A DNA stretch of 64,000 bases from Bifidobacterium ruminantium DSM 6489 (GTDB lineage Bacteria; Actinomycetota; Actinomycetes; Actinomycetales; Bifidobacteriaceae): positions 1-64,000 of the forward strand of contig NZ_JDTK01000012.1 in assembly GCF_000770925.1 (NCBI RefSeq), given 5' to 3'. A program made the translations under genes and the position numbers. Under the pieces are notes generated by a model. The model searched no databases and was not told the origin of the DNA. It saw only the letters and a program-made list of their open reading frames with translations. Each line of letters opens with the position of its first letter. Position 1 is the stretch's first letter. Shown here one piece after another: positions 1 to 64,000 of the stretch.

Positions 1-1193
1 ATAATCCCGTCATCAGAAACTGTCTCTGATTCATTGCGATAGATGTTGATGCGCAGATCCGTATCACCGCCAAGAAATTCCGGTTCCGGCAATCCGGCAT
101 CGCGAACCTCTTGCATGACACGCAGAATACCGCTTCCCCAATGTTCGATGTATCCCATGTATTCGAAAGCGGAAGCCAAGGCCTCATTACGTATCTTCGA
201 ATAGCCCTGCTTCATACGTTCAATGGTTTGCCCCATCGGCAGACGCCCCGGCGAGGTGATCTCCAAGCGATCATCATAGATTGCGATCTGAATGCTCGAA
301 CGATCGATATAGCTGCGATGCACTATTGCGTTGACGATCAGTTCTCGAATGGCATCCGGCGGAATCTCGTACACATCCTGCCGGTACACGCCCTTGAACC
401 GGGCTCCCATATGAATGTTGCGCAGCACATACTGGTAGGACTCTTCAATAAGTTTCTGTGGCGTGCCGGAAAACTCCCTACGGTCCACGAATATGGCCTT
501 GGTGCTTCCTTTGAACACCCCGCATTGCACTACGGAACGAACGGCCTCATTGCCCGTCAGAATCGCATAGGAGTTAGTAGGAGCCAATCGCCCGTCTTGT
601 TCCGTCAGCACGCCCCACTGCAGCAGTTGCTTCTCTGTGACGGTTTTGACCTTTTCGGGGTCTTCGGCGTTATCCTTCGCGGTTTTCGTCAGACTTGCGC
701 ATAATGCTTCAACGTCTTCCTCCGTTATGGACAATCCAAGGCATTGCACCTGGTCGAAACTCCGATTGCTACCTTCAATAGTCAATTCCCGGATAGTAGG
801 CTGATCGGCCTGACGCGTGGTGCCAGCTACACGAACGAACGTTCCTTGTTCCTGGCCGAGCGACTTGATATGGTACGGACGCTGCAAACCGGGAGCGATT
901 TCAGCCACAATGACTGTCTTACCGTCCACGTCATGCATGGTGATATCGGGGATGATTAACGGCTCGCAACTATTGACAATGGCATCCGAAATAGAGTCCA
1001 TTACCGTGAACACTTTGTCCTCGGCAATACCAGCCACACGGAGTGTCTGATCTTCAACGCCGAACACCAAGCATCCGCCTTGTCCATTGGCAAACGCCAC
1101 TGCGGTTTTGGTGTAGTTGATGCTCTTGGAGGGAGGCATGAGCTTGTATTCCACATTCTTGGATTCGCCATTCAACAATGTCTCAATGCTCAT
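1..1193 (-). CDS. AlbA_2 (Schlafen-type) ATP-binding protein, 3' end cut by window edge
   Basis: Read on the minus strand from ATG 1193, the frame stays open to base 1, so the C-terminus is missing. The N-terminal ~120 residues carry the AlbA_2 pattern (ESKNVEYKL, then AVAFANGQGGCLVFGV). From about residue 280 there is a GHKL-like ATP-binding segment (ELIVNAIVHRSY, DDRLEITSPGRLP, then EHWGSGILRV near residue 350). Such proteins are often annotated as transcriptional regulators or putative DNA-binding ATPases and are common in defence loci. The start overlaps the end of the DUF6119 gene by 11 bases, so the two are probably translated from one BREX-operon transcript. A specific function is not established; a regulatory or accessory defence role is inference. 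Confidence 0.85.
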   Translation of the reverse strand, partial: MSIETLLNGESKNVEYKLMPPSKSINYTKTAVAFANGQGGCLVFGVEDQTLRVAGIAEDKVFTVMDSISDAIVNSCEPLIIPDITMHDVDGKTVIVAEIAPGLQRPYHIKSLGQEQGTFVRVAGTTRQADQPTIRELTIEGSNRSFDQVQCLGLSITEEDVEALCASLTKTAKDNAEDPEKVKTVTEKQLLQWGVLTEQDGRLAPTNSYAILTGNEAVRSVVQCGVFKGSTKAIFVDRREFSGTPQKLIEESYQYVLRNIHMGARFKGVYRQDVYEIPPDAIRELIVNAIVHRSYIDRSSIQIAIYDDRLEITSPGRLPMGQTIERMKQGYSKIRNEALASAFEYMGYIEHWGSGILRVMQEVRDAGLPEPEFLGGDTDLRINIYRNESETVSDDGI

Positions 1194-2952
1194 TAGGCGT
1201 TTGCCCTTCTGAATTATTTATACGGTCAATCCAATTCAGTTTTGTATCTATTCCCATACGTTTCAGCTGTTTTTTAACAGAGCATAACGCGACCTTACTG
1301 AAAAAGGGAAGATCATGGTTATGACTGTCTTGCTTGGGAACGATGGCGAAGACGACATCATGAATTTGATTCTGATTCAACAGGAAATTCTCAACTGAGG
1401 AAAGTCCCTCTTGTTCGCCAATCTGCATGATTCTTTCATTCACTTTTTCTGCGTAATCGGAAGCATCCCTCTCCATAGAAGCTGAAACAAGCCCTTGATT
1501 AAACAAGTGGCTCATTGTTGCCGAGCCCGAGTACCGCTTTATATGAATTCTTTTGCCATCATCAGCAAGCACGTCACAGAATTCAATTCGGCTGCGACCA
1601 CCACCATACGAAATTAATCTTCTATCCATTAGAAGAAAGTGGTTGGGAAATTCCTTGACAAGAGCTCTCTCAAGCTTATAGTTATAGAGTCCTTCTTTTT
1701 CTAGCTTTATCTTATTCCCGTCAAATCCATCGACCAGTTGTTCTTCATCGCAATCTTGAGAATACGGAATGAACTCGATATCCGATTCGTTCGTATCCAT
1801 AAAGTCTTCATTAATTCGATTAAGATAATCAGAGCGAATCTCATACCAAGCACCATCAAGCACACAATATGATTTCCCATCATATGTCAAATCGCCAACA
1901 AGACACTTATGCGCTTGCCAACGTTGATAAGGCAAGCCATTTTCTCTTGAGATGGCAGTTATTCGTTTATTTTTAAGTTGATCAATAGAAGTAAGAGGGT
2001 TTTTAAAAGAACGAAGTACATCTGCTAAAAGTACATCATCCTGAAGAATGGGTTCTTTATTCTCATCAGTTTGAGATCCAATTTGAAAACCTTCAATTCT
2101 GTCCCAATCAATAATATCAGGAACTGCCATCCATAAATCATGCTGACTATCATCTTCATAGCTGTAGTCTGCGATTTGCCGAATCGACTCTGCCCATAAT
2201 TTTTCTTCTAGAGCTGGATCTTTTACAGGAGCGATGTTGTCGACCCAATCAAAATCTTGTTTGTAAGTTTCTTGACAGAATAATTCATAGAGAGATTTAA
2301 GGAATTCTTGCACATTATCTATATCGATTTCTTTTGTAACAGCAAGAGAATCACCACCAGTCACCGTTCCACACAGCAACTCATCTTCTCCACATTTAGC
2401 CGTTACCTGACTTAGCAAATTCCTTTCAGTGTCGATTGCAAAATCATCGATATCCCCTATTCGGGACAACTGTTCACTTGAACGCTTGGCACTACCCGAG
2501 ACATCAGCGAAATGAATCGCCCTCAATGTATCATTCTTTACAGAGTTAAGCACACATTTCAGACCAAAACGTTCCTCGATGGCGGAACGATTGATAAGCG
2601 TACGGCCATATCCAAAAGTAAGAACAAAGTAACGCTGACTATCTCTCCCACCTGACGAAATAGTTTCATCTGCTTCTACACCAAACGAATTATTCCCAAC
2701 AATAACCGGAACGACAAGGGCCGCTCCAATATTAGCAACTCTAAGAGATTCACTTCCTACTGCTGAATTAAAGAAAGTATCAACCCATCCAGGCTCGTGC
2801 GGTTTTGCGGAACGGGCGAACAGTTTATAACTCTCATGCCCCTTGACCTGCAACTCAACAATACGGTTACCATCATCTGAGGCAGGAGGAATAATCTCTC
2901 CTACTGGAAAATCTTGTTTTATCAGATAAATGCTGAGCTTATTCTTTGCCAT
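1183..2952 (-). CDS. DUF6119 / TIGR04141 family protein in the BREX operon
   Basis: 589 residues. The opening (MAKNKLSIYLIK) and the overall pattern match the sporadically distributed TIGR04141 family, now DUF6119, whose biochemical role I do not know. No signal peptide or membrane segment is visible. The start overlaps the pglX stop by 14 bases and its end overlaps the next gene by 11, so it is translationally coupled inside the BREX operon. The coding sequence is clearly richer in A and T than brxB, brxC and the ends of pglX, which suggests a separate acquisition. In canonical type 1 BREX the gene after pglX is pglZ, so this one and the AlbA gene are inserted accessory genes. Family call is fairly sure; any defence role rests on context. 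Confidence 0.8.
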   Translation of the reverse strand: MAKNKLSIYLIKQDFPVGEIIPPASDDGNRIVELQVKGHESYKLFARSAKPHEPGWVDTFFNSAVGSESLRVANIGAALVVPVIVGNNSFGVEADETISSGGRDSQRYFVLTFGYGRTLINRSAIEERFGLKCVLNSVKNDTLRAIHFADVSGSAKRSSEQLSRIGDIDDFAIDTERNLLSQVTAKCGEDELLCGTVTGGDSLAVTKEIDIDNVQEFLKSLYELFCQETYKQDFDWVDNIAPVKDPALEEKLWAESIRQIADYSYEDDSQHDLWMAVPDIIDWDRIEGFQIGSQTDENKEPILQDDVLLADVLRSFKNPLTSIDQLKNKRITAISRENGLPYQRWQAHKCLVGDLTYDGKSYCVLDGAWYEIRSDYLNRINEDFMDTNESDIEFIPYSQDCDEEQLVDGFDGNKIKLEKEGLYNYKLERALVKEFPNHFLLMDRRLISYGGGRSRIEFCDVLADDGKRIHIKRYSGSATMSHLFNQGLVSASMERDASDYAEKVNERIMQIGEQEGLSSVENFLLNQNQIHDVVFAIVPKQDSHNHDLPFFSKVALCSVKKQLKRMGIDTKLNWIDRINNSEGQTPNEH

Positions 2953-5900
2953 TGCTGACTTCCTTGTCTTTTTCCTTCAGTGGATGAACGGGCCAGGTCC
3001 AGGTGGAGACTTCTTTTCGCTTTCGCTCGATGGAGGGAATGGCACGAAGGGCTTTGCCCATGCGCAGGTAGTTCACCAGCACGCCGTCGTCCAAATCCAT
3101 TTCCAGATTACGGGTAGCCAGCGGGTACAGGGTCTGATCCTCATAGTCCTTGCATTCAAGAATGGCTTTACGGAGTTTGGCGGCCTGTTTCTTGTCCGCG
3201 GTACGGTCGGAACGCTCCAAGCTATCGGCGATGTCGGCGATTTTGTTGGCATAGTCACGCAGATAGTTGAGCACCACGTTCGTGGTTTTTGGCGTATACC
3301 GATGCAGATACACGAGCGCCTTGAATGAGCCTTTGTTGCTGGTTTGGCTGGAGTACTGCCAGTAGATCGGACGATTCGAGTACATCTTCACGTGGTCGTT
3401 GTAGAAATCATTCACGAAATACTTGCGGATACTCTTGCCCAGCACCTGCTCGATATAGGCGATGTTCGCGGCCAGATCCTCCTTGCCGAACGCCACGGTA
3501 AGGAACCTGCGGAACCGTGTCACGATATCATCTTCGAAGCAGTCCGTCTCCGTGACAGGAATGACATTGTCCGCGTCCGGCTCGAATGACGGGTTCGGAA
3601 TCTGTGCATGGTAGTCATCAAGTGTTTCACCCTGCGATGCGAGAATCAAACCAGGCTTGTCGAGCGAATACCTGCCGAACATGCAGCCCACCGCATACGA
3701 AATGAGCTCCTTGACGACATCTTGAGCGAATTTCTCGTTGCGCACTTCCGGAGTATCCTTCGGATATGCGAACGCGACGTTACGCTTCAACGACACGCGT
3801 TCCAACGGCACGTCACATGGCACATCATCACGCACGCCATACGCGTCCGCCACAGCTATGTTGTTATCAATCTCAAGCTGCTGCTGTTCCGAAGCAATCA
3901 TTGCCCAATACGAGCGAACATTCTTAACAAGCTCTTCTATGACGCCAGATGAAAAGTCTGTCTGTTCCTCATCAAACAATATCGGCTTACTGAAATTCCA
4001 TGAAATTTCTTGAGTGTTCCAATCATCTTTAGTATTCTGAATCAAATTATCAATTTTTAAAGTCCAATTTCCCGGAAGAAGATTGGCAATCGGCAACTTC
4101 GCAACTTGTCCAACTTCAAAATGCAGAGTTGGAGCCATTGCAGCTAGAAGCTGACCTGTTACCGAAGCATTGCAAATTGCAATGAGTTTATCTCTATCCA
4201 GTTCGTCTTTAGGGAAGAGACAATCACCAACATGGCTGAAAATGAAACCTTCTGGATAATACCGGAATGAAGGAGTCCCAGAAGATACATTGGACCACGA
4301 TACTGAGGACTGGAAATAGAATTGTGGATTCCTGATAACTGATTTTGGCTTGAAATCATACAATTCTTGACCATTGTTTTCCCAATTAATCACATAATCT
4401 TGGTTTCCATACCATTTGCGGTATTCGCCACCTTTGTTATAGGGAAACCATTTATCGCAAACCGGAGTTTTTCTGTCCTTTGCGTTATCAGGCGTAAGCT
4501 TCGATTTGGATTGCGAAACTTCCCACCATTCACGAATGAAGCGATTATTATCAGCGGTCGCAAGCCCCTGCCTTGGTTTTGCAACTTTTTCAAGCTTATC
4601 TCCCTTAGTGAAAGCCTCAAGCATGGGTTTGCTAAGCCAGTAAACGATTGGCACACCGGGAATTTGCGCGAACTCGTGCTGGTCCACCTCGAAAAAATAC
4701 TTGCGCATACCCGAATGGGCAGATTGCTCATTATTGTGCGCTTCGATAATTTCCAATGCACGAGGACCTTGCTGCTTCGCTCCTACAAAATCACTAAGTC
4801 TGACAAATGCACCCTTCCTATCGCTGCGACCCTTTCCTAGAGTGAAAGTACAAATAGGCACGGTGGCACCTTCGAATCCGGAATATTCCAGTTGAATCAA
4901 TGAACTGATGTGTTCCTGTCGGATAATCCGTTGACGCATCTGCTCATAGGAAGATATGAACATCCACACGTAAGGAGTCATGAAGCCAAGCTGCCCATGC
5001 TTAGGCACCAACTCAAACAGTCTATAAATGAATGCCGCAAAGAGATCAGCCTTGCCATCCTCATAATGGTCCTGCACGAACTGTTTGAGCTCGCCGCTCA
5101 TATTCTTTGCGCCCATATATGGCGGGTTCGCCACCACTGCCGCGTATTTACGTGCAAGGTACCTTGTTTGAGTAAATACGTCCTCTGCATGTTCACGCAG
5201 AAGAGGGTCGAACAACGTATCGATGTCATCCTCGCTTTCCGGTGATGACGCCGCCAATTCAACAAGCTCCTGTGGCGGCTGAATCAGCGAACCATACACG
5301 TCCGCCTTCGCATAGGTGTTCCATACCGTGGAGTCCAGATTCACCTGGTATAGGTCATTCAGCTCGGCGACTTCGTCTTCCTTGAACGCAATCGGCGCAA
5401 TGCGCTGAATATTCGGCTCCACCTGTTTCTTGAAGAATCTACGGGAACGGGAACGAGCCTTCATGGTCAGAGCGAAGGCGGCAAGGCTTGCGGCTCGTTC
5501 ATCGATTTCCATGCCGTACAGGTTGTGTTTGAGAATCAGGCCGGGAATATCACTCGGCGCATACCCCTCCTCCTCGTAGATCTCATACAGCAGGTCGAAT
5601 GCGTAGGTAAGTATGTGGCCGGAACCGCATGCGGGATCGCATACGGTCAGGTCTTCCGGAGTCCGGATTGCGAGAATATCCTCGTTCCCGACGGAATCAT
5701 TCTCTGAAGGCCAGATGTAATAATCCCAGTTTTTGTGCAGCTGGCTATCCGGATGCGACTGCATCCAAAGCCTGCCAACCGTGTTCTGCACCAGGTAGCG
5801 CACGATCCAATCAGGCGTGAACAGCTGGGTGGCGGCGGGAATCTCATTGGCTCCGGCTTTGTGGTTCTTCTTGAACCCGTCCATCACCTCGTTCTTGCGT

Positions 5901-6586
5901 TCCGAAATGTAGTATTGGTACAGCCAGCCGATGATCTCCACATTGCCAGACGGATCGTCAACGCCGCAATCCTCCGGGGTCATGATCTCCACCGCATTCC
6001 TCAACACGGAACCCTCGGCGAGCAGATCGGCTGGCATGAGCAGTTCATCCACTCTGCCGGCTTCCTTGCCGACGTTTTCGAACACGAACGGCAGGTTACG
6101 ATTCCAGAACCGGCATTCGGATTGCAGCAGCAGGCCATAAGCCACGCCCTGCGGATCATCTGCCAAAATGGAACCACTCAGCAATCCTTCAATGCGCTCT
6201 TTGGCCTTATCATTCACCCGCAACGAGAACACCCTGCTGTCATACTCGCCTCGTTTCGCCGCTGCAAGCACTTCCGGCAGACCATTCGTGCTGGTCAGAC
6301 CGGCTGGAGAGACCACCGGCGTGCCGGTGAACCCGTGCACATCCATGTAACGGAACGCGATGATGCGGTTGAACCACCGGTACGCATAACGCTCCACCAC
6401 ATGCTTGCGGCCCTCTACGCCGCCACCGGCACGCTCGATCTCACGCTGCAGAAAAGCGAACGCACGCGGGTCGTCAACCTGGGCGTCAGAATTCGGCACC
6501 AATGCGGCGTCAAGCCGGGCCCTCACCGCATTCATGAGCTGGCGGCGCGCATCCGTTGCGAAGGCTTGCAGTTTCGACGTGTTCAT
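2939..6586 (-). CDS. pglX: BREX type 1 adenine-specific DNA methyltransferase PglX
   Basis: 1215 residues, the usual length for type 1 BREX PglX. The protein methylates adenine at the BREX recognition motif to mark self DNA and is also needed for phage exclusion. Visible motifs are the SAM-binding DPACGSGH near residue 320 and the catalytic NPPY (VVANPPYMGAK) near residue 487. Its ATG overlaps the brxC stop as ATGA. The central stretch, about residues 570-910 (bases 3850-4870), is markedly A+T richer than both flanks and coincides with the region expected to read the target sequence, consistent with recombinational exchange of specificity. No frameshift is seen, so the enzyme looks intact. 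Confidence 0.93.
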   Translation of the reverse strand: MNTSKLQAFATDARRQLMNAVRARLDAALVPNSDAQVDDPRAFAFLQREIERAGGGVEGRKHVVERYAYRWFNRIIAFRYMDVHGFTGTPVVSPAGLTSTNGLPEVLAAAKRGEYDSRVFSLRVNDKAKERIEGLLSGSILADDPQGVAYGLLLQSECRFWNRNLPFVFENVGKEAGRVDELLMPADLLAEGSVLRNAVEIMTPEDCGVDDPSGNVEIIGWLYQYYISERKNEVMDGFKKNHKAGANEIPAATQLFTPDWIVRYLVQNTVGRLWMQSHPDSQLHKNWDYYIWPSENDSVGNEDILAIRTPEDLTVCDPACGSGHILTYAFDLLYEIYEEEGYAPSDIPGLILKHNLYGMEIDERAASLAAFALTMKARSRSRRFFKKQVEPNIQRIAPIAFKEDEVAELNDLYQVNLDSTVWNTYAKADVYGSLIQPPQELVELAASSPESEDDIDTLFDPLLREHAEDVFTQTRYLARKYAAVVANPPYMGAKNMSGELKQFVQDHYEDGKADLFAAFIYRLFELVPKHGQLGFMTPYVWMFISSYEQMRQRIIRQEHISSLIQLEYSGFEGATVPICTFTLGKGRSDRKGAFVRLSDFVGAKQQGPRALEIIEAHNNEQSAHSGMRKYFFEVDQHEFAQIPGVPIVYWLSKPMLEAFTKGDKLEKVAKPRQGLATADNNRFIREWWEVSQSKSKLTPDNAKDRKTPVCDKWFPYNKGGEYRKWYGNQDYVINWENNGQELYDFKPKSVIRNPQFYFQSSVSWSNVSSGTPSFRYYPEGFIFSHVGDCLFPKDELDRDKLIAICNASVTGQLLAAMAPTLHFEVGQVAKLPIANLLPGNWTLKIDNLIQNTKDDWNTQEISWNFSKPILFDEEQTDFSSGVIEELVKNVRSYWAMIASEQQQLEIDNNIAVADAYGVRDDVPCDVPLERVSLKRNVAFAYPKDTPEVRNEKFAQDVVKELISYAVGCMFGRYSLDKPGLILASQGETLDDYHAQIPNPSFEPDADNVIPVTETDCFEDDIVTRFRRFLTVAFGKEDLAANIAYIEQVLGKSIRKYFVNDFYNDHVKMYSNRPIYWQYSSQTSNKGSFKALVYLHRYTPKTTNVVLNYLRDYANKIADIADSLERSDRTADKKQAAKLRKAILECKDYEDQTLYPLATRNLEMDLDDGVLVNYLRMGKALRAIPSIERKRKEVSTWTWPVHPLKEKDKEVSNGKE

Positions 6587-9500
6587 AGCAGGATCTTCTT
6601 TCCATTCTCAATGGCGGCGATAAGCTCACGGCGGTAAGCATCAAGGAAGTCATCCACATCATCCTTGGTTTCCAAAGCGTCCTTGGTGTGAGGCCTGCTG
6701 ATGGTAGCGAACGACACGGCCACGCGCGGGGTTTCCTTTTGTTGCGATTCAGGAATGTTCGCATCCATCGGCGTAGTAGCTGTAGCAGCCTGCGCCTCTC
6801 CTGCGAGCGCGGTCTTCGGTCTCGGCGCGGAGGCTGCTAGCGTGTTGATGAGTTGCGGGTAAGTGCGTTCGCTCAGTTCGTGTACGCTTTCGCGCATTTT
6901 GTAGATGAACGGTATGCGCTGCATGCGTTCCGCCACTTGGTCCAGTTCTGTCTCGACCTTGGCTTGCGCGGCTTGTGTTGCATGCTGATATTCGGTGGAA
7001 TCGTGGATTCTGGCGCGAATATCTTCCACGTCGTTAAGCGCGTTGGCGCGTTCGGTTTGGATGGTTGCGTCTGTTGCCTCACGCAGATCGTCAATGGCAG
7101 TCTTGAATTTATTGGTTTTGCGGAAGATGTTCGGGTCGTTTGCCAGCTGTTCCGCGGATTGGTACAGGCTTGCTGCCGTAGTGCCAGATACATAGTCGAT
7201 GTTTGGCTTGTTGTTTTTCAGCCATTCCAATCCGTCTGCAAGAATCCTGGATTGGGAACCGTTGAGGAAAGCGACAATCGGGTCGATTACGTCTTCTTTA
7301 AACTCGAGCAGTTCTTCGGAACCGTTTTCGGTTTCTTGTGCGGTGAAATCGCCAAGCAGCCAGTCCTCACCCATTCCGGAGGCATAGTTGATTTTCTCAA
7401 TGGCCTTGTCGAGCTGCTGCACAAAGCCGAATCGGGCATTGCGCACGCGCAGCTGGGTCAAACTCTCCGCCTCCCACTTAAGTCGCGTGGTAACGGCCTC
7501 CGCCAGATCAATCGCATTCGATGGCAGGTCCGCGGCGGTGAGCCCAAGGAAATCCCTGGCGAAGTCACGCAGCTGTGAAACTTTTCTCGTGTCGAATACG
7601 CGCGGTAGATCCACTCGGATGGAGTCCTGCTTTTTCGTTTCCCTAAGCACGCGGGCGGCCTCGCTGCGCTGCACCGGCTTGCCGTCCAGCGTCAGCGTGA
7701 TTCTGTCGGAACCATACAGGTGGCCGATGCATGCGAGCGTGGCGGCGTACGGCCAACCATAGGGAACGCTGCCGTAGGCATCAAGAAGGCTCTTGACGGT
7801 GGCGACCATGCCTTTGCCTTTGTCACGACTGACCGCGGCGAACACATCATCGGCGGGAACGTCGAGTTTGTCTTGCACTGCGTTCAAGCCGTCGAACGTG
7901 CCAGGCTGATGCTGTGTGGCGTTCATGATAATCCGGGCGAGATCCGTTTCCTCATATCGTTGCCCGCCGAGCAGGGAGAAGTTTGTGTAATACCGGCCGA
8001 TAAGCGTTCCAAGACCTTCCGCCATACGGGCCTGCACCTCGGTGGATTTCACTTCCACAGTTCCGCCGTTATAGTCGAACTCGCCATTGGCCGCGGCTTT
8101 GACGATGCGGGTACGCAGCTCCGTGTAAAGCCTTTCATTGGCGACGCTCTTGCGGGAGATGATCTGCTGGCGCACTTCTGACTGGCTGTTCTTGTCGGTG
8201 CGCATAAGGTACGTATAGGTCTTCACGTACATGCGCAGGTCGTCAAGCAATGTTTTGTCGGACATATCCAACAGCAAAGTGATGGTGTCGCGCATACCCA
8301 TGCCCATGCGAATGGCATCGGCACGGTCCTGCGCATTGGTCGAAGTGACCACGTTCAACCAGATGGGCTGTTGCGCGGACTGTTGCACCCCATCGATGCG
8401 CAAACCATAGCGGAACTGGGCACGCTGTTCGCCGTATGCCACGGTCATCTTGCCGAGCACGTCGCTGACCAGGATCTTCTTCAGCTCGTCGATTTCCTTG
8501 CTGGAGTCGATGTCCGTGCTTTTGATCTCCTGCTCAATATCCTGCTCTTCGTTGGTCAGGTAATTGTAGGTATCTCCCACACGCTGCACATACGTGTCTT
8601 TTTCCAACTCTCCCAGAACATACTTGATGTTCCGTTCCAGTTCCATCACGTCCATGTCGAACTGGTCGGTCAGCAGAATGCGCAGGTTATGCGGTGTGGT
8701 GGGGAATCCGTCGACATGCTTGACCAGCAGCAGCACCTTCAGCAGGCGCACACCCAGTTCTTTTATATCGGAGCCAAGTCTCTTTTCGGCTTGGTTGATG
8801 CGGAAGTTCGAGGTTGATTGGATGGCGTCGGCGATGCCGTCGTACAGTTTGTCGAACGGCATCAGGGCCCCGACCGTCTCATTCTGACTGGACCGCAGCG
8901 TGCTGCTGATGGTGGAAAGCATGGACCGTTCACCCACGGATGCGTGACGCCCGGAGAACATGTTGTACCGGCTCATTTCCCGCAGCACGTTCTGGAACAG
9001 CTCGAACTCATAGTTCACGAACGGGTACGATGCGATGAAATCGTCTTTGCTGTATGCCTTGTTGCTGCTGAATTTCGAAGTCTCACGCGTGAATTCGAAC
9101 ATGGTGCGCAGGTTCGCATTCTGCTCATCCCACAGCTCGTTCATCACCGACTCATATTCCGGTTTCTTGGTAAGCAGGCGCTTCTGAATGACCTCCACCA
9201 CGTCAGCACTGTTAAGCTTCAGCTTGATGGAGAATCTGCCCTGGATCTTCGAAAAGTCATAGCTTTGCTGCTTGGTCCGATCACCGACGATGGTATCCAT
9301 GTCTTCCTGAGAGGTGACCACTACCCACGCACGCCCGTTGGTCTTAACGGCAAGATCCTCGGCAATGGATTGCAGGGACAGCATGAGCTCCCTGTTCTCA
9401 CCGATGAACTGGCCAACCTCGTCCACGAGGAACAAGATACGGCGGTTCGGTTCCTGATGGGACAGCCATGCGTTCACGTCGTCTGCGAAATCGCCGACCG

Positions 9501-10242
9501 TCATCGTATACGTATCCTCATAGCGCTGGATGATGCTGTCCTGCTCCGGCTTGCCCGTCACCGCGGCATAGGCTCCGCAGATCTCATCATCCCATAGCAC
9601 GGCCTCGTCGCGCCCCTCGCTCCACGGTTTGCCAGCCGCTTGTTCGAATTCATGTTTGAAATCGTCAAGGTAGCCGTTGTTCGCCAGATCACGTTCGAAT
9701 TTCGCGACAAACGGATTCTTGCCATAGAAGCCACGCGCCTCATCGAATACGCGGACAAAGGCGTACAACAGCGCATCAGAGGCATTGGATTTATCTGCCT
9801 TCTGATCGATGTTAAACAGAATCGACGTGGCAGGAATCGTCAAGGTCTTCTCAAGCTGCCCTGCAAGCATCTGGTCATCCTGCGATTCGGCTTTGCCCAT
9901 AAAGGTACGAACAATCTGCTCACGATTCATGGTCGGCTTATTGCCCTTGTCGACGAGTTCGGCCGGAACCTCGCCCAAAACGTGTGACAGCATCTTCAAT
10001 AAGTGCGATTTACCAGAACCGAAGAAACCGGAGATCCATGCGCCATTCTGTTCGTGGTTCGACGGGTCGTTGTATGCGTCAAGGAATTTGGCCAGATTGC
10101 GGCAAATCTCCTCCGTCAGCACATACTCATTGACCTCATCGTCAAGGTTCTTCTCATCATTGGCCTTGATCACACCATTGATATTGCGGTCAATGTCCTT
10201 GCTGAACAACTCCTTGAAGCTGATAGCGCTTTCCCCGTTCAT
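6583..10242 (-). CDS. brxC: BREX system P-loop protein BrxC
   Basis: 1219 residues from ATG 10242, preceded by AAGGGAACGCAG; an in-frame ATG at 10278 would add 12 basic residues without a better ribosome site. BrxC is the large ATPase of BREX, essential for phage exclusion and for methylation in studied systems. Walker A GFFGSGKS lies near residues 72-79 and a Walker B-like strand ILFLVDEVGQF near 268-278. Long helical stretches follow. The stop overlaps the pglX start (ATGA), indicating coupled translation. About 90 bases separate it from brxB. The family call rests on the motif, size and gene order. Confidence 0.93.
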   Translation of the reverse strand: MNGESAISFKELFSKDIDRNINGVIKANDEKNLDDEVNEYVLTEEICRNLAKFLDAYNDPSNHEQNGAWISGFFGSGKSHLLKMLSHVLGEVPAELVDKGNKPTMNREQIVRTFMGKAESQDDQMLAGQLEKTLTIPATSILFNIDQKADKSNASDALLYAFVRVFDEARGFYGKNPFVAKFERDLANNGYLDDFKHEFEQAAGKPWSEGRDEAVLWDDEICGAYAAVTGKPEQDSIIQRYEDTYTMTVGDFADDVNAWLSHQEPNRRILFLVDEVGQFIGENRELMLSLQSIAEDLAVKTNGRAWVVVTSQEDMDTIVGDRTKQQSYDFSKIQGRFSIKLKLNSADVVEVIQKRLLTKKPEYESVMNELWDEQNANLRTMFEFTRETSKFSSNKAYSKDDFIASYPFVNYEFELFQNVLREMSRYNMFSGRHASVGERSMLSTISSTLRSSQNETVGALMPFDKLYDGIADAIQSTSNFRINQAEKRLGSDIKELGVRLLKVLLLVKHVDGFPTTPHNLRILLTDQFDMDVMELERNIKYVLGELEKDTYVQRVGDTYNYLTNEEQDIEQEIKSTDIDSSKEIDELKKILVSDVLGKMTVAYGEQRAQFRYGLRIDGVQQSAQQPIWLNVVTSTNAQDRADAIRMGMGMRDTITLLLDMSDKTLLDDLRMYVKTYTYLMRTDKNSQSEVRQQIISRKSVANERLYTELRTRIVKAAANGEFDYNGGTVEVKSTEVQARMAEGLGTLIGRYYTNFSLLGGQRYEETDLARIIMNATQHQPGTFDGLNAVQDKLDVPADDVFAAVSRDKGKGMVATVKSLLDAYGSVPYGWPYAATLACIGHLYGSDRITLTLDGKPVQRSEAARVLRETKKQDSIRVDLPRVFDTRKVSQLRDFARDFLGLTAADLPSNAIDLAEAVTTRLKWEAESLTQLRVRNARFGFVQQLDKAIEKINYASGMGEDWLLGDFTAQETENGSEELLEFKEDVIDPIVAFLNGSQSRILADGLEWLKNNKPNIDYVSGTTAASLYQSAEQLANDPNIFRKTNKFKTAIDDLREATDATIQTERANALNDVEDIRARIHDSTEYQHATQAAQAKVETELDQVAERMQRIPFIYKMRESVHELSERTYPQLINTLAASAPRPKTALAGEAQAATATTPMDANIPESQQKETPRVAVSFATISRPHTKDALETKDDVDDFLDAYRRELIAAIENGKKILL

Positions 10243-10333
10243 CTGCGTTCCCTTCTTCTTTGAACGAATACTTCGCAAGCGTTACTCGCATTCCACCTGA
10301 ATTGGCAAAACAACCCTTAGGCCGTCATTCCTG

Positions 10334-11041
10334 TCATTCCTCCAGTCGCACACTCATCTCACGCAGATTTTGCGCACGATAATAATTATCCCCAGGCAAA
10401 CAGTTGAACAGCGACATGACCGATCCTGAAGTAGCGCTTCTTGTGAACGTACCCGGATAAAACAGCACCAATGGGCGATCATCGATGCGCCCTTGCAACG
10501 CGTTAAGCAGTGTATGCGCACGAATATACGGGTAGACCTTGCCGATTCCCGTAATGAATACGATATTGGCTCCGCCCTCGCTCTTGGCCTGCTCGTAATG
10601 ATCACGAATGGTATCAGGCAACTGAGCCGTATCCGCGCCCAACACGTTATCGAGCAGTCCTAAAAACTTATCCGTATGCGCATCCGACGAGACTTTTCTG
10701 TGGCGTTTTGCCTCCCTGTTAAGCACACGATCCAGAATGCCACGATTACCAAGAATCTCCAGAACAACATCGAATAAATCCAGAGTGAGCACCTGCGGAG
10801 CATAATCGCCATCATATTTCGGCGTCATCGTCTGCAGCTGACTCACCAATTGCCTGATATGTTCGGCGACCTCAAGCTCCTGCCTAGGCGGATAGTCATA
10901 AATATAATAAGGCTGCTCACCGGCCAATCCACTATTGGTCCGGAATGAACGGGACTCCATGATCTCGCGCAAATGAGCGAAATCAGCATCAATGTCACGG
11001 TGCTCATCGGCAGCTTCAACGCCTGCGATGAAATCGGTCAT
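10334..11041 (-). CDS. brxB: BREX protein BrxB (DUF1788)
   Basis: 235 residues from ATG 11041, chosen over the in-frame ATG at 11053 because a GGGGGA ribosome site precedes it. Sequence features match DUF1788: IYDYPPRQELEV, VLTLDLFDVVLEIL, FITGIGKVYPYIRAHTLL and LVLFYPGTF. BrxB is a small conserved BREX component required for function in known systems; its activity is unknown. It starts 18 bases after the brxA stop and precedes brxC, exactly the canonical brxA-brxB-brxC order. No sign of damage. Confidence 0.9.
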   Translation of the reverse strand: MTDFIAGVEAADEHRDIDADFAHLREIMESRSFRTNSGLAGEQPYYIYDYPPRQELEVAEHIRQLVSQLQTMTPKYDGDYAPQVLTLDLFDVVLEILGNRGILDRVLNREAKRHRKVSSDAHTDKFLGLLDNVLGADTAQLPDTIRDHYEQAKSEGGANIVFITGIGKVYPYIRAHTLLNALQGRIDDRPLVLFYPGTFTRSATSGSVMSLFNCLPGDNYYRAQNLREMSVRLEE

Positions 11042-11059
11042 GCTATCCCCCATTCGTAC

Positions 11060-11746
11060 TCACAAGGATGATTCACGCATCGGGAAAAACCCGAACGAAT
11101 CTGGTCTCTTCATAAGGATATCCGCCAAAGAAGGACTGGGTAGGAAGGAAACCACCGTGTTGGAATTTTTATCGAACAGATGGGCCTCAACCATGGCCTT
11201 GAACAGATTGGACCGGAGTTTCTTCGCCGTGCCCTCGCTTATGTTTTCCAGTTCGGGATGCCATGTGGCTTTGTCCGCAATGAACCGATCATAATCCTCA
11301 AAGTCCAGATGCGTATTGCCGGTAAGATAATGCTTTTTAAGTACTTCGCCGGCGAATTCTCCGACGATTGCGTAATAACGGCACATCGCGGTCCACATAA
11401 GTGCCTCGCGGTCGGATGTGGAGGAATCCGGGCCTGCCAAATATGCAAGCTCCCCAACCGTGAGTGCACTGAGCCGCCTAGTAGTTTCCGCCACAACGCG
11501 CCTGTTCGCGGAATCCGTGCGAATCGCAAGAACATTTTCCTCGATGGCCTGTTGGCGAATCGCAACAATGGACTTGCCCACCTCGGTTTGGGGAGAACGC
11601 TCAGCATCGCCGCCGCCTACATGATTCAGATGATTCAGATACATTTCCGCAAGCGCCCGGCCCTGCGAGGCAAGAAGTCCGCCGACAGTGAAGGAAAGCC
11701 GGTACCGCTCCCCCTGCGTCGCTTCCGCACCGTACGAGCCCGCCAT
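11060..11746 (-). CDS. brxA: BREX protein BrxA (DUF1819)
   Basis: 228 residues from ATG 11746, which has a strong GGGAGG site seven bases upstream; the longer reading from 11788 has none. DUF1819 features include YRLSFTVGGLL near the start and the C-terminal STVVSFLPSPS-like segment. BrxA is a small helical protein, reported to bind DNA, and is the first gene of type 1 BREX operons. It is the first gene of this operon too, so the promoter should lie in 11750-11960, where an inverted repeat (11789-11806) is present. No WYL-type BrxR regulator gene is seen upstream. Confidence 0.9.
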   Translation of the reverse strand: MAGSYGAEATQGERYRLSFTVGGLLASQGRALAEMYLNHLNHVGGGDAERSPQTEVGKSIVAIRQQAIEENVLAIRTDSANRRVVAETTRRLSALTVGELAYLAGPDSSTSDREALMWTAMCRYYAIVGEFAGEVLKKHYLTGNTHLDFEDYDRFIADKATWHPELENISEGTAKKLRSNLFKAMVEAHLFDKNSNTVVSFLPSPSLADILMKRPDSFGFFPMRESSL

Positions 11747-11788
11747 GCGTATTCCTCCCTTTGCTAAGACATCAACGTTAAGACACAA

Positions 11789-11806
11789 GAATATTTCAGA
11801 ATATTC
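11789..11806. promoter_or_regulatory. Inverted repeat upstream of brxA
   Basis: GAATATT-TCAG-AATATTC, a perfect 7-bp inverted repeat 43 bases upstream of the chosen brxA start. Its position in front of the first BREX gene makes it a candidate operator; no regulator gene is identified in the window. Confidence 0.4.
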
Positions 11807-11962
11807 CTAGGTCTGGAATAATCACGACATCCAAGTCATGCCTGCAACCCCTCACCGCATCATTTTGAAACCTCTTCCGATATTTACTGTTCAGCATTCT
11901 GGCAACAAGTAATATAGGTAGTGCACAAACTTAGAACGAGCTGAAGTCGAAGGAGACACACC

Positions 11963-12127
11963 ATGTTCAGTAAGGTCCGAAAAACAAGAAGTGATTGCAC
12001 TGTTGATACCTATGAAAAGAAGCACGATCTTCCAACTGGCACCATTCGAAACACAGACGGAAGAAAGGCCCGCAAGGACAAAAAGCTTGCGACACTCCGC
12101 AAAGAAACCGGGAAGGATTTCCGCTGA
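11963..12127 (+). CDS. Small basic protein, 54 residues, unknown function
   Basis: An open frame of 54 codons begins at ATG 11963 with an excellent ribosome site (AAGGAGACACACC) and ends at TGA 12127. The product is lysine/arginine rich (MFSKVRKTRSDCTVDTYEKK at the start, and DGRKARKDKKLATLRKETGK near the end) and has no membrane segment. A TAATAT element near 11908 could be its -10 box. It lies between the divergent BREX operon and the unknown gene at 12269. The strong start signal supports a real gene. I do not recognise the family; a nucleic-acid-binding role is only suggested by the charge. Confidence 0.6.
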   Translation: MFSKVRKTRSDCTVDTYEKKHDLPTGTIRNTDGRKARKDKKLATLRKETGKDFR

Positions 12128-12268
12128 AAATCTGCTTCTGGAGACGCGGCATCCCCCGAAAGACGTCCCAGGCAGAAGACACGCAACGATGTTTTCAGAC
12201 AACATCTGATCCGCCTTTTCTGAACTACACTGTTCCTAGAAGAGTTTCCGTGTTGAAAGGGGTAACCG

Positions 12269-12715
12269 ATGACGCGCAAAGGTGGGTCTCTGAAGGGGAT
12301 CGTCACATCGGCGGCGACCTATGCCGTCAAAACGGCGGTCGATATCGCGGTCAACCCGGAGAACATGCAGAAGGTGGCGCAGCTTGTCAGCGAGCAACAG
12401 GTAGGCAGCAAACTCAAGCAGGCCGCCACGAACATGCATCTGCCTGCCGCCCTTAGCCCATCAGCAAGAGTCGCCAAGCAACTTGACACCATCGAGGAGA
12501 CACTGGAGCAATATGCCGACCAATTTCCCGTAAACGCACCAGTCGAACGATGGAAGAGCACCCTGCAAAGCCTTCGTCTTATGGACACCATGAACAGATC
12601 CACAACCGGCAGCGAGCATAAGATCCGCTTGGAAAAGCTCCAGGCACAAACCGAGGCCCTGTTCAACGAGATCTTCCAGGCTCTCGACTCGGGCGATGCC
12701 CAGATCGAAGACTGA
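12269..12715 (+). CDS. Unrecognised helical protein, 148 residues
   Basis: Starts at ATG 12269 with GAAAGGGGTAACCG upstream. The protein is soluble and mostly helical, with a basic N-terminus, a hydrophobic stretch IVTSAATYAVKTAVDIAV (about residues 11-28) and a helical C-terminal half (KIRLEKLQAQTEALFNEIFQ). The next gene starts 102 bases later on the same strand, so the two may be co-transcribed. I cannot assign a family. Position beside a BREX operon and a toxin-antitoxin run suggests an accessory role but proves nothing. Confidence 0.7.
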   Translation: MTRKGGSLKGIVTSAATYAVKTAVDIAVNPENMQKVAQLVSEQQVGSKLKQAATNMHLPAALSPSARVAKQLDTIEETLEQYADQFPVNAPVERWKSTLQSLRLMDTMNRSTTGSEHKIRLEKLQAQTEALFNEIFQALDSGDAQIED

Positions 12716-12817
12716 CCACTTCCCCACCGCTTGCATACCTGTTCCCCGCCACTCCCAAGCGCATCAACGCACTTACCGGTCGTATACTGCTACCAGGTGG
12801 ATTTGAAGGGAATAACC

Positions 12818-14284
12818 ATGATCGACGACGATTCCAATGAACTCATCCCATTCGAAGGCGGAGACGGTGATGCCGATGCCAGCACCGGGAACAACAATCC
12901 AGACGACACGCAAAGCGTCACCATCATCCAAGACGAACAAGGCATCGTCTTCCTCGGCGACGCCGGTACCATAGATCTCTGGCTCAAGGACGAAGGCTTC
13001 GATTCCAAAGCATTCAAAGCCAAAGCCGTGCAGACCATCTCATCGGCCAGCAAAGGCGCACAGGCAGCCGGCAATGCCATGGCCGAAAGCGGACGCTGGG
13101 TAAAACTCACCAAGGAATCGGCCGAACTGGTTGCCAAATACGGCAAGAACTGTAAGAAGGGACCGTTCCAAGCCGGTGTTGTACGGCAACCGAACGGGCG
13201 CATCATCAAACATTTGAAATTTACCCAGCCTGGGCAACTCAACCCCGCTTTACTCACCGGTATCAGCGGCGTCATGGCACAGATGGCACTGGAACAGGCC
13301 GTCTCCGAGATCACCGATTACCTGAAGGAAATCGATGCGAAGCTCGACGACCTGCTGCGCGACCAGAAGGACCAGACCGTCAGCAAACTCGCCGGAATCT
13401 CCCACATGATTGACGAGACCATGCTCATCTACCAGCAGGTCGGTTCGATCAGCGAGACCACATGGTCCAAGGTGTCGGGATGCCCGCAGGGCATCGCCAC
13501 CATCCAGGCATATGCAATCGCCAAAATCAAGGGACTCACCGAAAAAGTAGAACGTGAGCAGGATCCCAAGCAGGTCCGCCCGCTGACCCAGCAGATTCGA
13601 CAGGAGATCCACCAGTGGTTGGGCATGCTCGCTTCTGCAGTCAGGATGCAGGATCAGGTCTCCTGCATCGAGCTCGCACGCGTATGCCAGGAGGAGCCGG
13701 AACAGCTCGAAGCGCACAAGAAGGGCATCGTGCTTGCCAGGAACAAGCGTCTTGCGGAAATCGAGCAGTCACTCAACGCATTGGGTAGGCAACTGGAAAC
13801 GAAGGCTGGAATCGTAGGCGGGAAGGTGCTGCTGAACCCATACAGTTCGCCTCATGCCATTGCCAACATCGAAAGCATCACCAGCGATCTCAATGTATTC
13901 GCCAGCACATTGCAACTTGAGCACATTCATCTGCATGTCGAAGACGGTCCCACTTGGATTCAAGCCGCGGGCAAGGTTGTAGACGACACCGGCAAGGCCT
14001 TGCAGAACGCCGGGCAGCAGACCGCGCACGCCGTCCAAGACGCCGGCAATGCGATAGCGAAGGGCGCTCAAGATACCGGTGCCGTCGTTACCAAGGGAAT
14101 GCAGGACGCCGGAAATCAAGCCTCACACATCGCGCAGGATGCGGGCAACGCCATCGCGAAAGGTGCCCAAGATGCAGGCGCTGGAATAGCAGACGGAGTG
14201 CAGCAGCTTGGCAAAGGCATCGCCAGCGGGTTAAAACAGCTCCCGGAAATCAAACTGCCCAAATTCGGGCGGGGCAAGAAATAA
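12818..14284 (+). CDS. Unrecognised protein with C-terminal amphipathic repeats, 488 residues
   Basis: Start ATG 12818 follows GAAGGGAATAACC; the frame is open 87 bases further upstream but without a comparable site. The N-terminal 50 residues are acidic. About residues 150-340 are strongly helical with coiled-coil character (AVSEITDYLKEIDAKLDDLL). From about 385 to 475 the chain becomes a run of ~11-residue amphipathic repeats rich in Ala, Gly and Gln, with DAGNAIAKGAQ occurring twice. Such tails resemble membrane-binding apolipoprotein-like helices, a resemblance rather than a family call. It follows the 12269 gene, perhaps as a two-gene unit. Confidence 0.7.
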   Translation: MIDDDSNELIPFEGGDGDADASTGNNNPDDTQSVTIIQDEQGIVFLGDAGTIDLWLKDEGFDSKAFKAKAVQTISSASKGAQAAGNAMAESGRWVKLTKESAELVAKYGKNCKKGPFQAGVVRQPNGRIIKHLKFTQPGQLNPALLTGISGVMAQMALEQAVSEITDYLKEIDAKLDDLLRDQKDQTVSKLAGISHMIDETMLIYQQVGSISETTWSKVSGCPQGIATIQAYAIAKIKGLTEKVEREQDPKQVRPLTQQIRQEIHQWLGMLASAVRMQDQVSCIELARVCQEEPEQLEAHKKGIVLARNKRLAEIEQSLNALGRQLETKAGIVGGKVLLNPYSSPHAIANIESITSDLNVFASTLQLEHIHLHVEDGPTWIQAAGKVVDDTGKALQNAGQQTAHAVQDAGNAIAKGAQDTGAVVTKGMQDAGNQASHIAQDAGNAIAKGAQDAGAGIADGVQQLGKGIASGLKQLPEIKLPKFGRGKK

Positions 14285-14344
14285 GCCGGAGAATATGGAA
14301 ACAACCCAACACAAGCTGGAATGTCATATTCAGAACCTTTCCCC

Positions 14345-14737
14345 TCAGATCCGCGGCACATCAAAAGGATCCTTCCCTGTAAGCTGCACCTGCGCCTGTT
14401 GTTCCACATATGGTTGTAGAATCGCCAACACCTCCGGTACTTCATGGGTTACGGCATAGTACAAGCAATCAAAATCAAGTCCGTCATAATCATGGGCGAT
14501 CCAGTCGCGCATGCCACTCACTCCACGCCATGGAACACCGGATTCCGATTCACGGAATTCTTTTGAGAGCTTCCTGGTGTGCTCTCCTGCTCTGGCAATC
14601 ACCATAGCCACGGCATTCTGTTTCTCATCATTCTCAGCGAATTCCTCAGCGCTTAGCCCTCCAAGGAATCGTTGCGCATCATGAAGAGCGCGGACTATCG
14701 CGACGATATGCAAGGCATCTTTTTCCGTCGTTTTCAT
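14345..14737 (-). CDS. hepT: HepT-like (DUF86) ribonuclease toxin
   Basis: 130 residues. The HEPN signature R-x4-H-x-Y is present as RDWIAHDY near residues 80-87, the catalytic motif of HepT toxins, which cleave RNA when not inhibited. The partner MntA lies immediately upstream (8-base gap) on the same strand. In the studied HepT/MntA pair the antitoxin AMPylates the tyrosine of this motif. The gene looks intact. The pair sits beside a BREX operon, typical of defence-rich regions. Confidence 0.9.
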   Translation of the reverse strand: MKTTEKDALHIVAIVRALHDAQRFLGGLSAEEFAENDEKQNAVAMVIARAGEHTRKLSKEFRESESGVPWRGVSGMRDWIAHDYDGLDFDCLYYAVTHEVPEVLAILQPYVEQQAQVQLTGKDPFDVPRI

Positions 14738-14745
14738 AACACACC

Positions 14746-15099
14746 TCAGATAATGCGGAACATCGGATTGGAGGTTATGGAATTGACGAATATCACACGC
14801 TGCATTTCAGCCAGTCTGTCCTGCAGTTCAGTGGTAATGTATCGTTTTTTCACCAAGTCGATCTCCCGACCAAAAGTCGATGCAAGATCATCACGCAAAG
14901 CCCACTCATCAATCATTGGATTGGCGGTGTCGTCAAACTGATAGATGAAATCGATATCCGAATCCGCATGCCCCTCCCCTCGAGCCATGGAACCGAACAG
15001 GTACAGTTCATTGACATGATGCCGCAGCGCGATAGGACGAGCAATCTCCGCTATCTGCTGCGGCATAGCGACCCGCGAAATCGCATCAAGCGCTTTCAT
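14746..15099 (-). CDS. mntA: MntA-like nucleotidyltransferase antitoxin
   Basis: 117 residues. The minimal nucleotidyltransferase motif GS-x9-D-x-D appears as GSMARGEGHADSDID near residues 36-50. MntA antitoxins transfer AMP to HepT. The start overlaps the ancestral stop of the broken mazF gene by four bases (ATGA), so three genes once formed one operon: mazF, mntA, hepT. No damage is seen in this gene. Confidence 0.88.
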   Translation of the reverse strand: MKALDAISRVAMPQQIAEIARPIALRHHVNELYLFGSMARGEGHADSDIDFIYQFDDTANPMIDEWALRDDLASTFGREIDLVKKRYITTELQDRLAEMQRVIFVNSITSNPMFRII

Positions 15100-15414
15100 A
15101 GAGCTAGAACATGTGCAAGTTTCTTTTCCACCTGGCGCATGACATCATCTTCCAAAATTCCAATGCGTTGGCCCAATGCCAAAGTGTGCACTGCAAGAAT
15201 CTTCTCCGTCATCACCCAACTTTTTAATCAAACCATTCTGCGTAGTAGGAGGAACTTTAACCCGGGTAGTCATATCATTCGACGTAAAAGAAGTCATCAG
15301 GCATACCACGGTAGAGTCAAAACCCTCGATTTCGTCATTCTGCACAACGACAACCGGCCGAGGCTTTTTCGCGTAACCATCAGCCAGCACAGTCCAGATT
15401 TCACCCCTCCTCAC
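15096..15414 (-). pseudogene. mazF: mazF-type toxin disrupted by a single-base frameshift
   Basis: The frame starting at GTG 15414 encodes a typical MazF beginning (RRGEIWTVLADGY, KPRPVVVVQND, VVCLMTSF). It then runs out of frame at a homopolymer of five A (plus-strand T run 15221-15225) and ends early at 15145 with an unrelated tail. With one base fewer in the run, the frame continues as SWVMTEKILAV...LGQRIGILEDDV, the expected MazF C-terminus, to TGA 15096-15098, overlapping the mntA start. The restored protein would have about 105 residues, the family size. Either the toxin is inactive, or the run is a sequencing error or slippage site. Confidence 0.8.
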
Positions 15415-15557
15415 CAACGCTCATACTCGCCATAATCGCCAAACGGTGCCACAAATAAGCCAACAAGCGTTTTTAGAGGACTATTCGTGTGATGTTGCGC
15501 TCTATCATTGATAAAGGATCCAGCAATCGCATACCGTAAGGAATCACATGCGCTATT
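15411..15557 (-). pseudogene. C-terminal remnant of the antitoxin paired with mazF
   Basis: A frame open from 15557 to the TGA at 15411-15413 encodes 48 residues ending LFVAPFGDYGEYERW. It has no ATG and no full N-terminus: an in-frame TGA (15558-15560) precedes it, and it overlaps the start of the divergent 15548 gene. Its stop overlaps the mazF GTG start as GTGA, the usual arrangement of an antitoxin-toxin pair. I read it as the surviving tail of the cognate antitoxin; the sequence is too short for a family name. Confidence 0.55.
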
Positions 15558-16366
15558 TCACTTCGGACACGCATTTCGGCCACCCTCTGGTCACCGCACT
15601 GCGCGGATTCCTGAACAATGGCAGGCTCCGCACCGAATACCGTGATGTCTGGCAGGCGCAGGGTCGCGCCGCCGCGCACGCATGGATCAAACAATACGTA
15701 CGCGACAATCAGACGTCGTTCAAAGCCATGTGCGACATCGAACGCCATGAGAATACCATCATCGGCAACATCAACAAGCTCGTTGGACGCGACGACGAAC
15801 TATGGATTCTCGGCGACCTCTCCTACCGATGCACCGTCGAGCACACGCTTGACTGTCTGCACCGCATCAACTGCCGGCATCTGCACATGATCATCGGCAA
15901 CCACGACCGCAACTTCCGGCTCCGCTCCAACGACGTGTTGTATGCGGACGTGTTCGAAACCATCGACGATTACCGTGAGATCGATATGACGCTGCCGCTG
16001 CTCGGCGATTCGAGCGAGTCCACGGGCCGGACCGCACCTCAGACCACGCTGCAGACGGTTGGCATGAGTCATTTCCCGCGCTTGTCGTCAATGCTGCAGG
16101 AACATGACGATTGGCCCGGGAACTGGAACGAGTTCGCGGATGATGCGCCCGACTGCGAGGGTTGGCTGCTATATGGTCACACGCATCAGGATGTTCCCGA
16201 CGGCACCGACCCGCGTTGCGTGAACGTCGGTCTGGACGCGTGGAATCTCAAGCCCGTAAGCGAGCGGCAGATTTTCGAATGGTTCATGGATTCGATTCAG
16301 CAGAATCCAACGTCAGACGGCTCCATACCCTGTGTTCCAGCGCAAAGGCAGAAAGCCGCCCGTTGA
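15548..16366 (+). CDS. Metallophosphoesterase family protein
   Basis: 272 residues from ATG 15548 with AAGGAATCAC upstream. All calcineurin-type metal motifs are in order: SDTHFGH (residues 6-12), GDLS near 95, GNHD near 117 and GHTH near 210. These hydrolyse phosphomono- or phosphodiesters using two metal ions; the substrate cannot be told from sequence. It starts over the antitoxin remnant, so its 5' boundary may be a deletion junction. No membrane segment. The C-terminal ~20 residues after the domain look unstructured. Confidence 0.85.
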   Translation: MRYFTSDTHFGHPLVTALRGFLNNGRLRTEYRDVWQAQGRAAAHAWIKQYVRDNQTSFKAMCDIERHENTIIGNINKLVGRDDELWILGDLSYRCTVEHTLDCLHRINCRHLHMIIGNHDRNFRLRSNDVLYADVFETIDDYREIDMTLPLLGDSSESTGRTAPQTTLQTVGMSHFPRLSSMLQEHDDWPGNWNEFADDAPDCEGWLLYGHTHQDVPDGTDPRCVNVGLDAWNLKPVSERQIFEWFMDSIQQNPTSDGSIPCVPAQRQKAAR

Positions 16367-16539
16367 ATCCGAAACGCCACGTCGTCACAGAGGAATCGCT
16401 CACGGACACCATGCCAAGCTCTGGATTCCGGTCAGACGGTATGATGGCCACGATAAAACGTTGCCCGAAGAATATTGCGACAGGACAATGTCCTACAAGC
16501 CAATCGGCATAGTCCACGAAGACAAGCAAGGAGACTGAC

Positions 16540-17250
16540 ATGTCAGCAGCCGAAGGAAAGCACATCGCGATCGTCACCGGAAGCGCCCTGGGTCTGGGCT
16601 ATGAGCTGGCGCGCCAGCTCATCAGCAAGGGTTGGCTGGTAGCCGGCATAGACTTCAACGCCGAACGCCAGGCCGAGCTTGCCGACAGATTCGGTTCCGA
16701 CAGCTATCGCGCATTCGTCGGCGACGTTTCCGACGAGACCTTTGTGAACGACGCCATCGCCGAAATCGCGCAGCTCGGCCATATCGACCTGTTGATCAAC
16801 AATGCCGGCCAGCCCTCGTTCAAGGTGCCGACCGGCTACGTCGCGGCCGACGTGGACAAGTGCCTGAAGGGCCTCAAAGGCATGATCCTGTGGAGTGTGG
16901 CGACGTTGAAGGCCTGCGGCGAGCAGAATCTGAAGATCGCCAATGTGATGAGCACCGCCGCCACGCGCGGCAACGCCAATGAATCCGTGTACTGCGCGAC
17001 CAAGTGGGGCGAGAAGGGATACACGCAGAGCCTGAAGGCCGCCTACAAGGGCACGAGCGTGAAGGTGGTGGGTGTCTACCCCGGCGGCATCGACACCGAT
17101 TTCTACCGCGACAGCCACGATTACGTGTCGCTCGACAAGCAGCATTCCTTCATGAGCCCGGCCGAACTCGCCGAGGTGATCCTGTTCAATCTCGTCAACG
17201 AGGCGAATCTCACCGTCTCCGACATCCTCATCGAGCGCAACTACCGATAA
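16540..17250 (+). CDS. Short-chain dehydrogenase/reductase (SDR)
   Basis: 236 residues from ATG 16540 with AAGGAGACTGAC upstream. Classical SDR layout: cofactor-binding TGSALGLG near residues 14-21, NNAG near 87, active-site YCATKWGEK (Tyr-x3-Lys) near 150, and PGGIDTDFY downstream of it. It should be an NAD(P)-dependent oxidoreductase; substrate unknown. It stands alone between the phosphoesterase and the oppositely directed ECF gene. Confidence 0.88.
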   Translation: MSAAEGKHIAIVTGSALGLGYELARQLISKGWLVAGIDFNAERQAELADRFGSDSYRAFVGDVSDETFVNDAIAEIAQLGHIDLLINNAGQPSFKVPTGYVAADVDKCLKGLKGMILWSVATLKACGEQNLKIANVMSTAATRGNANESVYCATKWGEKGYTQSLKAAYKGTSVKVVGVYPGGIDTDFYRDSHDYVSLDKQHSFMSPAELAEVILFNLVNEANLTVSDILIERNYR

Positions 17251-17374
17251 GCCCCACCCGCGGAGCCTTGGCGCTTCTCGAATGGCACACGGTTCACCAG
17301 ATCGGCCACGGTTCCACCCCGACCGTCCCACAGCCCAACGTGCGAAGCGGCAGGAACGGAACCATCCGGGACAT

Positions 17375-18031
17375 TCACCGTCCGGAGGCGAAGCGGCCCA
17401 GGACGCCGGATCGCGCCAACGCGCGGCACAGACCCCATGAGCCGAAACCTGCGAACACCAACGCGCTCAACAGCTCGCACACGGTGCCGATGAGGCCGCG
17501 TGGGCTGAAGAACGAGAACGCCTGATAGTAGAAGAACAGCAGGTAGAAGTTGTATACGATGCCGATCGCCATGGCCGACAGCAATGTGACGCCAAGCGTC
17601 CAACGACGGTAGCGGAACAGGGCGAACACCGCTTCGGCAGCCACCGCCTGCACGAGCGCGATCACCACCAGGCTCACGCTGTATTTCGTGCCGAGCACCA
17701 CTTCGATGAACGAGGCGACCAGAAGCACATAGGCGGAGGCTCCCGGCTTGCGCACAATCAGCAATCCAAGGGTAGCCGGGAAATAGAACAACGCGTGCAG
17801 CAACGCGGCGGAGCCCGGAAGAATCAGCGTCAGCAGCGGGAAAAGACCATACGACAGACCATCAAACACCCAGAACATCACTCCCGACATCACGCCGACC
17901 GCCGCGCCGACGGCGATGTCGACCACACGCCATGCAAGCGTTCCGCGTGTTTCCTTCGACGTTTCCCGGGAACGTCCCGCAGCCTTCGCATCCGTATCAT
18001 GGGCAATCGTTTTGGGGAATGGCTCCGCCAT
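17375..18031 (-). CDS. ECF transporter S component, YkoE-like
   Basis: 218 residues, start ATG 18031 with GAGAAGGATTCATT upstream. After a charged ~30-residue head come about five to six hydrophobic helices. The opening of the membrane part (WRVVDIAVGAAVGVMSGVMF) fits the YkoE family, S-components linked to thiamine or hydroxymethylpyrimidine uptake. The ATPase and T subunits are not adjacent here. No TPP riboswitch core was found upstream. A TATAAT box on the minus strand (plus positions 18139-18144) may be its promoter, directly next to the end of the IS element. Confidence 0.75.
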   Translation of the reverse strand: MAEPFPKTIAHDTDAKAAGRSRETSKETRGTLAWRVVDIAVGAAVGVMSGVMFWVFDGLSYGLFPLLTLILPGSAALLHALFYFPATLGLLIVRKPGASAYVLLVASFIEVVLGTKYSVSLVVIALVQAVAAEAVFALFRYRRWTLGVTLLSAMAIGIVYNFYLLFFYYQAFSFFSPRGLIGTVCELLSALVFAGFGSWGLCRALARSGVLGRFASGR

Positions 18032-18159
18032 AATGAATCCTTCTCTCGGTCGATGCCGCGCACCGTGAATTGGAGATCGCGGCGTTCACCGTGGGCCGCT
18101 CCTCGACCTGCGCAGCCCGGGCAGGAGCGACATGCGACATTATACGAGCGGCTCGCATC

Positions 18160-18294
18160 TTGACACTCCCGTGGTTGAAACCACGGGATTCCTGCGAACT
18201 GGGCTTGCTTGCACTCGGGCGTTAGGTCCGAGTGCAGCGGCTTCCCATATCTGGCAGGCTATCCCCGATTGTCGGTCGGTTCCTCTTTTTGCGG
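18160..18294 (-). ncRNA. Right end and probable omega-RNA scaffold of the IS element
   Basis: Non-coding stretch downstream of tnpB with two clear hairpins on the minus strand: arms CACTCGGAC/GCCCGAGTG-like near 18210-18234 and the GTGGTTTCAACCAC stem at 18170-18185. In IS605 elements this region is transcribed as the guide RNA used by TnpB, with the guide being the flanking sequence just past the right end (here reading minus from 18159). Identification rests on position and hairpins; the exact 5' end is unknown and probably lies inside tnpB. Confidence 0.5.
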
Positions 18295-19466
18295 TCATTG
18301 TCCGGTTTGGTTGAGGCGAAGCGCCTCGTCTCGAATGTTCAGCGCGGCGTTCACATCCCGGTCGTGCTTCCGTCCGCAATGTTCGCACACCCATTCGCGT
18401 TCCGACAGCCGCAGCTCCTTGTACTTGTGTCCGCAGTCGTGGCAGAGTTTGGAACTCGGGTAGAACCTGTCCACCCGGATGAGCGTGCGCCCGTACCGTT
18501 CGGCCTTGTATGCGAGCTTGTCCACGAGACCGCTCCACCCGTCGCGGAGTATGGAACGGTTCATCGCGCGTTTGCGCGACTGTCCGTTACGCATGGGCTT
18601 GCCGTTCGCGTCGAGCTTCTTCTTCGCTTTTCGTGTCATGTTCCGCACCATCAGGGTTTCCATGCCGATGAATTGGTTCTCTTCAATCAGCCTGTGAGAT
18701 GTCTGATGTTGGAAGTCTTCACGATAGTGGCGGAGTTTCGCATATGCTTTCGCTACGTTCTGCTTCTGCTTAAGGTAATTGTTTGACCCTTTCCTTCTAT
18801 GGGATAGTTTGCGTTGCCCGCGTTTGACGCGTTCCTCCAAAACCTTCATACGGTTGGGTAGTTGATTTTCTCACCGGTGGATAGTGTGATGAAATCCTTA
18901 ACCCCGGCATCTATGCCGATTTTGCCTTCGACCGGCTTCTTCGGTTGAACGTCCACGTTGAACAGGAGCACCAGATAGTATTTGCCGTTCTCACGTCTCA
19001 CCGTCCAGCTCGACAATGATTCGACCGGATAGCGCAAACGGTCACGTTTGCGGATTCTTACAGAACCAAGCTTCCTTGACAACGGATACCGGTTGCCGTC
19101 CAAACGCCGTATGGGCATACTGTTCCGAAACGATTGGACGTTGTCAATTTTGGAAGCGAAACGTGGACGGTTTTTACCATACTGCGCCTTATGAAAGTAG
19201 GCGGATCGGGCTTTGCGAAAATCCACGATGGCGTTGCTCAACGCGTTCGATGGTATGGGACTGTCCCTCAACCATTCGTTCGCATTCTTCATATCCGTCA
19301 CATTCGGATACGACGGTTTCGGATTGGACTCCTTGTCATACGTGTTGAACGCCCCGACCTGCTGATTGTAGGCGAAACGCCTGTCACCGAAGCAACGCTC
19401 CAACAATAAGGCTTGCGTCTTGGACGGTTTGAACGGGATGCGTTGGGCCGCTTTACGCATGGTCAT
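18295..19466 (-). pseudogene. tnpB: tnpB RNA-guided nuclease gene, split by a frameshift
   Basis: Two frames, 19466-18846 (206 codons) and 18849-18295 (184 codons), together give a full-length TnpB of about 390 residues. The first holds the N-terminal domain and RuvC-I (KIGIDAGVKDF, Asp near residue 185). The second holds RuvC-II (GMETLM), a CxxC...CxxC zinc ribbon (CHDCGHKY, CEHCGRKH) and RuvC-III (DRDVNAALN). The junction INYP / NRMKVLEERV shows the frames meet at a CCCAACC tract near 18855, so one missing base explains the split. All catalytic residues survive. The frames overlap as ATGA, so both halves could still be translated. Confidence 0.85.
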
Positions 19467-19906
19467 CGCTGTTCACGCTCCTTCTCCCGTTGACCGTCGA
19501 TATATTTCGCCACCGCTTGTTCGTTGGTGGCGCCGATGCTTTCCGCGAAATAGCTGGGAGACCATAGGCTCCTTTCGCCTTTCCGACGCCAATACTGGCT
19601 TTTCAGTTCGGGATGCATGGAGAACAGTCTGAGGCTGGACGTGCCTTTCAGCTGTTTGACGATGCTGCTCACGCTGATTTTCGGCGGGGCGGACACGAAC
19701 AGGTGGATGTGGTCGTCCAATCCGACCTCCATGTGGGGGATACGGTAGCCGTGCTCGTCGGCTATCTCCTGGAGGATGGCCTTCAAATCCGAGTCGATTC
19801 CGTTCTTGAGCACCTTGCGACGGTATTTCGTGCACCAGATGATGTGGTAGTTCAGATTATATACCGAAGTCCTACCATGTGTAAACCGTTCATCGCTTGT
19901 GCTCAT
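19463..19906 (-). CDS. tnpA: IS200/IS605 Y1 transposase TnpA
   Basis: 147 residues. The HUH motif appears as DDHIHLF near residues 65-71 and the catalytic tyrosine in AVAKYIDGQ near 134. The enzyme moves the element as single-stranded DNA, cutting at the hairpin ends. Its stop overlaps the tnpB start by four bases. A TACAAT element about 10 bases before the ATG may serve as -10. Intact as far as seen, so it could still mobilise the element. Confidence 0.92.
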   Translation of the reverse strand: MSTSDERFTHGRTSVYNLNYHIIWCTKYRRKVLKNGIDSDLKAILQEIADEHGYRIPHMEVGLDDHIHLFVSAPPKISVSSIVKQLKGTSSLRLFSMHPELKSQYWRRKGERSLWSPSYFAESIGATNEQAVAKYIDGQREKEREQR

Positions 19907-19956
19907 AGGAATAATTGTAGCACATCCACTACCATGTGCATAATCGGGAACGCCCT

Positions 19957-20002
19957 AACCCGGCATTGGAATACCGGGTTTGCGGGCTAAAAAATTCATC
20001 AA
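19957..20002 (+). repeat. Single-arm copy of the repeat at 21025-21092
   Basis: From AACCCGGCATT through GGGCTAAAAAATTCATCAA this 46-base stretch matches the loop and right arm of the inverted repeat at 21048-21092, with only a few differences. Here the left arm is absent or eroded, leaving a 7-bp stem. It lies just outside the left end of the IS element. The two copies bracket the YdcF-like gene. Confidence 0.75.
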
Positions 20003-20155
20003 AAAAAACAAAACGCCATCTTCCGGAAAAATGCGAAGGAATCGTCTACATCGTACGCAACGCATCGATCGGTCCCGCCTTTTCGTTTACTCTTGGACAG
20101 GGATTGAATGGTGGACTTTACAGGACATGGGCATGCGCGTTAAGAGGTTGTTGGC

Positions 20156-20908
20156 ATGAAAACGATGGGGCGACGATTGGGAATCCTACTATGCGTTGCA
20201 TTGGCCCTACTGTCGGCGTTCTATGCGTTCGCCGTGATGAAGGCCCGATCCGGCACCGGTTTCTGGATGGTCTGGCTGGCCATCGCCGCCTGCCTCATCC
20301 TACTCGCAATCGGCATCGCAGCCGACTGGTGGTCCAACTTCCCCCGTCTCGTCCAAGACATCATCGTTTCCCTAGTCTTCATCGCACTCGTAGTATTCGG
20401 CACAGTAGAAGGCTGCGTCATCAGCAGAATGACCGAACAGGCCAGCACCGACCTCGACTACGTGGTAGTACTCGGCGCCCAGGTGCGCGCGTCCGGTCCG
20501 AGCAAGGTGCTGCGCTATCGGCTCGACACGGCAATCGAATATCTCAATGAGAATCCGAAAACCATCTGCATCGTCTCCGGCGGCCGAGGCGTGAACGAGC
20601 CGTTCCCGGAGGCCCAGGGCATGGCCGACTATCTTGAGGAGCACGGCATCGAGAAAGACCGCATCCTCAAGGAGACGAAGTCACGAACCACCCAGGAGAA
20701 CATCTCGAACAGCAGCGGCCTGATCACGAAACCCAACGCCGAGGTCGGCATCATCACCAACGATTTCCATATGTTCCGCGCGCTGCAGATCGCGCACAAA
20801 AACGGCCTCGTGGAGGCGCAGGGCATCGCGGCCGGCTCTCCCCGCGACATGCTGGCGAACAACATGCTCCGCGAATTCTTCGCCGAAATCAAATTCCTGT
20901 TCTCATAA
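20156..20908 (+). CDS. SanA/YdcF-family (DUF218) membrane protein
   Basis: 250 residues. Three hydrophobic helices occupy about residues 8-27, 36-59 and 66-85. The DUF218 domain follows: DYVVVLGAQVRASGPSKVL near residue 100, then CIVSGGRG, the TKSRTTQEN segment and ITNDFHMFRA. Members (SanA, ElyC, YdcF) are linked to envelope integrity; the reaction is unknown. It stands alone, flanked by the two copies of the repeat. Confidence 0.85.
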   Translation: MKTMGRRLGILLCVALALLSAFYAFAVMKARSGTGFWMVWLAIAACLILLAIGIAADWWSNFPRLVQDIIVSLVFIALVVFGTVEGCVISRMTEQASTDLDYVVVLGAQVRASGPSKVLRYRLDTAIEYLNENPKTICIVSGGRGVNEPFPEAQGMADYLEEHGIEKDRILKETKSRTTQENISNSSGLITKPNAEVGIITNDFHMFRALQIAHKNGLVEAQGIAAGSPRDMLANNMLREFFAEIKFLFS

Positions 20909-21024
20909 ACGGACGAGTTCCATCGGGAATCCGCCGACGACGAAAAGCGATTCCGCAACGCCAGCTCCGCTGATTTCAGATGGCATAGTCTCTTCCGCAG
21001 TTACAAAAACCGGGTATGGAAACG

Positions 21025-21092
21025 CTTGATGATTTTTTAGCCCGCAAACCCGGCATTGAAATACCGGGTTTGCGGGCTAAAAAATCATCAAG
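21025..21092. repeat. Perfect 29-bp inverted repeat with 10-base loop
   Basis: Left arm 21025-21053 and right arm 21064-21092 are exact reverse complements (cores AGCCCGCAAACCCGG and CCGGGTTTGCGGGCT), with loop CATTGAAATA. RNA from either strand would fold into a very stable hairpin with an internal A6/T6 run, which could act as a bidirectional terminator. The right arm with loop recurs at 19957. It abuts the 5' edge of the GH91 pseudogene. Confidence 0.9.
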
Positions 21093-21803
21093 GGCTCGGC
21101 GAACAACGGATTCGGTATCGACGCACAGACCGACAACAACCGTGTCTCCATTGAGAACATGGCGTTCAACAATGTCGGCGTGGCCATCAGACTCAAGGGT
21201 GCTGACGCGGCACGCATCAGCGGATCGTGGATCGCCTAAACCGCTTTCGGCATCGAATTGACCGGCGCATCGAGGGCGACGGCCACGGATTCGTGTCCTC
21301 CAGCATCCGCTACAACATGGCCGATGACCATTGGCCCGACCTGCACGAGGTATGGCCGGGAGGCAGCCGCGTCATGGCCGCCCATGCAGGAGCACGACAA
21401 CGGCCTGGACGATGACTATGGGCTCGTGCACGTGGAGGGAACGCGCAACACGGTCGTCGCAAACCACGTGTCCGAGGTCATCGACCCGGAGCATCTCAGG
21501 CCGGCGGGCGCGCGGCCGGTCGTGGTGCGCGTCGCGGACGGGTCGGGCAACTACATCGCCGCGAACCACGTGGTCGCGATGACGGAGTCCGCGGCGATCG
21601 GGGACGACGCGGCGGACTCGTGCTTCGGCGCGCAGGTCGACGCGATGCTCGCGACCGAGCGTGCCGTGCCGTTGGACATGGTCGCGGTCAAAGTGGATCC
21701 GTCGTCCACGGGCAACGTGGTGTTGGACACCGCGACCGACGCGCAGGCCGACCTAGACCGTAGCGTGAACGTGTTCCGCCCAATCCCCGCCATAGGCGCG
21801 TAA
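21093..21803 (+). pseudogene. Scrambled remnant of a GH91 inulin fructotransferase
   Basis: Three coding blocks in different frames look like pieces of DFA-forming inulin fructotransferase, a beta-helix enzyme that depolymerises inulin. Block 1 (21093-21265) has NNGFGIDAQTDNNRVSIENM and an in-frame TAA at 21237. Block 2 (about 21266-21385) reads IEGDGHGFVSSSIRYN and EVWPGGSRVMA. Block 3 (about 21387-21803) reads NGLDDDYGLVHVEGTRNTVV to DRSVNVFRPIP. In the family as I remember it, block 2 belongs before block 1, so the gene is rearranged as well as frameshifted. No start codon or signal peptide is left. The family assignment is from memory of GH91 sequences. Confidence 0.65.
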
Positions 21804-21815
21804 AAAAGAATCGTC

Positions 21816-21902
21816 TTTCGCTGCTTCCGCCAAGACGGAGGCAGCGAAATCCCTAGCGCCGACACGTCGGGCGAACGCCGAGGCCTCCGCGCTAGGGATT
21901 TC
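21816..21902. terminator. Two overlapping hairpins downstream of the exonuclease gene
   Basis: Hairpin A pairs TTTCGCTGC (21816-21824) with GCAGCGAAA (21841-21849), extended by TTCCG/CGGAG. Hairpin B pairs GAAATCCCTAGCGC (21846-21859) with GCGCTAGGGATTTC (21889-21902). They share GAAA, so the full stems exclude each other. The site is just beyond the stop of the minus-strand exonuclease gene and the end of the GH91 remnant, so terminator function is likely. Confidence 0.55.
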
Positions 21903-21908
21903 ACAACA

Positions 21909-22547
21909 TCACCAGGTCATGGCATTACCGTCAACGTGCGAGCTTCGCGGCAGCCATTCCTTCTTCGGCAATGAGGAGAACGTTGGCCATTGCTCCGCGG
22001 CGTCAGCGGCCGATTCGAGACGGCGTTTGAAGCCCGGCCATTCAGGATCGGATTCGATCAGCCGTCCAAGCAATATAGCCGTGGCATGGGCGTCGCTCAG
22101 CGCGCTGTGCGCATCCTCGTTCGCGATGCCGAAGTATTCGCAGCAATCGGAGAGTTTGCCACGGCCGATCAGTGAGCGGGACAGTTTCATCGTGCACAGC
22201 ATGGTGCTTTGGTCGACGGGTATCGAGGCGCCCATACGGGAATATTCGGCGAGCAGGAACCTTGAATCGAACGACACGTTGTGCGCCACGAATACGCGTC
22301 CGGCCAGCAGGTCGCGCAGTTCATGCGCAATACCTTCGAAGTCCGGTGCATGCAATAGTTCCCGTGCGGTGATGTGATGCACCCATGAGGCGCCGACGCT
22401 GCGATCGACATGGATCAGCGTCTCATGTTCGTCCTCAAGCGTGCCGTCCGGCGACACGTGAACCAGGCCTATCTCGATGGCCCGGTCGCCTTTCGCGGGG
22501 CTTAGTCCCGTGGTTTCGAAATCGACGACCGCATATCCCCGATCCAT
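21909..22547 (-). CDS. DnaQ-like 3'-5' exonuclease (DEDDh)
   Basis: 212 residues from ATG 22547, preceded by GGGAGAGCATGTG; upstream in-frame ATGs at 22562 and 22616 are less well placed. The exonuclease motifs are ExoI DFETTG, ExoII HNVSFDSRF and ExoIII HSALSDAHA with the histidine of the DEDDh class. It matches stand-alone proofreading-type exonucleases that trim 3' ends; there is no polymerase or BRCT domain. Its own transcript should end at the hairpins 21816-21902. Confidence 0.85.
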   Translation of the reverse strand: MDRGYAVVDFETTGLSPAKGDRAIEIGLVHVSPDGTLEDEHETLIHVDRSVGASWVHHITARELLHAPDFEGIAHELRDLLAGRVFVAHNVSFDSRFLLAEYSRMGASIPVDQSTMLCTMKLSRSLIGRGKLSDCCEYFGIANEDAHSALSDAHATAILLGRLIESDPEWPGFKRRLESAADAAEQWPTFSSLPKKEWLPRSSHVDGNAMTW

Positions 22548-22640
22548 CACATGCTCTCCCATCCATAGAAGCCGTTGGAATCCAACGTTCCCGGATTTCC
22601 AACGGCCATATTCCAACAGCGTTGTTCCTGCGAAAGAAAA

Positions 22641-22670
22641 AGGCCGGAACCCACTTGGGGATTCCGGCCC
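22641..22670 (-). terminator. Rho-independent terminator of tig
   Basis: Stem GGCCGGAA / TTCCGGCC (22642-22649 with 22662-22669) followed on the minus strand by a run of five T. It lies about 40 bases past the trigger factor stop. Confidence 0.85.
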
Positions 22671-22708
22671 ACGCGTATTCAGCGCTTCAGCCTATCGGCT
22701 TTCGCGAT

Positions 22709-24079
22709 TCACTCGGCTTCCTTGTCGGCTGCGAGCTCATCGGCCACGGCTGCGGCCGCGGAAGCGGCTTCGACGCTTTCGGACTCTTCGTCCTCAGCGG
22801 CTTCGCCAAGGAAGGCGCTCAGATCCAGGGTCTCGCCTTCGGACTTGAAGGTCACGGCGCGCATGCCGGAGAGCAGGCCCTTGGAACGGCCGACTTCCTG
22901 CACCGCGGAGCCGATCTGGCCGTTGCGGATGATGGCCTGGATGAAGGCGTTCGGATCCATGCCGTACTGCTGGGCGATGGAGGCGAGGAAGTTGAACACT
23001 TCGCCCTGGGAGACCTTGACGTCCATGGTCTCGGCGAGCACGTCGAGCACCATCTGGTCGCGCAGTTCCTTCTCCACGGTTTCTTCGGCTTCGGCCTTCT
23101 GCTCCTTGGTGGCCTTGGACGGATCCGCGGTCACGTTCTTGAGCTGCTGCTCGACCATTTCGGCCTTGACGCCCTTCGGCACCGGAATCTCGAGGCCTTC
23201 CTCGAGCTTGGCGATGAACGCGTCACGGGCGGCGGTGGCCTGACGGCCTTCGGCGTCCTGAGCGGCGACCTTCTTCAGGTCTTCCTTCAGCTCGTCGAGG
23301 GTGTCGAACTCAGAGGCTTCGGAAGCGAAGTCATCGTCGAGTTCCGGCAGTTCCTCGGCCTTGACGGAGTTGACCTTGACCTTAATCTGGGCCTTCTCGC
23401 CTTCATGCTTGCCAGCTTCGAGAGTGCCTTCGAAGGTGGTTTCCTCACCGGCGGACAGGCCTTCGAGGGCCTCGTCCAGACCGTCGAGCATGGTGCCGGA
23501 GCCGAGCTCGTAGCTCACGCCTTCCTGGGAGTCCACGCTCTCGCCGTCGATTTCGGCGTTGAGGTCGATGTTGGCGTAGTCGCCCTTGGCGGCCGGACGG
23601 TCGACGCTCACGAGAGTGCCGAAACGCTGGCGCAGGGCTTCCAGACGGTTGTTGATGTCTTCATCGGTGACTTCAGCCTTGGCGACCTCGATCTCCATGC
23701 CGTCAAGAGCCGGCAGTTCGATGTCCGGACGACGCTCGACGGTGGCGACGAACTTCAGCTTGGTCTCATCCTTGGCGGATTCCGGCACTTCCTGAACATC
23801 GATCTCCGGCTGGGCCATCGGGTGGATCTTCTTGGTTTCGAGAGCCTTGGAATACAGCTCCGGCACACCGTTGTTCACAGCCTCGCCGGCGACGGCGCCG
23901 AAGCCGATGCGCTGGTCGATAATCTTGCCGGGCACATGACCCTTGCGGAAGCCAGGCACGTTGACCTGCTTGCCGATTTCCTTGCGAGCCTCGTCGAGAT
24001 ACGGGTTGAATTCCTCCGGGTCGACGGTGATGGTGAGCTTCACCTTGGTCGGCTCAAGATTCCTGACGCTGATTTTCAC
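22709..24079 (-). CDS. tig: Trigger factor (ribosome-associated chaperone)
   Basis: 456 residues. Trigger factor binds the ribosome near the exit tunnel and shields nascent chains; it also has prolyl isomerase activity. The N-terminal ribosome-binding domain contains the signature GFRKGHVPG near residues 43-51. The FKBP-type domain spans about 160-240 (GDYANIDLNAEIDG, GSGTMLDGLDEAL). The helical substrate domain follows, and the tail is very acidic (EAAEDEESESVEAASAAAA), a feature of actinobacterial forms. Monocistronic, with a terminator immediately downstream and RNase D upstream. Confidence 0.97.
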   Translation of the reverse strand: MKISVRNLEPTKVKLTITVDPEEFNPYLDEARKEIGKQVNVPGFRKGHVPGKIIDQRIGFGAVAGEAVNNGVPELYSKALETKKIHPMAQPEIDVQEVPESAKDETKLKFVATVERRPDIELPALDGMEIEVAKAEVTDEDINNRLEALRQRFGTLVSVDRPAAKGDYANIDLNAEIDGESVDSQEGVSYELGSGTMLDGLDEALEGLSAGEETTFEGTLEAGKHEGEKAQIKVKVNSVKAEELPELDDDFASEASEFDTLDELKEDLKKVAAQDAEGRQATAARDAFIAKLEEGLEIPVPKGVKAEMVEQQLKNVTADPSKATKEQKAEAEETVEKELRDQMVLDVLAETMDVKVSQGEVFNFLASIAQQYGMDPNAFIQAIIRNGQIGSAVQEVGRSKGLLSGMRAVTFKSEGETLDLSAFLGEAAEDEESESVEAASAAAAVADELAADKEAE

Positions 24080-24132
24080 GCTTGCGCTCCTGAAACAATA
24101 CGGTTCTTCATTGTTCTGCCGTTAGGCAACCT

Positions 24133-25425
24133 CTACATGATAGCGCGACTTACGGACTCTGCGACAAGGGCGACCTGCCAGTCGCGCGCGCCCTGCTCCG
24201 TAAGGAACTGTGCCACATCGCGCTTTCGCGGTTCGTCCGTCCAGCACAGGTTGCGCAGATACTGCGGTTTGATGATGATCTCCACTGGCGTGCGTGTGTC
24301 TTCAGCTATCTGCGAAACCACCTTGCGCGCCTTGTTGAGCACCTTCAGACGTTCCGGATAGCGTTCCTTCCACGCGCGGATGGATTTTGGAGCCGACGAC
24401 TGCGGTTCGTGCCGACGGCCGACGGCGCTGTCCGTCTCCGGCCATTCGCTTGGCGGCAGAGCAAGCGCCTCCTGGATGACGTGTTTCCACATGCTCGGTT
24501 TGATTTTGCGTTGGATCGGCGCGTAGCGTTCGAACATCTTGTCCTGTTCGGAATCGGTGTGCATGCGGACGCGTTCGTTGATGGACCGGATCGCGCGGAA
24601 CTGCGCCGCGTTGTGCGGCTTGCGTTTGGCCACTTCGATGATGGTGCTGTCGGCGAGCAGCAGCGATGGCGCGATGTCGTATTCGCGAGCGAGTTCGTCT
24701 CGTCTGGTCCACAGCGCCCTGACGATGGCCAGCGCCTGACGGTCGCGCATGACTTCGTTGATATGCGAGACGTGCATCCATGGGATCGGATGCTCCTTGC
24801 GCGGTCCCAGGCCTTCTTTGAGCGCGTATTCGAACTCCTCGCGGGCCCATTCCAGCTTGCCCTGGCGTTTGAGCTCGGCACGCATCTTCGTCTCAAGCTC
24901 GATGAGCAGTTCGACGTCCAGTGCGGCGTAGTTGCGCCAATCGCGGGGCAACGGGCGATACGACCAGTCCGCCGCGGAATGCTCTTTGGCGAGGGTCAAT
25001 CCCAGGAAATGCTCGGTGACTGCGGCGAGACCGAATCGTTTCAGTCCCAGCAGACGCGCCGCGATTTCGGTGTCGAACAGGCGCTGCGGTCTCATGCCGA
25101 GGTCCGCGAATCCCGGAAGGTCCTGCAGGGAGTCGTGCAGGATCCATACCGCGTCGCCGACCGCGCGGTTGAAATCGTTCCAATCGGCTCCCGCGGCCGC
25201 AAGCGCCTGGGGGTCGAGCAGTCCTATGCCGGCGCCGTCGCGTTTGAACTGCACCAGCCAGTCCTCGTGACCGTATCGGAATCCCGATGCGCGTTCCGCG
25301 TCCGCCGCGAGGGAGCCGTGGGAGGAAGCCAAAGCACTGCAGTATTCGCGGAACGCGGGCAGTGTGTCGATCACATCAGGCACGCCTTCACGTGGTTCCG
25401 ACTGCAGCTTTGGCTCATCGATCAA
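24133..25425 (-). CDS. rnd: Ribonuclease D (HRDC domain)
   Basis: 430 residues starting at TTG 25425, with a GAGGAGG site nine to ten bases upstream; it overlaps the end of the DUF3000 gene by 11 bases. The exonuclease domain occupies the first ~210 residues (LLDPQAL, LFDTEIAARLLGL, WSYRPLPRDWRNYAALDVELL) and an HRDC domain follows at about 225-310. RNase D trims 3' ends of structured RNAs such as tRNA. The first DEDD motif appears as DAER in place of the usual DTE, worth checking for activity. The DUF3000-RNase D pairing is characteristic of actinobacteria. Confidence 0.88.
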   Translation of the reverse strand: MIDEPKLQSEPREGVPDVIDTLPAFREYCSALASSHGSLAADAERASGFRYGHEDWLVQFKRDGAGIGLLDPQALAAAGADWNDFNRAVGDAVWILHDSLQDLPGFADLGMRPQRLFDTEIAARLLGLKRFGLAAVTEHFLGLTLAKEHSAADWSYRPLPRDWRNYAALDVELLIELETKMRAELKRQGKLEWAREEFEYALKEGLGPRKEHPIPWMHVSHINEVMRDRQALAIVRALWTRRDELAREYDIAPSLLLADSTIIEVAKRKPHNAAQFRAIRSINERVRMHTDSEQDKMFERYAPIQRKIKPSMWKHVIQEALALPPSEWPETDSAVGRRHEPQSSAPKSIRAWKERYPERLKVLNKARKVVSQIAEDTRTPVEIIIKPQYLRNLCWTDEPRKRDVAQFLTEQGARDWQVALVAESVSRAIM

Positions 25426-26050
25426 CGGAAACGTCCTCCTCGGATTGTGTCATGGATCGGAGGAATGCCGCCCACCGTCCGACTTGGGAGCCGGCGTCGA
25501 GACCTCCATCGGCATAGTCTAATGGAGTCCAAGACACGCGGACCTCGCATCCCGCCATCGGAGCGTCCGGATCGTGTCCGAAGGCCGTGTTGTGTGCGAC
25601 GGTGACGGTTCCCGACACGTGTTCGGAATCGTCCGGATCAAGGAACCGCATCATCGACTCCCAATACATGCCGGGTTCCATGCGTTTGCTCTCCTTTTCC
25701 GGCATCGGCAGGGAGGCGAAGGCCACGCATCGCCAGTGCGAATGCCAGTCTTCCTGGAATTTGAGCGAATACAGCACCATGATCCAGCCGGACGGGCATC
25801 CGTCGTCGCATTCCAGTTCGACGCCGATGCCGAAATTCGCCATGGAATTCGGCACCGGAATCTCGTGGTATGCCATGCCTTGCAGCCGTGGCATGCGTTC
25901 CACGGAAAGCACGGCGTCCCAGACCCTGTCGGGAACGCCGTGCGGGCGGAAAAGTGTGGAGTGCCGGGCATCATCGTCCATGCATGGCCCCTTGTCATCG
26001 TCGTACGCCACGTCGCGTACACCTTGAGGAAAATCGAAAATGTCTGCCAT
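25415..26050 (-). CDS. DUF3000 family protein
   Basis: 211 residues with the DUF3000 pattern: LSVERMPRLQGMAYHEIPVP, a hydrophilic mid-part and a C-terminal EVRVSWTPLDYADGGLDAG. The function is unknown. In actinobacteria this family is regularly found just before RNase D, as here, with an 11-base overlap that suggests coupled translation. No ribosome site stands out before the ATG, and the transcript may start very close to it. Confidence 0.85.
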   Translation of the reverse strand: MADIFDFPQGVRDVAYDDDKGPCMDDDARHSTLFRPHGVPDRVWDAVLSVERMPRLQGMAYHEIPVPNSMANFGIGVELECDDGCPSGWIMVLYSLKFQEDWHSHWRCVAFASLPMPEKESKRMEPGMYWESMMRFLDPDDSEHVSGTVTVAHNTAFGHDPDAPMAGCEVRVSWTPLDYADGGLDAGSQVGRWAAFLRSMTQSEEDVSVDR

Positions 26051-26141
26051 AGTCCAAGACTACGCCAGTGCGCCTTGTTTTGTCGTATTTCACGCCATTT
26101 CGCCACGCGTCGAATGTGAAGATTTTCCTCATCGTGATAGA

Positions 26142-26188
26142 AACGCCGGAACCGCGCCGCCAAATTGGCATGACGCGGTTCCGGCGTT
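26142..26188 (-). terminator. Strong hairpin after pflA
   Basis: Arms AACGCCGGAACCGCG (26142-26156) and CGCGGTTCCGGCGTT (26174-26188) are exact complements, 47 bases past the pflA stop. A short T-rich tract follows on the minus strand and CCTTTT on the plus strand. Confidence 0.7.
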
Positions 26189-26234
26189 CCTTTTCGCATG
26201 CGAATTCGTATGCGAAACTCCGACCGGAGGGGAA

Positions 26235-27113
26235 TCAGTATACGGTGAATCCGTGCGCCTGGAACTGCTCGACCACACGCTGCTTCATCGCGGCCGATGG
26301 CCCTTTCTGGTCATCCAGCGGATATGGGATTCCCAGCATGTGCCATTTCGGACGTCCAAGCTGGTGGAAGGGCAGCACGTCGATATGTTCCACGGCGTCG
26401 CCAAAGGTCTCGCAGATCTTCGCCACGTTCTCGACGTTCTCCTCGGATGAGGTGAGGCCCGGCACGAGCACGAACCGCACCCAGATCTTCTTGCCCGCCT
26501 TGGCGAGCCGCTGTCCGAAATCGATGGTCGGCTGCAGGATTCCACCGGTCACCTTGTGGTATGTCTCCTCGTCGCCGGATTTGACGTCGAGCAGACACAG
26601 GTCGATATCGTTCACCATCTCGTCGGTGTAGCTCTCGCCGAGGAAGCCGGACGTGTCGAGGCACGTGTGCACGCCCATCTGCTTGGCCGCGTGGAACACG
26701 CGGGACACGAAGGCGGGCTGCATCATGGATTCCCCGCCGGAGAAGGTAATGCCGCCGCCGGTGGCCTTGAACAGGTCTGCGTAGCGTTCGATCTTCTTGA
26801 TCATGGCCTCGTAGTACACGGGCTTGCCGTCGCGCATCTTCCAAGTGTCCGGGTTCTGGCAGTACTGGCAACGCAACGGGCATCCGCTCATGAAAACGGT
26901 CATACGGGTACCGGGACCGTCCACGGACGTGTTGATGTCCCACGAATGCACGAATCCGATGTCGCCGCTTTTCAGCGCCTGGATGCGATCCAAACGATCC
27001 AGGCCAATCGGGGATTCGAATCCCGACAGGCCTCCCATCAGAGTCTGCTTGGCGTATTCCTTGGAATCCCTCAGCATATGCCTGGTCGTGGTGCGGAATA
27101 TGTGTTCAGGCAT
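26235..27113 (-). CDS. pflA: Pyruvate formate-lyase activating enzyme
   Basis: 292 residues, ATG 27113 after AAAGGGGATATCG. It is a radical SAM enzyme that installs the glycyl radical on PflB. The iron-sulfur motif C-x3-C-x2-C reads CPLRCQYC near residues 77-84, and the glycine-rich GGGITFSGGE lies near 120-129. The N-terminus is about 45 residues longer than in E. coli PflA, a length seen in other bifidobacteria as far as I recall. It follows pflB with a hairpin between them, giving lower activase than lyase expression. Confidence 0.95.
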   Translation of the reverse strand: MPEHIFRTTTRHMLRDSKEYAKQTLMGGLSGFESPIGLDRLDRIQALKSGDIGFVHSWDINTSVDGPGTRMTVFMSGCPLRCQYCQNPDTWKMRDGKPVYYEAMIKKIERYADLFKATGGGITFSGGESMMQPAFVSRVFHAAKQMGVHTCLDTSGFLGESYTDEMVNDIDLCLLDVKSGDEETYHKVTGGILQPTIDFGQRLAKAGKKIWVRFVLVPGLTSSEENVENVAKICETFGDAVEHIDVLPFHQLGRPKWHMLGIPYPLDDQKGPSAAMKQRVVEQFQAHGFTVY

Positions 27114-27156
27114 CGATATCCCCTTTCATCATCCTTCCCATCCTATCGAAAAAAGA

Positions 27157-27180
27157 GGGACGGAGCATAAGCTCCGCCCC
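27157..27180 (-). terminator. Hairpin between pflB and pflA
   Basis: On the minus strand GGGGCGGAGC-TTAT-GCTCCGTCCC is followed by TCTTTTTT. It has the form of an intrinsic terminator and sits between two genes that work together, so partial read-through is expected. Confidence 0.8.
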
Positions 27181-27230
27181 TTGCCTTATCGCCGTCTCAT
27201 ACGGCGGCGGTCATCCGTCCGACAGGAACG

Positions 27231-29606
27231 TCAGTCGACGACTGCGCCCTGGTGGAACGTACGGGAGATCACGTCGAGCTGCTGCTCCTTGGTGAGCTTG
27301 ACGAAGTTCACCGCGTAGCCGGAGACACGCACGGTCAGGTGCGGGTACTTCTCCGGATGCTCGACGGCATCCTCGAGCTGTTCCTTGCGCAGCACGTTGA
27401 TGTTGGCGTGGTACAGACCGTGGCCGTTGCCGGCATCCAGGATGCCCACCAAGTTGCCGATGCGCTCGTCCTCGTCGCGGCCCAGACCATCAGGGGTAAT
27501 GGTGTTGGTCAGCGAGATGCCGTCGAGCGCGTCGTTGTAGTCGATCTTGCCGACCGAGAACATGGACGGCAGCATGCCGTGGGAGTCCATGCCGTTCTCC
27601 GGATTGGCGCCCGGAGCGTACGGAGTGCCCTTCTTGTGGCCGGACGGGAAGGCGCCAGTGGCCTTTCCATACTCCACATTGGAGGTGATGGTCAGGATGG
27701 ACTGGGTCGGAACGGCGTCGCGGTACACCGGCAGACGCTTGACCTGGCCCATGACGGTGGAGACGACCCACTTGGCGATGTCGTCGGCGCGGTCGTCGTC
27801 GTTGCCGTAGATCGGGAAGTCGCCTTCGGTGCGGTAGCCGACGATCAGATCGTCGTCCGCGCCTTCGACGTACTCGTTCTCATGACCCGGAGTGGTCTTG
27901 GCGTCCTTGTTGTAGATCGGGTAGACCTTGGCGTACTTGCATGCGGACAGGGAGTCGGCCGCGATCGACAGGCCGGACATGCCGCAACCGAGAGTGCGGT
28001 AGACCTCCTTGTCGTGCAGGGCCATCTCGATGGACTCGTAAGCGTACTTATCATGCATGTAATGGATGATGTTCAGAGCCATCACATAGGTCTCGGACAG
28101 CCATTCAAGGGCCTTCTCGTAGTTGGCCTTGACCTTCTCGTAATCCAGCGTGCCATCGGCTTCCGGCTTGATCGGGTCGATGACGCCCTTGTCGATGACC
28201 TGCATGCCGGTCATCTCGTCACGTCCGCCGTTGATGGCGTACAGCAGGGCTTTGGCGGAGTTCACACGAGCGGCGAAGAACTGCATCTGCTTGCCCACGC
28301 GCATCGGGGAGACGCAGCATGCGATGGCGGCGTCGTCGCCCCAGTGAGAGCGGATTTCCTTATCGGACTCGTACTGGATGGCCGAGGTGTCGATGGAGAT
28401 TCGGGCGCAGAAGCGCTTGTAGGCTTCCGGCAGCTTCGGATCCCAGAAGATGGTGATGTTCGGCTCCGGGCCAGGTCCGAGGTGCTCGAGGGTCAGGGTG
28501 TTGAGCAGACGGAACGAGGTCTTGGTGACCATGGTGCGGCCATCGTCGCCGAAGCCCGCATCGGACCAGGTCGCCCAGTACGGATCGCCGGAGAAGATGG
28601 CGTCGTAGTCCTTGGTGCGCAGGAAGCGCACGATGCGCAGCTTCATGACCAGGTTATCGATGATTTCCTGGGCGTCGGTCTCGGTAATCTTGCCGGCCTT
28701 CAGGTCGCGCTCGAAGTAGACGTCGAAGAAGGTGGAGACACGGCCGAAGGACATGGCGGCGCCGTCCTGGCTCTTGACGGAGGCGAGGTAGCCCATGTAG
28801 GTCCACTGCACGGCTTCCTGTGCGGTCTGTGCCGGGCGGGACAGGTCGAGGCCGTACTCGTTGCCGAGGTTGATCAGCTGCTTCAGGGCCTTGATCTGCT
28901 CGTCATGCTCTTCGCGGAAGCGGATCCAGTGCTCGATCTCCGGCTCGGTGAAGTCGTTGCGGTACGGGATGGAGTCCTTGTCGCGCTGCTTGAACTTGAT
29001 CAGGGTGTTCACGCCGTACAGCGCCACACGACGGTAGTCGCCGATGATGCGGCCACGGCCGTAGGCGTCCGGCAGACCGGTGAGGATCTTGTTGTGGCGG
29101 GCGAGCTTGATCTGCTTGGTGTAGACGCCGAAGACGCCGTCGTTGTGCGTCTTGCGGTACTTGGTGAAGATCTTCTTGATCTGCGGATCGGGCTCCTTGC
29201 CGGCCTCCTTGATGGCCTGCTCGACCATACGCCAGCCGCCGTTCGGCATCATGGCACGCTTGCACGGCACGTCGGTCTGCAGGCCGACGATCACATTATC
29301 GACTTCCGGGGAGTCGATGTAGCCCGCCGGGAAGGCGTCGATGCCGGCCGGGGTGTGGGTGTCCACGTCGTAGACGCGCTGCTTGCGCTCCACTGCCAGA
29401 TAGTTGTCATCGAGATACTTCCACAGGTGCTTGGTCTTCTCGGTGGCATCCGCCAGGAAGGACTCATCGCCCTCATACGGCGTGTAGTTCTTCTGGATGA
29501 AATCACGGACATCGATGTCCTTCTGCCAGTTGCCCTCAGCGAAACCTTCCCAAGCCTTGGCCTCAAGCTCTTCCTGGGAGACCGCCGTCGCATCAACTGC
29601 TGCCAT
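27231..29606 (-). CDS. pflB: Formate C-acetyltransferase (pyruvate formate-lyase)
   Basis: 791 residues from ATG 29606, six bases after AAGGAG; the GTG at 29612 is too close to that site. The enzyme converts pyruvate and CoA to acetyl-CoA and formate, the branch from the bifid shunt that yields extra ATP and formate plus ethanol. The adjacent catalytic cysteines are in IACCVSPM (about residues 430-431) and the glycyl radical in RVSGYAV (Gly about 763). A dyad GTGA-N6-TCAC lies about 110 bases upstream, suggesting Rex or Crp-type control. pflA follows on the same strand. Confidence 0.97.
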
Positions 29607-29713
29607 TTCCACTCCTTCTGGGTGTTTGGTTGGCGACGCATTGTTACGTCGTCGCTAGTTCTTGATTCTATTAGCCCTCACCTGCGAAAAACCTGAAAAC
29701 CGCGCCGAATAAA

Positions 29714-29729
29714 CGTGATAAAAATCACA
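29714..29729. promoter_or_regulatory. Rex- or Crp/Fnr-like dyad upstream of pflB
   Basis: CGTGATAAAAATCACA: GTGA (29715-29718) and TCAC (29725-29728) separated by six A/T-rich bases. This fits both the Rex (redox) and Crp/Fnr site patterns. Its location ahead of a fermentation gene makes redox control by Rex the more attractive reading. Confidence 0.5.
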
Positions 29730-29759
29730 TTCGTTCCGCACGCATGGGCAATGACGAAA

Positions 29760-29811
29760 AACGCCGGGTGGAAATCCTCGTCCTGATTCGACGAAGGGTT
29801 TCCACCCGGCG
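29760..29811 (-). terminator. Terminator of the SPOR-domain gene
   Basis: Arms ACGCCGGGTGGAAA (29760-29773) and TTTCCACCCGGCGT (29798-29811); on the minus strand a T5 run follows directly. Confidence 0.85.
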
Positions 29812-29856
29812 TATCGTTCTTCAGCATCCAAGCCCGCCGTCACCGCATGGTGACGA

Positions 29857-30072
29857 TCAGCCCCGGGAGGATGCTCCGGCTTGGCCGTCAGAGGACCAAC
29901 GTTTCCATTCGCGGTCCTGTTCCTCCCATTCCAGATTGCGCTCCTGCACGATCTTCCACGCGTCGAGCGCATCCTCCTTGGTCTTGTACGGCCCCATGCG
30001 GTGGCTTGCCGGAGAGATCATGCCCAATTCCGGCTGCTCAGTGACCGTATTGAAATACCATTGACGTTCCAT
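29857..30072 (-). CDS. Small SPOR-like protein, 71 residues
   Basis: Begins MERQWYFNTVTEQPE and includes RMGPYKTKEDALDAWKIVQE, the pattern of short actinobacterial SPOR-domain proteins; the C-terminus is charged (EWEEQDREWKRW). AAGGAGGC precedes the start closely. Classical SPOR domains bind denuded peptidoglycan, but a 71-residue protein without signal peptide must be cytoplasmic, so that role is uncertain here. Own terminator downstream. Confidence 0.75.
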   Translation of the reverse strand: MERQWYFNTVTEQPELGMISPASHRMGPYKTKEDALDAWKIVQERNLEWEEQDREWKRWSSDGQAGASSRG

Positions 30073-30147
30073 ATCGGCCTCCTTCCTGCAATGCGCGGCC
30101 CAGCCGTCCGGGCCGCGGCCATACGACTTCCTTGCACGCGTTTCGTC

Positions 30148-31845
30148 TTACTCACGGAACGCGTTGGTCACCGGCAGACGACGGTCACGGCCGAACGCCA
30201 ACGCCGTCACCTTCGGGCCAAGCGGATACTGGCGACGCTTCCATTCGGCGCGGTCCACCAGCCGCATGACCGTGTCCACTGTCGCTTCATCGAAGCCGTC
30301 GGCAAGGAGGTCGGCCCGGCCATGCGCATGTTCAATATACATCGCCAGCACTTGGTCGAGCAGCGCGTACTCCGGTAGCGAATCGGAATCCTTCTGGCCT
30401 GGACGCAGCTCGGCGGAAGGCGCCTTCTCGATCGAGTTGACGGGAATCATCACGCCGTCCGGCAGGGGAACGCCGGCGCTCCCCTGCTCGTTGCCTACGA
30501 TGTGGAGTCCCCCGATGCCCATACCGGCCGCGGCGGCCTTGTTGCGCCAGCGGGAGATCTCCCACACGCGGGTCTTGAGCAGGTCCTTGATCGGAGCGTA
30601 GCCGCCGACTGCATCGCCGTAAATCGTGGAATAGCCGCAGGCCAACTCCGACTTGTTGCCGGTCGCCACGGCCAACAGCCCCTTGGAATTCGAGTAGGCC
30701 ATGACGATCACGCCTCGGATGCGTGCTTGCAGGTTCTCGGCGGCGACTCCTTCCAATTTCAGTTGATGCTGGAAGGAGACGAACAGTGGCTCGATGGGTT
30801 GGATGTCGTAATGCGCGCCGAGGTTGCGCGCCAAATCGGCCGCGTCGTCTTTGGAGCCGTCGGATGAGTACATGCTCGGCATGGAGATGCCGTGCACGTT
30901 TTCGCCGCCCACCGCGTCGGCCGCCATGGCAGCCACGAGCGCGGAATCGATGCCGCCGGACAGGCCCAGGCACACGCCCTTGAAATGGTTCTTGGCCATG
31001 TAATCCTTCAGACCCAGCACGCAGGCGGTGTACACTTCCTCGTCCGGATCGGGTTTGGCTGCGATTGTACCGACCTTCTGATGCTCCGCGGACGTGTCCA
31101 AATCGAAGAAGCTCAGATCCTCCATGAACATCGGCGAGCACTCAAGCAGGGTGCCGTCGGTGTCCACAACGAAGCTGCCGCCGTCGAAGACGAGGTCGTC
31201 CTGGCCGCCCACCTGGTTGAGGTAGATCAATGGCGCTTGCACTTCGGCGGCGCGTCGCACGGCGAGGTCGAATCGCGTGTCGGTCTTGCCTTCCTCGTAT
31301 GGCGAGCCGTTCATGGTGAGCAGTAGGTCGATGTTCTCCTTGGCGAGTTCGGCCACGGGGCCTCCGTCCTGCCAGATGTCCTCGCAGATGGCCACGCCGA
31401 TGCGGGCTCCGTCTACGTCGAGCACCATGGATTTGTTGCCAGGGCTGAAAATACGGAATTCGTCGAACACGCCGTAGTTGGGCAGGAAGTGCTTGTCGTA
31501 GCCGGCCCAGACCACGCCGTCGTGCAACACGACGAGCCGGTTGCGCGGCTTGGAATTCTCACGGTCGGTGCCCACGGTGCCGACCACCACATACAGGCCC
31601 CCCAGCCCGTCTGCCGCCAGTTTCGTGGCGAGCCAGTTGGCTTTGTCCCATGCGGCCTTGCGGAAGGTGGCGCGCAGGGCGAGATCTTCGATGGGGTATC
31701 CGGTCAGGGTCATCTCCGGGAACACGACCACGCGTGCGTTGCTGCGTGCGGCGAGGTGCGTGTAGTGCATGACCTTGTCGGCGTTGGCGTCGAGGTCTCC
31801 GACGCAGGTGTCGATCTGGGCGAGTGCGAAACGAATGTCTGTCAT
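30148..31845 (-). CDS. nadE: Glutamine-dependent NAD+ synthetase
   Basis: 565 residues. It makes NAD from deamido-NAD, ATP and glutamine. The N-terminal nitrilase-type glutaminase domain shows the Glu-Lys-Cys triad in FPEMTLTGYP, GYDKHFLPNYG and VAICEDIW. The C-terminal synthetase domain has the ATP pyrophosphatase loop LGLSGGIDSALVAAM near residue 292. Two-domain architecture and length are as expected for bacterial glutamine-using NadE. The gene stands between the SPOR gene and the M20 gene on the same strand. Confidence 0.95.
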   Translation of the reverse strand: MTDIRFALAQIDTCVGDLDANADKVMHYTHLAARSNARVVVFPEMTLTGYPIEDLALRATFRKAAWDKANWLATKLAADGLGGLYVVVGTVGTDRENSKPRNRLVVLHDGVVWAGYDKHFLPNYGVFDEFRIFSPGNKSMVLDVDGARIGVAICEDIWQDGGPVAELAKENIDLLLTMNGSPYEEGKTDTRFDLAVRRAAEVQAPLIYLNQVGGQDDLVFDGGSFVVDTDGTLLECSPMFMEDLSFFDLDTSAEHQKVGTIAAKPDPDEEVYTACVLGLKDYMAKNHFKGVCLGLSGGIDSALVAAMAADAVGGENVHGISMPSMYSSDGSKDDAADLARNLGAHYDIQPIEPLFVSFQHQLKLEGVAAENLQARIRGVIVMAYSNSKGLLAVATGNKSELACGYSTIYGDAVGGYAPIKDLLKTRVWEISRWRNKAAAAGMGIGGLHIVGNEQGSAGVPLPDGVMIPVNSIEKAPSAELRPGQKDSDSLPEYALLDQVLAMYIEHAHGRADLLADGFDEATVDTVMRLVDRAEWKRRQYPLGPKVTALAFGRDRRLPVTNAFRE

Positions 31846-31935
31846 ATCTGCCTAGCTTACCGTTGGTTTGTTGGACGTTTGTTTTTCAGCGATCGCGTCC
31901 GTCCGCGATCATGGGTTGCGAGTGGACGCGGCGCG

Positions 31936-33084
31936 TCATGAGAGTTCATTGAGTACCGTCAATGCCGCGTTGGCGTAGAATTCCACGCCGGTCTGCAGCG
32001 ATTCGTCGAGTCCGATGAAGTGCGGGCTGTGCCAGTCGGGGCAGCCTTCTTCGCCATTGGAGCCGATGAAGGCAAATACCGGCAGGGTGACGGGCATGAA
32101 ATCGCAGAAGTCCTCCCCCGCCATCGACGGGCGGATGGGTTCGAGCTGCGCGTAGTCGCGTACGCTGTCGGCGACGATTTTGGACAGTTCGGTATCGGAG
32201 ACGAGCGGGTTCTGGAAATCGTCCCAATCGATGTCGGCGGTGATGCCGTATCCGGAGGCGATGGATTGGACCTGCTGTTTGAAGCGTTTCTCCACCAGTT
32301 CACCGTCGGACTCGTGGAAGTATCGTACGGTGCCTTGGAAGCTCGCCTTGTCGGGTACGACGTTCCACACGTGGCCGCCGTGCATCTCGGTGATGGACAG
32401 TACGAGCGGATGGAACGGCGAGACGTTGCGGCTCACGATGGTCTGCAATGCGAGGACCATGGTGGCGAGCGCCTCGATCGGGCCGGTGCCCTTGTGCGGA
32501 TAGCCGGCATGGGAGCCGGTGGCGTGCAGGGTTACATGGAATTTCACGCAGCCGGCCATCATCGGTTCGGGGCCGACGGCGATCTGTCCGGGCGCGTAGT
32601 TCGGGTTGTTGTGCGCGCCGATGGCGGCTGATACGTCGGCGAGCAGTCCCGCGTCGACCATGGCCTTCGCGCCGAGGCCAAGTTCCTCGGCGGGCTGGAA
32701 CAGCAGTTTGATGGACCCCTTGATGCGCTTGCGGCGCTTGGCGAGCCAGAACGCGGCACCGAGCATGTACGACATGTGCAGGTCGTGGCCGCAGCCGTGC
32801 ATCACGCCGTCGTTGACGGATGAGAACGGCAGACCGGTGTCCTCCTGGATGGGCAGGCCGTCGATGTCGGCGCGCAGTGCGATGCGCGGCCCCGGCTGTT
32901 CGCCGCGGATCAGGCCGACCACGCCGGTCTCCAGCGGATTGTTGAGCACCTCGATGTCGTGTGCGCGCAACAGTTTCTCGATGTAGGCGCTTGTCTCGTA
33001 TTCCTTGAAGCTGCGTTCGGGGTGCGCGTGCAGGTAGTGTCGGATTTCGATGATCTCCGGCGTAATCTCGATATGTTCGCTCAT
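31936..33084 (-). CDS. M20-family amidohydrolase/peptidase
   Basis: 382 residues. Metal-binding features are MHGCGHDLHMSYMLG near residue 90 and QPAEELGLGAKAM near 128, followed by the dimerisation domain (TGSHAGYPHKGTGPIEAL). This pattern is that of amidohydrolases such as N-acetyl-L,L-diaminopimelate deacetylase or hippurate hydrolase, so it removes an acyl group from an amino acid or short peptide. The exact substrate cannot be decided. No good ribosome site precedes the ATG. Confidence 0.88.
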   Translation of the reverse strand: MSEHIEITPEIIEIRHYLHAHPERSFKEYETSAYIEKLLRAHDIEVLNNPLETGVVGLIRGEQPGPRIALRADIDGLPIQEDTGLPFSSVNDGVMHGCGHDLHMSYMLGAAFWLAKRRKRIKGSIKLLFQPAEELGLGAKAMVDAGLLADVSAAIGAHNNPNYAPGQIAVGPEPMMAGCVKFHVTLHATGSHAGYPHKGTGPIEALATMVLALQTIVSRNVSPFHPLVLSITEMHGGHVWNVVPDKASFQGTVRYFHESDGELVEKRFKQQVQSIASGYGITADIDWDDFQNPLVSDTELSKIVADSVRDYAQLEPIRPSMAGEDFCDFMPVTLPVFAFIGSNGEEGCPDWHSPHFIGLDESLQTGVEFYANAALTVLNELS

Positions 33085-33219
33085 GGTTGTCGATTGTAGG
33101 CATATGCGGACGTTTTTCCTATTTTCGCGTCCGTGGTTTCATGTCGTCGACGGCGTTTCCCCGGATCCTCCCGTAAGCTGGAAAGTGATCTAACACGGGA
33201 CATTCATGAGGAGGTCGGC

Positions 33220-34020
33220 ATGGGATCGGACATCAGGGCTGCGTTTTTCGACATCGACGGCACGTTGACGAGCTTCGTCACGCATGTGGTGCCGCAGTCG
33301 GCCATCGACGCGCTGCACGCGTTGCAGGAGAATGGCGTGAAGGTGTTCATCTGTTCCGGCCGAGCACCCTCCTATATGGGCGTGGTGCTGGACACCATTC
33401 CCGTACGGTTCGACGGCATCGTGGGCCTCAACGGCCAATACTGCACCACTCGCGACGGTCTGAGCTACCAGCATCCCATCGACCAGGCCGACGTGGAGAT
33501 CATCACCTCCTGGCTGGAGGAGCACACCGACGTGATCGCCAACTATGCGGAAAGCGACTACGGGTATTTCAACCGGACCAACGCAACGTTGGAAAGCACG
33601 TGGAACAGTCTCGGTAAAACCGCGCCGAAAATCGACATATGCGATCCGCTGCAACGTATCGGGGACCATCGCACATTCCAGATCAGCCCATATGTGGACG
33701 AGGCGACGGAAGCGGAAATCGCCGGCATGTGCGGCAACGTGCGCGGTGTCAGATGGCACCCGGCCTTCACCGACCTGATTCCCGCCGACGGCGGCAAGGC
33801 GGCCGGCATGCGGGTGGTGCTCGACCATTTCGGCTGGACGAAGGATAATGCGATCGCATTCGGCGACGGCGGCAACGATGTTGACATGCTGCGCTATGCC
33901 GGCATCGGCGTGGCTATGGGCAACGCGACCGACGAGCCGAAGTCGGTGGCCGATTACGTCACCGATAATGTCGATGACGCCGGCATCGCGAACGCGTTGA
34001 AGCATTTCGGTATTCTGTAA
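33220..34020 (+). CDS. Cof-type HAD-superfamily phosphatase
   Basis: 266 residues from ATG 33220, preceded by GAGGAGGTCGGC; a frame extension to 33133 lacks such a site. HAD motif I is FFDIDGTLTSF with the nucleophilic Asp, motif II CSGRAP near residue 43, and motif IV GDGGNDVDML near 218. The cap type and size fit the Cof (type IIB) class, which dephosphorylate sugar phosphates or cofactors. Transcribed away from the M20 gene. Confidence 0.88.
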   Translation: MGSDIRAAFFDIDGTLTSFVTHVVPQSAIDALHALQENGVKVFICSGRAPSYMGVVLDTIPVRFDGIVGLNGQYCTTRDGLSYQHPIDQADVEIITSWLEEHTDVIANYAESDYGYFNRTNATLESTWNSLGKTAPKIDICDPLQRIGDHRTFQISPYVDEATEAEIAGMCGNVRGVRWHPAFTDLIPADGGKAAGMRVVLDHFGWTKDNAIAFGDGGNDVDMLRYAGIGVAMGNATDEPKSVADYVTDNVDDAGIANALKHFGIL

Positions 34021-34220
34021 AGCGCTTTTTACAGAGTTTTTCTTGCGATTCCCGCACGCGTTTTCCGTAAATTCCTGCGGTTTTCGCACCCTTTATAAGT
34101 AATTCCGATAAGCGTGCGCCGTGTTGCCGTCACGGGTTCCTCTATATTGGTCAATCGTTGGCCCACAACCGCGGCAAGCGGACGGACCGTATAGCGAAAT
34201 TGAGAGAGAGGAACTCAACC

Positions 34221-35066
34221 ATGCGTAACAAGAAGATTCTCGGCGCGCTGCTCGCCGCCGCCACGCTCGCGACCTTCGGTCTGGCCGGCTGCGGCAATTC
34301 CGGTTCCAACGGTGCCGCCTCCAAGGAGGACGACAAGACCATCACCGTGGCCGCCTCCCCGACCCCGCACGCGGAGATCCTGAACAAGGCGGTCAAACCG
34401 CTCGTCGAGAAGGACGGCTACAAGCTGGTCGTCAAGGAATTCACCGACTACGTGCAGCCGAACACCGCCACCGAGGATGGCGAGGTTGACGCCAACTACT
34501 TCCAGCACAAGCCGTACCTCGACAACTTCAACAAGGAGAAGGGCACGCATCTGGTGTCCGTGGAGGGCATCCACTTCGAGCCATTCGGCCTGTACCCGGG
34601 CAAGACCAAGGAGCTGAAGGACCTTCAGGACGGCGCCACCGTGGCCGTGCCGAACGACGCCACCAACGAGGCCCGCGCGCTTCTGCTGTTGCAGGATGCC
34701 GGCCTGATCAAGCTGAAGGATCCGAAGGACATCAACGCCACACCGAAGGACATCACCTCCAATCCGAAGAACCTGCAGTTCAAGGAGCTTGAGGCCGCCG
34801 TCGTGCCGACCGTCATCAAGGATGTCGACATCGCGGCCCTGAACGGCAACTACGCCATCCAGGCCGGCTTCGACCCGACCAAGGACACGCTGGTCACCGA
34901 AAAGGCCGGCGGCCTGGCCGCGAAAACCTACCAGAACATTCTCGTGGTGAAGGAAGGCAACGAGAACACCGCCAAGACCAAAGAGCTCAAGAAGGCTCTG
35001 AAGTCCGACGAGGTACGCGACTACATCAACAAGAATTACAAGGGCGCTGTGGTGCCGGTCTTCTAA
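34221..35066 (+). CDS. metQ: MetQ/NlpA-family substrate-binding lipoprotein
   Basis: 281 residues from ATG 34221 with GAGAGAGAGGAACTCAACC upstream. The signal peptide ends in the lipobox LAGC (Cys about residue 22). The mature domain shows NlpA features: ITVAASPTPHAEILN, YVQPNTATEDGEVDANYFQH and VAVPNDATNEARALLLLQ. It captures methionine or a related amino acid outside the membrane and passes it to MetI/MetN. First gene of a three-gene operon. I looked for a SAM riboswitch in the 200-base leader and saw none. Confidence 0.9.
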   Translation: MRNKKILGALLAAATLATFGLAGCGNSGSNGAASKEDDKTITVAASPTPHAEILNKAVKPLVEKDGYKLVVKEFTDYVQPNTATEDGEVDANYFQHKPYLDNFNKEKGTHLVSVEGIHFEPFGLYPGKTKELKDLQDGATVAVPNDATNEARALLLLQDAGLIKLKDPKDINATPKDITSNPKNLQFKELEAAVVPTVIKDVDIAALNGNYAIQAGFDPTKDTLVTEKAGGLAAKTYQNILVVKEGNENTAKTKELKKALKSDEVRDYINKNYKGAVVPVF

Positions 35067-35094
35067 GGCCGACCGCTTCGGCTGCCGACAATTC

Positions 35095-35125
35095 AATGCC
35101 GCAGGATAGTATGTCCTGCGGCATT
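35095..35125 (+). terminator. Hairpin between metQ and metN
   Basis: AATGCCGCAGGA and TCCTGCGGCATT (35095-35106 with 35114-35125) form a perfect 12-bp stem followed by CTTGC. With almost no T-run it is more likely an attenuating or mRNA-stabilising hairpin that favours the binding protein over the ABC subunits. Confidence 0.6.
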
Positions 35126-35161
35126 CTTGCTATGGAAACATGAAAACAGGAACAGGACATT

Positions 35162-35980
35162 ATGACGATTCAGATCGACCATCTGCACAAAAGCTACGGC
35201 AGTGGCGCCGAAGCGCATGAGGTGCTGCACGACATTAACCTGACCATCGATTCGGGTGAGGTCTTCGGCATTCTCGGCTCGTCCGGCGCGGGCAAATCGA
35301 CATTGGTGCGTTGCATCAACCTGCTGGAGCGTCCCACTTCCGGCAAGGTGCTCATCGACGGACGTGACATCACCGGCGCGAAAGGCAAGGAGCTGGCGGA
35401 CGTGCGCGCCGGAATCGGCATGATCTTCCAGAACTTCAGCCTGTTTCAACAGCGCACCGTGCTACGCAACGTAACGTTCCCGCTGGAACTCAACCACACG
35501 CCGAAAGCCAAGCGTGAGGAACGTGCCCGCTACCTGCTCGACCTGGTCGGATTGGCCGATCTGGCCGACCGCTACCCGAGCCAGCTGTCCGGCGGCCAAC
35601 AGCAGCGCGTGGCCATCGCACGCGCGTTGGCCAACAATCCGTCCATCATGCTGTGCGATGAGGCCACCAGCGCGCTCGACTCCACCACCACGGCGCAGAT
35701 TCTCGATCTGTTGCGTCGTATCAACCGCGAGCTCAACGTGACGCTGGTCGTCATCACGCATTCGCTGTCCGTGGCACGCAACATCTGCGACCGTGTGGCC
35801 ATGATCGATGGCGGTCGAATCGTGGAGATGGGCGATACGGAGGAATTGTTCGCCAATCCGCAAAGCGACATTCTGAAGACGCTGATCGCCGATGCGAAGG
35901 TGGAAAACCATCGCCATAAGCATGATTCCGCTTCGTCCGACAATCCGACGGACGCGCCGGCCAAGGAAGAGGTGAAGTGA
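35162..35980 (+). CDS. metN: Methionine ABC transporter ATPase, without NIL domain
   Basis: 272 residues, ATG 35162 after CAGGAACAGGACATT. ABC motifs: Walker A GSSGAGKST (about 38-46), signature LSGGQQQR (about 141), Walker B IMLCDEATSALD (about 163). It powers MetI. Well-studied MetN proteins are about 340 residues and end in a NIL/ACT-type domain that binds methionine and shuts transport down. Here the chain stops after the ABC domain with a ~35-residue hydrophilic tail, so that feedback domain is missing. metI follows after one base. Confidence 0.9.
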   Translation: MTIQIDHLHKSYGSGAEAHEVLHDINLTIDSGEVFGILGSSGAGKSTLVRCINLLERPTSGKVLIDGRDITGAKGKELADVRAGIGMIFQNFSLFQQRTVLRNVTFPLELNHTPKAKREERARYLLDLVGLADLADRYPSQLSGGQQQRVAIARALANNPSIMLCDEATSALDSTTTAQILDLLRRINRELNVTLVVITHSLSVARNICDRVAMIDGGRIVEMGDTEELFANPQSDILKTLIADAKVENHRHKHDSASSDNPTDAPAKEEVK

Positions 35981-35981
35981 A

Positions 35982-36662
35982 ATGGGACAGATTATCTCGC
36001 AATTCATCGCCGATTACGGCGAACTGCTGGTCGAAGGCGTGCGTGACACGATCATCATGACCGCCGTCGCAACACTGCTGGCGTATGTGATCGGCCTGCC
36101 GATCGGCGTGCTGCTCATCACTTCCGCGAAGAAGGGCATCCGCCCGAACGCGCCACTCAACACCGTGCTCGGCTGGATCGTGAACATCGTGCGTTCCGTG
36201 CCGTTCATCATCCTTCTGGTGGCCATCATTCCGTTGACGCGACTGATTGTCGGCACTTCGCTCGGTGTACCGGGTGCCATAGTGCCGCTGGTCATCACCG
36301 CGGCGCCGTTCGTGGCACGCGTGGTGGAGCAGTCGCTTGCCGAAGTGGACGGCAGTCTGGTGGAGGCCGCGCAAAGCTTCGGCGCCAGCAATCTGCAGAT
36401 CGTGTTCAAGGTGCTGCTGTTCGAAAGCCTGCCATCACTGGTGCGCGGTGCCGCGTTGACGTTCATCACCCTGTTCGGCTTCTCCGCCATGGCCGGCACC
36501 GTCGGCGCGGGCGGCTTGGGCGATATCGCCATCCGATACGGCTACCAGCGTTACCAGTACGACGTGATGACCGTCGCCGTGATCCTGTGCGTCATTCTCG
36601 TGCAGATCGTGCAGACCATCGGCGACGTGGTGTCCAACCGCATTGACCATCACGAACGCTGA
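35982..36662 (+). CDS. metI: Methionine ABC transporter permease
   Basis: 226 residues with five hydrophobic helices. The coupling loop carries the EAA-type motif (EAAQSFGASNLQIVFKVLLFES, about residues 126-147). It forms the membrane channel with MetN. The start lies one base past the metN stop, with GAAGAGG upstream, so translation is coupled. A strong bidirectional terminator follows. Confidence 0.92.
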   Translation: MGQIISQFIADYGELLVEGVRDTIIMTAVATLLAYVIGLPIGVLLITSAKKGIRPNAPLNTVLGWIVNIVRSVPFIILLVAIIPLTRLIVGTSLGVPGAIVPLVITAAPFVARVVEQSLAEVDGSLVEAAQSFGASNLQIVFKVLLFESLPSLVRGAALTFITLFGFSAMAGTVGAGGLGDIAIRYGYQRYQYDVMTVAVILCVILVQIVQTIGDVVSNRIDHHER

Positions 36663-36692
36663 GACATTCCACCGAACGTCCATTCACAAAAG

Positions 36693-36727
36693 AATCGGGT
36701 CCAGACGCAATCCGTCTGGACCCGATT
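36693..36727. terminator. Bidirectional terminator between metI and the YqeY gene
   Basis: AATCGGGTCCAGACG (36693-36707) pairs perfectly with CGTCTGGACCCGATT (36713-36727), loop CAATC, between two convergent genes. Confidence 0.85.
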
Positions 36728-36756
36728 CCCCTATAAGGCCATATACGGCCGGAAAA

Positions 36757-37206
36757 TCACTTGTTGAGTTCGGCCTTGACCAGACCGGCCAGCTTGCCTC
36801 CATCGATGGTCTTGCCCTCAAGAGCGGCGCGGGCCGCCTTGATGACACGACCCATATCCTTGGGGCCTGCCGGCTGCACTTCCGCCATGGCATCAGCGAT
36901 GGCCTTGGCGTAATCCTCATCGGTGGCACCCGCCGGCAGGAAGGTTTCCAGGAAATCCGCCTCGGCGGTTTCGGGGGCGGCCTTGTCGGCCAGTCCCTTG
37001 TCCTCATACAGCTTGGCGGTCTCACGACGGGTCTTGACACCCTTCTGGATGACCTTCAGCACCTCCTCGTCGGTGGCCTCATGACCATTGGCGATCTCCA
37101 TGTTCTGAATGTCCGCCAACGTCAGGTTGATCGGATTGAGCTTGGCCTTGTCCTTGGCCTTCATCGCCGCGATCTTGGCCTTCTTCAGCGTATCCTTCAT
37201 CGACAT
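36757..37206 (-). CDS. GatB/YqeY-domain protein
   Basis: 149 residues taking ATG 37206, which follows GAGGAATGAAC; other ATGs lie close on both sides. The YqeY domain shows the typical MKDTLKKAKIAAMKAKDK opening and the C-terminal VQPAGPKDMGRVIKAARAAL. The domain is shared with the tail of GatB and is thought to bind tRNA, but the stand-alone proteins have no settled role. Convergent with metI. Confidence 0.88.
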   Translation of the reverse strand: MSMKDTLKKAKIAAMKAKDKAKLNPINLTLADIQNMEIANGHEATDEEVLKVIQKGVKTRRETAKLYEDKGLADKAAPETAEADFLETFLPAGATDEDYAKAIADAMAEVQPAGPKDMGRVIKAARAALEGKTIDGGKLAGLVKAELNK

Positions 37207-37287
37207 GTTCATTCCTCTTTTCCGAATCGTTCGGCACACGTCTTTATACCACAATAGTCACCAGACGTCCTCCACAAACGGAGACCG

Positions 37288-38157
37288 TCAACGCTCCAGC
37301 AAATCGTGGATGCGGTCGGTCAGCTCACGATGCATCGACGAACGCAAGGAAGGGAACGCCCGAAGCAGACGAACCTGCTGACGGCTCAACGCACGACGCA
37401 CATGCTCCTTGGTAAGCCTGTCCAACGCGGCAGGCTTGTCTTTTCGCCCGACCGTACGAATATCGGCGATCGTGCCATCGATACGCTCGCGGGTCTGGTC
37501 AATACGTTCCTGAGCGGACCGCTGAACCTGTGCAAGACGATGCTCCATGCGCGCGTTCGCCTCGGCCATATCGTCGTTCGCCTTGTCGATCGCCTCCAGA
37601 CGCCCGGCCTTGACATCCTCGCCGAGCCGCGCGAGCCTGTTGTCCATGTCGGCCATGCCCATGGTGCTGGCCAGCCAGTCGACGAACGTGGCGGCCAAGA
37701 GACCCCAGGCCGCGATATGAAGCCACGGTTGGGGTATGGTGGCGGTGAGTTGCGCCAGCCAGGGCTGCACGACCAGTTTAACCAGCGTGGCGCCCGAGCC
37801 GAACGTCAGGAATCCGTTCAGATAGACGCGGCCGTTGATGTTGAACGGTTTATCGGTGTAATCCCAAAGCCGAATATGGAACAGCCGCTCGTACTGCCAC
37901 GACACCACGTATTCCAAGGTACAGGCGATGACGCCGCTTCCCAGGAACAACGCCACCGGATTGGTCACGTCGTGCAGCAGCAGGAGCACCAGCAGCGCAC
38001 CGTTACCGTAGATCGGGCAGATCGGGCCGTTCAGCGCGCCACGATCCACCCACTTGTGCTTCAGCACCAAGTTAAGCCCGGTCTCCCACACCCAGCCGAT
38101 GCAGGAGTAGCACATCCACCACAGGACCACCTGTTCCGCAAGATTCAACAAACCCAT
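37288..38157 (-). CDS. CmpB-like (putative ABC-transporter type IV) membrane protein
   Basis: 289 residues. The N-terminal half matches the CmpB family: a first helix with WWMCYSCIGWVWET, the NGPICPIYGNGALLVLLLL segment, then LEYVVSWQYERLFHIRLWDY. About five membrane helices span residues 5-175. The C-terminal third is a charged helical region (coiled coil around residues 180-250) facing the cytoplasm. Despite the family name no transport function has been shown. It is the last core gene before the island. Confidence 0.8.
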   Translation of the reverse strand: MGLLNLAEQVVLWWMCYSCIGWVWETGLNLVLKHKWVDRGALNGPICPIYGNGALLVLLLLHDVTNPVALFLGSGVIACTLEYVVSWQYERLFHIRLWDYTDKPFNINGRVYLNGFLTFGSGATLVKLVVQPWLAQLTATIPQPWLHIAAWGLLAATFVDWLASTMGMADMDNRLARLGEDVKAGRLEAIDKANDDMAEANARMEHRLAQVQRSAQERIDQTRERIDGTIADIRTVGRKDKPAALDRLTKEHVRRALSRQQVRLLRAFPSLRSSMHRELTDRIHDLLER

Positions 38158-38230
38158 ACCATGACCTTACGTTCCCGACGCGCATTTTCCAACACGCGGT
38201 CGCGAAACCCGCCACGAACGCCTCTCCCCC

Positions 38231-38401
38231 GGTCTTAAGCCCATGAGGCACTTGGAACCATGACTACGGTTATCGTGCGCATTTCGCATGATAACCGTGG
38301 TCGACTGTTTTTGGCTCTATTCCAAGGTTTTCCACTCTTGGGAAGCCCGCCGATTACCCTCGTTTCCCACGAGGCACTTACAGGCACCCGAGAATAATCT
38401 C
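38231..38401 (+). repeat. Copy 1 of cyclophilin-leader repeat, left edge of island
   Basis: Starts with the leader and first codons of the cyclophilin gene (compare 45179-45225): AAGCCCATGAGGCACTTGGA, then ATGACTACGGTTATCGTGCG. It then continues about 115 bases shared only with copy 2, including TATTCCAAGGTTTTCC and CACGAGGCAC. The rest of the gene-free stretch 38158-38634 shows nothing else recognisable. As a coding sequence it would end after 45 codons. Confidence 0.8.
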
Positions 38402-38634
38402 GACTGATTCCCACCGACCAGTCAACGGTGACCGGTCCAACTGATCTATTCCCATTCAAGACCTCCCACCAACGACAGGCAATGCCCTTTTAGATATTTC
38501 GACATTCCTGTCCGGCGTCCCCGAGAATCATCTCTGCCCCGCGGCCGCCAACGCATCCTTGTCCGTGGCACTCACAAGGTTCCGTAGCACGTTCGCTCCC
38601 GGAATCAGGTAGGGATCGGAGACGCGCGCCATCG

Positions 38635-38829
38635 TCACTCCAGTCCATAACGGCGACGGGTACAGGAAAGAGGCTCGGCACTGCCGATGCTCCCCCGCTC
38701 GTATTCTCCGGCATCGCGCATGAAGGCCCTCGTAACATCGCCGCCCTCCAATCGCACTGACTGCACCAACAGTCCGATGTTCTCCGCGCGGCGGCGCATT
38801 TCGGATTCAGATATCGTTCCGAACATCAC
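38635..38829 (-). CDS. VbhA-like Fic antitoxin
   Basis: 64 residues. The inhibitory helix pattern [S/T]-x3-E-[G/N] appears as SVRLEG within IGLLVQSVRLEGGDVTRAFM, preceded by a helical SESEMRRRAEN. VbhA antitoxins insert this glutamate into the Fic ATP pocket. The gene starts 38 bases after the fic stop on the same strand, so order is toxin then antitoxin. Family call rests on the motif and the neighbour. Confidence 0.7.
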   Translation of the reverse strand: MMFGTISESEMRRRAENIGLLVQSVRLEGGDVTRAFMRDAGEYERGSIGSAEPLSCTRRRYGLE

Positions 38830-38867
38830 ACCTCCTTTTCCTTAGATTCCAGCGAAACCGGCAACCC

Positions 38868-39740
38868 TTAGACAGAGCTTCGTCCGATTGTCTCCTTCCC
38901 TGGTCCGCGGCGCAATCCCTCGATCAGATCGATGAACGCGTGTTCCTCCTGCTCCACGCAGTCAAGGAAAATGGAACAGAACGAATCCGTCTTGCCGTCC
39001 ACCTGCCAGGCCTCCAGACTGCGGGCATAGTCGCGCTTGGCGTCATACTTGATCGCCACGGGACGATAGCCGTGCCTCAGCAGCATGAAGTTGAGCAGCT
39101 GGCGGCCGGTACGCCCGTTGCCGTCCATGAACGGATGGATGTTCTCGAACATCGCGTGGAAGCCAGCGGCCCTGAGCAACGGATGCGCGTCGCTTGCGTC
39201 CAGCCCGTCGATCAGGGATTGCAGGTCGTCGCGGATCTCCAGCGGGTCCGCGGTCTTGACGCGGGTCGCGGTGATCCTCGCCAGATAGCCGTACGGGCGG
39301 AACGTGCCGCGGGCGAACGGCTGGAGGTCCAGCGCGGTCACCTCGTGGACGCGACGGACCAGCTCCTCATCCAGTCTCCGCCCTTCCCGGGCGTATTCGC
39401 GCACGTAGGCCATGCCGTCCGCAACGCCGCGCGCGGCGAACACATACCGTGCCGGCGAATCCGACGGGACGAACTCGCCCTCCAACACCAGCGACGTGTC
39501 CTCCAGGGTCAGCGTGGATCCCTCAATGGCGTTCGAGTTGTAGGTGTACCGCACCAGCCAGTCGCGGTCGTAATCCTCCAACGCCATGTCCTCGACGCCG
39601 TCCAGCGGCTCCAGCGCGCGGGCACGGTCCTTCAGCGCGTCGATCCGCCGCAGACGTTCGGCGGTTCCCGGCTCGCGCTCAAGGTCGAGCAGTTCCTCGG
39701 GCAGCGCCTGTATGCGCTGTGATAGCTCGGGATTGGCCAT
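38868..39740 (-). CDS. fic: Fic-domain AMP-transferase
   Basis: 290 residues from ATG 39740 (GAGGGGC upstream; an adjacent ATG at 39743 is also possible). The Fic active site is complete: HPFMDGNGRTGR near residues 203-214. Such enzymes transfer AMP to a target protein. The protein also carries its own inhibitory motif, SNAIEG near residues 67-72, the mark of class II Fic proteins. It therefore has both internal inhibition and a neighbouring VbhA-like gene. No helix-turn-helix tail is evident. It lies inside the repeat-bounded island. Confidence 0.9.
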   Translation of the reverse strand: MANPELSQRIQALPEELLDLEREPGTAERLRRIDALKDRARALEPLDGVEDMALEDYDRDWLVRYTYNSNAIEGSTLTLEDTSLVLEGEFVPSDSPARYVFAARGVADGMAYVREYAREGRRLDEELVRRVHEVTALDLQPFARGTFRPYGYLARITATRVKTADPLEIRDDLQSLIDGLDASDAHPLLRAAGFHAMFENIHPFMDGNGRTGRQLLNFMLLRHGYRPVAIKYDAKRDYARSLEAWQVDGKTDSFCSIFLDCVEQEEHAFIDLIEGLRRGPGKETIGRSSV

Positions 39741-39753
39741 CATGCCCCTCTTT

Positions 39754-39962
39754 TCATGTTCCGGTTGCAAAGTCCACTATTCCAGCCGCAATCCATTTTG
39801 GCGATGCGGACGATTCCCCGAATCTCCCATGAAGCATGTCCATGCTCCTGCGACACTCATTCGGGCTCATCCAACCTTGGGATTCCTTAACCAGCCCTCA
39901 CAATAGTACTCCAAGTGACCGTCGAGCTCAGCCACGAACGCATCGACGTACCCAGCGGCAGC
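39754..39962 (-). pseudogene. IS3-family transposase C-terminal remnant
   Basis: Two frames side by side read YVDAFVAELDGHLEYYCE and then VKESQGWMSPNECRRSMDML, the order expected at the end of an IS3-type transposase, with a frameshift between. The rest of the transposase is absent. It abuts copy 2 of the cyclophilin-leader repeat. The gene-free stretch 39741-40274 holds only this remnant and that repeat. Confidence 0.55.
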
Positions 39963-40133
39963 CGGTCTCAAGCCCATGAGACACTTGGGACCATGACTAC
40001 CATCATCATGCGCACCTCTGATGATAATCGCATGTGGTCGTTTTTTGGCTTTATTCCAAGGTTTTCCGTTCTTGGGAAATCTGCCGATTACCCTCGTTTT
40101 CCACGAGGCACCTACAGGCACCCGAAAATAATC
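39962..40133 (+). repeat. Copy 2 of cyclophilin-leader repeat, inside the island
   Basis: Begins TCAAGCCCATGAGACACTTG followed by ATGACTACCATCATCATGCG, nearly identical to the cyclophilin leader at 45180, then shares about 115 more bases with copy 1, with scattered differences and small indels. It splits the island into segments of 1.7 and 5.2 kb. Confidence 0.8.
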
Positions 40134-40274
40134 CGGAAACACCGCCAACCGCGACTCCAAACGTTTGCCGTTCCCCGGAGCAGTGGCGGACATAGCGCGC
40201 ATCAAGCGTTTTCATCGCTGGCCGCAGGTTTTAATCCTTCGGTTCCCCTGGCGATCCGCGTCTTCGCGGCCCTG

Positions 40275-41180
40275 TCATTGGCCTGTGAATTTTGAGTATT
40301 CCGGTTTGAGCATGAGATTGAATGTGCACGGCGAGAGCCATGGGTGCTTGGCGAGGATGAGTTCGGTTTCGTTCGGATCCGTCTTGTCGTTGTACAGTCC
40401 CGGGCGGTGAGCTATGAGCACGGTGTCCGCGTACTGGCATACAGAGTCCGAATTCCTGAGGTGGAAAAGCAGAGGTCTTCTGCCGTCTATGCGCACCCGA
40501 CCCCGTTCCATTTCCGATGTCACGATGACGGCGATGTCGATCTCGTCGGCGAATGATGCGAGTCTGTCCAGCACCTTGCCCAATTCGCAGCCTGAATTGT
40601 CGGCGATGACGTCGATGCGATGCAGGACCACGAGTTTCAGGTCCACGGTTCTTTTCAGCCTGCGGCAGGCATCCATGATGGAGTCCAGGGTAATGGATCG
40701 TTCCGAATTGACATACAGCGGCATATGCTCGCACAGCGAGCAGAATGCGTCGCATAATCCCCTTTCGTCCTCATCGAGGCCGCCGTCCGCGAGGAGGACC
40801 TTCATCGGCACGTCGGTCTCCGCCGACATGATACGCACCGCGATTTCGCAGCCGGACAATCGAGGGCAGAAGATGGCGGATGGCAGTCCGTTCACGGCTG
40901 CGTGGCGCACGATGTCCAGTTGCAGGTTCCTCGAATCAGCCAATGTCCATCCAGAGATGATCGTGAGGGTTCTTCGGGCGAACCCGTTGGTGCGTTTATC
41001 GTATTCCTTGAATCCGCTGGGCACGTAGTTCCCGTCCGCTGGGTTGATGCGCTGCTTGTCCATCAGCTCCATGACCTGCAGCATCGCCGTATATATCGGA
41101 TTCAGGTCGCATGGGTCCTCCCCGCCATGTGCGTCGGCGGATGCATTGCCGCCCATGTGTTGCGTGATGATGTGGTTCAC
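40275..41180 (-). CDS. DnaB-helicase-like C-terminal domain without Walker A
   Basis: 301 residues from GTG 41180, eight bases after GGGGAGG. The chain follows the DnaB RecA-like domain: VPSGFKEYDKRTNGFARRTL, TIISG, a VIVTSEMERG strand, RRPLLFHLRNSDSVCQYADT, then HRPGLYND and ELILAKH. The ATP-binding loop that should read GxxxxGKT is replaced by GWTLADSRN, and the Walker B aspartate is replaced in LVVLHRID. The primase-binding N-terminal domain is absent. It probably cannot hydrolyse ATP but might still pack against host or phage DnaB. Divergent from the 41277 gene across a palindrome. Confidence 0.75.
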   Translation of the reverse strand: MNHIITQHMGGNASADAHGGEDPCDLNPIYTAMLQVMELMDKQRINPADGNYVPSGFKEYDKRTNGFARRTLTIISGWTLADSRNLQLDIVRHAAVNGLPSAIFCPRLSGCEIAVRIMSAETDVPMKVLLADGGLDEDERGLCDAFCSLCEHMPLYVNSERSITLDSIMDACRRLKRTVDLKLVVLHRIDVIADNSGCELGKVLDRLASFADEIDIAVIVTSEMERGRVRIDGRRPLLFHLRNSDSVCQYADTVLIAHRPGLYNDKTDPNETELILAKHPWLSPCTFNLMLKPEYSKFTGQ

Positions 41181-41227
41181 TTCGGTTCCTCCCCATACAA
41201 CGATGTTACAAGCATACCTGCTTATGT

Positions 41228-41249
41228 GGTATCTTATATACAAGATACC
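41228..41249. promoter_or_regulatory. Palindromic operator between divergent island genes
   Basis: Arms GGTATCTT and AAGATACC around ATATAC; a further GATACAAA half-site follows at 41253. It lies 27 bases before ATG 41277 and 48 bases before GTG 41180, so one regulator could control both genes. Confidence 0.6.
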
Positions 41250-41276
41250 TTTGATACAAAATAGGAGGTACTAGCG

Positions 41277-42000
41277 ATGGCAACATTATGGCTCCGCTGC
41301 AGGCATCTGGTCATCGACCCATGCAATCGCATGCCCGGTCATCTTCCTCGGTCCGACGGATGGCTGAACAGCCAGAACGACAGGCTTGCTCAAACCGTGT
41401 GCGACTGGCTGTCCGACCTAGCCTGGGATGGGTGGCGCGTGGAGGCCTGCGTCGGTTCGTTCGACTCCACAGCGATTGACGTGCGGGACCTGCTGGAACT
41501 GTGCCCGGAGCGTGGGGAACGTGACGGCCAGGGGTATCAGGTCTCATGGTTTTCCGTCGAACGTACCGATTCCGAGAAAATGCGAGTGCTTGACGAAGAC
41601 GGCGACGAGGTCGACGCCGAGCTCTTCGAGTGCGAGGAGTATCAGCGAATCTGGGATGCCGTCGATCCGCTATGGCTGATTTTCGACAACGGAGAGGAAG
41701 ATGACGATTCCGACCCCAACAATCGCCACCAACCGGAATCCTCCTATGAGGATCCATTGCCTCCCGATCTGGCGATTCGTCTCCTGACCGCCAGGCAATC
41801 CCTGCGGCGGTTGAGGGAGTCACTGGGATCTTACCCAGAGATACCGGCTGACGCTGTTCGGAGAGGAGGGCTTCACCGTCGACAACGCGTGGTTTGAGAC
41901 CATGGAACAGAGCTGCGACCAGCTCAATGAACGCGTGCACGCCTACGCGCCACAGTCGTCATGTGCGAATCCCCAGGACGACGGCTTCGATCGAGAATAA
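41277..42000 (+). pseudogene. Unrecognised island gene with a probable 3' frameshift
   Basis: ATG 41277 has a perfect AGGAGG site. The first frame runs 206 codons to 41897, and its last ~20 residues turn basic and unlike the rest. From about 41826 a second frame continues as DLTQRYRLTLFGEEGFTVDN and on to TAA 41998-42000 in the same acidic style as the main part (EQSCDQLNERVHAY). This suggests a one-base shift between 41815 and 41845. The restored protein would have about 240 residues. I recognise no domain. The next gene begins 47 bases after the second stop, as expected for one operon. Confidence 0.55.
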
Positions 42001-42047
42001 CTTCACCCTCTACATACTGAAAATAGACAAAACAGAAAGGATCCGCA

Positions 42048-43583
42048 ATGCTTACCGCCGACATCGATGCCGACCGCTCAATCGTCACGTTTCGCAATGA
42101 GGACGACAAGACGGAACTGACTATCTCCACAGCTCCCCTTTCCACCGTCGAGGCAACTCCGGCCGCCCATCTCATCCCGTCTCCCGGCGCCAAGGCCGAA
42201 ACCGCGCTGAAACAGACCGCGGAGATCATCGCATCGCTTACCAACACAAACAGCTACATTCACATTGATTTCCCGGATGTCATCTCCATCTGCGCGTCCG
42301 CGGCTATACGCATCATACGGTTCAATGCCGGAGATGATCCGAGCAAGGCATTCTCGGACGCGCTCGCCGCGCAAGGGATCAACCCGTCATGCTGCGATAG
42401 GGCGCTGATCAACATTGGGGCTCCCGCCAATATTGGTCTGGCCAAAGTCACCTCATTGGTCACAATCGTGCAGGAAGCGGTCCAGGACGACGCCTTAATC
42501 ATCTGGGGTCTGGCACTGGACCCGCAACAAAAAGACACGAAAATCGCCGTCATCCTCGCAGAGTCCGAAGGAGAGACGGCGGCGCACGAAACCGCCAAAA
42601 AAGAATTGACTACCGGAAAGGACACTCAGATGATGCAGGAAGAAACGATGGATACACCAAACACGCCGATTCGGTTCCTTGATTTGATTGGATTGGACAA
42701 CGAACAACTGAAAGATTTCACTATCAGGTTGAACGGCAACAAGCCTGCTTGGTTTGATGTACTTGATGCCTACTACTCATCGCATGATGAGCTGATGGAG
42801 TGGGTATTTATCAAGCAATGGCCTGGGCAGCAGGTGAAGGGAGCTTTCAAGAAGAAGAAAGTTCTGCAGTTCATCCAACTTCACCAGGAAGACCCGACGA
42901 AATGGCTGTTCATAGGTGCTTCTGAAGTCCTTGGCGAATATCAGAAAGAAGACGGCACTGTCGCGTACGACTACCGAGAAATACCGCAGTATGCCCCGTT
43001 GGACGCTCGCGCTGTGGTGTATTACAAGAAAAGCCAAGGACCCACTCAACTTATGAACGATATGGGCAACGATAAGTTGCGGAATCGTTTCTTGGAAACC
43101 ATGACCCTAGACCACTTATCGCAGTCTCCAATTTCCTCGCTTCCCTTCCCCGGTTTTGAAAACGTGTGTCTCACTCATCGGCAGCTAGTTGCCGCAGTGA
43201 GAAACGATACATGGAAAACTGCTCTGGGCAACGTCCAAGCTGTTTACCTGCAAACCGACCGTCGTACTGGATGGCATTACGTTGGTTCTGCCTACTCACA
43301 TAAGGGTGCAGAGCAAGGATTATTGTCCCGTTGGTCGGAGTATGCCTATGGTGATCATTCTGGTGGCAACAAGCGTCTCAAGGAGCTGGGTGCCAAATAT
43401 ATCGTGGACAACTTCCAATACTCGATTCTAGAAATCTTTGATATGCGCGCTTTGCCGAAAGACATCATTAATCGGGAGCATTGGTGGATGGACACTCTCA
43501 GTTCTGTATACCATAGCGAAGATGAGCATCCACATGGATACAACTCTGTCGCAGAGCGTAATAGCGACAATCCCGTTGAGTGA
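42048..43583 (+). CDS. FtsZ C-terminal-like domain fused to GIY-YIG nuclease
   Basis: 511 residues. About residues 55-175 follow the FtsZ C-terminal domain: IHIDFPDVISICASAA, ALINIGAPANIGLAKV, then DDALIIWGLALDP and KIAVILAES; the GTP-binding half of FtsZ is absent. Residues ~210-385 match the region preceding many GIY-YIG nucleases (RFLDLIGLDNEQ, AVVYYKKSQGP, FPGFENVCLTHRQL). The nuclease core is AVYLQTDRRTGWHYVGSAY near 396, with GLLSRWSEYA and REHWWMDTL. No stop separates the parts, but ATG 42648 has AGGAAG upstream and could start the nuclease alone. The nuclease half is more A+T-rich than the front half. Confidence 0.75.
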   Translation: MLTADIDADRSIVTFRNEDDKTELTISTAPLSTVEATPAAHLIPSPGAKAETALKQTAEIIASLTNTNSYIHIDFPDVISICASAAIRIIRFNAGDDPSKAFSDALAAQGINPSCCDRALINIGAPANIGLAKVTSLVTIVQEAVQDDALIIWGLALDPQQKDTKIAVILAESEGETAAHETAKKELTTGKDTQMMQEETMDTPNTPIRFLDLIGLDNEQLKDFTIRLNGNKPAWFDVLDAYYSSHDELMEWVFIKQWPGQQVKGAFKKKKVLQFIQLHQEDPTKWLFIGASEVLGEYQKEDGTVAYDYREIPQYAPLDARAVVYYKKSQGPTQLMNDMGNDKLRNRFLETMTLDHLSQSPISSLPFPGFENVCLTHRQLVAAVRNDTWKTALGNVQAVYLQTDRRTGWHYVGSAYSHKGAEQGLLSRWSEYAYGDHSGGNKRLKELGAKYIVDNFQYSILEIFDMRALPKDIINREHWWMDTLSSVYHSEDEHPHGYNSVAERNSDNPVE

Positions 43584-43600
43584 GTGAGGCAGAAATCTTT

Positions 43601-43673
43601 ATTCTGCTAATTAGCAGAATGTGCCGTAGAGGGGCGTCTGTTTCTTGGAAAGTGAACAAATGCCCCCCTCTGC
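43601..43673 (+). terminator. Palindrome and hairpin after the GIY-YIG gene
   Basis: ATTCTGCTAA/TTAGCAGAAT (43601-43620) is a perfect palindrome, followed by a second stem pairing AGAGGGGCG with the CCCCCCTCT tract near 43665-43673. Likely transcription end of the 42048 gene. Confidence 0.55.
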
Positions 43674-43779
43674 ATCGCTAGAGACAATCCTCCCCTGAAT
43701 AATGAGGTAATTGCATGGGATGGTCTTCATATATCTTTCATTCAAGATGGCAGGTACGCAAGGTTGTAGGATATGGGGC

Positions 43780-44205
43780 ATGACTGAAATTGTGACGATG
43801 AAACTTGGCCCCCGCAGAGAACTTGGCTGGGTCGAGGACCTGCCAGAGGGCGGCACTCGGCATCTGGTGGGATGGGATCCCAAGATGGAAGGCGACTTCG
43901 AAGAAATCTGGCGTTCCGGCAACAGCTGGTGGCGACTCGAACCTGGCCGGGCGGTCCGCTGCGATCTCGGCCTCGTCCTGACTCCCGACAACGTGGTGGC
44001 GTGCGTCGCCAAGATCAACGGCATCATCAAACGCGATGATATGCGCATGGGCTTTATCGGCGAGCCAATCCACGGCGACTACGACAATTGGATTGGCAAA
44101 ATTCTCGAACGCAACGACTCCAAGAACCCTATCGCCTACTTCGACGAGCGAGCCATTCTCCCTCCCAACAAAGTCACCAAAGACACTGAAAAGCTTAATC
44201 TTTAA
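43780..44205 (+). CDS. Unrecognised island protein, 141 residues
   Basis: ATG 43780 with GGATATGGGGC upstream; the frame is open to 43711 but with a hydrophobic, unlikely extension. The product is soluble and rich in Trp and Gly (RRELGWVEDLPEGGTRHLVG, SWWRLEPGRAVRCDLGLVL). It lacks a signal peptide, membrane segment or motif I recognise. It lies between the GIY-YIG fusion and an IS3 remnant. Confidence 0.65.
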   Translation: MTEIVTMKLGPRRELGWVEDLPEGGTRHLVGWDPKMEGDFEEIWRSGNSWWRLEPGRAVRCDLGLVLTPDNVVACVAKINGIIKRDDMRMGFIGEPIHGDYDNWIGKILERNDSKNPIAYFDERAILPPNKVTKDTEKLNL

Positions 44206-44222
44206 TGTGATGGCTGGTGCCG

Positions 44223-44330
44223 TCAGACAAGCGCGGTTTCGTATGCGCCGTTGACGGATTCGGATATGGCATTGGCGTAGAGGTCGCTGCCCATGACGGC
44301 ACCGTCAGAAAACACGTCGCGCAGAATACG
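44223..44330 (-). pseudogene. IS3-family transposase fragment
   Basis: A minus-strand frame between two stops encodes 35 residues including SDLYANAISESVNGAYETAL, which matches the DDE region (DSYDNALAESVNG...KTEL) of IS3-type transposases. Nothing else of the transposase is left. Confidence 0.6.
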
Positions 44331-44420
44331 TCAGATAATCACCGACTATTTTTGTTGATTGAGCACAAACAGTGATATGCAGATAACGTCCGGGAAGAAA
44401 ACCATTGACTCCGTCAAGCA

Positions 44421-44780
44421 TCATGGACGCGACTGACGGTGAGGCGGAATGTCACCCGTCGCATCAAGACCGGCATCAAGGTCGTTCGCGTCGCGCAACG
44501 ACAACCTGCCGAAATACTTCAACAAGTCACCATCGCCAAACCAGAAACGCTGCGAGCATCTCGCCACGGATGGCTTGTATAGGCCCTCCTGACGCCAGTC
44601 AAGCAACGGCACGTCACCCGGACCGTTCCATGTCGTCACACTGGTCACCTTGACGACGATACCCGAGACCCGATCGCCCTCGACCCTGGTGACGATGACG
44701 GGCCTGATCTTGCCCACGCCGGGATGATCGGGGAACTCGACGCGCATCAGCCACACGTCATATACTTCGGGCTCATGCAT
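44421..44780 (-). CDS. MazF/PemK-like toxin
   Basis: 119 residues from ATG 44780, overlapping the antitoxin stop by eight bases (ATGCATGA). The beginning VYDVWLMRVEF, then KIRPVIVTRVEGDRVSGIVV and VKVTSVTTW follow the MazF/PemK fold of mRNA interferases, though the usual N-terminal R-G-[DE]-[IV] is replaced. The antitoxin is of RelB/DinJ type. Apparently complete. Confidence 0.65.
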   Translation of the reverse strand: MHEPEVYDVWLMRVEFPDHPGVGKIRPVIVTRVEGDRVSGIVVKVTSVTTWNGPGDVPLLDWRQEGLYKPSVARCSQRFWFGDGDLLKYFGRLSLRDANDLDAGLDATGDIPPHRQSRP

Positions 44781-45069
44781 GATCGTAGATGTCGTCCGCC
44801 GGATCGTCCCAGTCCTGAGGCAGTACGATGTTGCCCGTACTCTTCGAACGCTCGAACCGATACGCGTCATGAGCCGGCGGAACCGGATATCCATCGGATC
44901 GGGTCGCCCTCAGACTCGGTGTGAACGGCATGCCCTTGTCGCGGACCACCTGCCGCAGACAGATCTCCGTGAATGAGCTCAGGCTCAAACCCATCTGCTC
45001 AAGCACGTCCGCCGCCTCACGCTTGACCTCGGGATCCAATGCAATGGTCGTCCGTTCCTTCACAGCCAT
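44773..45069 (-). CDS. RelB/DinJ-family antitoxin
   Basis: 98 residues from ATG 45069 with GAGAGGTGGTTGCT upstream. The ribbon-helix-helix start ERTTIALDPEVKREAADVLE and SLSSFTEICLRQVV are typical of RelB/DinJ. It should bind its own promoter and the toxin encoded next. The acidic C-terminus (QDWDDPADDIYDHA) would be the toxin-binding part. Last gene of the island. Confidence 0.82.
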   Translation of the reverse strand: MAVKERTTIALDPEVKREAADVLEQMGLSLSSFTEICLRQVVRDKGMPFTPSLRATRSDGYPVPPAHDAYRFERSKSTGNIVLPQDWDDPADDIYDHA

Positions 45070-45178
45070 AGCAACCACCTCTCAATATGCATTACATAAG
45101 AATTATGTAAATTATATGCAGCTCTAATACACATCCACAAGTTACTCAAATAAATTCTGCTTGGTAAGCATCATGACC

Positions 45179-45225
45179 GTCTCAAGCCCATGAGACACTT
45201 AAGACCATGACTACAGTTATCATGA
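45179..45225 (+). repeat. Copy 3 of the leader repeat, at the cyclophilin start
   Basis: TCAAGCCCATGAGACACTTA followed by GACC and ATGACTACAGTTATCATGAG: the real leader and first codons of the cyclophilin gene. The identity with copies 1 and 2 stops after about codon 7-8. Confidence 0.8.
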
Positions 45226-45746
45226 GCACCTCCGAAGGTGACATCAAAATCAACCTATTCGACGACGAAACCCCGAAAACCGTGGCCAATTTCCTTGGCC
45301 TCGCGACCGGTGAGAAGGAATGGACCGATCCGATGACCGGTCAGCCTTCCCATGAGCCGTTCTACAACGGCCTGACCTTCCACCGCATCATCAAGGACTT
45401 CATGATCCAAGGCGGCTGCCCGCTGGGCAACGGCACCGGCGGCCCGGGCTACGATTTCGATGACGAAATCGTTCCGGAACTGAAGTTCGACCACCCGTAT
45501 CTGCTGGCCATGGCAAACGCAGGCCTGCGCCGCGGCATGGATGGCAAAATCCATGGAACCAACGGCTCCCAGTTCTTCATCACCACCGTGCCGACCCCGT
45601 GGCTGGATGGTCATCACACCATCTTCGGCGAGGTCGCCGATGACGAGTCCAAGGCCGTCGTCGACAAGCTTGAGGCAGTGAACACCGATCGCATGGACCG
45701 TCCGACCGAGCCGGTCGGCATCGTGTCCGTGGAAGTGCTCAAGTAA
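45207..45746 (+). CDS. Cyclophilin-type peptidyl-prolyl isomerase
   Basis: 179 residues. It speeds proline cis-trans isomerisation in the cytoplasm; there is no signal peptide. Cyclophilin features are [19 protein letters not shown] near residues 58-76, the NGSQFFIT segment near 114 and [12 protein letters not shown] near 126. Its leader and first codons are duplicated at 38231 and 39962, so the gene start seems to have been the insertion target of the island. A bidirectional terminator follows. Confidence 0.93.
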
Positions 45747-45776
45747 CAGCGTTCAAATAAAATCACCATACGATAT

Positions 45777-45808
45777 GAATGAAGCCCCTCCGACGAGGGG
45801 CTTCATTC
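45777..45808. terminator. Bidirectional terminator between cyclophilin gene and rel
   Basis: GAATGAAGCCCCTC (45777-45790) pairs with GAGGGGCTTCATTC (45795-45808), loop CGAC, between convergent genes. Confidence 0.88.
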
Positions 45809-45835
45809 ATTCTGCGATCCGATTGATCGGGACCG

Positions 45836-48157
45836 TCACATCTTGCGCAGCCGCGGTTCCGCGGAATCCTTCGCTCCGGTGATACGGTACACGTCGAACA
45901 CGCCTTCGATCTTGCGCACTGCGGCAAGCAACGTGTTCAGGTGCTGCGGGTCTGCCATTTCGAAGCTGAACTGGCTGGTGGCCACACGGTCAGTGCCGGT
46001 GGAGATCGCACCGGAGATGATGTTCACGCCATGATCGGACAGCACACGCGTCACGTCACTGAGCAGATGCGGACGGTCAAGCGCCTCGACCTGGATCTTG
46101 ACCATGAACACGCCCTTGGTGCTGGTCCACTGCACGTCCACCACGCGTTCGGGCTGACGTCTTTCCAGTTCGAGCATGTTCTGGCAGTCCACGCGATGTA
46201 CAGACACGCCTTGGTTGCGGGTGATGAAGCCGATGATTTTGTCTCCCGGCACCGGCATGCAGCAGCGGGCCAGCTTGACCCAGATGTCACCCACGCCTTT
46301 GACGGAAATGCCCAACGAGCTGGTGGTCTTCTTGGTGCGTTCCACCTGCTTGAGCGGCAACGCCTCCTGTTCGACCTCCTCGTCGACCTCGTCGCTGCCG
46401 GCGTCCCGGACCAGATGGGAGATGACGTTCTGCGTGGAGATCTGACCATCGCCAATCGCCGCGAATACCGCGTCGGCATTGGCGAAATTCAGCTCGTCGG
46501 CGATACCGACCAGCGCTTCCGGCGTCATCAGCGTGCCGATCGGCAGGTTGCGCTTGCGCATGGCACGGATCAGTTCGTCGCGTCCCTCCTCGACGGCTTC
46601 GGTGCGGCGTTCCTTGCTGAACCATTGGCGGATCTTGTTGCGCGCCTTCGGGCTTTTGGTGAAGCTCAGCCAATCGCGTGACGGTCCGGCCGACTCGGAC
46701 TTGGATGTAAGTATTTCGACGGTGTCGCCGTTCTCAAGCTTGGTGTCGAGCGGTACCAACCGTCCGTTCACACGCGCACCCATGGTACGGTGTCCGACTT
46801 CGGTGTGCACCGCGTAGGCGAAGTCGATCGGAGTGGCTTCGGCCGGCAGGGAGACGATCTTGCCTTTCGGTGTGAACACGTATACTTCGGATCCGCCCAG
46901 ATCCTCCTTGAGCGATCCGAGGAATTCGTTGGAATCCGGTGTCTCGCTCGTCCAGTCGGCGAGCTGTTGGATCCACTTGAGGTTGTCGGCCTCGCTCAGC
47001 TCCTGGTTCTCCCCACGCTTGCGGTCGGACTTGTCCGGTGAGCTCAGGGCACGACCGGCCTGGCCATTCTCCTTGTATTTCCAGTGCGCGGCGATGCCGA
47101 ATTCGGCACGCCGGTGCATGTCCCACGTGCGGATCTGGATCTCAACCGGCTTACCGCCAGGGCCGACCACCGTGGTGTGCAGGCTCTGGTACATGTTGAG
47201 CTTCGGCATGGCGACGTAATCCTTGAAGCGACCCGGAACGGGGCTCCAGCGCGCATGCACCGCGCCCAACGCCGCATAGCAGTCCTGAATCGTGTCGACG
47301 ATGATGCGCACACCCACCAAATCGTAGATGTTCGCGAAATCGTGCCCGCGCACGATCATCTTCTGATAGATGGAGAAATAGTCCTTCGGACGACCCGTCA
47401 CATAGGCCTTGATGTGCTGGGCGCTGAGATCCTCATTGACTTCGGCGAGAATCTGCTTCAGATACACATCCCGCTGGCCGGCGCGGCGCGCCACCAGCAC
47501 CACAATCTCGTTGTAGATCTTCGGATACAGGACCTTGAAACTCAGTTCCTCAAGTTCGGTTTTGATGGCGTTCATGCCAAGACGATTGGCGAGCGGGGCG
47601 TACACGTCCAGCGTTTCGCGCGCCTTCTTCTGCGCGTTCGACTGCTTGACGTAGCGCCATGTGCGGGCGTTGTGCACACGGTCGGCAAGCTTGACCACCA
47701 GCACGCGCACGTCGCGGCTCATCGCCACCACCATCTTGCGGATGGTTTCGGCCTGGGCGGAATCGCCGTATTCCATCTTGGAAAGCTTCGTGACGCCGTC
47801 GACCAGTCCGGTCACCGTGTCGCCGAACTCGGCGCGGCATTCGTCAAGCGTGTAATCGGTGTCCTCCACCGTATCGTGCAGGAGCCCCGCGGCCACGACC
47901 AACGGTCCCATGCCCAGATCGGCAAGGATCTGCGCCACCGCAAGCGGATGGATGATGTAGGGCTCGCCGGATTTGCGCCGCTGCGACGAATGTTGGGTGA
48001 CCGCGCGTTGGTACGCCCTTGAAAGAATGCTCATATCCTCGCCGGGATGATGGTATTCGCACATCCTCAGAATCGGCTCAAGCGGGTCGAGGGGATTCGC
48101 GCTGATCTCGCAGCCCAGCATTCGGGCCGAACGAACCTCATGATCCATGTCGCTCAT
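45836..48157 (-). CDS. rel: Bifunctional (p)ppGpp synthetase/hydrolase Rel
   Basis: 773 residues from ATG 48157, directly after GAGGAGGATGAA; the open frame continues upstream through dut but is not coding there. It makes and degrades the stringent-response alarmone. Domains in order: HD hydrolase (AGLLHDTVEDTDYTLDE near residue 90), synthetase (PKLNMYQSLHTTVVGP near 310), TGS (VYVFTPKGKIVSLP near 425), and a C-terminal ACT domain. Both catalytic regions look intact. It is the third gene of a DUF4193-dut-rel series. Confidence 0.94.
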   Translation of the reverse strand: MSDMDHEVRSARMLGCEISANPLDPLEPILRMCEYHHPGEDMSILSRAYQRAVTQHSSQRRKSGEPYIIHPLAVAQILADLGMGPLVVAAGLLHDTVEDTDYTLDECRAEFGDTVTGLVDGVTKLSKMEYGDSAQAETIRKMVVAMSRDVRVLVVKLADRVHNARTWRYVKQSNAQKKARETLDVYAPLANRLGMNAIKTELEELSFKVLYPKIYNEIVVLVARRAGQRDVYLKQILAEVNEDLSAQHIKAYVTGRPKDYFSIYQKMIVRGHDFANIYDLVGVRIIVDTIQDCYAALGAVHARWSPVPGRFKDYVAMPKLNMYQSLHTTVVGPGGKPVEIQIRTWDMHRRAEFGIAAHWKYKENGQAGRALSSPDKSDRKRGENQELSEADNLKWIQQLADWTSETPDSNEFLGSLKEDLGGSEVYVFTPKGKIVSLPAEATPIDFAYAVHTEVGHRTMGARVNGRLVPLDTKLENGDTVEILTSKSESAGPSRDWLSFTKSPKARNKIRQWFSKERRTEAVEEGRDELIRAMRKRNLPIGTLMTPEALVGIADELNFANADAVFAAIGDGQISTQNVISHLVRDAGSDEVDEEVEQEALPLKQVERTKKTTSSLGISVKGVGDIWVKLARCCMPVPGDKIIGFITRNQGVSVHRVDCQNMLELERRQPERVVDVQWTSTKGVFMVKIQVEALDRPHLLSDVTRVLSDHGVNIISGAISTGTDRVATSQFSFEMADPQHLNTLLAAVRKIEGVFDVYRITGAKDSAEPRLRKM

Positions 48158-48278
48158 TTCATCCTCCTCGCTTGGAATGAACCCTATAGTACCCGCGTAT
48201 CGACGCATATCGGGAGCACCCGGCCACATTGTCGCGCAACCGGGTGTTTCCAAAAAACTTCGTTGGTCGTATGCCTCG

Positions 48279-48755
48279 TCAGGACGCGACGCCGGTCGAA
48301 CCGAACCCGCGCTCGGCGCGGTCGGAACCGGGCAAGGTCTGCGCGTCGATGAACTTCGCTTCGACATACCGTTGGATGACCAGCTGCGCGATGCGATCGC
48401 CCGGATGGAACGTCACAGTATGCTCCGGGTCGAGATTGATCAGCGGCACCTTGATCTCGCCACGGTATCCCGCATCGATGGTGCCCGGCGCGTTCAGCAC
48501 GGTGACACCCTGCTTGACGGCAAGACCCGAACGCGGATGCACGAGCGCGACATAGCCGGCCGGCAACGCGATCGCCACTCCTGTGGGCACCAGCGCCCTG
48601 TGGAACGGCTCAAGCGTGACCTCTTCGGTGGTGCGCAGATCCGCGCCCGCGTCTCCGGCGTGGGCGTAATGCAGCTGAGCGGGTCGGTCGGGATCCAGCG
48701 ACTTTACCAGAACTTCGACGTTTTCCGGCTCGTTGTATGCCTCGTCGAACGCCAT
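48279..48755 (-). CDS. dut: dUTP diphosphatase
   Basis: 158 residues from ATG 48755, which overlaps the DUF4193 stop by one base (TGATG). All five dUTPase motifs are visible: AGDAGADL, HPRSGLAVKQG, NAPGTIDAGYRGEI, GDRIAQLVIQ and RGFGSTG. The trimeric enzyme removes dUTP and supplies dUMP for thymidylate. Confidence 0.95.
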   Translation of the reverse strand: MAFDEAYNEPENVEVLVKSLDPDRPAQLHYAHAGDAGADLRTTEEVTLEPFHRALVPTGVAIALPAGYVALVHPRSGLAVKQGVTVLNAPGTIDAGYRGEIKVPLINLDPEHTVTFHPGDRIAQLVIQRYVEAKFIDAQTLPGSDRAERGFGSTGVAS

Positions 48756-49048
48756 CAGGCAGCACACTCCTTGCATACCGGCTGGCCGTCCGCGGTGGTG
48801 TGGTCAAGCTGGCTGCGATGCTTCACCAGAAAGCATTCGGAGCAGATGAACTCGTCGCCCTGCATCGGAATGACGGTCACCGAAGCGTCCTCATTGCTCA
48901 AATCGGCGCCCGGCAGCTCGTAATCCTCGGCGATGGCGTTCTCGTCGTCGTCCATATCGTTGGAGTTGTTCTGAGAACCTTTGCCCAAAGCCTGGAGCGA
49001 CTCCTCGTCCTCGTCCTTGTTGCGCGGGGAATCATAATCCTGTGCCAT
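48755..49048 (-). CDS. DUF4193 family protein (small zinc-ribbon-like)
   Basis: 97 residues from ATG 49048 with AAAGGAATCTCG upstream. The first half is acidic and disordered (NKDEDEESLQALGKG, NDMDDDENAIAEDY). The second half holds two cysteine pairs, CSECFLVKHRSQ and CKECAA, likely binding zinc. This family is actinobacterial and commonly lies beside dut; no function is known. It opens the dut-rel series and is divergent from sepH. Confidence 0.9.
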   Translation of the reverse strand: MAQDYDSPRNKDEDEESLQALGKGSQNNSNDMDDDENAIAEDYELPGADLSNEDASVTVIPMQGDEFICSECFLVKHRSQLDHTTADGQPVCKECAA

Positions 49049-49197
49049 CGAGATTCCTTTCATCATCTACGGTGCCTTATGCGCCATAGAATACATGACT
49101 TTTCCCCCGCTAGAATACACGAATTGAAATACTCGTAAAATCCGACACGTGGGGCACAATAGAATTAGTAGAAAAAATTAAGGGAAAGTGGTGTGTT

Positions 49198-50232
49198 GTG
49201 CCTGAGAATGCGCTCGAAGACGCACGGTTCGATCATGTAAGCGAAACCGGCGAACTCATCTTTGTTTCAGGTGCCGGCAAATTCGCCGTCAAAGTCACTG
49301 AATCGCTTGAAAGAGCCATTTTGGAGGCGAAGCAGATTCGCTCCGAAGCCCAAGAGGAGCATCAGGCCCAAACCCCCTCAACTCTACCGATATCGCAGAT
49401 TCAATCGCTGATCCGAGCCGGCGCGAGCCCGACACGCGTCGCGGAACGTTATGGACTGAGTGAAGCGCTCGTTCGGCGTTTCTCATCGGCGGTGGAGACC
49501 GAAAAGCAATATGCGATCGAACAGTTCCTTGCCGTTCCCGCGCCGAAGGAAAGCCGGGTGCGGTCGCTTTCCGAGCTGATCGAGCGCACGTTCGCGGCCG
49601 CGCGGGTGCGTTTGGAAGACGTGAAATGGAAGGCCACCAGACGTGGATTGGAACCGTGGAAAATCAGCGCGCAATTCGAATCCTCCGGCCGGACCGTGTG
49701 CGCGGAATGGTCATGGAACATGCATGACAATGCGGTCGTCTGCCTTAATTCCGCGGCACGCAAGCTTATCGGCGAGCAGGACACGCCGGGGGAAGGACAT
49801 GCCGAAAAGCATGTCGATCAAGGATTCCTCACTTCGTTGAATCTTCCTGGAGATTCCGCACGTTCCGCACGCATCGAGCAGACGGTGTCCGCATGGAATA
49901 CACTGGAACCGCCCACGACGGCGGACACGCCATCGGACGGCGGAAAAACCGTCTCGAATGTCCTCGATGCGTCCAATTCCAAGCCGAACAACGATGTGCC
50001 GTTGCCTGATCGTCCGAAGACAGTGGCGAGCCTTCTGCCCACCGAGGCGAAGACCCCGCAAGCCACGGATGAAACCCAGGACGCGAAAACCGGAACCACG
50101 GAAGTGTCCGCGCCCATCACGCTCAAAACGGAGCAGACGCAGGATCCGCACAGCCAGAACACGACCAAGACGAGACGCCGTTCGGGACGTTCCGCGGTGC
50201 CGAGCTGGGATGAGATCCTGTTCGGAGACTGA
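49198..50232 (+). CDS. sepH: SepH, FtsZ-regulating septation protein (DUF3071)
   Basis: 344 residues from GTG 49198, with AAGGG some 13 bases upstream; a slightly different start is possible. The DUF3071 domain fills the N-terminal ~170 residues (ARFDHVSETGELIFVSGAGK, ISQIQSLIRAGASPTRVAER as a helix-turn-helix-like element). A long disordered tail ends in a conserved SGRSAVPSWDEILFG motif. In other actinobacteria SepH stimulates FtsZ assembly at the septum. Confidence 0.9.
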   Translation: MPENALEDARFDHVSETGELIFVSGAGKFAVKVTESLERAILEAKQIRSEAQEEHQAQTPSTLPISQIQSLIRAGASPTRVAERYGLSEALVRRFSSAVETEKQYAIEQFLAVPAPKESRVRSLSELIERTFAAARVRLEDVKWKATRRGLEPWKISAQFESSGRTVCAEWSWNMHDNAVVCLNSAARKLIGEQDTPGEGHAEKHVDQGFLTSLNLPGDSARSARIEQTVSAWNTLEPPTTADTPSDGGKTVSNVLDASNSKPNNDVPLPDRPKTVASLLPTEAKTPQATDETQDAKTGTTEVSAPITLKTEQTQDPHSQNTTKTRRRSGRSAVPSWDEILFGD

Positions 50233-50234
50233 CG

Positions 50235-50275
50235 ACACTCATTCGTAAGAACCCGCACTCATTCGTAAGAAGCCC
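50235..50275 (+). repeat. Short tandem repeat after sepH
   Basis: CACTCATTCGTAAGAACCCG is followed at once by CACTCATTCGTAAGAAGCCC: two units of about 20 bases. No function suggested. Confidence 0.75.
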
Positions 50276-50321
50276 GCTTGAAGGAGACGAAGGTCTCGGC
50301 AAGCGTTTTCAGATGGGTGCT

Positions 50322-51548
50322 TCAGACGATGTCGATCAGACAGGGAATGTCCGATTCCAATCGGGTGAGCGAACCGTGGACGCTGGGCAGATGCATCGCC
50401 TTTTCCGTTTGCGTACGGGAATCGACGATGGTGGTGGCTCCGGCCGAGGACACAATCACGTCGCCGATCATCGGCTCCACGTATGAAGCCACCTGTCCGT
50501 AAACGCCTTCCTCGATGGCTTGCCGACGCGTGCGCACCTGCGCCCGCTCCCCCAACGTCTCACGCCATCTCGCGGCGATGTCCTCGGGTTTCTCATCGGC
50601 TTCGGCGTAAAGCATGACGCAACGCGGTTCGCCTCCCACCTTCGCCACTCCCCTCATCAGACGGGGGTCGGCTGCAATATCGACGCAGCATTCCGGGTCC
50701 GCGGTGATCATCCCGTGGTCCGCCACGATGACCATGAGCGTGCCTTTGGGAAGATTGCGCCGTAAGAGACCCAACTGCGCATCGACACGTTCGAACGCGC
50801 CGATCCATTTGTCGGAGTCCCAACCGTAATTGTGTCCGATCTTATCGGTGTCGCGCAGGTACACGTACGTCAATCCCGGTGTCCATGCCGCATTGGCGGC
50901 TGTCATGATGCGTCGGCGAGGATCGTCGTTGGAGATGTAATCGCTGCCGCGCAATGCCGCCTGTGTCAATGCGGAGAACGCGAATTTCGGCAAGCCTGAA
51001 CTGGTGACGCGAACGCCTTGCGCCGTCAGTCGTTCGAAAATGGTCGGCTGGCGCTGCAATTCCATCGGCGCGGGGGCGTTTTTGAAGGATATGAGCTGAC
51101 AAATCTCTCCAATGTCGGGATTGAGCTGCGTGTATCCGGTCATGCCGGTCAGTCCGGGGCAGGTGCCGGTACCGAAGGTGGACATGGCGGCCACCGTGGT
51201 GCTGGGCATGCATGTGGCGATCGGACGCTGGTTGGCGCTGTCAGCCATCAGCGAGCGCAGATATGGCGCATGCCCCAATCTCATGTTGATGTTCCAATAA
51301 CCGAGGCCATCCACCAGAACCACGACCGCCGAACTCGCATCGGGCAGGCCAAGCGCCTCCTGCAGGTGTTTCGGGTCGGCGTGCACCGTCGTCGGTATGG
51401 GATGTCCGATGGCACTGGAGATGGCTGGAAGCACTGAGGACAAGTGGAATGCTCCGCCGCGGGCGTTTCCATCGGGCGTATCGTCTCCGTATGACGCTGG
51501 TCTGGTCATGGACAGCAGCTGGTCGGTATCGGGCACTTCAACACTCAT
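50322..51548 (-). CDS. Alkaline-phosphatase-superfamily phosphodiesterase
   Basis: 408 residues if ATG 51548 is used (51557 is also possible). Features of nucleotide pyrophosphatase/phosphodiesterases: SAVVVLVDGLGYWN near residue 80, CMPSTTVAAMSTFGTG with the likely nucleophilic Thr near 115-130, and LMVIVADHGMI near 285. No signal peptide, so it acts in the cytoplasm unless exported otherwise. Substrate unknown. Divergent from parC. Confidence 0.82.
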   Translation of the reverse strand: MSVEVPDTDQLLSMTRPASYGDDTPDGNARGGAFHLSSVLPAISSAIGHPIPTTVHADPKHLQEALGLPDASSAVVVLVDGLGYWNINMRLGHAPYLRSLMADSANQRPIATCMPSTTVAAMSTFGTGTCPGLTGMTGYTQLNPDIGEICQLISFKNAPAPMELQRQPTIFERLTAQGVRVTSSGLPKFAFSALTQAALRGSDYISNDDPRRRIMTAANAAWTPGLTYVYLRDTDKIGHNYGWDSDKWIGAFERVDAQLGLLRRNLPKGTLMVIVADHGMITADPECCVDIAADPRLMRGVAKVGGEPRCVMLYAEADEKPEDIAARWRETLGERAQVRTRRQAIEEGVYGQVASYVEPMIGDVIVSSAGATTIVDSRTQTEKAMHLPSVHGSLTRLESDIPCLIDIV

Positions 51549-51633
51549 GGTTTCCATTCAAGCACCGCGGCAGTACCAGCTGGTAACATTGCTAGGTTGA
51601 TTACCATAAACTTTCCGTGAGGAGAATCACCGC

Positions 51634-54306
51634 ATGGTGTCGCACCGCAAACCGGCAAAACCAGCCTTCGACCCGCGTACGGTCAAGGAGAACATCGTCG
51701 AAACGCCGCTGAACGAGGAGATGAGCAAATCGTTCCTCGAATACGCGTATTCGGTGATTTACGCCCGAGCGCTGCCTGATGCCAGGGATGGTCTGAAGCC
51801 GGTGCAACGGCGCATCATCTATCAGATGGGTCAGATGAATCTCAATCCGGATCGTCCGTATATGAAGTCGGCCCGCGTGGTGGGCGAAGTGATGGGCAAG
51901 CTCCATCCTCACGGCGATTCCGCGATCTACGAGGCGATGGTGCGTTTGGCGCAGCCATTCGCCATGCGTCTGCCGTTGGTGGATGGCCATGGCAATTTCG
52001 GTTCCCTTGATGATGGTCCGGCGGCCTCGCGTTATACCGAGGCGCGCATGGCTCCGGCCGCGTTGGGTATGAACGCGGATATTGCTGAGGATACGGTCGA
52101 TTTCACGCCGAATTACGATAACAAGCTCAAGGAGCCGACCGTTCTACCCGCGGCGATTCCGAACCTGTTGGTCAATGGCGGTTCCGGTATAGCCGTCGGC
52201 ATGGCCACGAACATGGCCACGCACAATCTTGGTGAGGTGGTGGCCGCGGCCAAGCATCTCATGCGTCATCCCGACGCGACTTTGGAGGAGCTGATGCGCT
52301 ACGTGCCGGGTCCGGATTGGCCGGGTGGCGGCGTGATTGTGGGCCGCAAGGGCATTCGCGAGGCGTATGAGACCGGCCGTGGCGCGTTGACCACGAGGTC
52401 GGTCACGCATATTGAGAATGTGACGGCGCGCAAGAAGGCGATCGTGGTGACGGAGCTTCCGTTCATGGTTGGTCCGGAACGTGTGCTGGAACGTATTTCC
52501 GAAGGCGTGAAGAACCGCAAGCTGGAGGGTATTTCCGGCGCCATCGATCTGACCGACCGTCATAACGGCACCCGTCTGGTCATCGAGGTCAAGACCGGTT
52601 TCGACCCGAATGCCGTGTTGGTCCAGCTGTTCAAGCACACGCCGTTGCAGGACAATTTCACCATCAACAACGTGGCGTTGGTCAATGGGCGTCCGCACAC
52701 CATGGGTCTCAAGGAGATGCTTCAGGTGTGGGTGGATCACCGCCGCACGGTGATTCGCCGCCGCAGCGAATTCCGCAGGAAAAAAGCGCTGGAGCGTCTG
52801 CATCTGGTGGAGGGTCTGCTGCTGGCCATGGTGGACATCGACGAGGTCATTCAAGTGATTCGTTCCTCCGATGACGCCGAGGCCGCGAAAACGAAGCTCA
52901 TCGCCGTATTCGATCTGGATGAGATCCAGGCGCAGTACATCCTCGATCTGCGTCTGCGTCGTCTGACCAAGATGAGCCGCATTGAGTTGGAGGCTGAGCG
53001 CGACGATCTGAAAAACCGCATCGAAGAGCTCGAGCGAATCCTCGCCTCCGATGAGGCGCTTGACGGCGTGGTCATCGACGAGATGGATGATGCAGTGGCC
53101 AAATACGGCACTCCACGCCGTACCGTGCTGCTGGATGAGGATGCCGAAGGCAATCTGACTCCGGTGGTGGCGCATGGCGATGATGGCGTTTCCGCGAATG
53201 CGATGGCTGCGGCGCGCACGGCGGCCACTGTATCCTCCACTGCGGCGGATGTGGCCGCGGCCGCGAAGGCTGCGAGGAAGGCCGGCGAGGACAATGCCAC
53301 CGCCGCGGCTCTGCAGATTGACGATGAGCCTTGCGCGGTGATGCTGTCCGCCACCGGTCTGATAGCGCGGACTTCCGTGGATGCGGTGGAACGTTGGGAG
53401 AACCGTTCCATTTCCACCGGCCGCGCCAAGGACGACCAAATCGTTTCGATGTTCCGCACTTCCACGCGTTCCTCGTATGGTCTGATCACGTCCGCGGGCC
53501 GTCTGGTGTTGGCCCATGTGGTCGAGCTGCCGAAGGTTTCCTCCGAGGGGACGGTCAGAGTCACTGGCGGTGTGAAGGCGGAGGAGCTGCTGGGCATGAC
53601 GGAGAACACCGACCCTGTCCGTGGGGAACGGGTCATCGCTGCGATAGCCATGCCGTCTTCGGATGAAGGCCAGCCCACTCCCCTAGCGTTGGGCACACGC
53701 AATGGTGTGGTCAAGCGTTGGAACCGCGAGTCGCCAACCACCATGGATTCGTGGAGCGTCATCGATTTGAAGGATGGAGACTCGGTGCTCGCCGCGGCCG
53801 AGGCGAATGACAACGACCGGTTGGTCTTCGTGTCCACTGATTCCTCCCTGCTGACGTTCGAGGCGAAGAACGTGCGTCCGCAGGGCCGCACCGCCGGAGG
53901 CATGGCCGGCATCCGATTGGCGGAAGGCTGCACGGTGGCCGCTTTCGCGGTCGTTCCGGCGGATAAGGTGTCTTGGAACTACGAGGAGGGCGAGAACGGC
54001 CTGTTCTCCGCTTCCGGAGCCGTGGTATTGACTGTTGCCGGCGATTCCAAGGCGCTGCCGGGCACGGAGAACGGTTCGGCGAAAGTCACTCCGTTGGAAA
54101 TGTATCCGACGAAGGGACGTGGTACTGGCGGTGTCCGCTCGCAGCGGTTCCTCAAGGGGCAGGACACGCTGATTCTCGCGTTTGTGGGCGCATATCCGGT
54201 TCATGCCTCGACCAGTGGCGGAACCGACGTGGAGCTGCCGAAGCCCGATATGCGTCGTGATGGTTCCGGAACCGAATTGTCCGCTCCGATCGCGGTAGCC
54301 GGCTGA
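51634..54306 (+). CDS. parC: DNA topoisomerase IV subunit A
   Basis: 890 residues, ATG 51634 after GTGAGGAGAATCACC. Type IIA topoisomerase breakage subunit: the active tyrosine is in [10 protein letters not shown] (Tyr about 134), next to the quinolone-region stretch [16 protein letters not shown]. The C-terminal third carries the beta-pinwheel repeats. An Ala-rich insert ([20 protein letters not shown], about residues 525-545) precedes it. Assigned as ParC rather than GyrA because parE lies 8 kb away and the GyrA-box was not seen. Confidence 0.88.
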
Positions 54307-54402
54307 GGCGGACCTCTGATTCCCGAGAATCGCGGGGTGTCGTGCATCAGTATGAATCGGTGCGCGATACCCCGTTTTTGCGTCAATACGTATGAATGAC
54401 GT

Positions 54403-57400
54403 TCAGCGGTATAGCTTCATGCCTTGCGGACTGTCGGCGAATCCCGCGGCGCGTAGCAGACGCCGTGCATCGTTGCGCGCGTTCAATGATTCGCCGTTCA
54501 TTTCGGCGAATCTGACGCTGCCGCTGGGAAGCCGTTGCAGTGTATAGGCAAGTTCCGCGCAGGCGGATCGCAATGTCGGCTCATCATCGGTGAAACTGGC
54601 GATCTTATGGCTTTTCGGCATGGCGAACATGACCGGGGCGCCTTTGGCGAGCACGATGATTGAACCGGCTCTTCGCGCCGGTTTGAGATGCTCCTGTTGC
54701 GGCCATGCGATCGCGGCTCCCGTCAGGACGGCCGGATCGGTCACGTCGAGCGCCACGCAGGACAGGCCGCGCGATGCGTGCTCGTCGCGTAAGACGTCGA
54801 CAGTGTTGCGACTGGCGAATTGGGCTGCGCCGAAGCCTTTGACGAACATGCCTCTGACCAGGAGCCCATGTTCCTCCATGCGTTTGAGCACCGGATACAA
54901 TCCGGAGAATCCTCCGGGAATCCGTTCCTTGTCCACCAGGGGGGATGCGAGCACGCCGTATCGGTCCAGAAGCGATTCGACAAGTTCGATCTCATATTCC
55001 TCGACGCCTGACGGGCGCGTCGAATCGTCGGAGCCGACCGTGCCGTCCGGGTTGACCGCAGACCATAGTCCGCCAAGCGTTGCGGGAATCGAAGGACGCA
55101 TCCGCACGCGTCTGCGGGCGGACATGCGAGGAGCCCGAACCGTGCCATGCCTGTGGGACAGCGAGCGGACGGGCATGAACGAACTGTTCGTTATCCTGCC
55201 CTGCCATATCAGGAACCATAACGCCTCTTCGAACCGTTCCTCGTTCCACGAGGGATACATGATCTCCCCTGTTTCGGCATTCACCTGAATCTCGGCATGG
55301 TTCTTCCATAGGGTTTTCGCCATAGAGGAAAGCTGCCGAGCGGGGAAGGCTCCGCCACCGTTCAGAACGGCGAGCACGGCTTCCGGAACGGTCATGGCAT
55401 CGGTGTCGGACGACTCGTTCTGTTCAGAACCGTCCGGCACATCCAGCAAACGTGAATCGGCGGGATGAAACGCGATGGAACCGGCGTCCTTGCCATTGGA
55501 ACCATTGAATTTGGAGCCGACCCATACCACTTCTCCGGATGCGAGCAGTTCGTCGAGCATGCCCGGCTCGTAATCGCGGACCCGTGCCGGGAACACCGAA
55601 GATTCCCATACGTCGGCGTTGAGGGGCACGCCTTCAAGCTGTTCGATGACGCGCAGCAGACCGTCGACGCCTTCATATCGGGCGCCACCCACCGGTCCGA
55701 CACCCTGGCGATCCAACAGGAACGCCTGGTATGCCGCCTGGTCGACCGGTTTGACGGCCCGGCGGGCTTTGGCGAGGGATAGCGATCGGATACGGCGGAG
55801 CACCTCGATGTGGAGCCACTGGTCGGTGGTCTGGTCCGGATCGGAGAAACGTCCTTTGAGCAATGTCCCTTTGGCGTTCAGCTCGTCCAGGGCATGAACC
55901 GCCCGCGCCGCGTCGATCCGGAGCTGTGCGATCATCTGGTCCGCGGTGAACGGTCCATGCGTTTTGGCGTATCTTGTGACTCGGCCCGTGACATCGTCCT
56001 CATCCAGATCGTTCCAGAACGTTCGTCCGGCCAGATCCTTCTCAACCTGCGCGATGGCGTCCGGGTCCAACAGCGAAGCCATGTCGGCGGCGCCCAGCAG
56101 TCGCTCCAATACTTCCGGATCCATGGACAGCAGCTGCGTACTGCGTTCGGCTTGGGGAACGTCGTACTGGTACATCACCGATCCGACGAATCCGAACAGC
56201 AGCTGTTCCGCGAATGGTGACGGCGTCCGCGTGGCCGTTTCGGACAAATCGATGACGCCATCATTCAATCCTGCCATCACCTGGCGCAGTGCAGGCAGAT
56301 CGTATACGTCCTGCAGGCATTCGCGTGCGGTTTCCAGCAGGAGTGGGAAATTCCTGCAGGTGCGTGCCGCGTTGAGCAATTGCGCGGCTTTCAAACGCTG
56401 CTGCCATAACGGCACGCGTTTGCCGGGTCTGGTGCGCGGTAGGAACAACGATCGTGCGGCGCATTCGCGGAATCGCGCCATGTATAGCACGCTTTCGCCA
56501 ATCTGTGTTTCCACGATGTGCTGCAGCTCGTCGCAGTCGAACAATATCAGGTCACGCGCCCGCATGTCGGCGTATCCGTCCGGCAGACGCAGGATGATGC
56601 CGTCGTCGGCCGCATGCACCTGTCCGTCGAAGCCGTAACGTTGCTTCAGACGTGTGGTGATGGCCATGGCCCACGGCTCGTGCACGCGTCTGCCGAACGG
56701 GGAATGCACGATGATGCGCCAGTCGCCGTCGTCCTCCCGGCTGCGTTCCACGACGAGCTCACGATCGTTGGGCACGATGCCGGCCGATTCGCGCTGTTCG
56801 GCCAGCAATGCGACCAAGTTGCCGATGGCGTTGTCGTCGAGTCCGTCATCCCGCAGCCGCCGCTCCGCCGATGCGGTGAATTTCGGTTTGCCGGCCGATT
56901 CACCCGTTCCAGCGGACAGTTCACGGCTTAGTTCGCGGACGAGGCGTCCTTCCGTCATGCCGAAATGATAGTCGCGCCCGTCCTGGTCGCCATGCCAGAA
57001 CGGTAGTCGAGCCGTGCGTCCGGGGGCCGGCAGCACCACGACGCGGTCGTGGGTGATTTCCTGGATCTGCCATGTCGAAGTGCCCAAGGTGATGACGTCC
57101 CCGACCCGGGATTCGTAAACCATCTCCTCGTCCAGCTCCCCCACTTTGCGCGGCCCCGGACCGGAGCCTTCTTCGGGGAGCACGACGGTGTACATGCCGC
57201 GGTCGGGAATGGTGCCGCCGCTGGTGACGGCGAGACGCGCTGCGCCGGGTCTGGCGGTGATGAGCCCCGATTCCTCGTCGCATTGCAGAGGAGGGCGGAA
57301 TGCGGAGAAGTCTTCGCTGTTGTAGGCGCCGGTCATCATGCCCATGGTGGCGTCGAACATGGAACGTTCAAGATTGCGGAATGGCGCGGATCTGCGTACC

Positions 57401-58875
57401 ACGGCATACCATTCGTCCGGTTTGAGGTCGTGCATCGCCGCGGCAGCGACCGTCTGCTGGGCGAGCACGTCCAATGGATTGCTGATGATGCGCAATGGTT
57501 CGAGGTCTCCCGACCGCATGCTTTCGACGCTGGCCACCATGCCGATGATCTGCTGGCGCGTGACCGGGTAGAACAACGCGTGCGACACTCCCCCGACCTT
57601 GTGGTCGGCGCGTCCGACGCGCTGCAGGCCCGATGACACCGACAGCGGAGGGGCGATCTGGATGACCAGGTCCACCGATCCCATATCGATGCCGAGTTCG
57701 AGACTGGATGTGGCCACCACGCAACGCAATTGTCCGCGTTTGAGCTGCTCCTCGACCTGCTTGCGGCGATCCTTGGAGACCGAACCATGGTGGGCCATGG
57801 CGATCGCGTCGGCATCCTCATGCGACTCGACCAGCATGGTGGTGGAGCCGACCACGGAATCGTAGTGTCTGGCGAAATGCTCGCGCCCCTCGGGCGAGCC
57901 CATGTCCTGGTATTGGGGAATGGAACCGTCACGGGATTGCGTATAGAGGTCGTTGAGCCGTGCGGTGAGCTTTTCGGCAAGTCCTCTCGAGTTGACGAAC
58001 ACAAGGGTGGTGCGGTGGGCAAGCACCTCATCGAGCACGCTGCGCTCGATGGCCGGCCATACCGATCCTCCGGTGGCGCTGGTGTCGAGCATGTCGGCGA
58101 GCGGCTCTACGACCTTGATTTCCATATCCGGACGGGATTGCGGACGCACGATGCGCACCGGTTTTGAACCACCGAGGAAACGGGCCACTTCCTCCACAGG
58201 ATTGACGGTGGCCGACAGTCCTATGCGTTGCGCAGGCTTTTCGGTCAGCTCGTCAAGCCGTTCAAGGCTGAGCGCCAGATGCGCGCCGCGCTTGGTTCCC
58301 GCCACGGCATGGATTTCGTCCACGATGACGGTTTCGACGGTGGAGAGTATCCGGCGTGCCTGGGAGGTGAGCATCAGGAACAACGATTCGGGTGTGGTGA
58401 CGAGGATGTCCGGCGGATGGCTGACGATTCGGCGACGCTCCTGTGGCGTGGTGTCTCCGCTGCGCATGGCCACGCTGACATTCGGAGCGGGGATTCCCAT
58501 CGTCTCGCACTGTTTGGAGATGCCGTCCAATGGAGCCTGCAGGTTTTTCGCGACATCCGCGCCCAGCGCCTTCAGGGGCGAGACGTACAGCACTTTGACA
58601 CCATCGGCCGGCTTGCCGCTTTTGGATGATTGGGCTGGCTGGCGTTCTTTTCCGGACATCAGCCGGTCGATTGCGGAAAGGAACGCGCACAGCGTTTTGC
58701 CCGAGCCGGTGGGAGCCACCACCAGAACGTTCTCACCGGCTTGGATGGCGGGCCAGGCCTGCCGCTGCGCTTCGGTCGGATGGTCGAACGCATGCCTGAA
58801 CCACGTTCTGGTCGCTTCGGAAAACAAGTCCAAACATTCGTACATACGTTCGATTATGGCATCGCCTTCAGACAT
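54403..58875 (-). CDS. lhr: Lhr-family DEAD/DEAH helicase
   Basis: 1490 residues from ATG 58875. Lhr is a large 3'-5' nucleic acid helicase linked to DNA repair in actinobacteria. Motifs: VVAPTGSGKTLCAF (Walker A) near residue 50, VDEIHAVAGTKRG (DEIH) near 185, ATSSLELGIDMGSVDLV near 390 and LQRVGRADHKVG near 415. After the RecA pair come the WH and Lhr-core regions and a long C-terminal extension, so this is the full-length form. It sits between the topoisomerase IV genes. Confidence 0.92.
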   Translation of the reverse strand: MSEGDAIIERMYECLDLFSEATRTWFRHAFDHPTEAQRQAWPAIQAGENVLVVAPTGSGKTLCAFLSAIDRLMSGKERQPAQSSKSGKPADGVKVLYVSPLKALGADVAKNLQAPLDGISKQCETMGIPAPNVSVAMRSGDTTPQERRRIVSHPPDILVTTPESLFLMLTSQARRILSTVETVIVDEIHAVAGTKRGAHLALSLERLDELTEKPAQRIGLSATVNPVEEVARFLGGSKPVRIVRPQSRPDMEIKVVEPLADMLDTSATGGSVWPAIERSVLDEVLAHRTTLVFVNSRGLAEKLTARLNDLYTQSRDGSIPQYQDMGSPEGREHFARHYDSVVGSTTMLVESHEDADAIAMAHHGSVSKDRRKQVEEQLKRGQLRCVVATSSLELGIDMGSVDLVIQIAPPLSVSSGLQRVGRADHKVGGVSHALFYPVTRQQIIGMVASVESMRSGDLEPLRIISNPLDVLAQQTVAAAAMHDLKPDEWYAVVRRSAPFRNLERSMFDATMGMMTGAYNSEDFSAFRPPLQCDEESGLITARPGAARLAVTSGGTIPDRGMYTVVLPEEGSGPGPRKVGELDEEMVYESRVGDVITLGTSTWQIQEITHDRVVVLPAPGRTARLPFWHGDQDGRDYHFGMTEGRLVRELSRELSAGTGESAGKPKFTASAERRLRDDGLDDNAIGNLVALLAEQRESAGIVPNDRELVVERSREDDGDWRIIVHSPFGRRVHEPWAMAITTRLKQRYGFDGQVHAADDGIILRLPDGYADMRARDLILFDCDELQHIVETQIGESVLYMARFRECAARSLFLPRTRPGKRVPLWQQRLKAAQLLNAARTCRNFPLLLETARECLQDVYDLPALRQVMAGLNDGVIDLSETATRTPSPFAEQLLFGFVGSVMYQYDVPQAERSTQLLSMDPEVLERLLGAADMASLLDPDAIAQVEKDLAGRTFWNDLDEDDVTGRVTRYAKTHGPFTADQMIAQLRIDAARAVHALDELNAKGTLLKGRFSDPDQTTDQWLHIEVLRRIRSLSLAKARRAVKPVDQAAYQAFLLDRQGVGPVGGARYEGVDGLLRVIEQLEGVPLNADVWESSVFPARVRDYEPGMLDELLASGEVVWVGSKFNGSNGKDAGSIAFHPADSRLLDVPDGSEQNESSDTDAMTVPEAVLAVLNGGGAFPARQLSSMAKTLWKNHAEIQVNAETGEIMYPSWNEERFEEALWFLIWQGRITNSSFMPVRSLSHRHGTVRAPRMSARRRVRMRPSIPATLGGLWSAVNPDGTVGSDDSTRPSGVEEYEIELVESLLDRYGVLASPLVDKERIPGGFSGLYPVLKRMEEHGLLVRGMFVKGFGAAQFASRNTVDVLRDEHASRGLSCVALDVTDPAVLTGAAIAWPQQEHLKPARRAGSIIVLAKGAPVMFAMPKSHKIASFTDDEPTLRSACAELAYTLQRLPSGSVRFAEMNGESLNARNDARRLLRAAGFADSPQGMKLYR

Positions 58876-58883
58876 GCCAACCG

Positions 58884-59096
58884 TCAATCGGCGTCATCAA
58901 CCCATTCGAGCACATCGCCGGGCTGACAGTCAAGCACGGAGCATATCGCGTCAAGCGTGGAGAAACGGATCGCCTTGGCACGGCCGTTCTTCAGCACCGA
59001 CACATTGGCGGGCGTGATGCCAATCGCATCGGCCAACTCATTCACGCCCATCTTGCGTTTAGCCAGCATCACATCGAGATTCACACGGATCGCCAT
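58884..59096 (-). CDS. Small XRE-family regulator (YozG-like)
   Basis: 70 residues, a bare helix-turn-helix: MGVNELADAIGITPANVSVL, then RFSTLDAICSVLDCQPGDVL. Such genes commonly follow a DUF2975 membrane protein, as here (one base between stop and start). It probably represses its own operon through the dyads at 59684-59768. Confidence 0.88.
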   Translation of the reverse strand: MAIRVNLDVMLAKRKMGVNELADAIGITPANVSVLKNGRAKAIRFSTLDAICSVLDCQPGDVLEWVDDAD

Positions 59097-59097
59097 G

Positions 59098-59649
59098 TCA
59101 GATCACCGCCGACAGTTCATCGCGCTGTTCGATGGCCTGCCGCAGCAGCGAGCGCATCACCAGCATGAGCAGCATGAACGCCGCTATGAGCAGCAGAGCC
59201 ACCAGACCGCCACCCACGACCGCGAAACGGACCAGATCGGTTTCCAGCCCAAGCAGCTTCGACAGGAACAGGGATGGCGACAGCCAGGCCTGGGAAAGCA
59301 TCGCCAGGACGACCAGAACACCTTCCACCCCGGCGCATCCGAGTATGCCGTCGACCAGACGGACGGCTTTTCCGGAGAACACGTCACGTCGACGAGCCAA
59401 TGTCAGCAGTCTCCACAACGGCACCAAAGCCGCCTCGAAACAGGCCACCATCAGCACGAATCCGATCACGTAGAGCCAATGCGCCACATCCGCGTGTATG
59501 CAATCGATGGAGACGACCACGCCCGCCACGAGCGCGCCGACCTGTAGAGCCAGCCCGCACAGCGCGAACAGCACGACCAGCACCCGCAACGCCACAATCA
59601 CCGCCGATCCTCGTTCCGGATCGTCCATCGAATCATTCCGCGCACACAT
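59098..59649 (-). CDS. DUF2975 membrane protein
   Basis: 183 residues from ATG 59649 after AAGGAGGTCTCAC. Four hydrophobic helices (about 18-44, 58-80, 103-122, 142-168) with loop LWRLLTLARRRDVFSGKAV typical of the family. Function unknown; probably senses or modulates something in the membrane together with the XRE regulator encoded one base downstream. Confidence 0.85.
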   Translation of the reverse strand: MCARNDSMDDPERGSAVIVALRVLVVLFALCGLALQVGALVAGVVVSIDCIHADVAHWLYVIGFVLMVACFEAALVPLWRLLTLARRRDVFSGKAVRLVDGILGCAGVEGVLVVLAMLSQAWLSPSLFLSKLLGLETDLVRFAVVGGGLVALLLIAAFMLLMLVMRSLLRQAIEQRDELSAVI

Positions 59650-59683
59650 GTGAGACCTCCTTCATAGATAAAACGCAATTCAC

Positions 59684-59711
59684 GAAAAACGATAATAACC
59701 TATCGTTTTTC
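59684..59711. promoter_or_regulatory. Operator dyad 1 in the DUF2975 / DUF4153 intergenic region
   Basis: GAAAAACGATA (59684-59694) and TATCGTTTTTC (59701-59711) are a perfect 11-bp inverted repeat, spacer ATAACC. It lies 35 bases upstream of the DUF2975 gene. Confidence 0.7.
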
Positions 59712-59751
59712 AATATGCAAATTCCGTGAAAAAATAAATTTCGATATGTTT

Positions 59752-59768
59752 CTATCGTTTTTCGATAG
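59752..59768. promoter_or_regulatory. Operator dyad 2, same half-site
   Basis: CTATCG-TTTTT-CGATAG, a perfect dyad that repeats the TATCGTTTTTC half-site of dyad 1, 48 bases before the 59816 gene. Confidence 0.7.
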
Positions 59769-59815
59769 CTTACCATGACGATAGTTCCATTGATCCATCA
59801 ATCGAAAGGAATGCC

Positions 59816-61189
59816 ATGAACACCCAACAGACACCGGCGCCGCAACCGGCCACACGTGCCGCCATCGAACAGCAGCATCCGGCATCCCGACGGACGAGGC
59901 GGCGCACCATCGCGACCCTGGCCACGGCGCTCGCCATCACCTTCGTCTTCGACCGGTTCGTCTGCAGTTCCACGCTTCCCGAATGCATATACGGATATGC
60001 CCTGCCGTTGTTCTGGCTGCTATGCCTTGCGCTCGTCACCGCGCTCCACTGGACGAGCGTGCGCAAGCGTCCGTACACGTGGCTTGTGGCCGGCACGATC
60101 ACCGCGTTGAGCGTATGGAACATGCTTTCCGTCAGCGCCACTCCGTATAGCGGGAACATCGATTACTCGCTGACCACATTCCTTGCGCAACCCATGCTGC
60201 TGATGCTGCACTGCCAGCTGGTCAACGGCCGATACAGCATATGGCATCCGTCCCAAGTGGCACGCGATTGGCTCACCGGCTGGCTCATACAGCCGTTTTC
60301 CAATCTGGGGCGCGTCTTCGGGTCGTTTACCATCCTGGCCCGTTCCGCCGCTTCGTCCAACAAACGCTCGAAGGCCCGTGAGATCGGTATGGCGGTATTG
60401 GTCTCGATACCGCTGCTGCTGGCCATCATCCCCTTGCTGACCAGCGCGGACCAGATATTCCGCTACGAACTGACAGCCGCCATCGGACATCCCGACCTTA
60501 CGGCGATTACGATCCACACACTGATCGTCATTGTGCCCTGGCCGTTCCTATGCTCCCTGCTTCTTAGCCTCGATATCGAAACCAAAGAGCCGTCAGAGCC
60601 CCGTCATATCGCCCTGAGTTCGACGATGACGATCACCGTGCTCTCGATGATGCTGGTCGTATACACGCTGTTCTGCGCGGTGCAATTGCGTTTCCTGTTC
60701 GCCGGAGCTTTGACGGACGGCTTGATCTCACTCCCGGACGGACTGACCTATAGCGAGTATGCGCGGGACGGTTTCTTCCAGCTGCTGACGGTGGCCGCCA
60801 TCAATCTGGCCATCTTCGGCATCGCTCTCACATCCACCCCACACACGCCTTGGCTGAACGCCACGCTGGGCGGGCTGCTGGCCGTGACCGCCGTCATGCT
60901 GGCCTCGGCGGCCCTTCGACTGGGCCTGTACATCGGAGCGTACGGTCTAACCTGGCTGCGCTACGCCTCACTGACGTTCATCGTATTGCTGGCAATCGCC
61001 ATCGCGCTGTGCGCGATCCGCATGTTCACGGCACGTCTTCCGCTCATGGCGACACTCGCCGCGCTCGTCATGGTCTGGTATGTGACGCTTGGCTTCAGCA
61101 ATCCGGATTGGGTGTGCGGCACATACAATGCCGCGCACGGTTTCGGCAGCGCCTATTCGCCGGACAATCCGGCGACGTGGATGTTCTGA
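59816..61189 (+). CDS. DUF4153/DUF4173-like membrane protein
   Basis: 457 residues, ATG 59816 with AAAGGAATGCC upstream. After a hydrophilic ~25-residue head there are about ten to twelve membrane helices. Family-like segments are the HWTSVRKRPYTWLVAGT region, YAVQLRFLF-type CAVQLRFLFAGALTDGL and TYSEYARDGFFQLLTVAAIN. The role is unknown. It is divergent from the DUF2975-XRE pair and shares their operator sequence, so the three genes are probably one regulon. Confidence 0.8.
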   Translation: MNTQQTPAPQPATRAAIEQQHPASRRTRRRTIATLATALAITFVFDRFVCSSTLPECIYGYALPLFWLLCLALVTALHWTSVRKRPYTWLVAGTITALSVWNMLSVSATPYSGNIDYSLTTFLAQPMLLMLHCQLVNGRYSIWHPSQVARDWLTGWLIQPFSNLGRVFGSFTILARSAASSNKRSKAREIGMAVLVSIPLLLAIIPLLTSADQIFRYELTAAIGHPDLTAITIHTLIVIVPWPFLCSLLLSLDIETKEPSEPRHIALSSTMTITVLSMMLVVYTLFCAVQLRFLFAGALTDGLISLPDGLTYSEYARDGFFQLLTVAAINLAIFGIALTSTPHTPWLNATLGGLLAVTAVMLASAALRLGLYIGAYGLTWLRYASLTFIVLLAIAIALCAIRMFTARLPLMATLAALVMVWYVTLGFSNPDWVCGTYNAAHGFGSAYSPDNPATWMF

Positions 61190-61192
61190 CGT

Positions 61193-62380
61193 TCAGGCCG
61201 TGACCTGGCCACCACACTTTTTGCGCAACGTTTCGTGCATGACCACCATGAGCACCAGGAACGCCACGAGATACCACGGGAACAGGTTGACGGAGATGTG
61301 CTGGGCAATCAGGCCGAACACCGGAGGCATGCACATCGACCCCACATAGGCGAATGCCATCTGCATGCCGACGATGGCCTGGGACTTGTCCTTGCCGAAA
61401 TAGGTCGGCGTGGAGTGGATGACGCATGGATAGATCGGCGCGCATCCCAGGCCGATGACCATCAGTCCCGCGATGGTGCCGATGTGATGCGGCAGCGGCA
61501 GCAGCATGATGATGACACCCGTCAATACCAGGGCCTGACCGAGGCGGATCATAGACGGATCGCTCAATCTCATGGTGAGGAATCCGCTTGCGAGACGCCC
61601 GACGGTGATGCCGATACAGAACAGGCTTCCCCACATGGCGGCCGTGGTCTTATCGATGCCCTTGCCGAGCACCATATAGCTGCTGGCCCACAGCATGGCG
61701 GTGGATTCAAGCGCGCAATAGCAGAAGAACATGACGAGGATCTCGCGTGCGCCACGAATCGCGAGCACGCCACGGATACCGAGCGGCTTACGCGGCCCGT
61801 CACCCTCAGTTGTCTCTTCGGTGTCTTGTGCGGTGCGTGTCTTCCACAGTGGCAGGCTGAAAACCAGTACCGCGGTAAGCGCTATCTGCAGGATGGAGAT
61901 GTACCGGTATCCCCACGACCAGCCTTGACCCGCGCCCAATGCATACGCCATGATGTACGGGCCAAGCAGCGTGCCCAATCCCCACATGGCGTGCAGCCAG
62001 CTCATGTGACGGCTTTCATAGTGGATCGCGACATAGTTGTTCAACGCGGCGTCGACGCCGCCTGCTCCCAATCCATAAGGAATCGCGAACAACAGCAGCA
62101 TCCAGTAATTCGGCGCGATCGAGAAACCGAACAAAGCGAACGCCGTCAATGCCACGGATACCACAGTGACCTTGCCCGCGCCGAATCGCAGAGTCATTCG
62201 ATCGGACAGCAACGCGGACACAATGGTGCCCGCCGAAATGGTCATGGAAATGCCACCCTCCCAGGAAACAGGCGCATTCAAATCGGTGCCCATCGTCGGC
62301 CAGGCGGCCCCGAGCACGGCATCCGGCAAGCCCAGACTGATGAAAGCCACATAAATCACGGCAAGCAGCAGATTAGCCAT
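61193..62380 (-). CDS. MFS transporter
   Basis: 395 residues with twelve hydrophobic helices, ATG 62380 after AAAGGAGCTGATTC. Resembles the FucP/NarK-type or sugar-related MFS carriers: SLGLPDAVLGAAWPTM in helix 1, LPLWKTRTAQDTEETTEGDG as the central loop, IGLGCAPIYPCVIHSTP in helix 10. Substrate not determined. It ends three bases from the 61189 stop (convergent). Confidence 0.85.
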   Translation of the reverse strand: MANLLLAVIYVAFISLGLPDAVLGAAWPTMGTDLNAPVSWEGGISMTISAGTIVSALLSDRMTLRFGAGKVTVVSVALTAFALFGFSIAPNYWMLLLFAIPYGLGAGGVDAALNNYVAIHYESRHMSWLHAMWGLGTLLGPYIMAYALGAGQGWSWGYRYISILQIALTAVLVFSLPLWKTRTAQDTEETTEGDGPRKPLGIRGVLAIRGAREILVMFFCYCALESTAMLWASSYMVLGKGIDKTTAAMWGSLFCIGITVGRLASGFLTMRLSDPSMIRLGQALVLTGVIIMLLPLPHHIGTIAGLMVIGLGCAPIYPCVIHSTPTYFGKDKSQAIVGMQMAFAYVGSMCMPPVFGLIAQHISVNLFPWYLVAFLVLMVVMHETLRKKCGGQVTA

Positions 62381-62444
62381 GAATCAGCTCCTTTGATGGT
62401 TCCATGGACGCGATGGTCCGAATTCGTCATACAGTTTACCCGCA

Positions 62445-62464
62445 GTTACCTACCAAACGGTAAC
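62445..62464. promoter_or_regulatory. Inverted repeat upstream of the MFS gene
   Basis: GTTACC-N8-GGTAAC, 65 bases before the MFS start. Symmetry and position suggest an operator. Apart from this, 62381-62622 shows nothing recognisable. Confidence 0.5.
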
Positions 62465-62622
62465 TAGCGATTTGCGGCACCGATTCAACGTCTGATTCCG
62501 GTCGAAGCATGATTCGGTCTTGTTTTCGGTCCTGTTCCAAGAAGCGAGCAGGCGTTGGTTCCGGCAAAAAATGCGGAAGGCGGGTTTCGACGGAACGGAA
62601 CCTACCTCCCATGCAATCAAGA

Positions 62623-64000
62623 TCAGGTGTCGATCTTCGAACGGTCGAAATCGTCCGCGTTCTCCACGATGAATGCCTTGCGCGGCGGCACGTCATCGCC
62701 CATGAGCAGGCTGAAGATGTGGCTGGCCTGTTCGGCGTCCTCCATGCGGATGCGGCGCAGCATGCGGGTGCGCGGATCCATGGTGGTGTCGGCCAACTGG
62801 TCGGCGTCCATCTCACCCAAACCCTTGTACCGCTGGATGTCCTCGTTGTAACCGATGTGTTTTCTGTCGAGCTCGGCAAGCTTGCCCGCCAGCTCGTCAT
62901 CGGAATACGTGTAGATGAACTCGCCCTTGTGCACGCCCGTCAACGCTATGCGATGCAGCGGCGGCACGGCCGCATAAACGTGGCCGTATTCGATGAGCGG
63001 CCGCATGTACCGGTAGAACAGCGTCAGCAGCAGGATGCGAATATGCGCACCGTCGACGTCGGCATCGGTCATCATGATGATCTTGTTGTACCGGGCCTGC
63101 TCGATATCGAAGCTCGCTCCGGAACCAGCGCCAACCACCTGGATGATGGCCGCGCATTCCTTGTTGGACAGCATCTGCGCGAGCGACGCCTTCTGCACGT
63201 TGAGGATCTTGCCTCGGATCGGCAGCAGCGCCTGGAATCCGGAATTGCGGGCAGCCTTGGCGGTGCCAAGCGCGGAATCGCCCTCGACGATGAACAATTC
63301 GGCCACATCGTCGTTTCCCGGCTGGCAGTCGGACAGTTTCGGTGGCATGGAGGCGGATTCGAGCGCGTTCTTGCGGCGCGTGACCTCCTTGGTTTTGCGG
63401 GCCTGCACGCGGGCGTGCATCTCGCCGACGATTTTCTCCAGCACACGGCCGGACTGTTCCTTGTATCCGCGCTTGGAGCCGGTGATCATCTCGCCGAACT
63501 GCCTGTCGGTCATCTTGGAGACGATGGGCTTGACCTGCGCGGTGCCGAGCACGTCCTTGGTCTGCCCTTGGAACTGCGGCTCGGCGATACGCACGGTGAC
63601 CACGGCGACCAGTCCGGCTAGGATGTCGTCGCGCTCCACCTTCATATTGGAATCCTTGAGATTCACCTTGAGCTTGCGCGCATTGTCCTCGACGGCCTTG
63701 CGCACCTGCTTGGTGATGCCCTGCAGGAAGCCGTCCACATGTGTGCCGCCGCCGGGGGTCTCCACCACGTTGACGAAGCTGCGCATGGTGGTGTCGTATC
63801 CGTTGGTCCAACGTATGGCGATGTCCACGGCGCAGTCACGGGTCACCTTTTGCGCATGCAATTCACCGTCGTCGCCCACAGCCTGCGTCTCTTCGACGTA
63901 CGTGTCATCGCCGGTGATACGCCAGATATCCGAAACAGCCTCGCCCTTGGACAGAAAATCGACGAAGTCTCTCACACCGCCGGTATGGAGGAATTCCTCG
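62623..64000 (-). CDS. parE: DNA topoisomerase IV subunit B, 5' end beyond window
   Basis: 459 codons visible; the frame continues past base 64000 (EEFLHTGGVRDFVDF at the edge), so the N-terminal ATPase domain is missing. Seen here are the end of the transducer domain (VETPGGGTHVDGF) and the TOPRIM domain (AELFIVEGDSALG, PIRGKILNV, MMTDADVDGAHI). The tail RYKGLGEMDADQLADTTMDP is the usual GyrB/ParE ending. Partner of ParC at 51634. Confidence 0.92.
   Translation of the reverse strand, partial: EEFLHTGGVRDFVDFLSKGEAVSDIWRITGDDTYVEETQAVGDDGELHAQKVTRDCAVDIAIRWTNGYDTTMRSFVNVVETPGGGTHVDGFLQGITKQVRKAVEDNARKLKVNLKDSNMKVERDDILAGLVAVVTVRIAEPQFQGQTKDVLGTAQVKPIVSKMTDRQFGEMITGSKRGYKEQSGRVLEKIVGEMHARVQARKTKEVTRRKNALESASMPPKLSDCQPGNDDVAELFIVEGDSALGTAKAARNSGFQALLPIRGKILNVQKASLAQMLSNKECAAIIQVVGAGSGASFDIEQARYNKIIMMTDADVDGAHIRILLLTLFYRYMRPLIEYGHVYAAVPPLHRIALTGVHKGEFIYTYSDDELAGKLAELDRKHIGYNEDIQRYKGLGEMDADQLADTTMDPRTRMLRRIRMEDAEQASHIFSLLMGDDVPPRKAFIVENADDFDRSKIDT

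Follow-up and report, generated by a model that had tools for sequence, protein, structure and literature searches.

We describe here an open reading frame of Bifidobacterium ruminantium DSM 6489 whose N-terminal half is a genuine FtsZ C-terminal domain without the GTPase half, and which continues in frame into a sequence identified by profile as UzuA, the predicted GIY-YIG nuclease of the Uzume antiphage system. Both halves of the frame are exchangeable cassettes, each with its own history; the FtsZ fragment is under purifying selection and belongs to a protein family, seen here in Bifidobacterium only, that consists of the FtsZ C-terminal domain alone and measures 142-184 aa when free. The presence of such a fragment in a locus with a swappable nuclease suggests, as far as sequence comparison goes, that antiviral defence is connected with the division machinery. 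The frame (511 aa, 42048-43583, plus strand, ATG start) is present as given in a preliminary description, whose observation is confirmed and whose interpretation, a division-protein mimic that ties DNA cleavage to FtsZ or to a phage factor attacking FtsZ, is partly supported. The features of the locus in the window (the whole stretch of DNA that was analysed, 64,000 nucleotides) are the following:

40275-41243, minus strand: DnaB C-terminal-domain-like gene without the helicase N-terminal domain, with the presumed Walker A and Walker B motifs altered; open in the window.
41277-41997, plus strand: U gene, no known family; a frame shift near 41836 leaves a 206-aa ORF (242-271 aa in relatives).
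42034-42041, plus strand: SD-like AGAAAGGA ahead of the FtsZ_C start, read directly; similar in L096, L088 and the free G099 copy.
42048-42578, plus strand: FtsZ C-terminal-domain-like half, residues 1-177, from profile and PDB sequence matches and alignment.
42192-42563, plus strand: FtsZ-homologous part, residues 49-172, with the end of H7, the T7 loop and the helix and strand order of the C-terminal domain.
42249-42281, plus strand: T7 synergy loop and start of H8, residues 68-78, with conserved D74 and D77, from alignment.
42579-42629, plus strand: linker and exchange point of the two cassettes; the free B. boum protein stops 5 residues past GET.
42615-42622, plus strand: SD-like GGAAAGGA, 7 nt ahead of ATG 42630; possible separate nuclease start in the fused frame.
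42648-43583, plus strand: UzuA-type GIY-YIG nuclease (start 42648 or 42630), with the UzuA match at residues 255-487.
43780-44205, plus strand: D gene, no known family, ~140 aa; in 19 of 112 genus genomes.

Pfam, TIGR00065, PDB sequence and Foldseek matches agree in placing an FtsZ C-terminal domain at residues ~49-172, where the preliminary description had aligned one by eye, and rule out a chance likeness to FtsZ. Pfam FtsZ_C matches the first 191 aa at E=4.7e-6 (27.3 bits, just over the cut-off of 27) and the entire ORF with 24.7 bits, under that cut-off, while TIGR00065 (ftsZ) matches at E=1.9e-8 over profile positions 190-328 of 353 only, far under its equivalog cut-off, as is expected of half a protein. 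The top PDB sequence matches of the ORF are FtsZ chains. The AlphaFold2 model of residues 1-194 is modest (mean pLDDT 60; ~79 over residues 90-170) and has, in order, the elements H50-65, H75-82, E85-93, H98-109, E118-125, H131-144, E150-157 and E165-173; the best 50 of its 1064 PDB matches in Foldseek (E up to 10) are all FtsZ, the top one at E=3.9e-10. A profile or structure comparison with FtsZ had been set beforehand as the test of the likeness, and both fold and profile matches proved significant. The GTPase half is missing, as had been claimed: the Pfam Tubulin/FtsZ GTPase domain has no match in the window ORF, nor in the fragments of three relatives. An N-terminal extension of 48 residues lies outside the FtsZ match and is alignable with that of the free G099 copy. 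The same genome carries an ordinary FtsZ, with GTPase and C-terminal domains, on another contig (C23), 35% identical to the fragment. In pairwise comparisons the fragment is mostly 32-37% identical to the FtsZ of the genus, as against 24-32% to that of the order's other families, and it probably descends from the host's own FtsZ.

The residues that the fragment has kept are unevenly placed. As a reference we used the 97 columns that are at least 95% constant across 24 Bifidobacterium FtsZ sequences; the window fragment keeps 33 of them, and those of G024, G099 and G045 keep 38, 26 and 34, with Y70, I71, H72, D74, D77, A101, I151, W153, G154 and V168 common to all four. Within the T7 block (residues 68-78) the FtsZ residue stands in 21 of 27 cells (window, G099 and G045), compared with 27% in the other 88 columns, and of 97 contiguous blocks of the same size this one alone reaches 21/27. 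A complete FtsZ from Tissierellia, taken for comparison, keeps 5 of 9 in the T7 block and 54 of 92 overall. D74 and D77, the T7-loop aspartates on which GTP hydrolysis in the adjacent subunit depends and which we take to be D209 and D212 of E. coli FtsZ, are invariant in all 33 rows of the alignment, fragments included. H10, which is another part of the FtsZ contact, is poorly retained in the fragments (3-7 of 18), and the H8-H9 region is diverged and shortened relative to FtsZ. According to PMC8456036, the T7 loop of FtsZ enters the GTP pocket of the neighbouring subunit. Retention of this loop over three diverged lineages suggests, as the simplest inference, that the fragment can still attach to FtsZ at its nucleotide face, and a coupling to FtsZ such as the preliminary description had proposed becomes somewhat more likely. 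Its other proposal, a coupling to a phage factor directed against FtsZ, gains no direct support.

With a profile of the fragment, a second FtsZ-like match was found in 8 of 112 genus genomes, namely the six that share the present locus plus G045 and G099, two further species in which the fragment is free (142 and 184 aa, respectively). Pfam FtsZ_C gives the relatives' fragments 32.4 bits (B. boum), 33.6 (G024), 32.8 (G045) and 21.8 (G099, under the cut-off of 27). That the FtsZ half forms a family which also occurs free goes beyond the preliminary description. The G099 copy lies among transporter genes, none of those seen adjoining it being a nuclease; its extension aligns with that of the window, so a free protein of ~182 aa was probably the ancestral state, from which the fusion arose. 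GmrSD-type genes are 2-5 kb away from the G045 copy, and directly behind this copy is a 432-aa protein (L150 12561-13859, minus strand) with no Pfam or PADLOC match. Of 216 genomes of the class, 213 matched; among the matches listed the window's genome alone has two, and the single matches listed are all in frames of at least 378 aa. A scan of genome contigs returned four Bifidobacterium loci and one Tissierellia locus, the last being a complete FtsZ. A viral origin of the fragment was considered and rejected: no relative was found in viral contigs searched with two peptide patterns, and the phage records listed (3 of 3) and plasmid records listed (20 of 362) show no match to the FtsZ half.

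The nuclease half matches the PADLOC UzuA profile at E=8.1e-40, residues 255-487 aligning with positions 43-271 of 278, most of its length; a match to TIGR01453, of group I intron endonucleases, stays under the curated cut-off (E=5e-6, residues 398-488), and Pfam SegE_GIY-YIG reaches only E=0.16 on the ORF. Uzume is a single-gene system, and here, instead of a single free UzuA gene, we find a fused frame in 4 of 112 genus genomes. UzuA-family matches occur in 19 of these 112, 11 of the 19 being without an FtsZ fragment, and the genus has seven near full-length free copies, 44-64% identical. Of 394 genomes of the class, 17 have a UzuA match; the window frame (518 aa) is the longest with a strong match, the next having 398 aa, and one weak partial match sits in a 681-aa frame. 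The statement that this nuclease family usually lacks such a partner is thereby borne out. An actinobacterial defence paper counts Uzume among the systems of unknown mechanism (PMC10482375).

The two halves also differ in base composition, as had been noted (residues 1-175: GC 0.573, GC3 0.697; nuclease: GC 0.481, GC3 0.537). The preliminary description had further given the nuclease a possible ribosome site and ATG of its own at 42648. This holds in the following form: the SD-like GGAAAGGA precedes ATG 42630, and ATG 42648 aligns with the start of the free UzuA in L093, a start picked there by its ribosome site, with an earlier in-frame ATG present. A GAAAGGA-type SD-like site and ATG stand at the head of the nuclease, within the fused frame, in both fused lineages, and the nuclease can probably also start alone at this site. 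Since the FtsZ fragment runs into UzuA with no intervening stop in the window and three relatives, a single protein of 511-512 aa is possible, and both halves can, to judge from the frame, be translated as one chain. By shuffling, the chance of an open linker is 0.56 and 0.22.

The locus is common to six genomes of the genus: the window, B. thermophilum DSM 20210 (G060), B. thermophilum JCM 1207 (G143), B. boum (G103), B. moukalabense (G012) and G024, which we take to be probably B. dentium. It is flanked by the DnaB-like gene on one side and by a peptidyl-prolyl isomerase and a RelA gene on the other. At this one locus the window, both B. thermophilum strains and G024 share a fused frame of 511-512 aa, so that the domain order is found beyond this assembly and an assembly or frameshift artefact of the window genome is ruled out; in G024 the linker has diverged and its length differs by three bases, and the frame is still open. 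B. boum has the fragment as a free protein of 182 aa, and the slot behind it is filled by a 416-aa PD-(D/E)XK protein (PDDEXK_4 E=5e-19; PDC-S26 E=5.4e-47), another defence-type nuclease and a second point beyond the preliminary description. Since B. boum and B. thermophilum DSM 20210 do not differ in residues 1-175, the content of the slot has been swapped at the junction. In B. moukalabense the fragment enters, past residue 146, unrelated sequence with DnaB-like remnants.

Between the window and B. thermophilum, dS is 0.156-0.216 for the FtsZ fragment, 0.005-0.010 for the nuclease and 0.77-0.94 for the flanking isomerase, and sliding identity breaks near 42600. These contrasting values indicate a probable transfer of the locus from one species to another, followed later by a further move of the nuclease cassette. 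The fusion had been called recent; this stands for the nuclease half, which was recently exchanged, and does not for the fused order, which G024 shares with a diverged linker. The window fragment has a dN/dS of 0.26-0.43 against its five relatives, and the ratio is 1.37 for the close pair G024-G012, which differs by very few changes. With these ratios and the open frames, a decaying FtsZ pseudogene is not favoured.

The U gene has no Pfam, PHROG or PADLOC match and is present in 10 of 112 genus genomes, all 10 of which have a UzuA-family match; four of them (G027, G111, G059 and G043) have the gene order D-U-UzuA without an FtsZ fragment. If weak relatives and remnants are included, 16 of the 19 genomes with D have a defence-type nuclease close to it. 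In eight this is UzuA (G000, G060, G143, G024, G027, G111, G059 and G043), and in five it is a PDC-S26/PDDEXK_4-type gene (G103, G055, G050, G029 and G139, with G055 and G139 assigned by tblastn only). G028 has a modification-dependent endonuclease of the PvuRts1I-SRA type, G012 a weak relative of UzuA (31%), and G099 a D remnant next to UzuA. For G058, G102 and G047, where D of G047 is close to a contig end, 2, 3 and 2 neighbouring ORFs were scanned, and none of these was counted as a defence nuclease; they are of transporter or metabolism type, apart from an FtsK-like one, which has a PADLOC SspH match as well (9.5e-23), and one of ABC type whose PADLOC matches are weak (best 1.5e-6). D could be a shared partner or immunity protein for different nucleases. 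Its model (pLDDT 66) has in Foldseek a weak likeness to the PD-T4-3 5hmC endonuclease (E=0.048), which is not used as evidence. The neighbourhoods of U, D and UzuA or other nucleases mark the setting as a defence-type locus with an exchangeable nuclease. Downstream of D, G024 and B. moukalabense carry a second, distant UzuA relative (31%; L088 9757-10587 and L089 8944-9774, both on the minus strand).

The DnaB-like gene reads GWTLADSRN for GRPAMGKST and VVLHRID for VVIDYLQ, motifs that are presumably Walker A and Walker B, and it is interrupted or split in all five relatives. Left of the locus, the window has a Fic/DOC family protein (38868-39770, minus strand; Pfam E=1.1e-17), and on the other side MazF/PemK-like toxin (Pfam just under the cut-off) and RelB-like antitoxin genes (44421-45078, minus strand); the Fic, CmpB-like, MazF-like and RelB-like neighbours have no tblastn match in the stretches of the relatives' locus examined.

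We tentatively favour an explanation in which a GTPase-less FtsZ paralogue that docks on FtsZ has come to serve alongside exchangeable defence nucleases, sometimes fused to them. A fragment with the T7 loop and without a pocket of its own would attach to FtsZ, or to a filament, at the exposed nucleotide end and, having kept the one and lacking the other, could stop growth at the filament end; UzuA fused to it would be held on the division machinery, or alternatively the fusion would couple a division block to nuclease action upon infection. About equally likely is an incidental fusion, in which fragment and nuclease are neighbours independent of each other, a stop was lost when the nuclease cassette was exchanged, the nuclease is made mainly from its own start and the fused chain has no function. 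What keeps this rival strong is the ribosome site and ATG that the nuclease has retained inside the fused frame in both lineages, which also counts against a functional docking module, as does the linker, likely to be open by chance; the separate histories of the two halves, the free B. boum fragment beside another nuclease and the G099 fragment with no nuclease seen adjoining fit independent neighbours as well. Against mere accident stands the frame itself, open in four genomes and, in G024, across a diverged linker of different length, and this speaks for a functional fusion. The co-occurrence of the fragment with UzuA bears on the same choice: all 8 fragment genomes have a UzuA-family match, as do 19 of the 112 overall, at a P of 1.6e-7 that ignores kinship (six of the 8 share one locus), and given the shared locus the chance of UzuA in both other lineages is ~0.015. 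However, UzuA of at least 44% identity is present in only 5 of the 8, the matches of G012, G103 and G045 being weak, partial or interrupted, and, counting against a docking module, UzuA does without the fragment in 11 of 19 genomes. The G099 copy with no nuclease seen adjoining, the poorly retained H10, the modest structure model and the dN/dS of 1.37 for G024-G012, on few changes, weigh against docking too. A wider form of the docking explanation, in which the bifidobacterial FtsZ C-half is a portable docking or sensing module tying UzuA and PDC-S26 nucleases to the state of the division filament, seems rather unlikely; if true, FtsZ disturbance in infection, or a division arrest caused by the module, would be part of the immune response.

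It is improbable that the fragment, and once also a dead DnaB C-domain, serves as a decoy or sensor, mimicking a host machine attacked by phage so that the bound phage factor is trapped or the nuclease released. The defence-type setting would suit such a role, and it is striking that a partial FtsZ and a DnaB with altered Walker motifs, two copies of essential proteins and both probably inactive, lie side by side; inhibitors of the FtsZ C-domain also exist, such as MciZ, which acts on H10/S9 (PMC8456036). Yet the DnaB-like gene is broken in the five relatives, FtsZ docking accounts more simply for the retained T7 loop, no phage factor for the fragment is known here, and the one phage inhibitor considered for its site, T7 Gp0.4, was docked in silico (PMC4944311) on the nucleotide half, which is absent here. 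We regard as highly unlikely a plain division inhibitor, toxin-like or a stress-induced capping protein, with a role outside defence and with the defence genes gathered at an insertion hot spot. MciZ gives a precedent for a small FtsZ-capping protein (PMC8456036), the G099 copy has no nuclease among the genes seen adjoining, and the window's Fic, CmpB-like, MazF-like and RelB-like genes, unmatched in the relatives' stretches examined, would agree with a hot spot; but the fragment co-occurs with UzuA, and fragment loci have defence-type nuclease genes in 7 of 8 genomes, counting the weak UzuA relative of G012.

The fragment and its locus resemble several known systems and differ from each of them: (i) With FtsZ (TIGR00065; Pfam FtsZ_C PF12327) the fragment shares the C-terminal fold and order of elements and the T7-loop aspartates; unlike FtsZ, it has no N-terminal GTPase domain, carries its own 48-residue extension, is diverged and shortened at H8-H9, and occurs free or fused to a nuclease. 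(ii) The nuclease half is alike to Uzume UzuA (PADLOC PDLC03973/PDLC03974) over most of the profile, whereas here an FtsZ fragment precedes it in frame and U and D genes accompany it, as they do in four other Bifidobacterium genomes. (iii) The candidate PDC-S26 (a PDDEXK_4 nuclease) fills the slot behind the fragment in B. boum, and similar genes adjoin D in four other genomes; its nuclease family is unrelated to UzuA, and it is separate from the fragment, with no fusion. (iv) The action proposed for the fragment at the filament end would be like that of MciZ and other FtsZ-capping peptides; the peptide MciZ, however, has 40 aa and attaches to H10/S9 in the C-domain of FtsZ (PMC8456036), whereas the fragment, an FtsZ C-domain in its own right, would contact the face on the other side, that of the nucleotide. 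By these comparisons the nuclease is a member of a known system and the FtsZ fragment the new part attached to it.

At the level of titles and abstract openings of the open-licence papers listed, we found no description of a GTPase-less FtsZ paralogue, of an FtsZ-nuclease fusion or of an FtsZ decoy. The three mentions of FtsZ in PMC7641849 concern zapAB and bolA, and PMC12923530 describes CMoRE, a type IV enzyme of the GIY-YIG kind. If this frame encodes an antiviral nuclease joined to a natural binder of the FtsZ end, it would offer a direct handle on two questions, the trigger of UzuA and the reading or control of the division machinery by defence systems, with the free fragment of B. boum as a natural control. 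Elsewhere in the genus, the UzuA gene of G099 lies, within L091 1063-4365, near an HTH-bearing C5-cytosine methyltransferase and an ORF that by eye is resolvase-like, surroundings that recall a restriction-modification arrangement.
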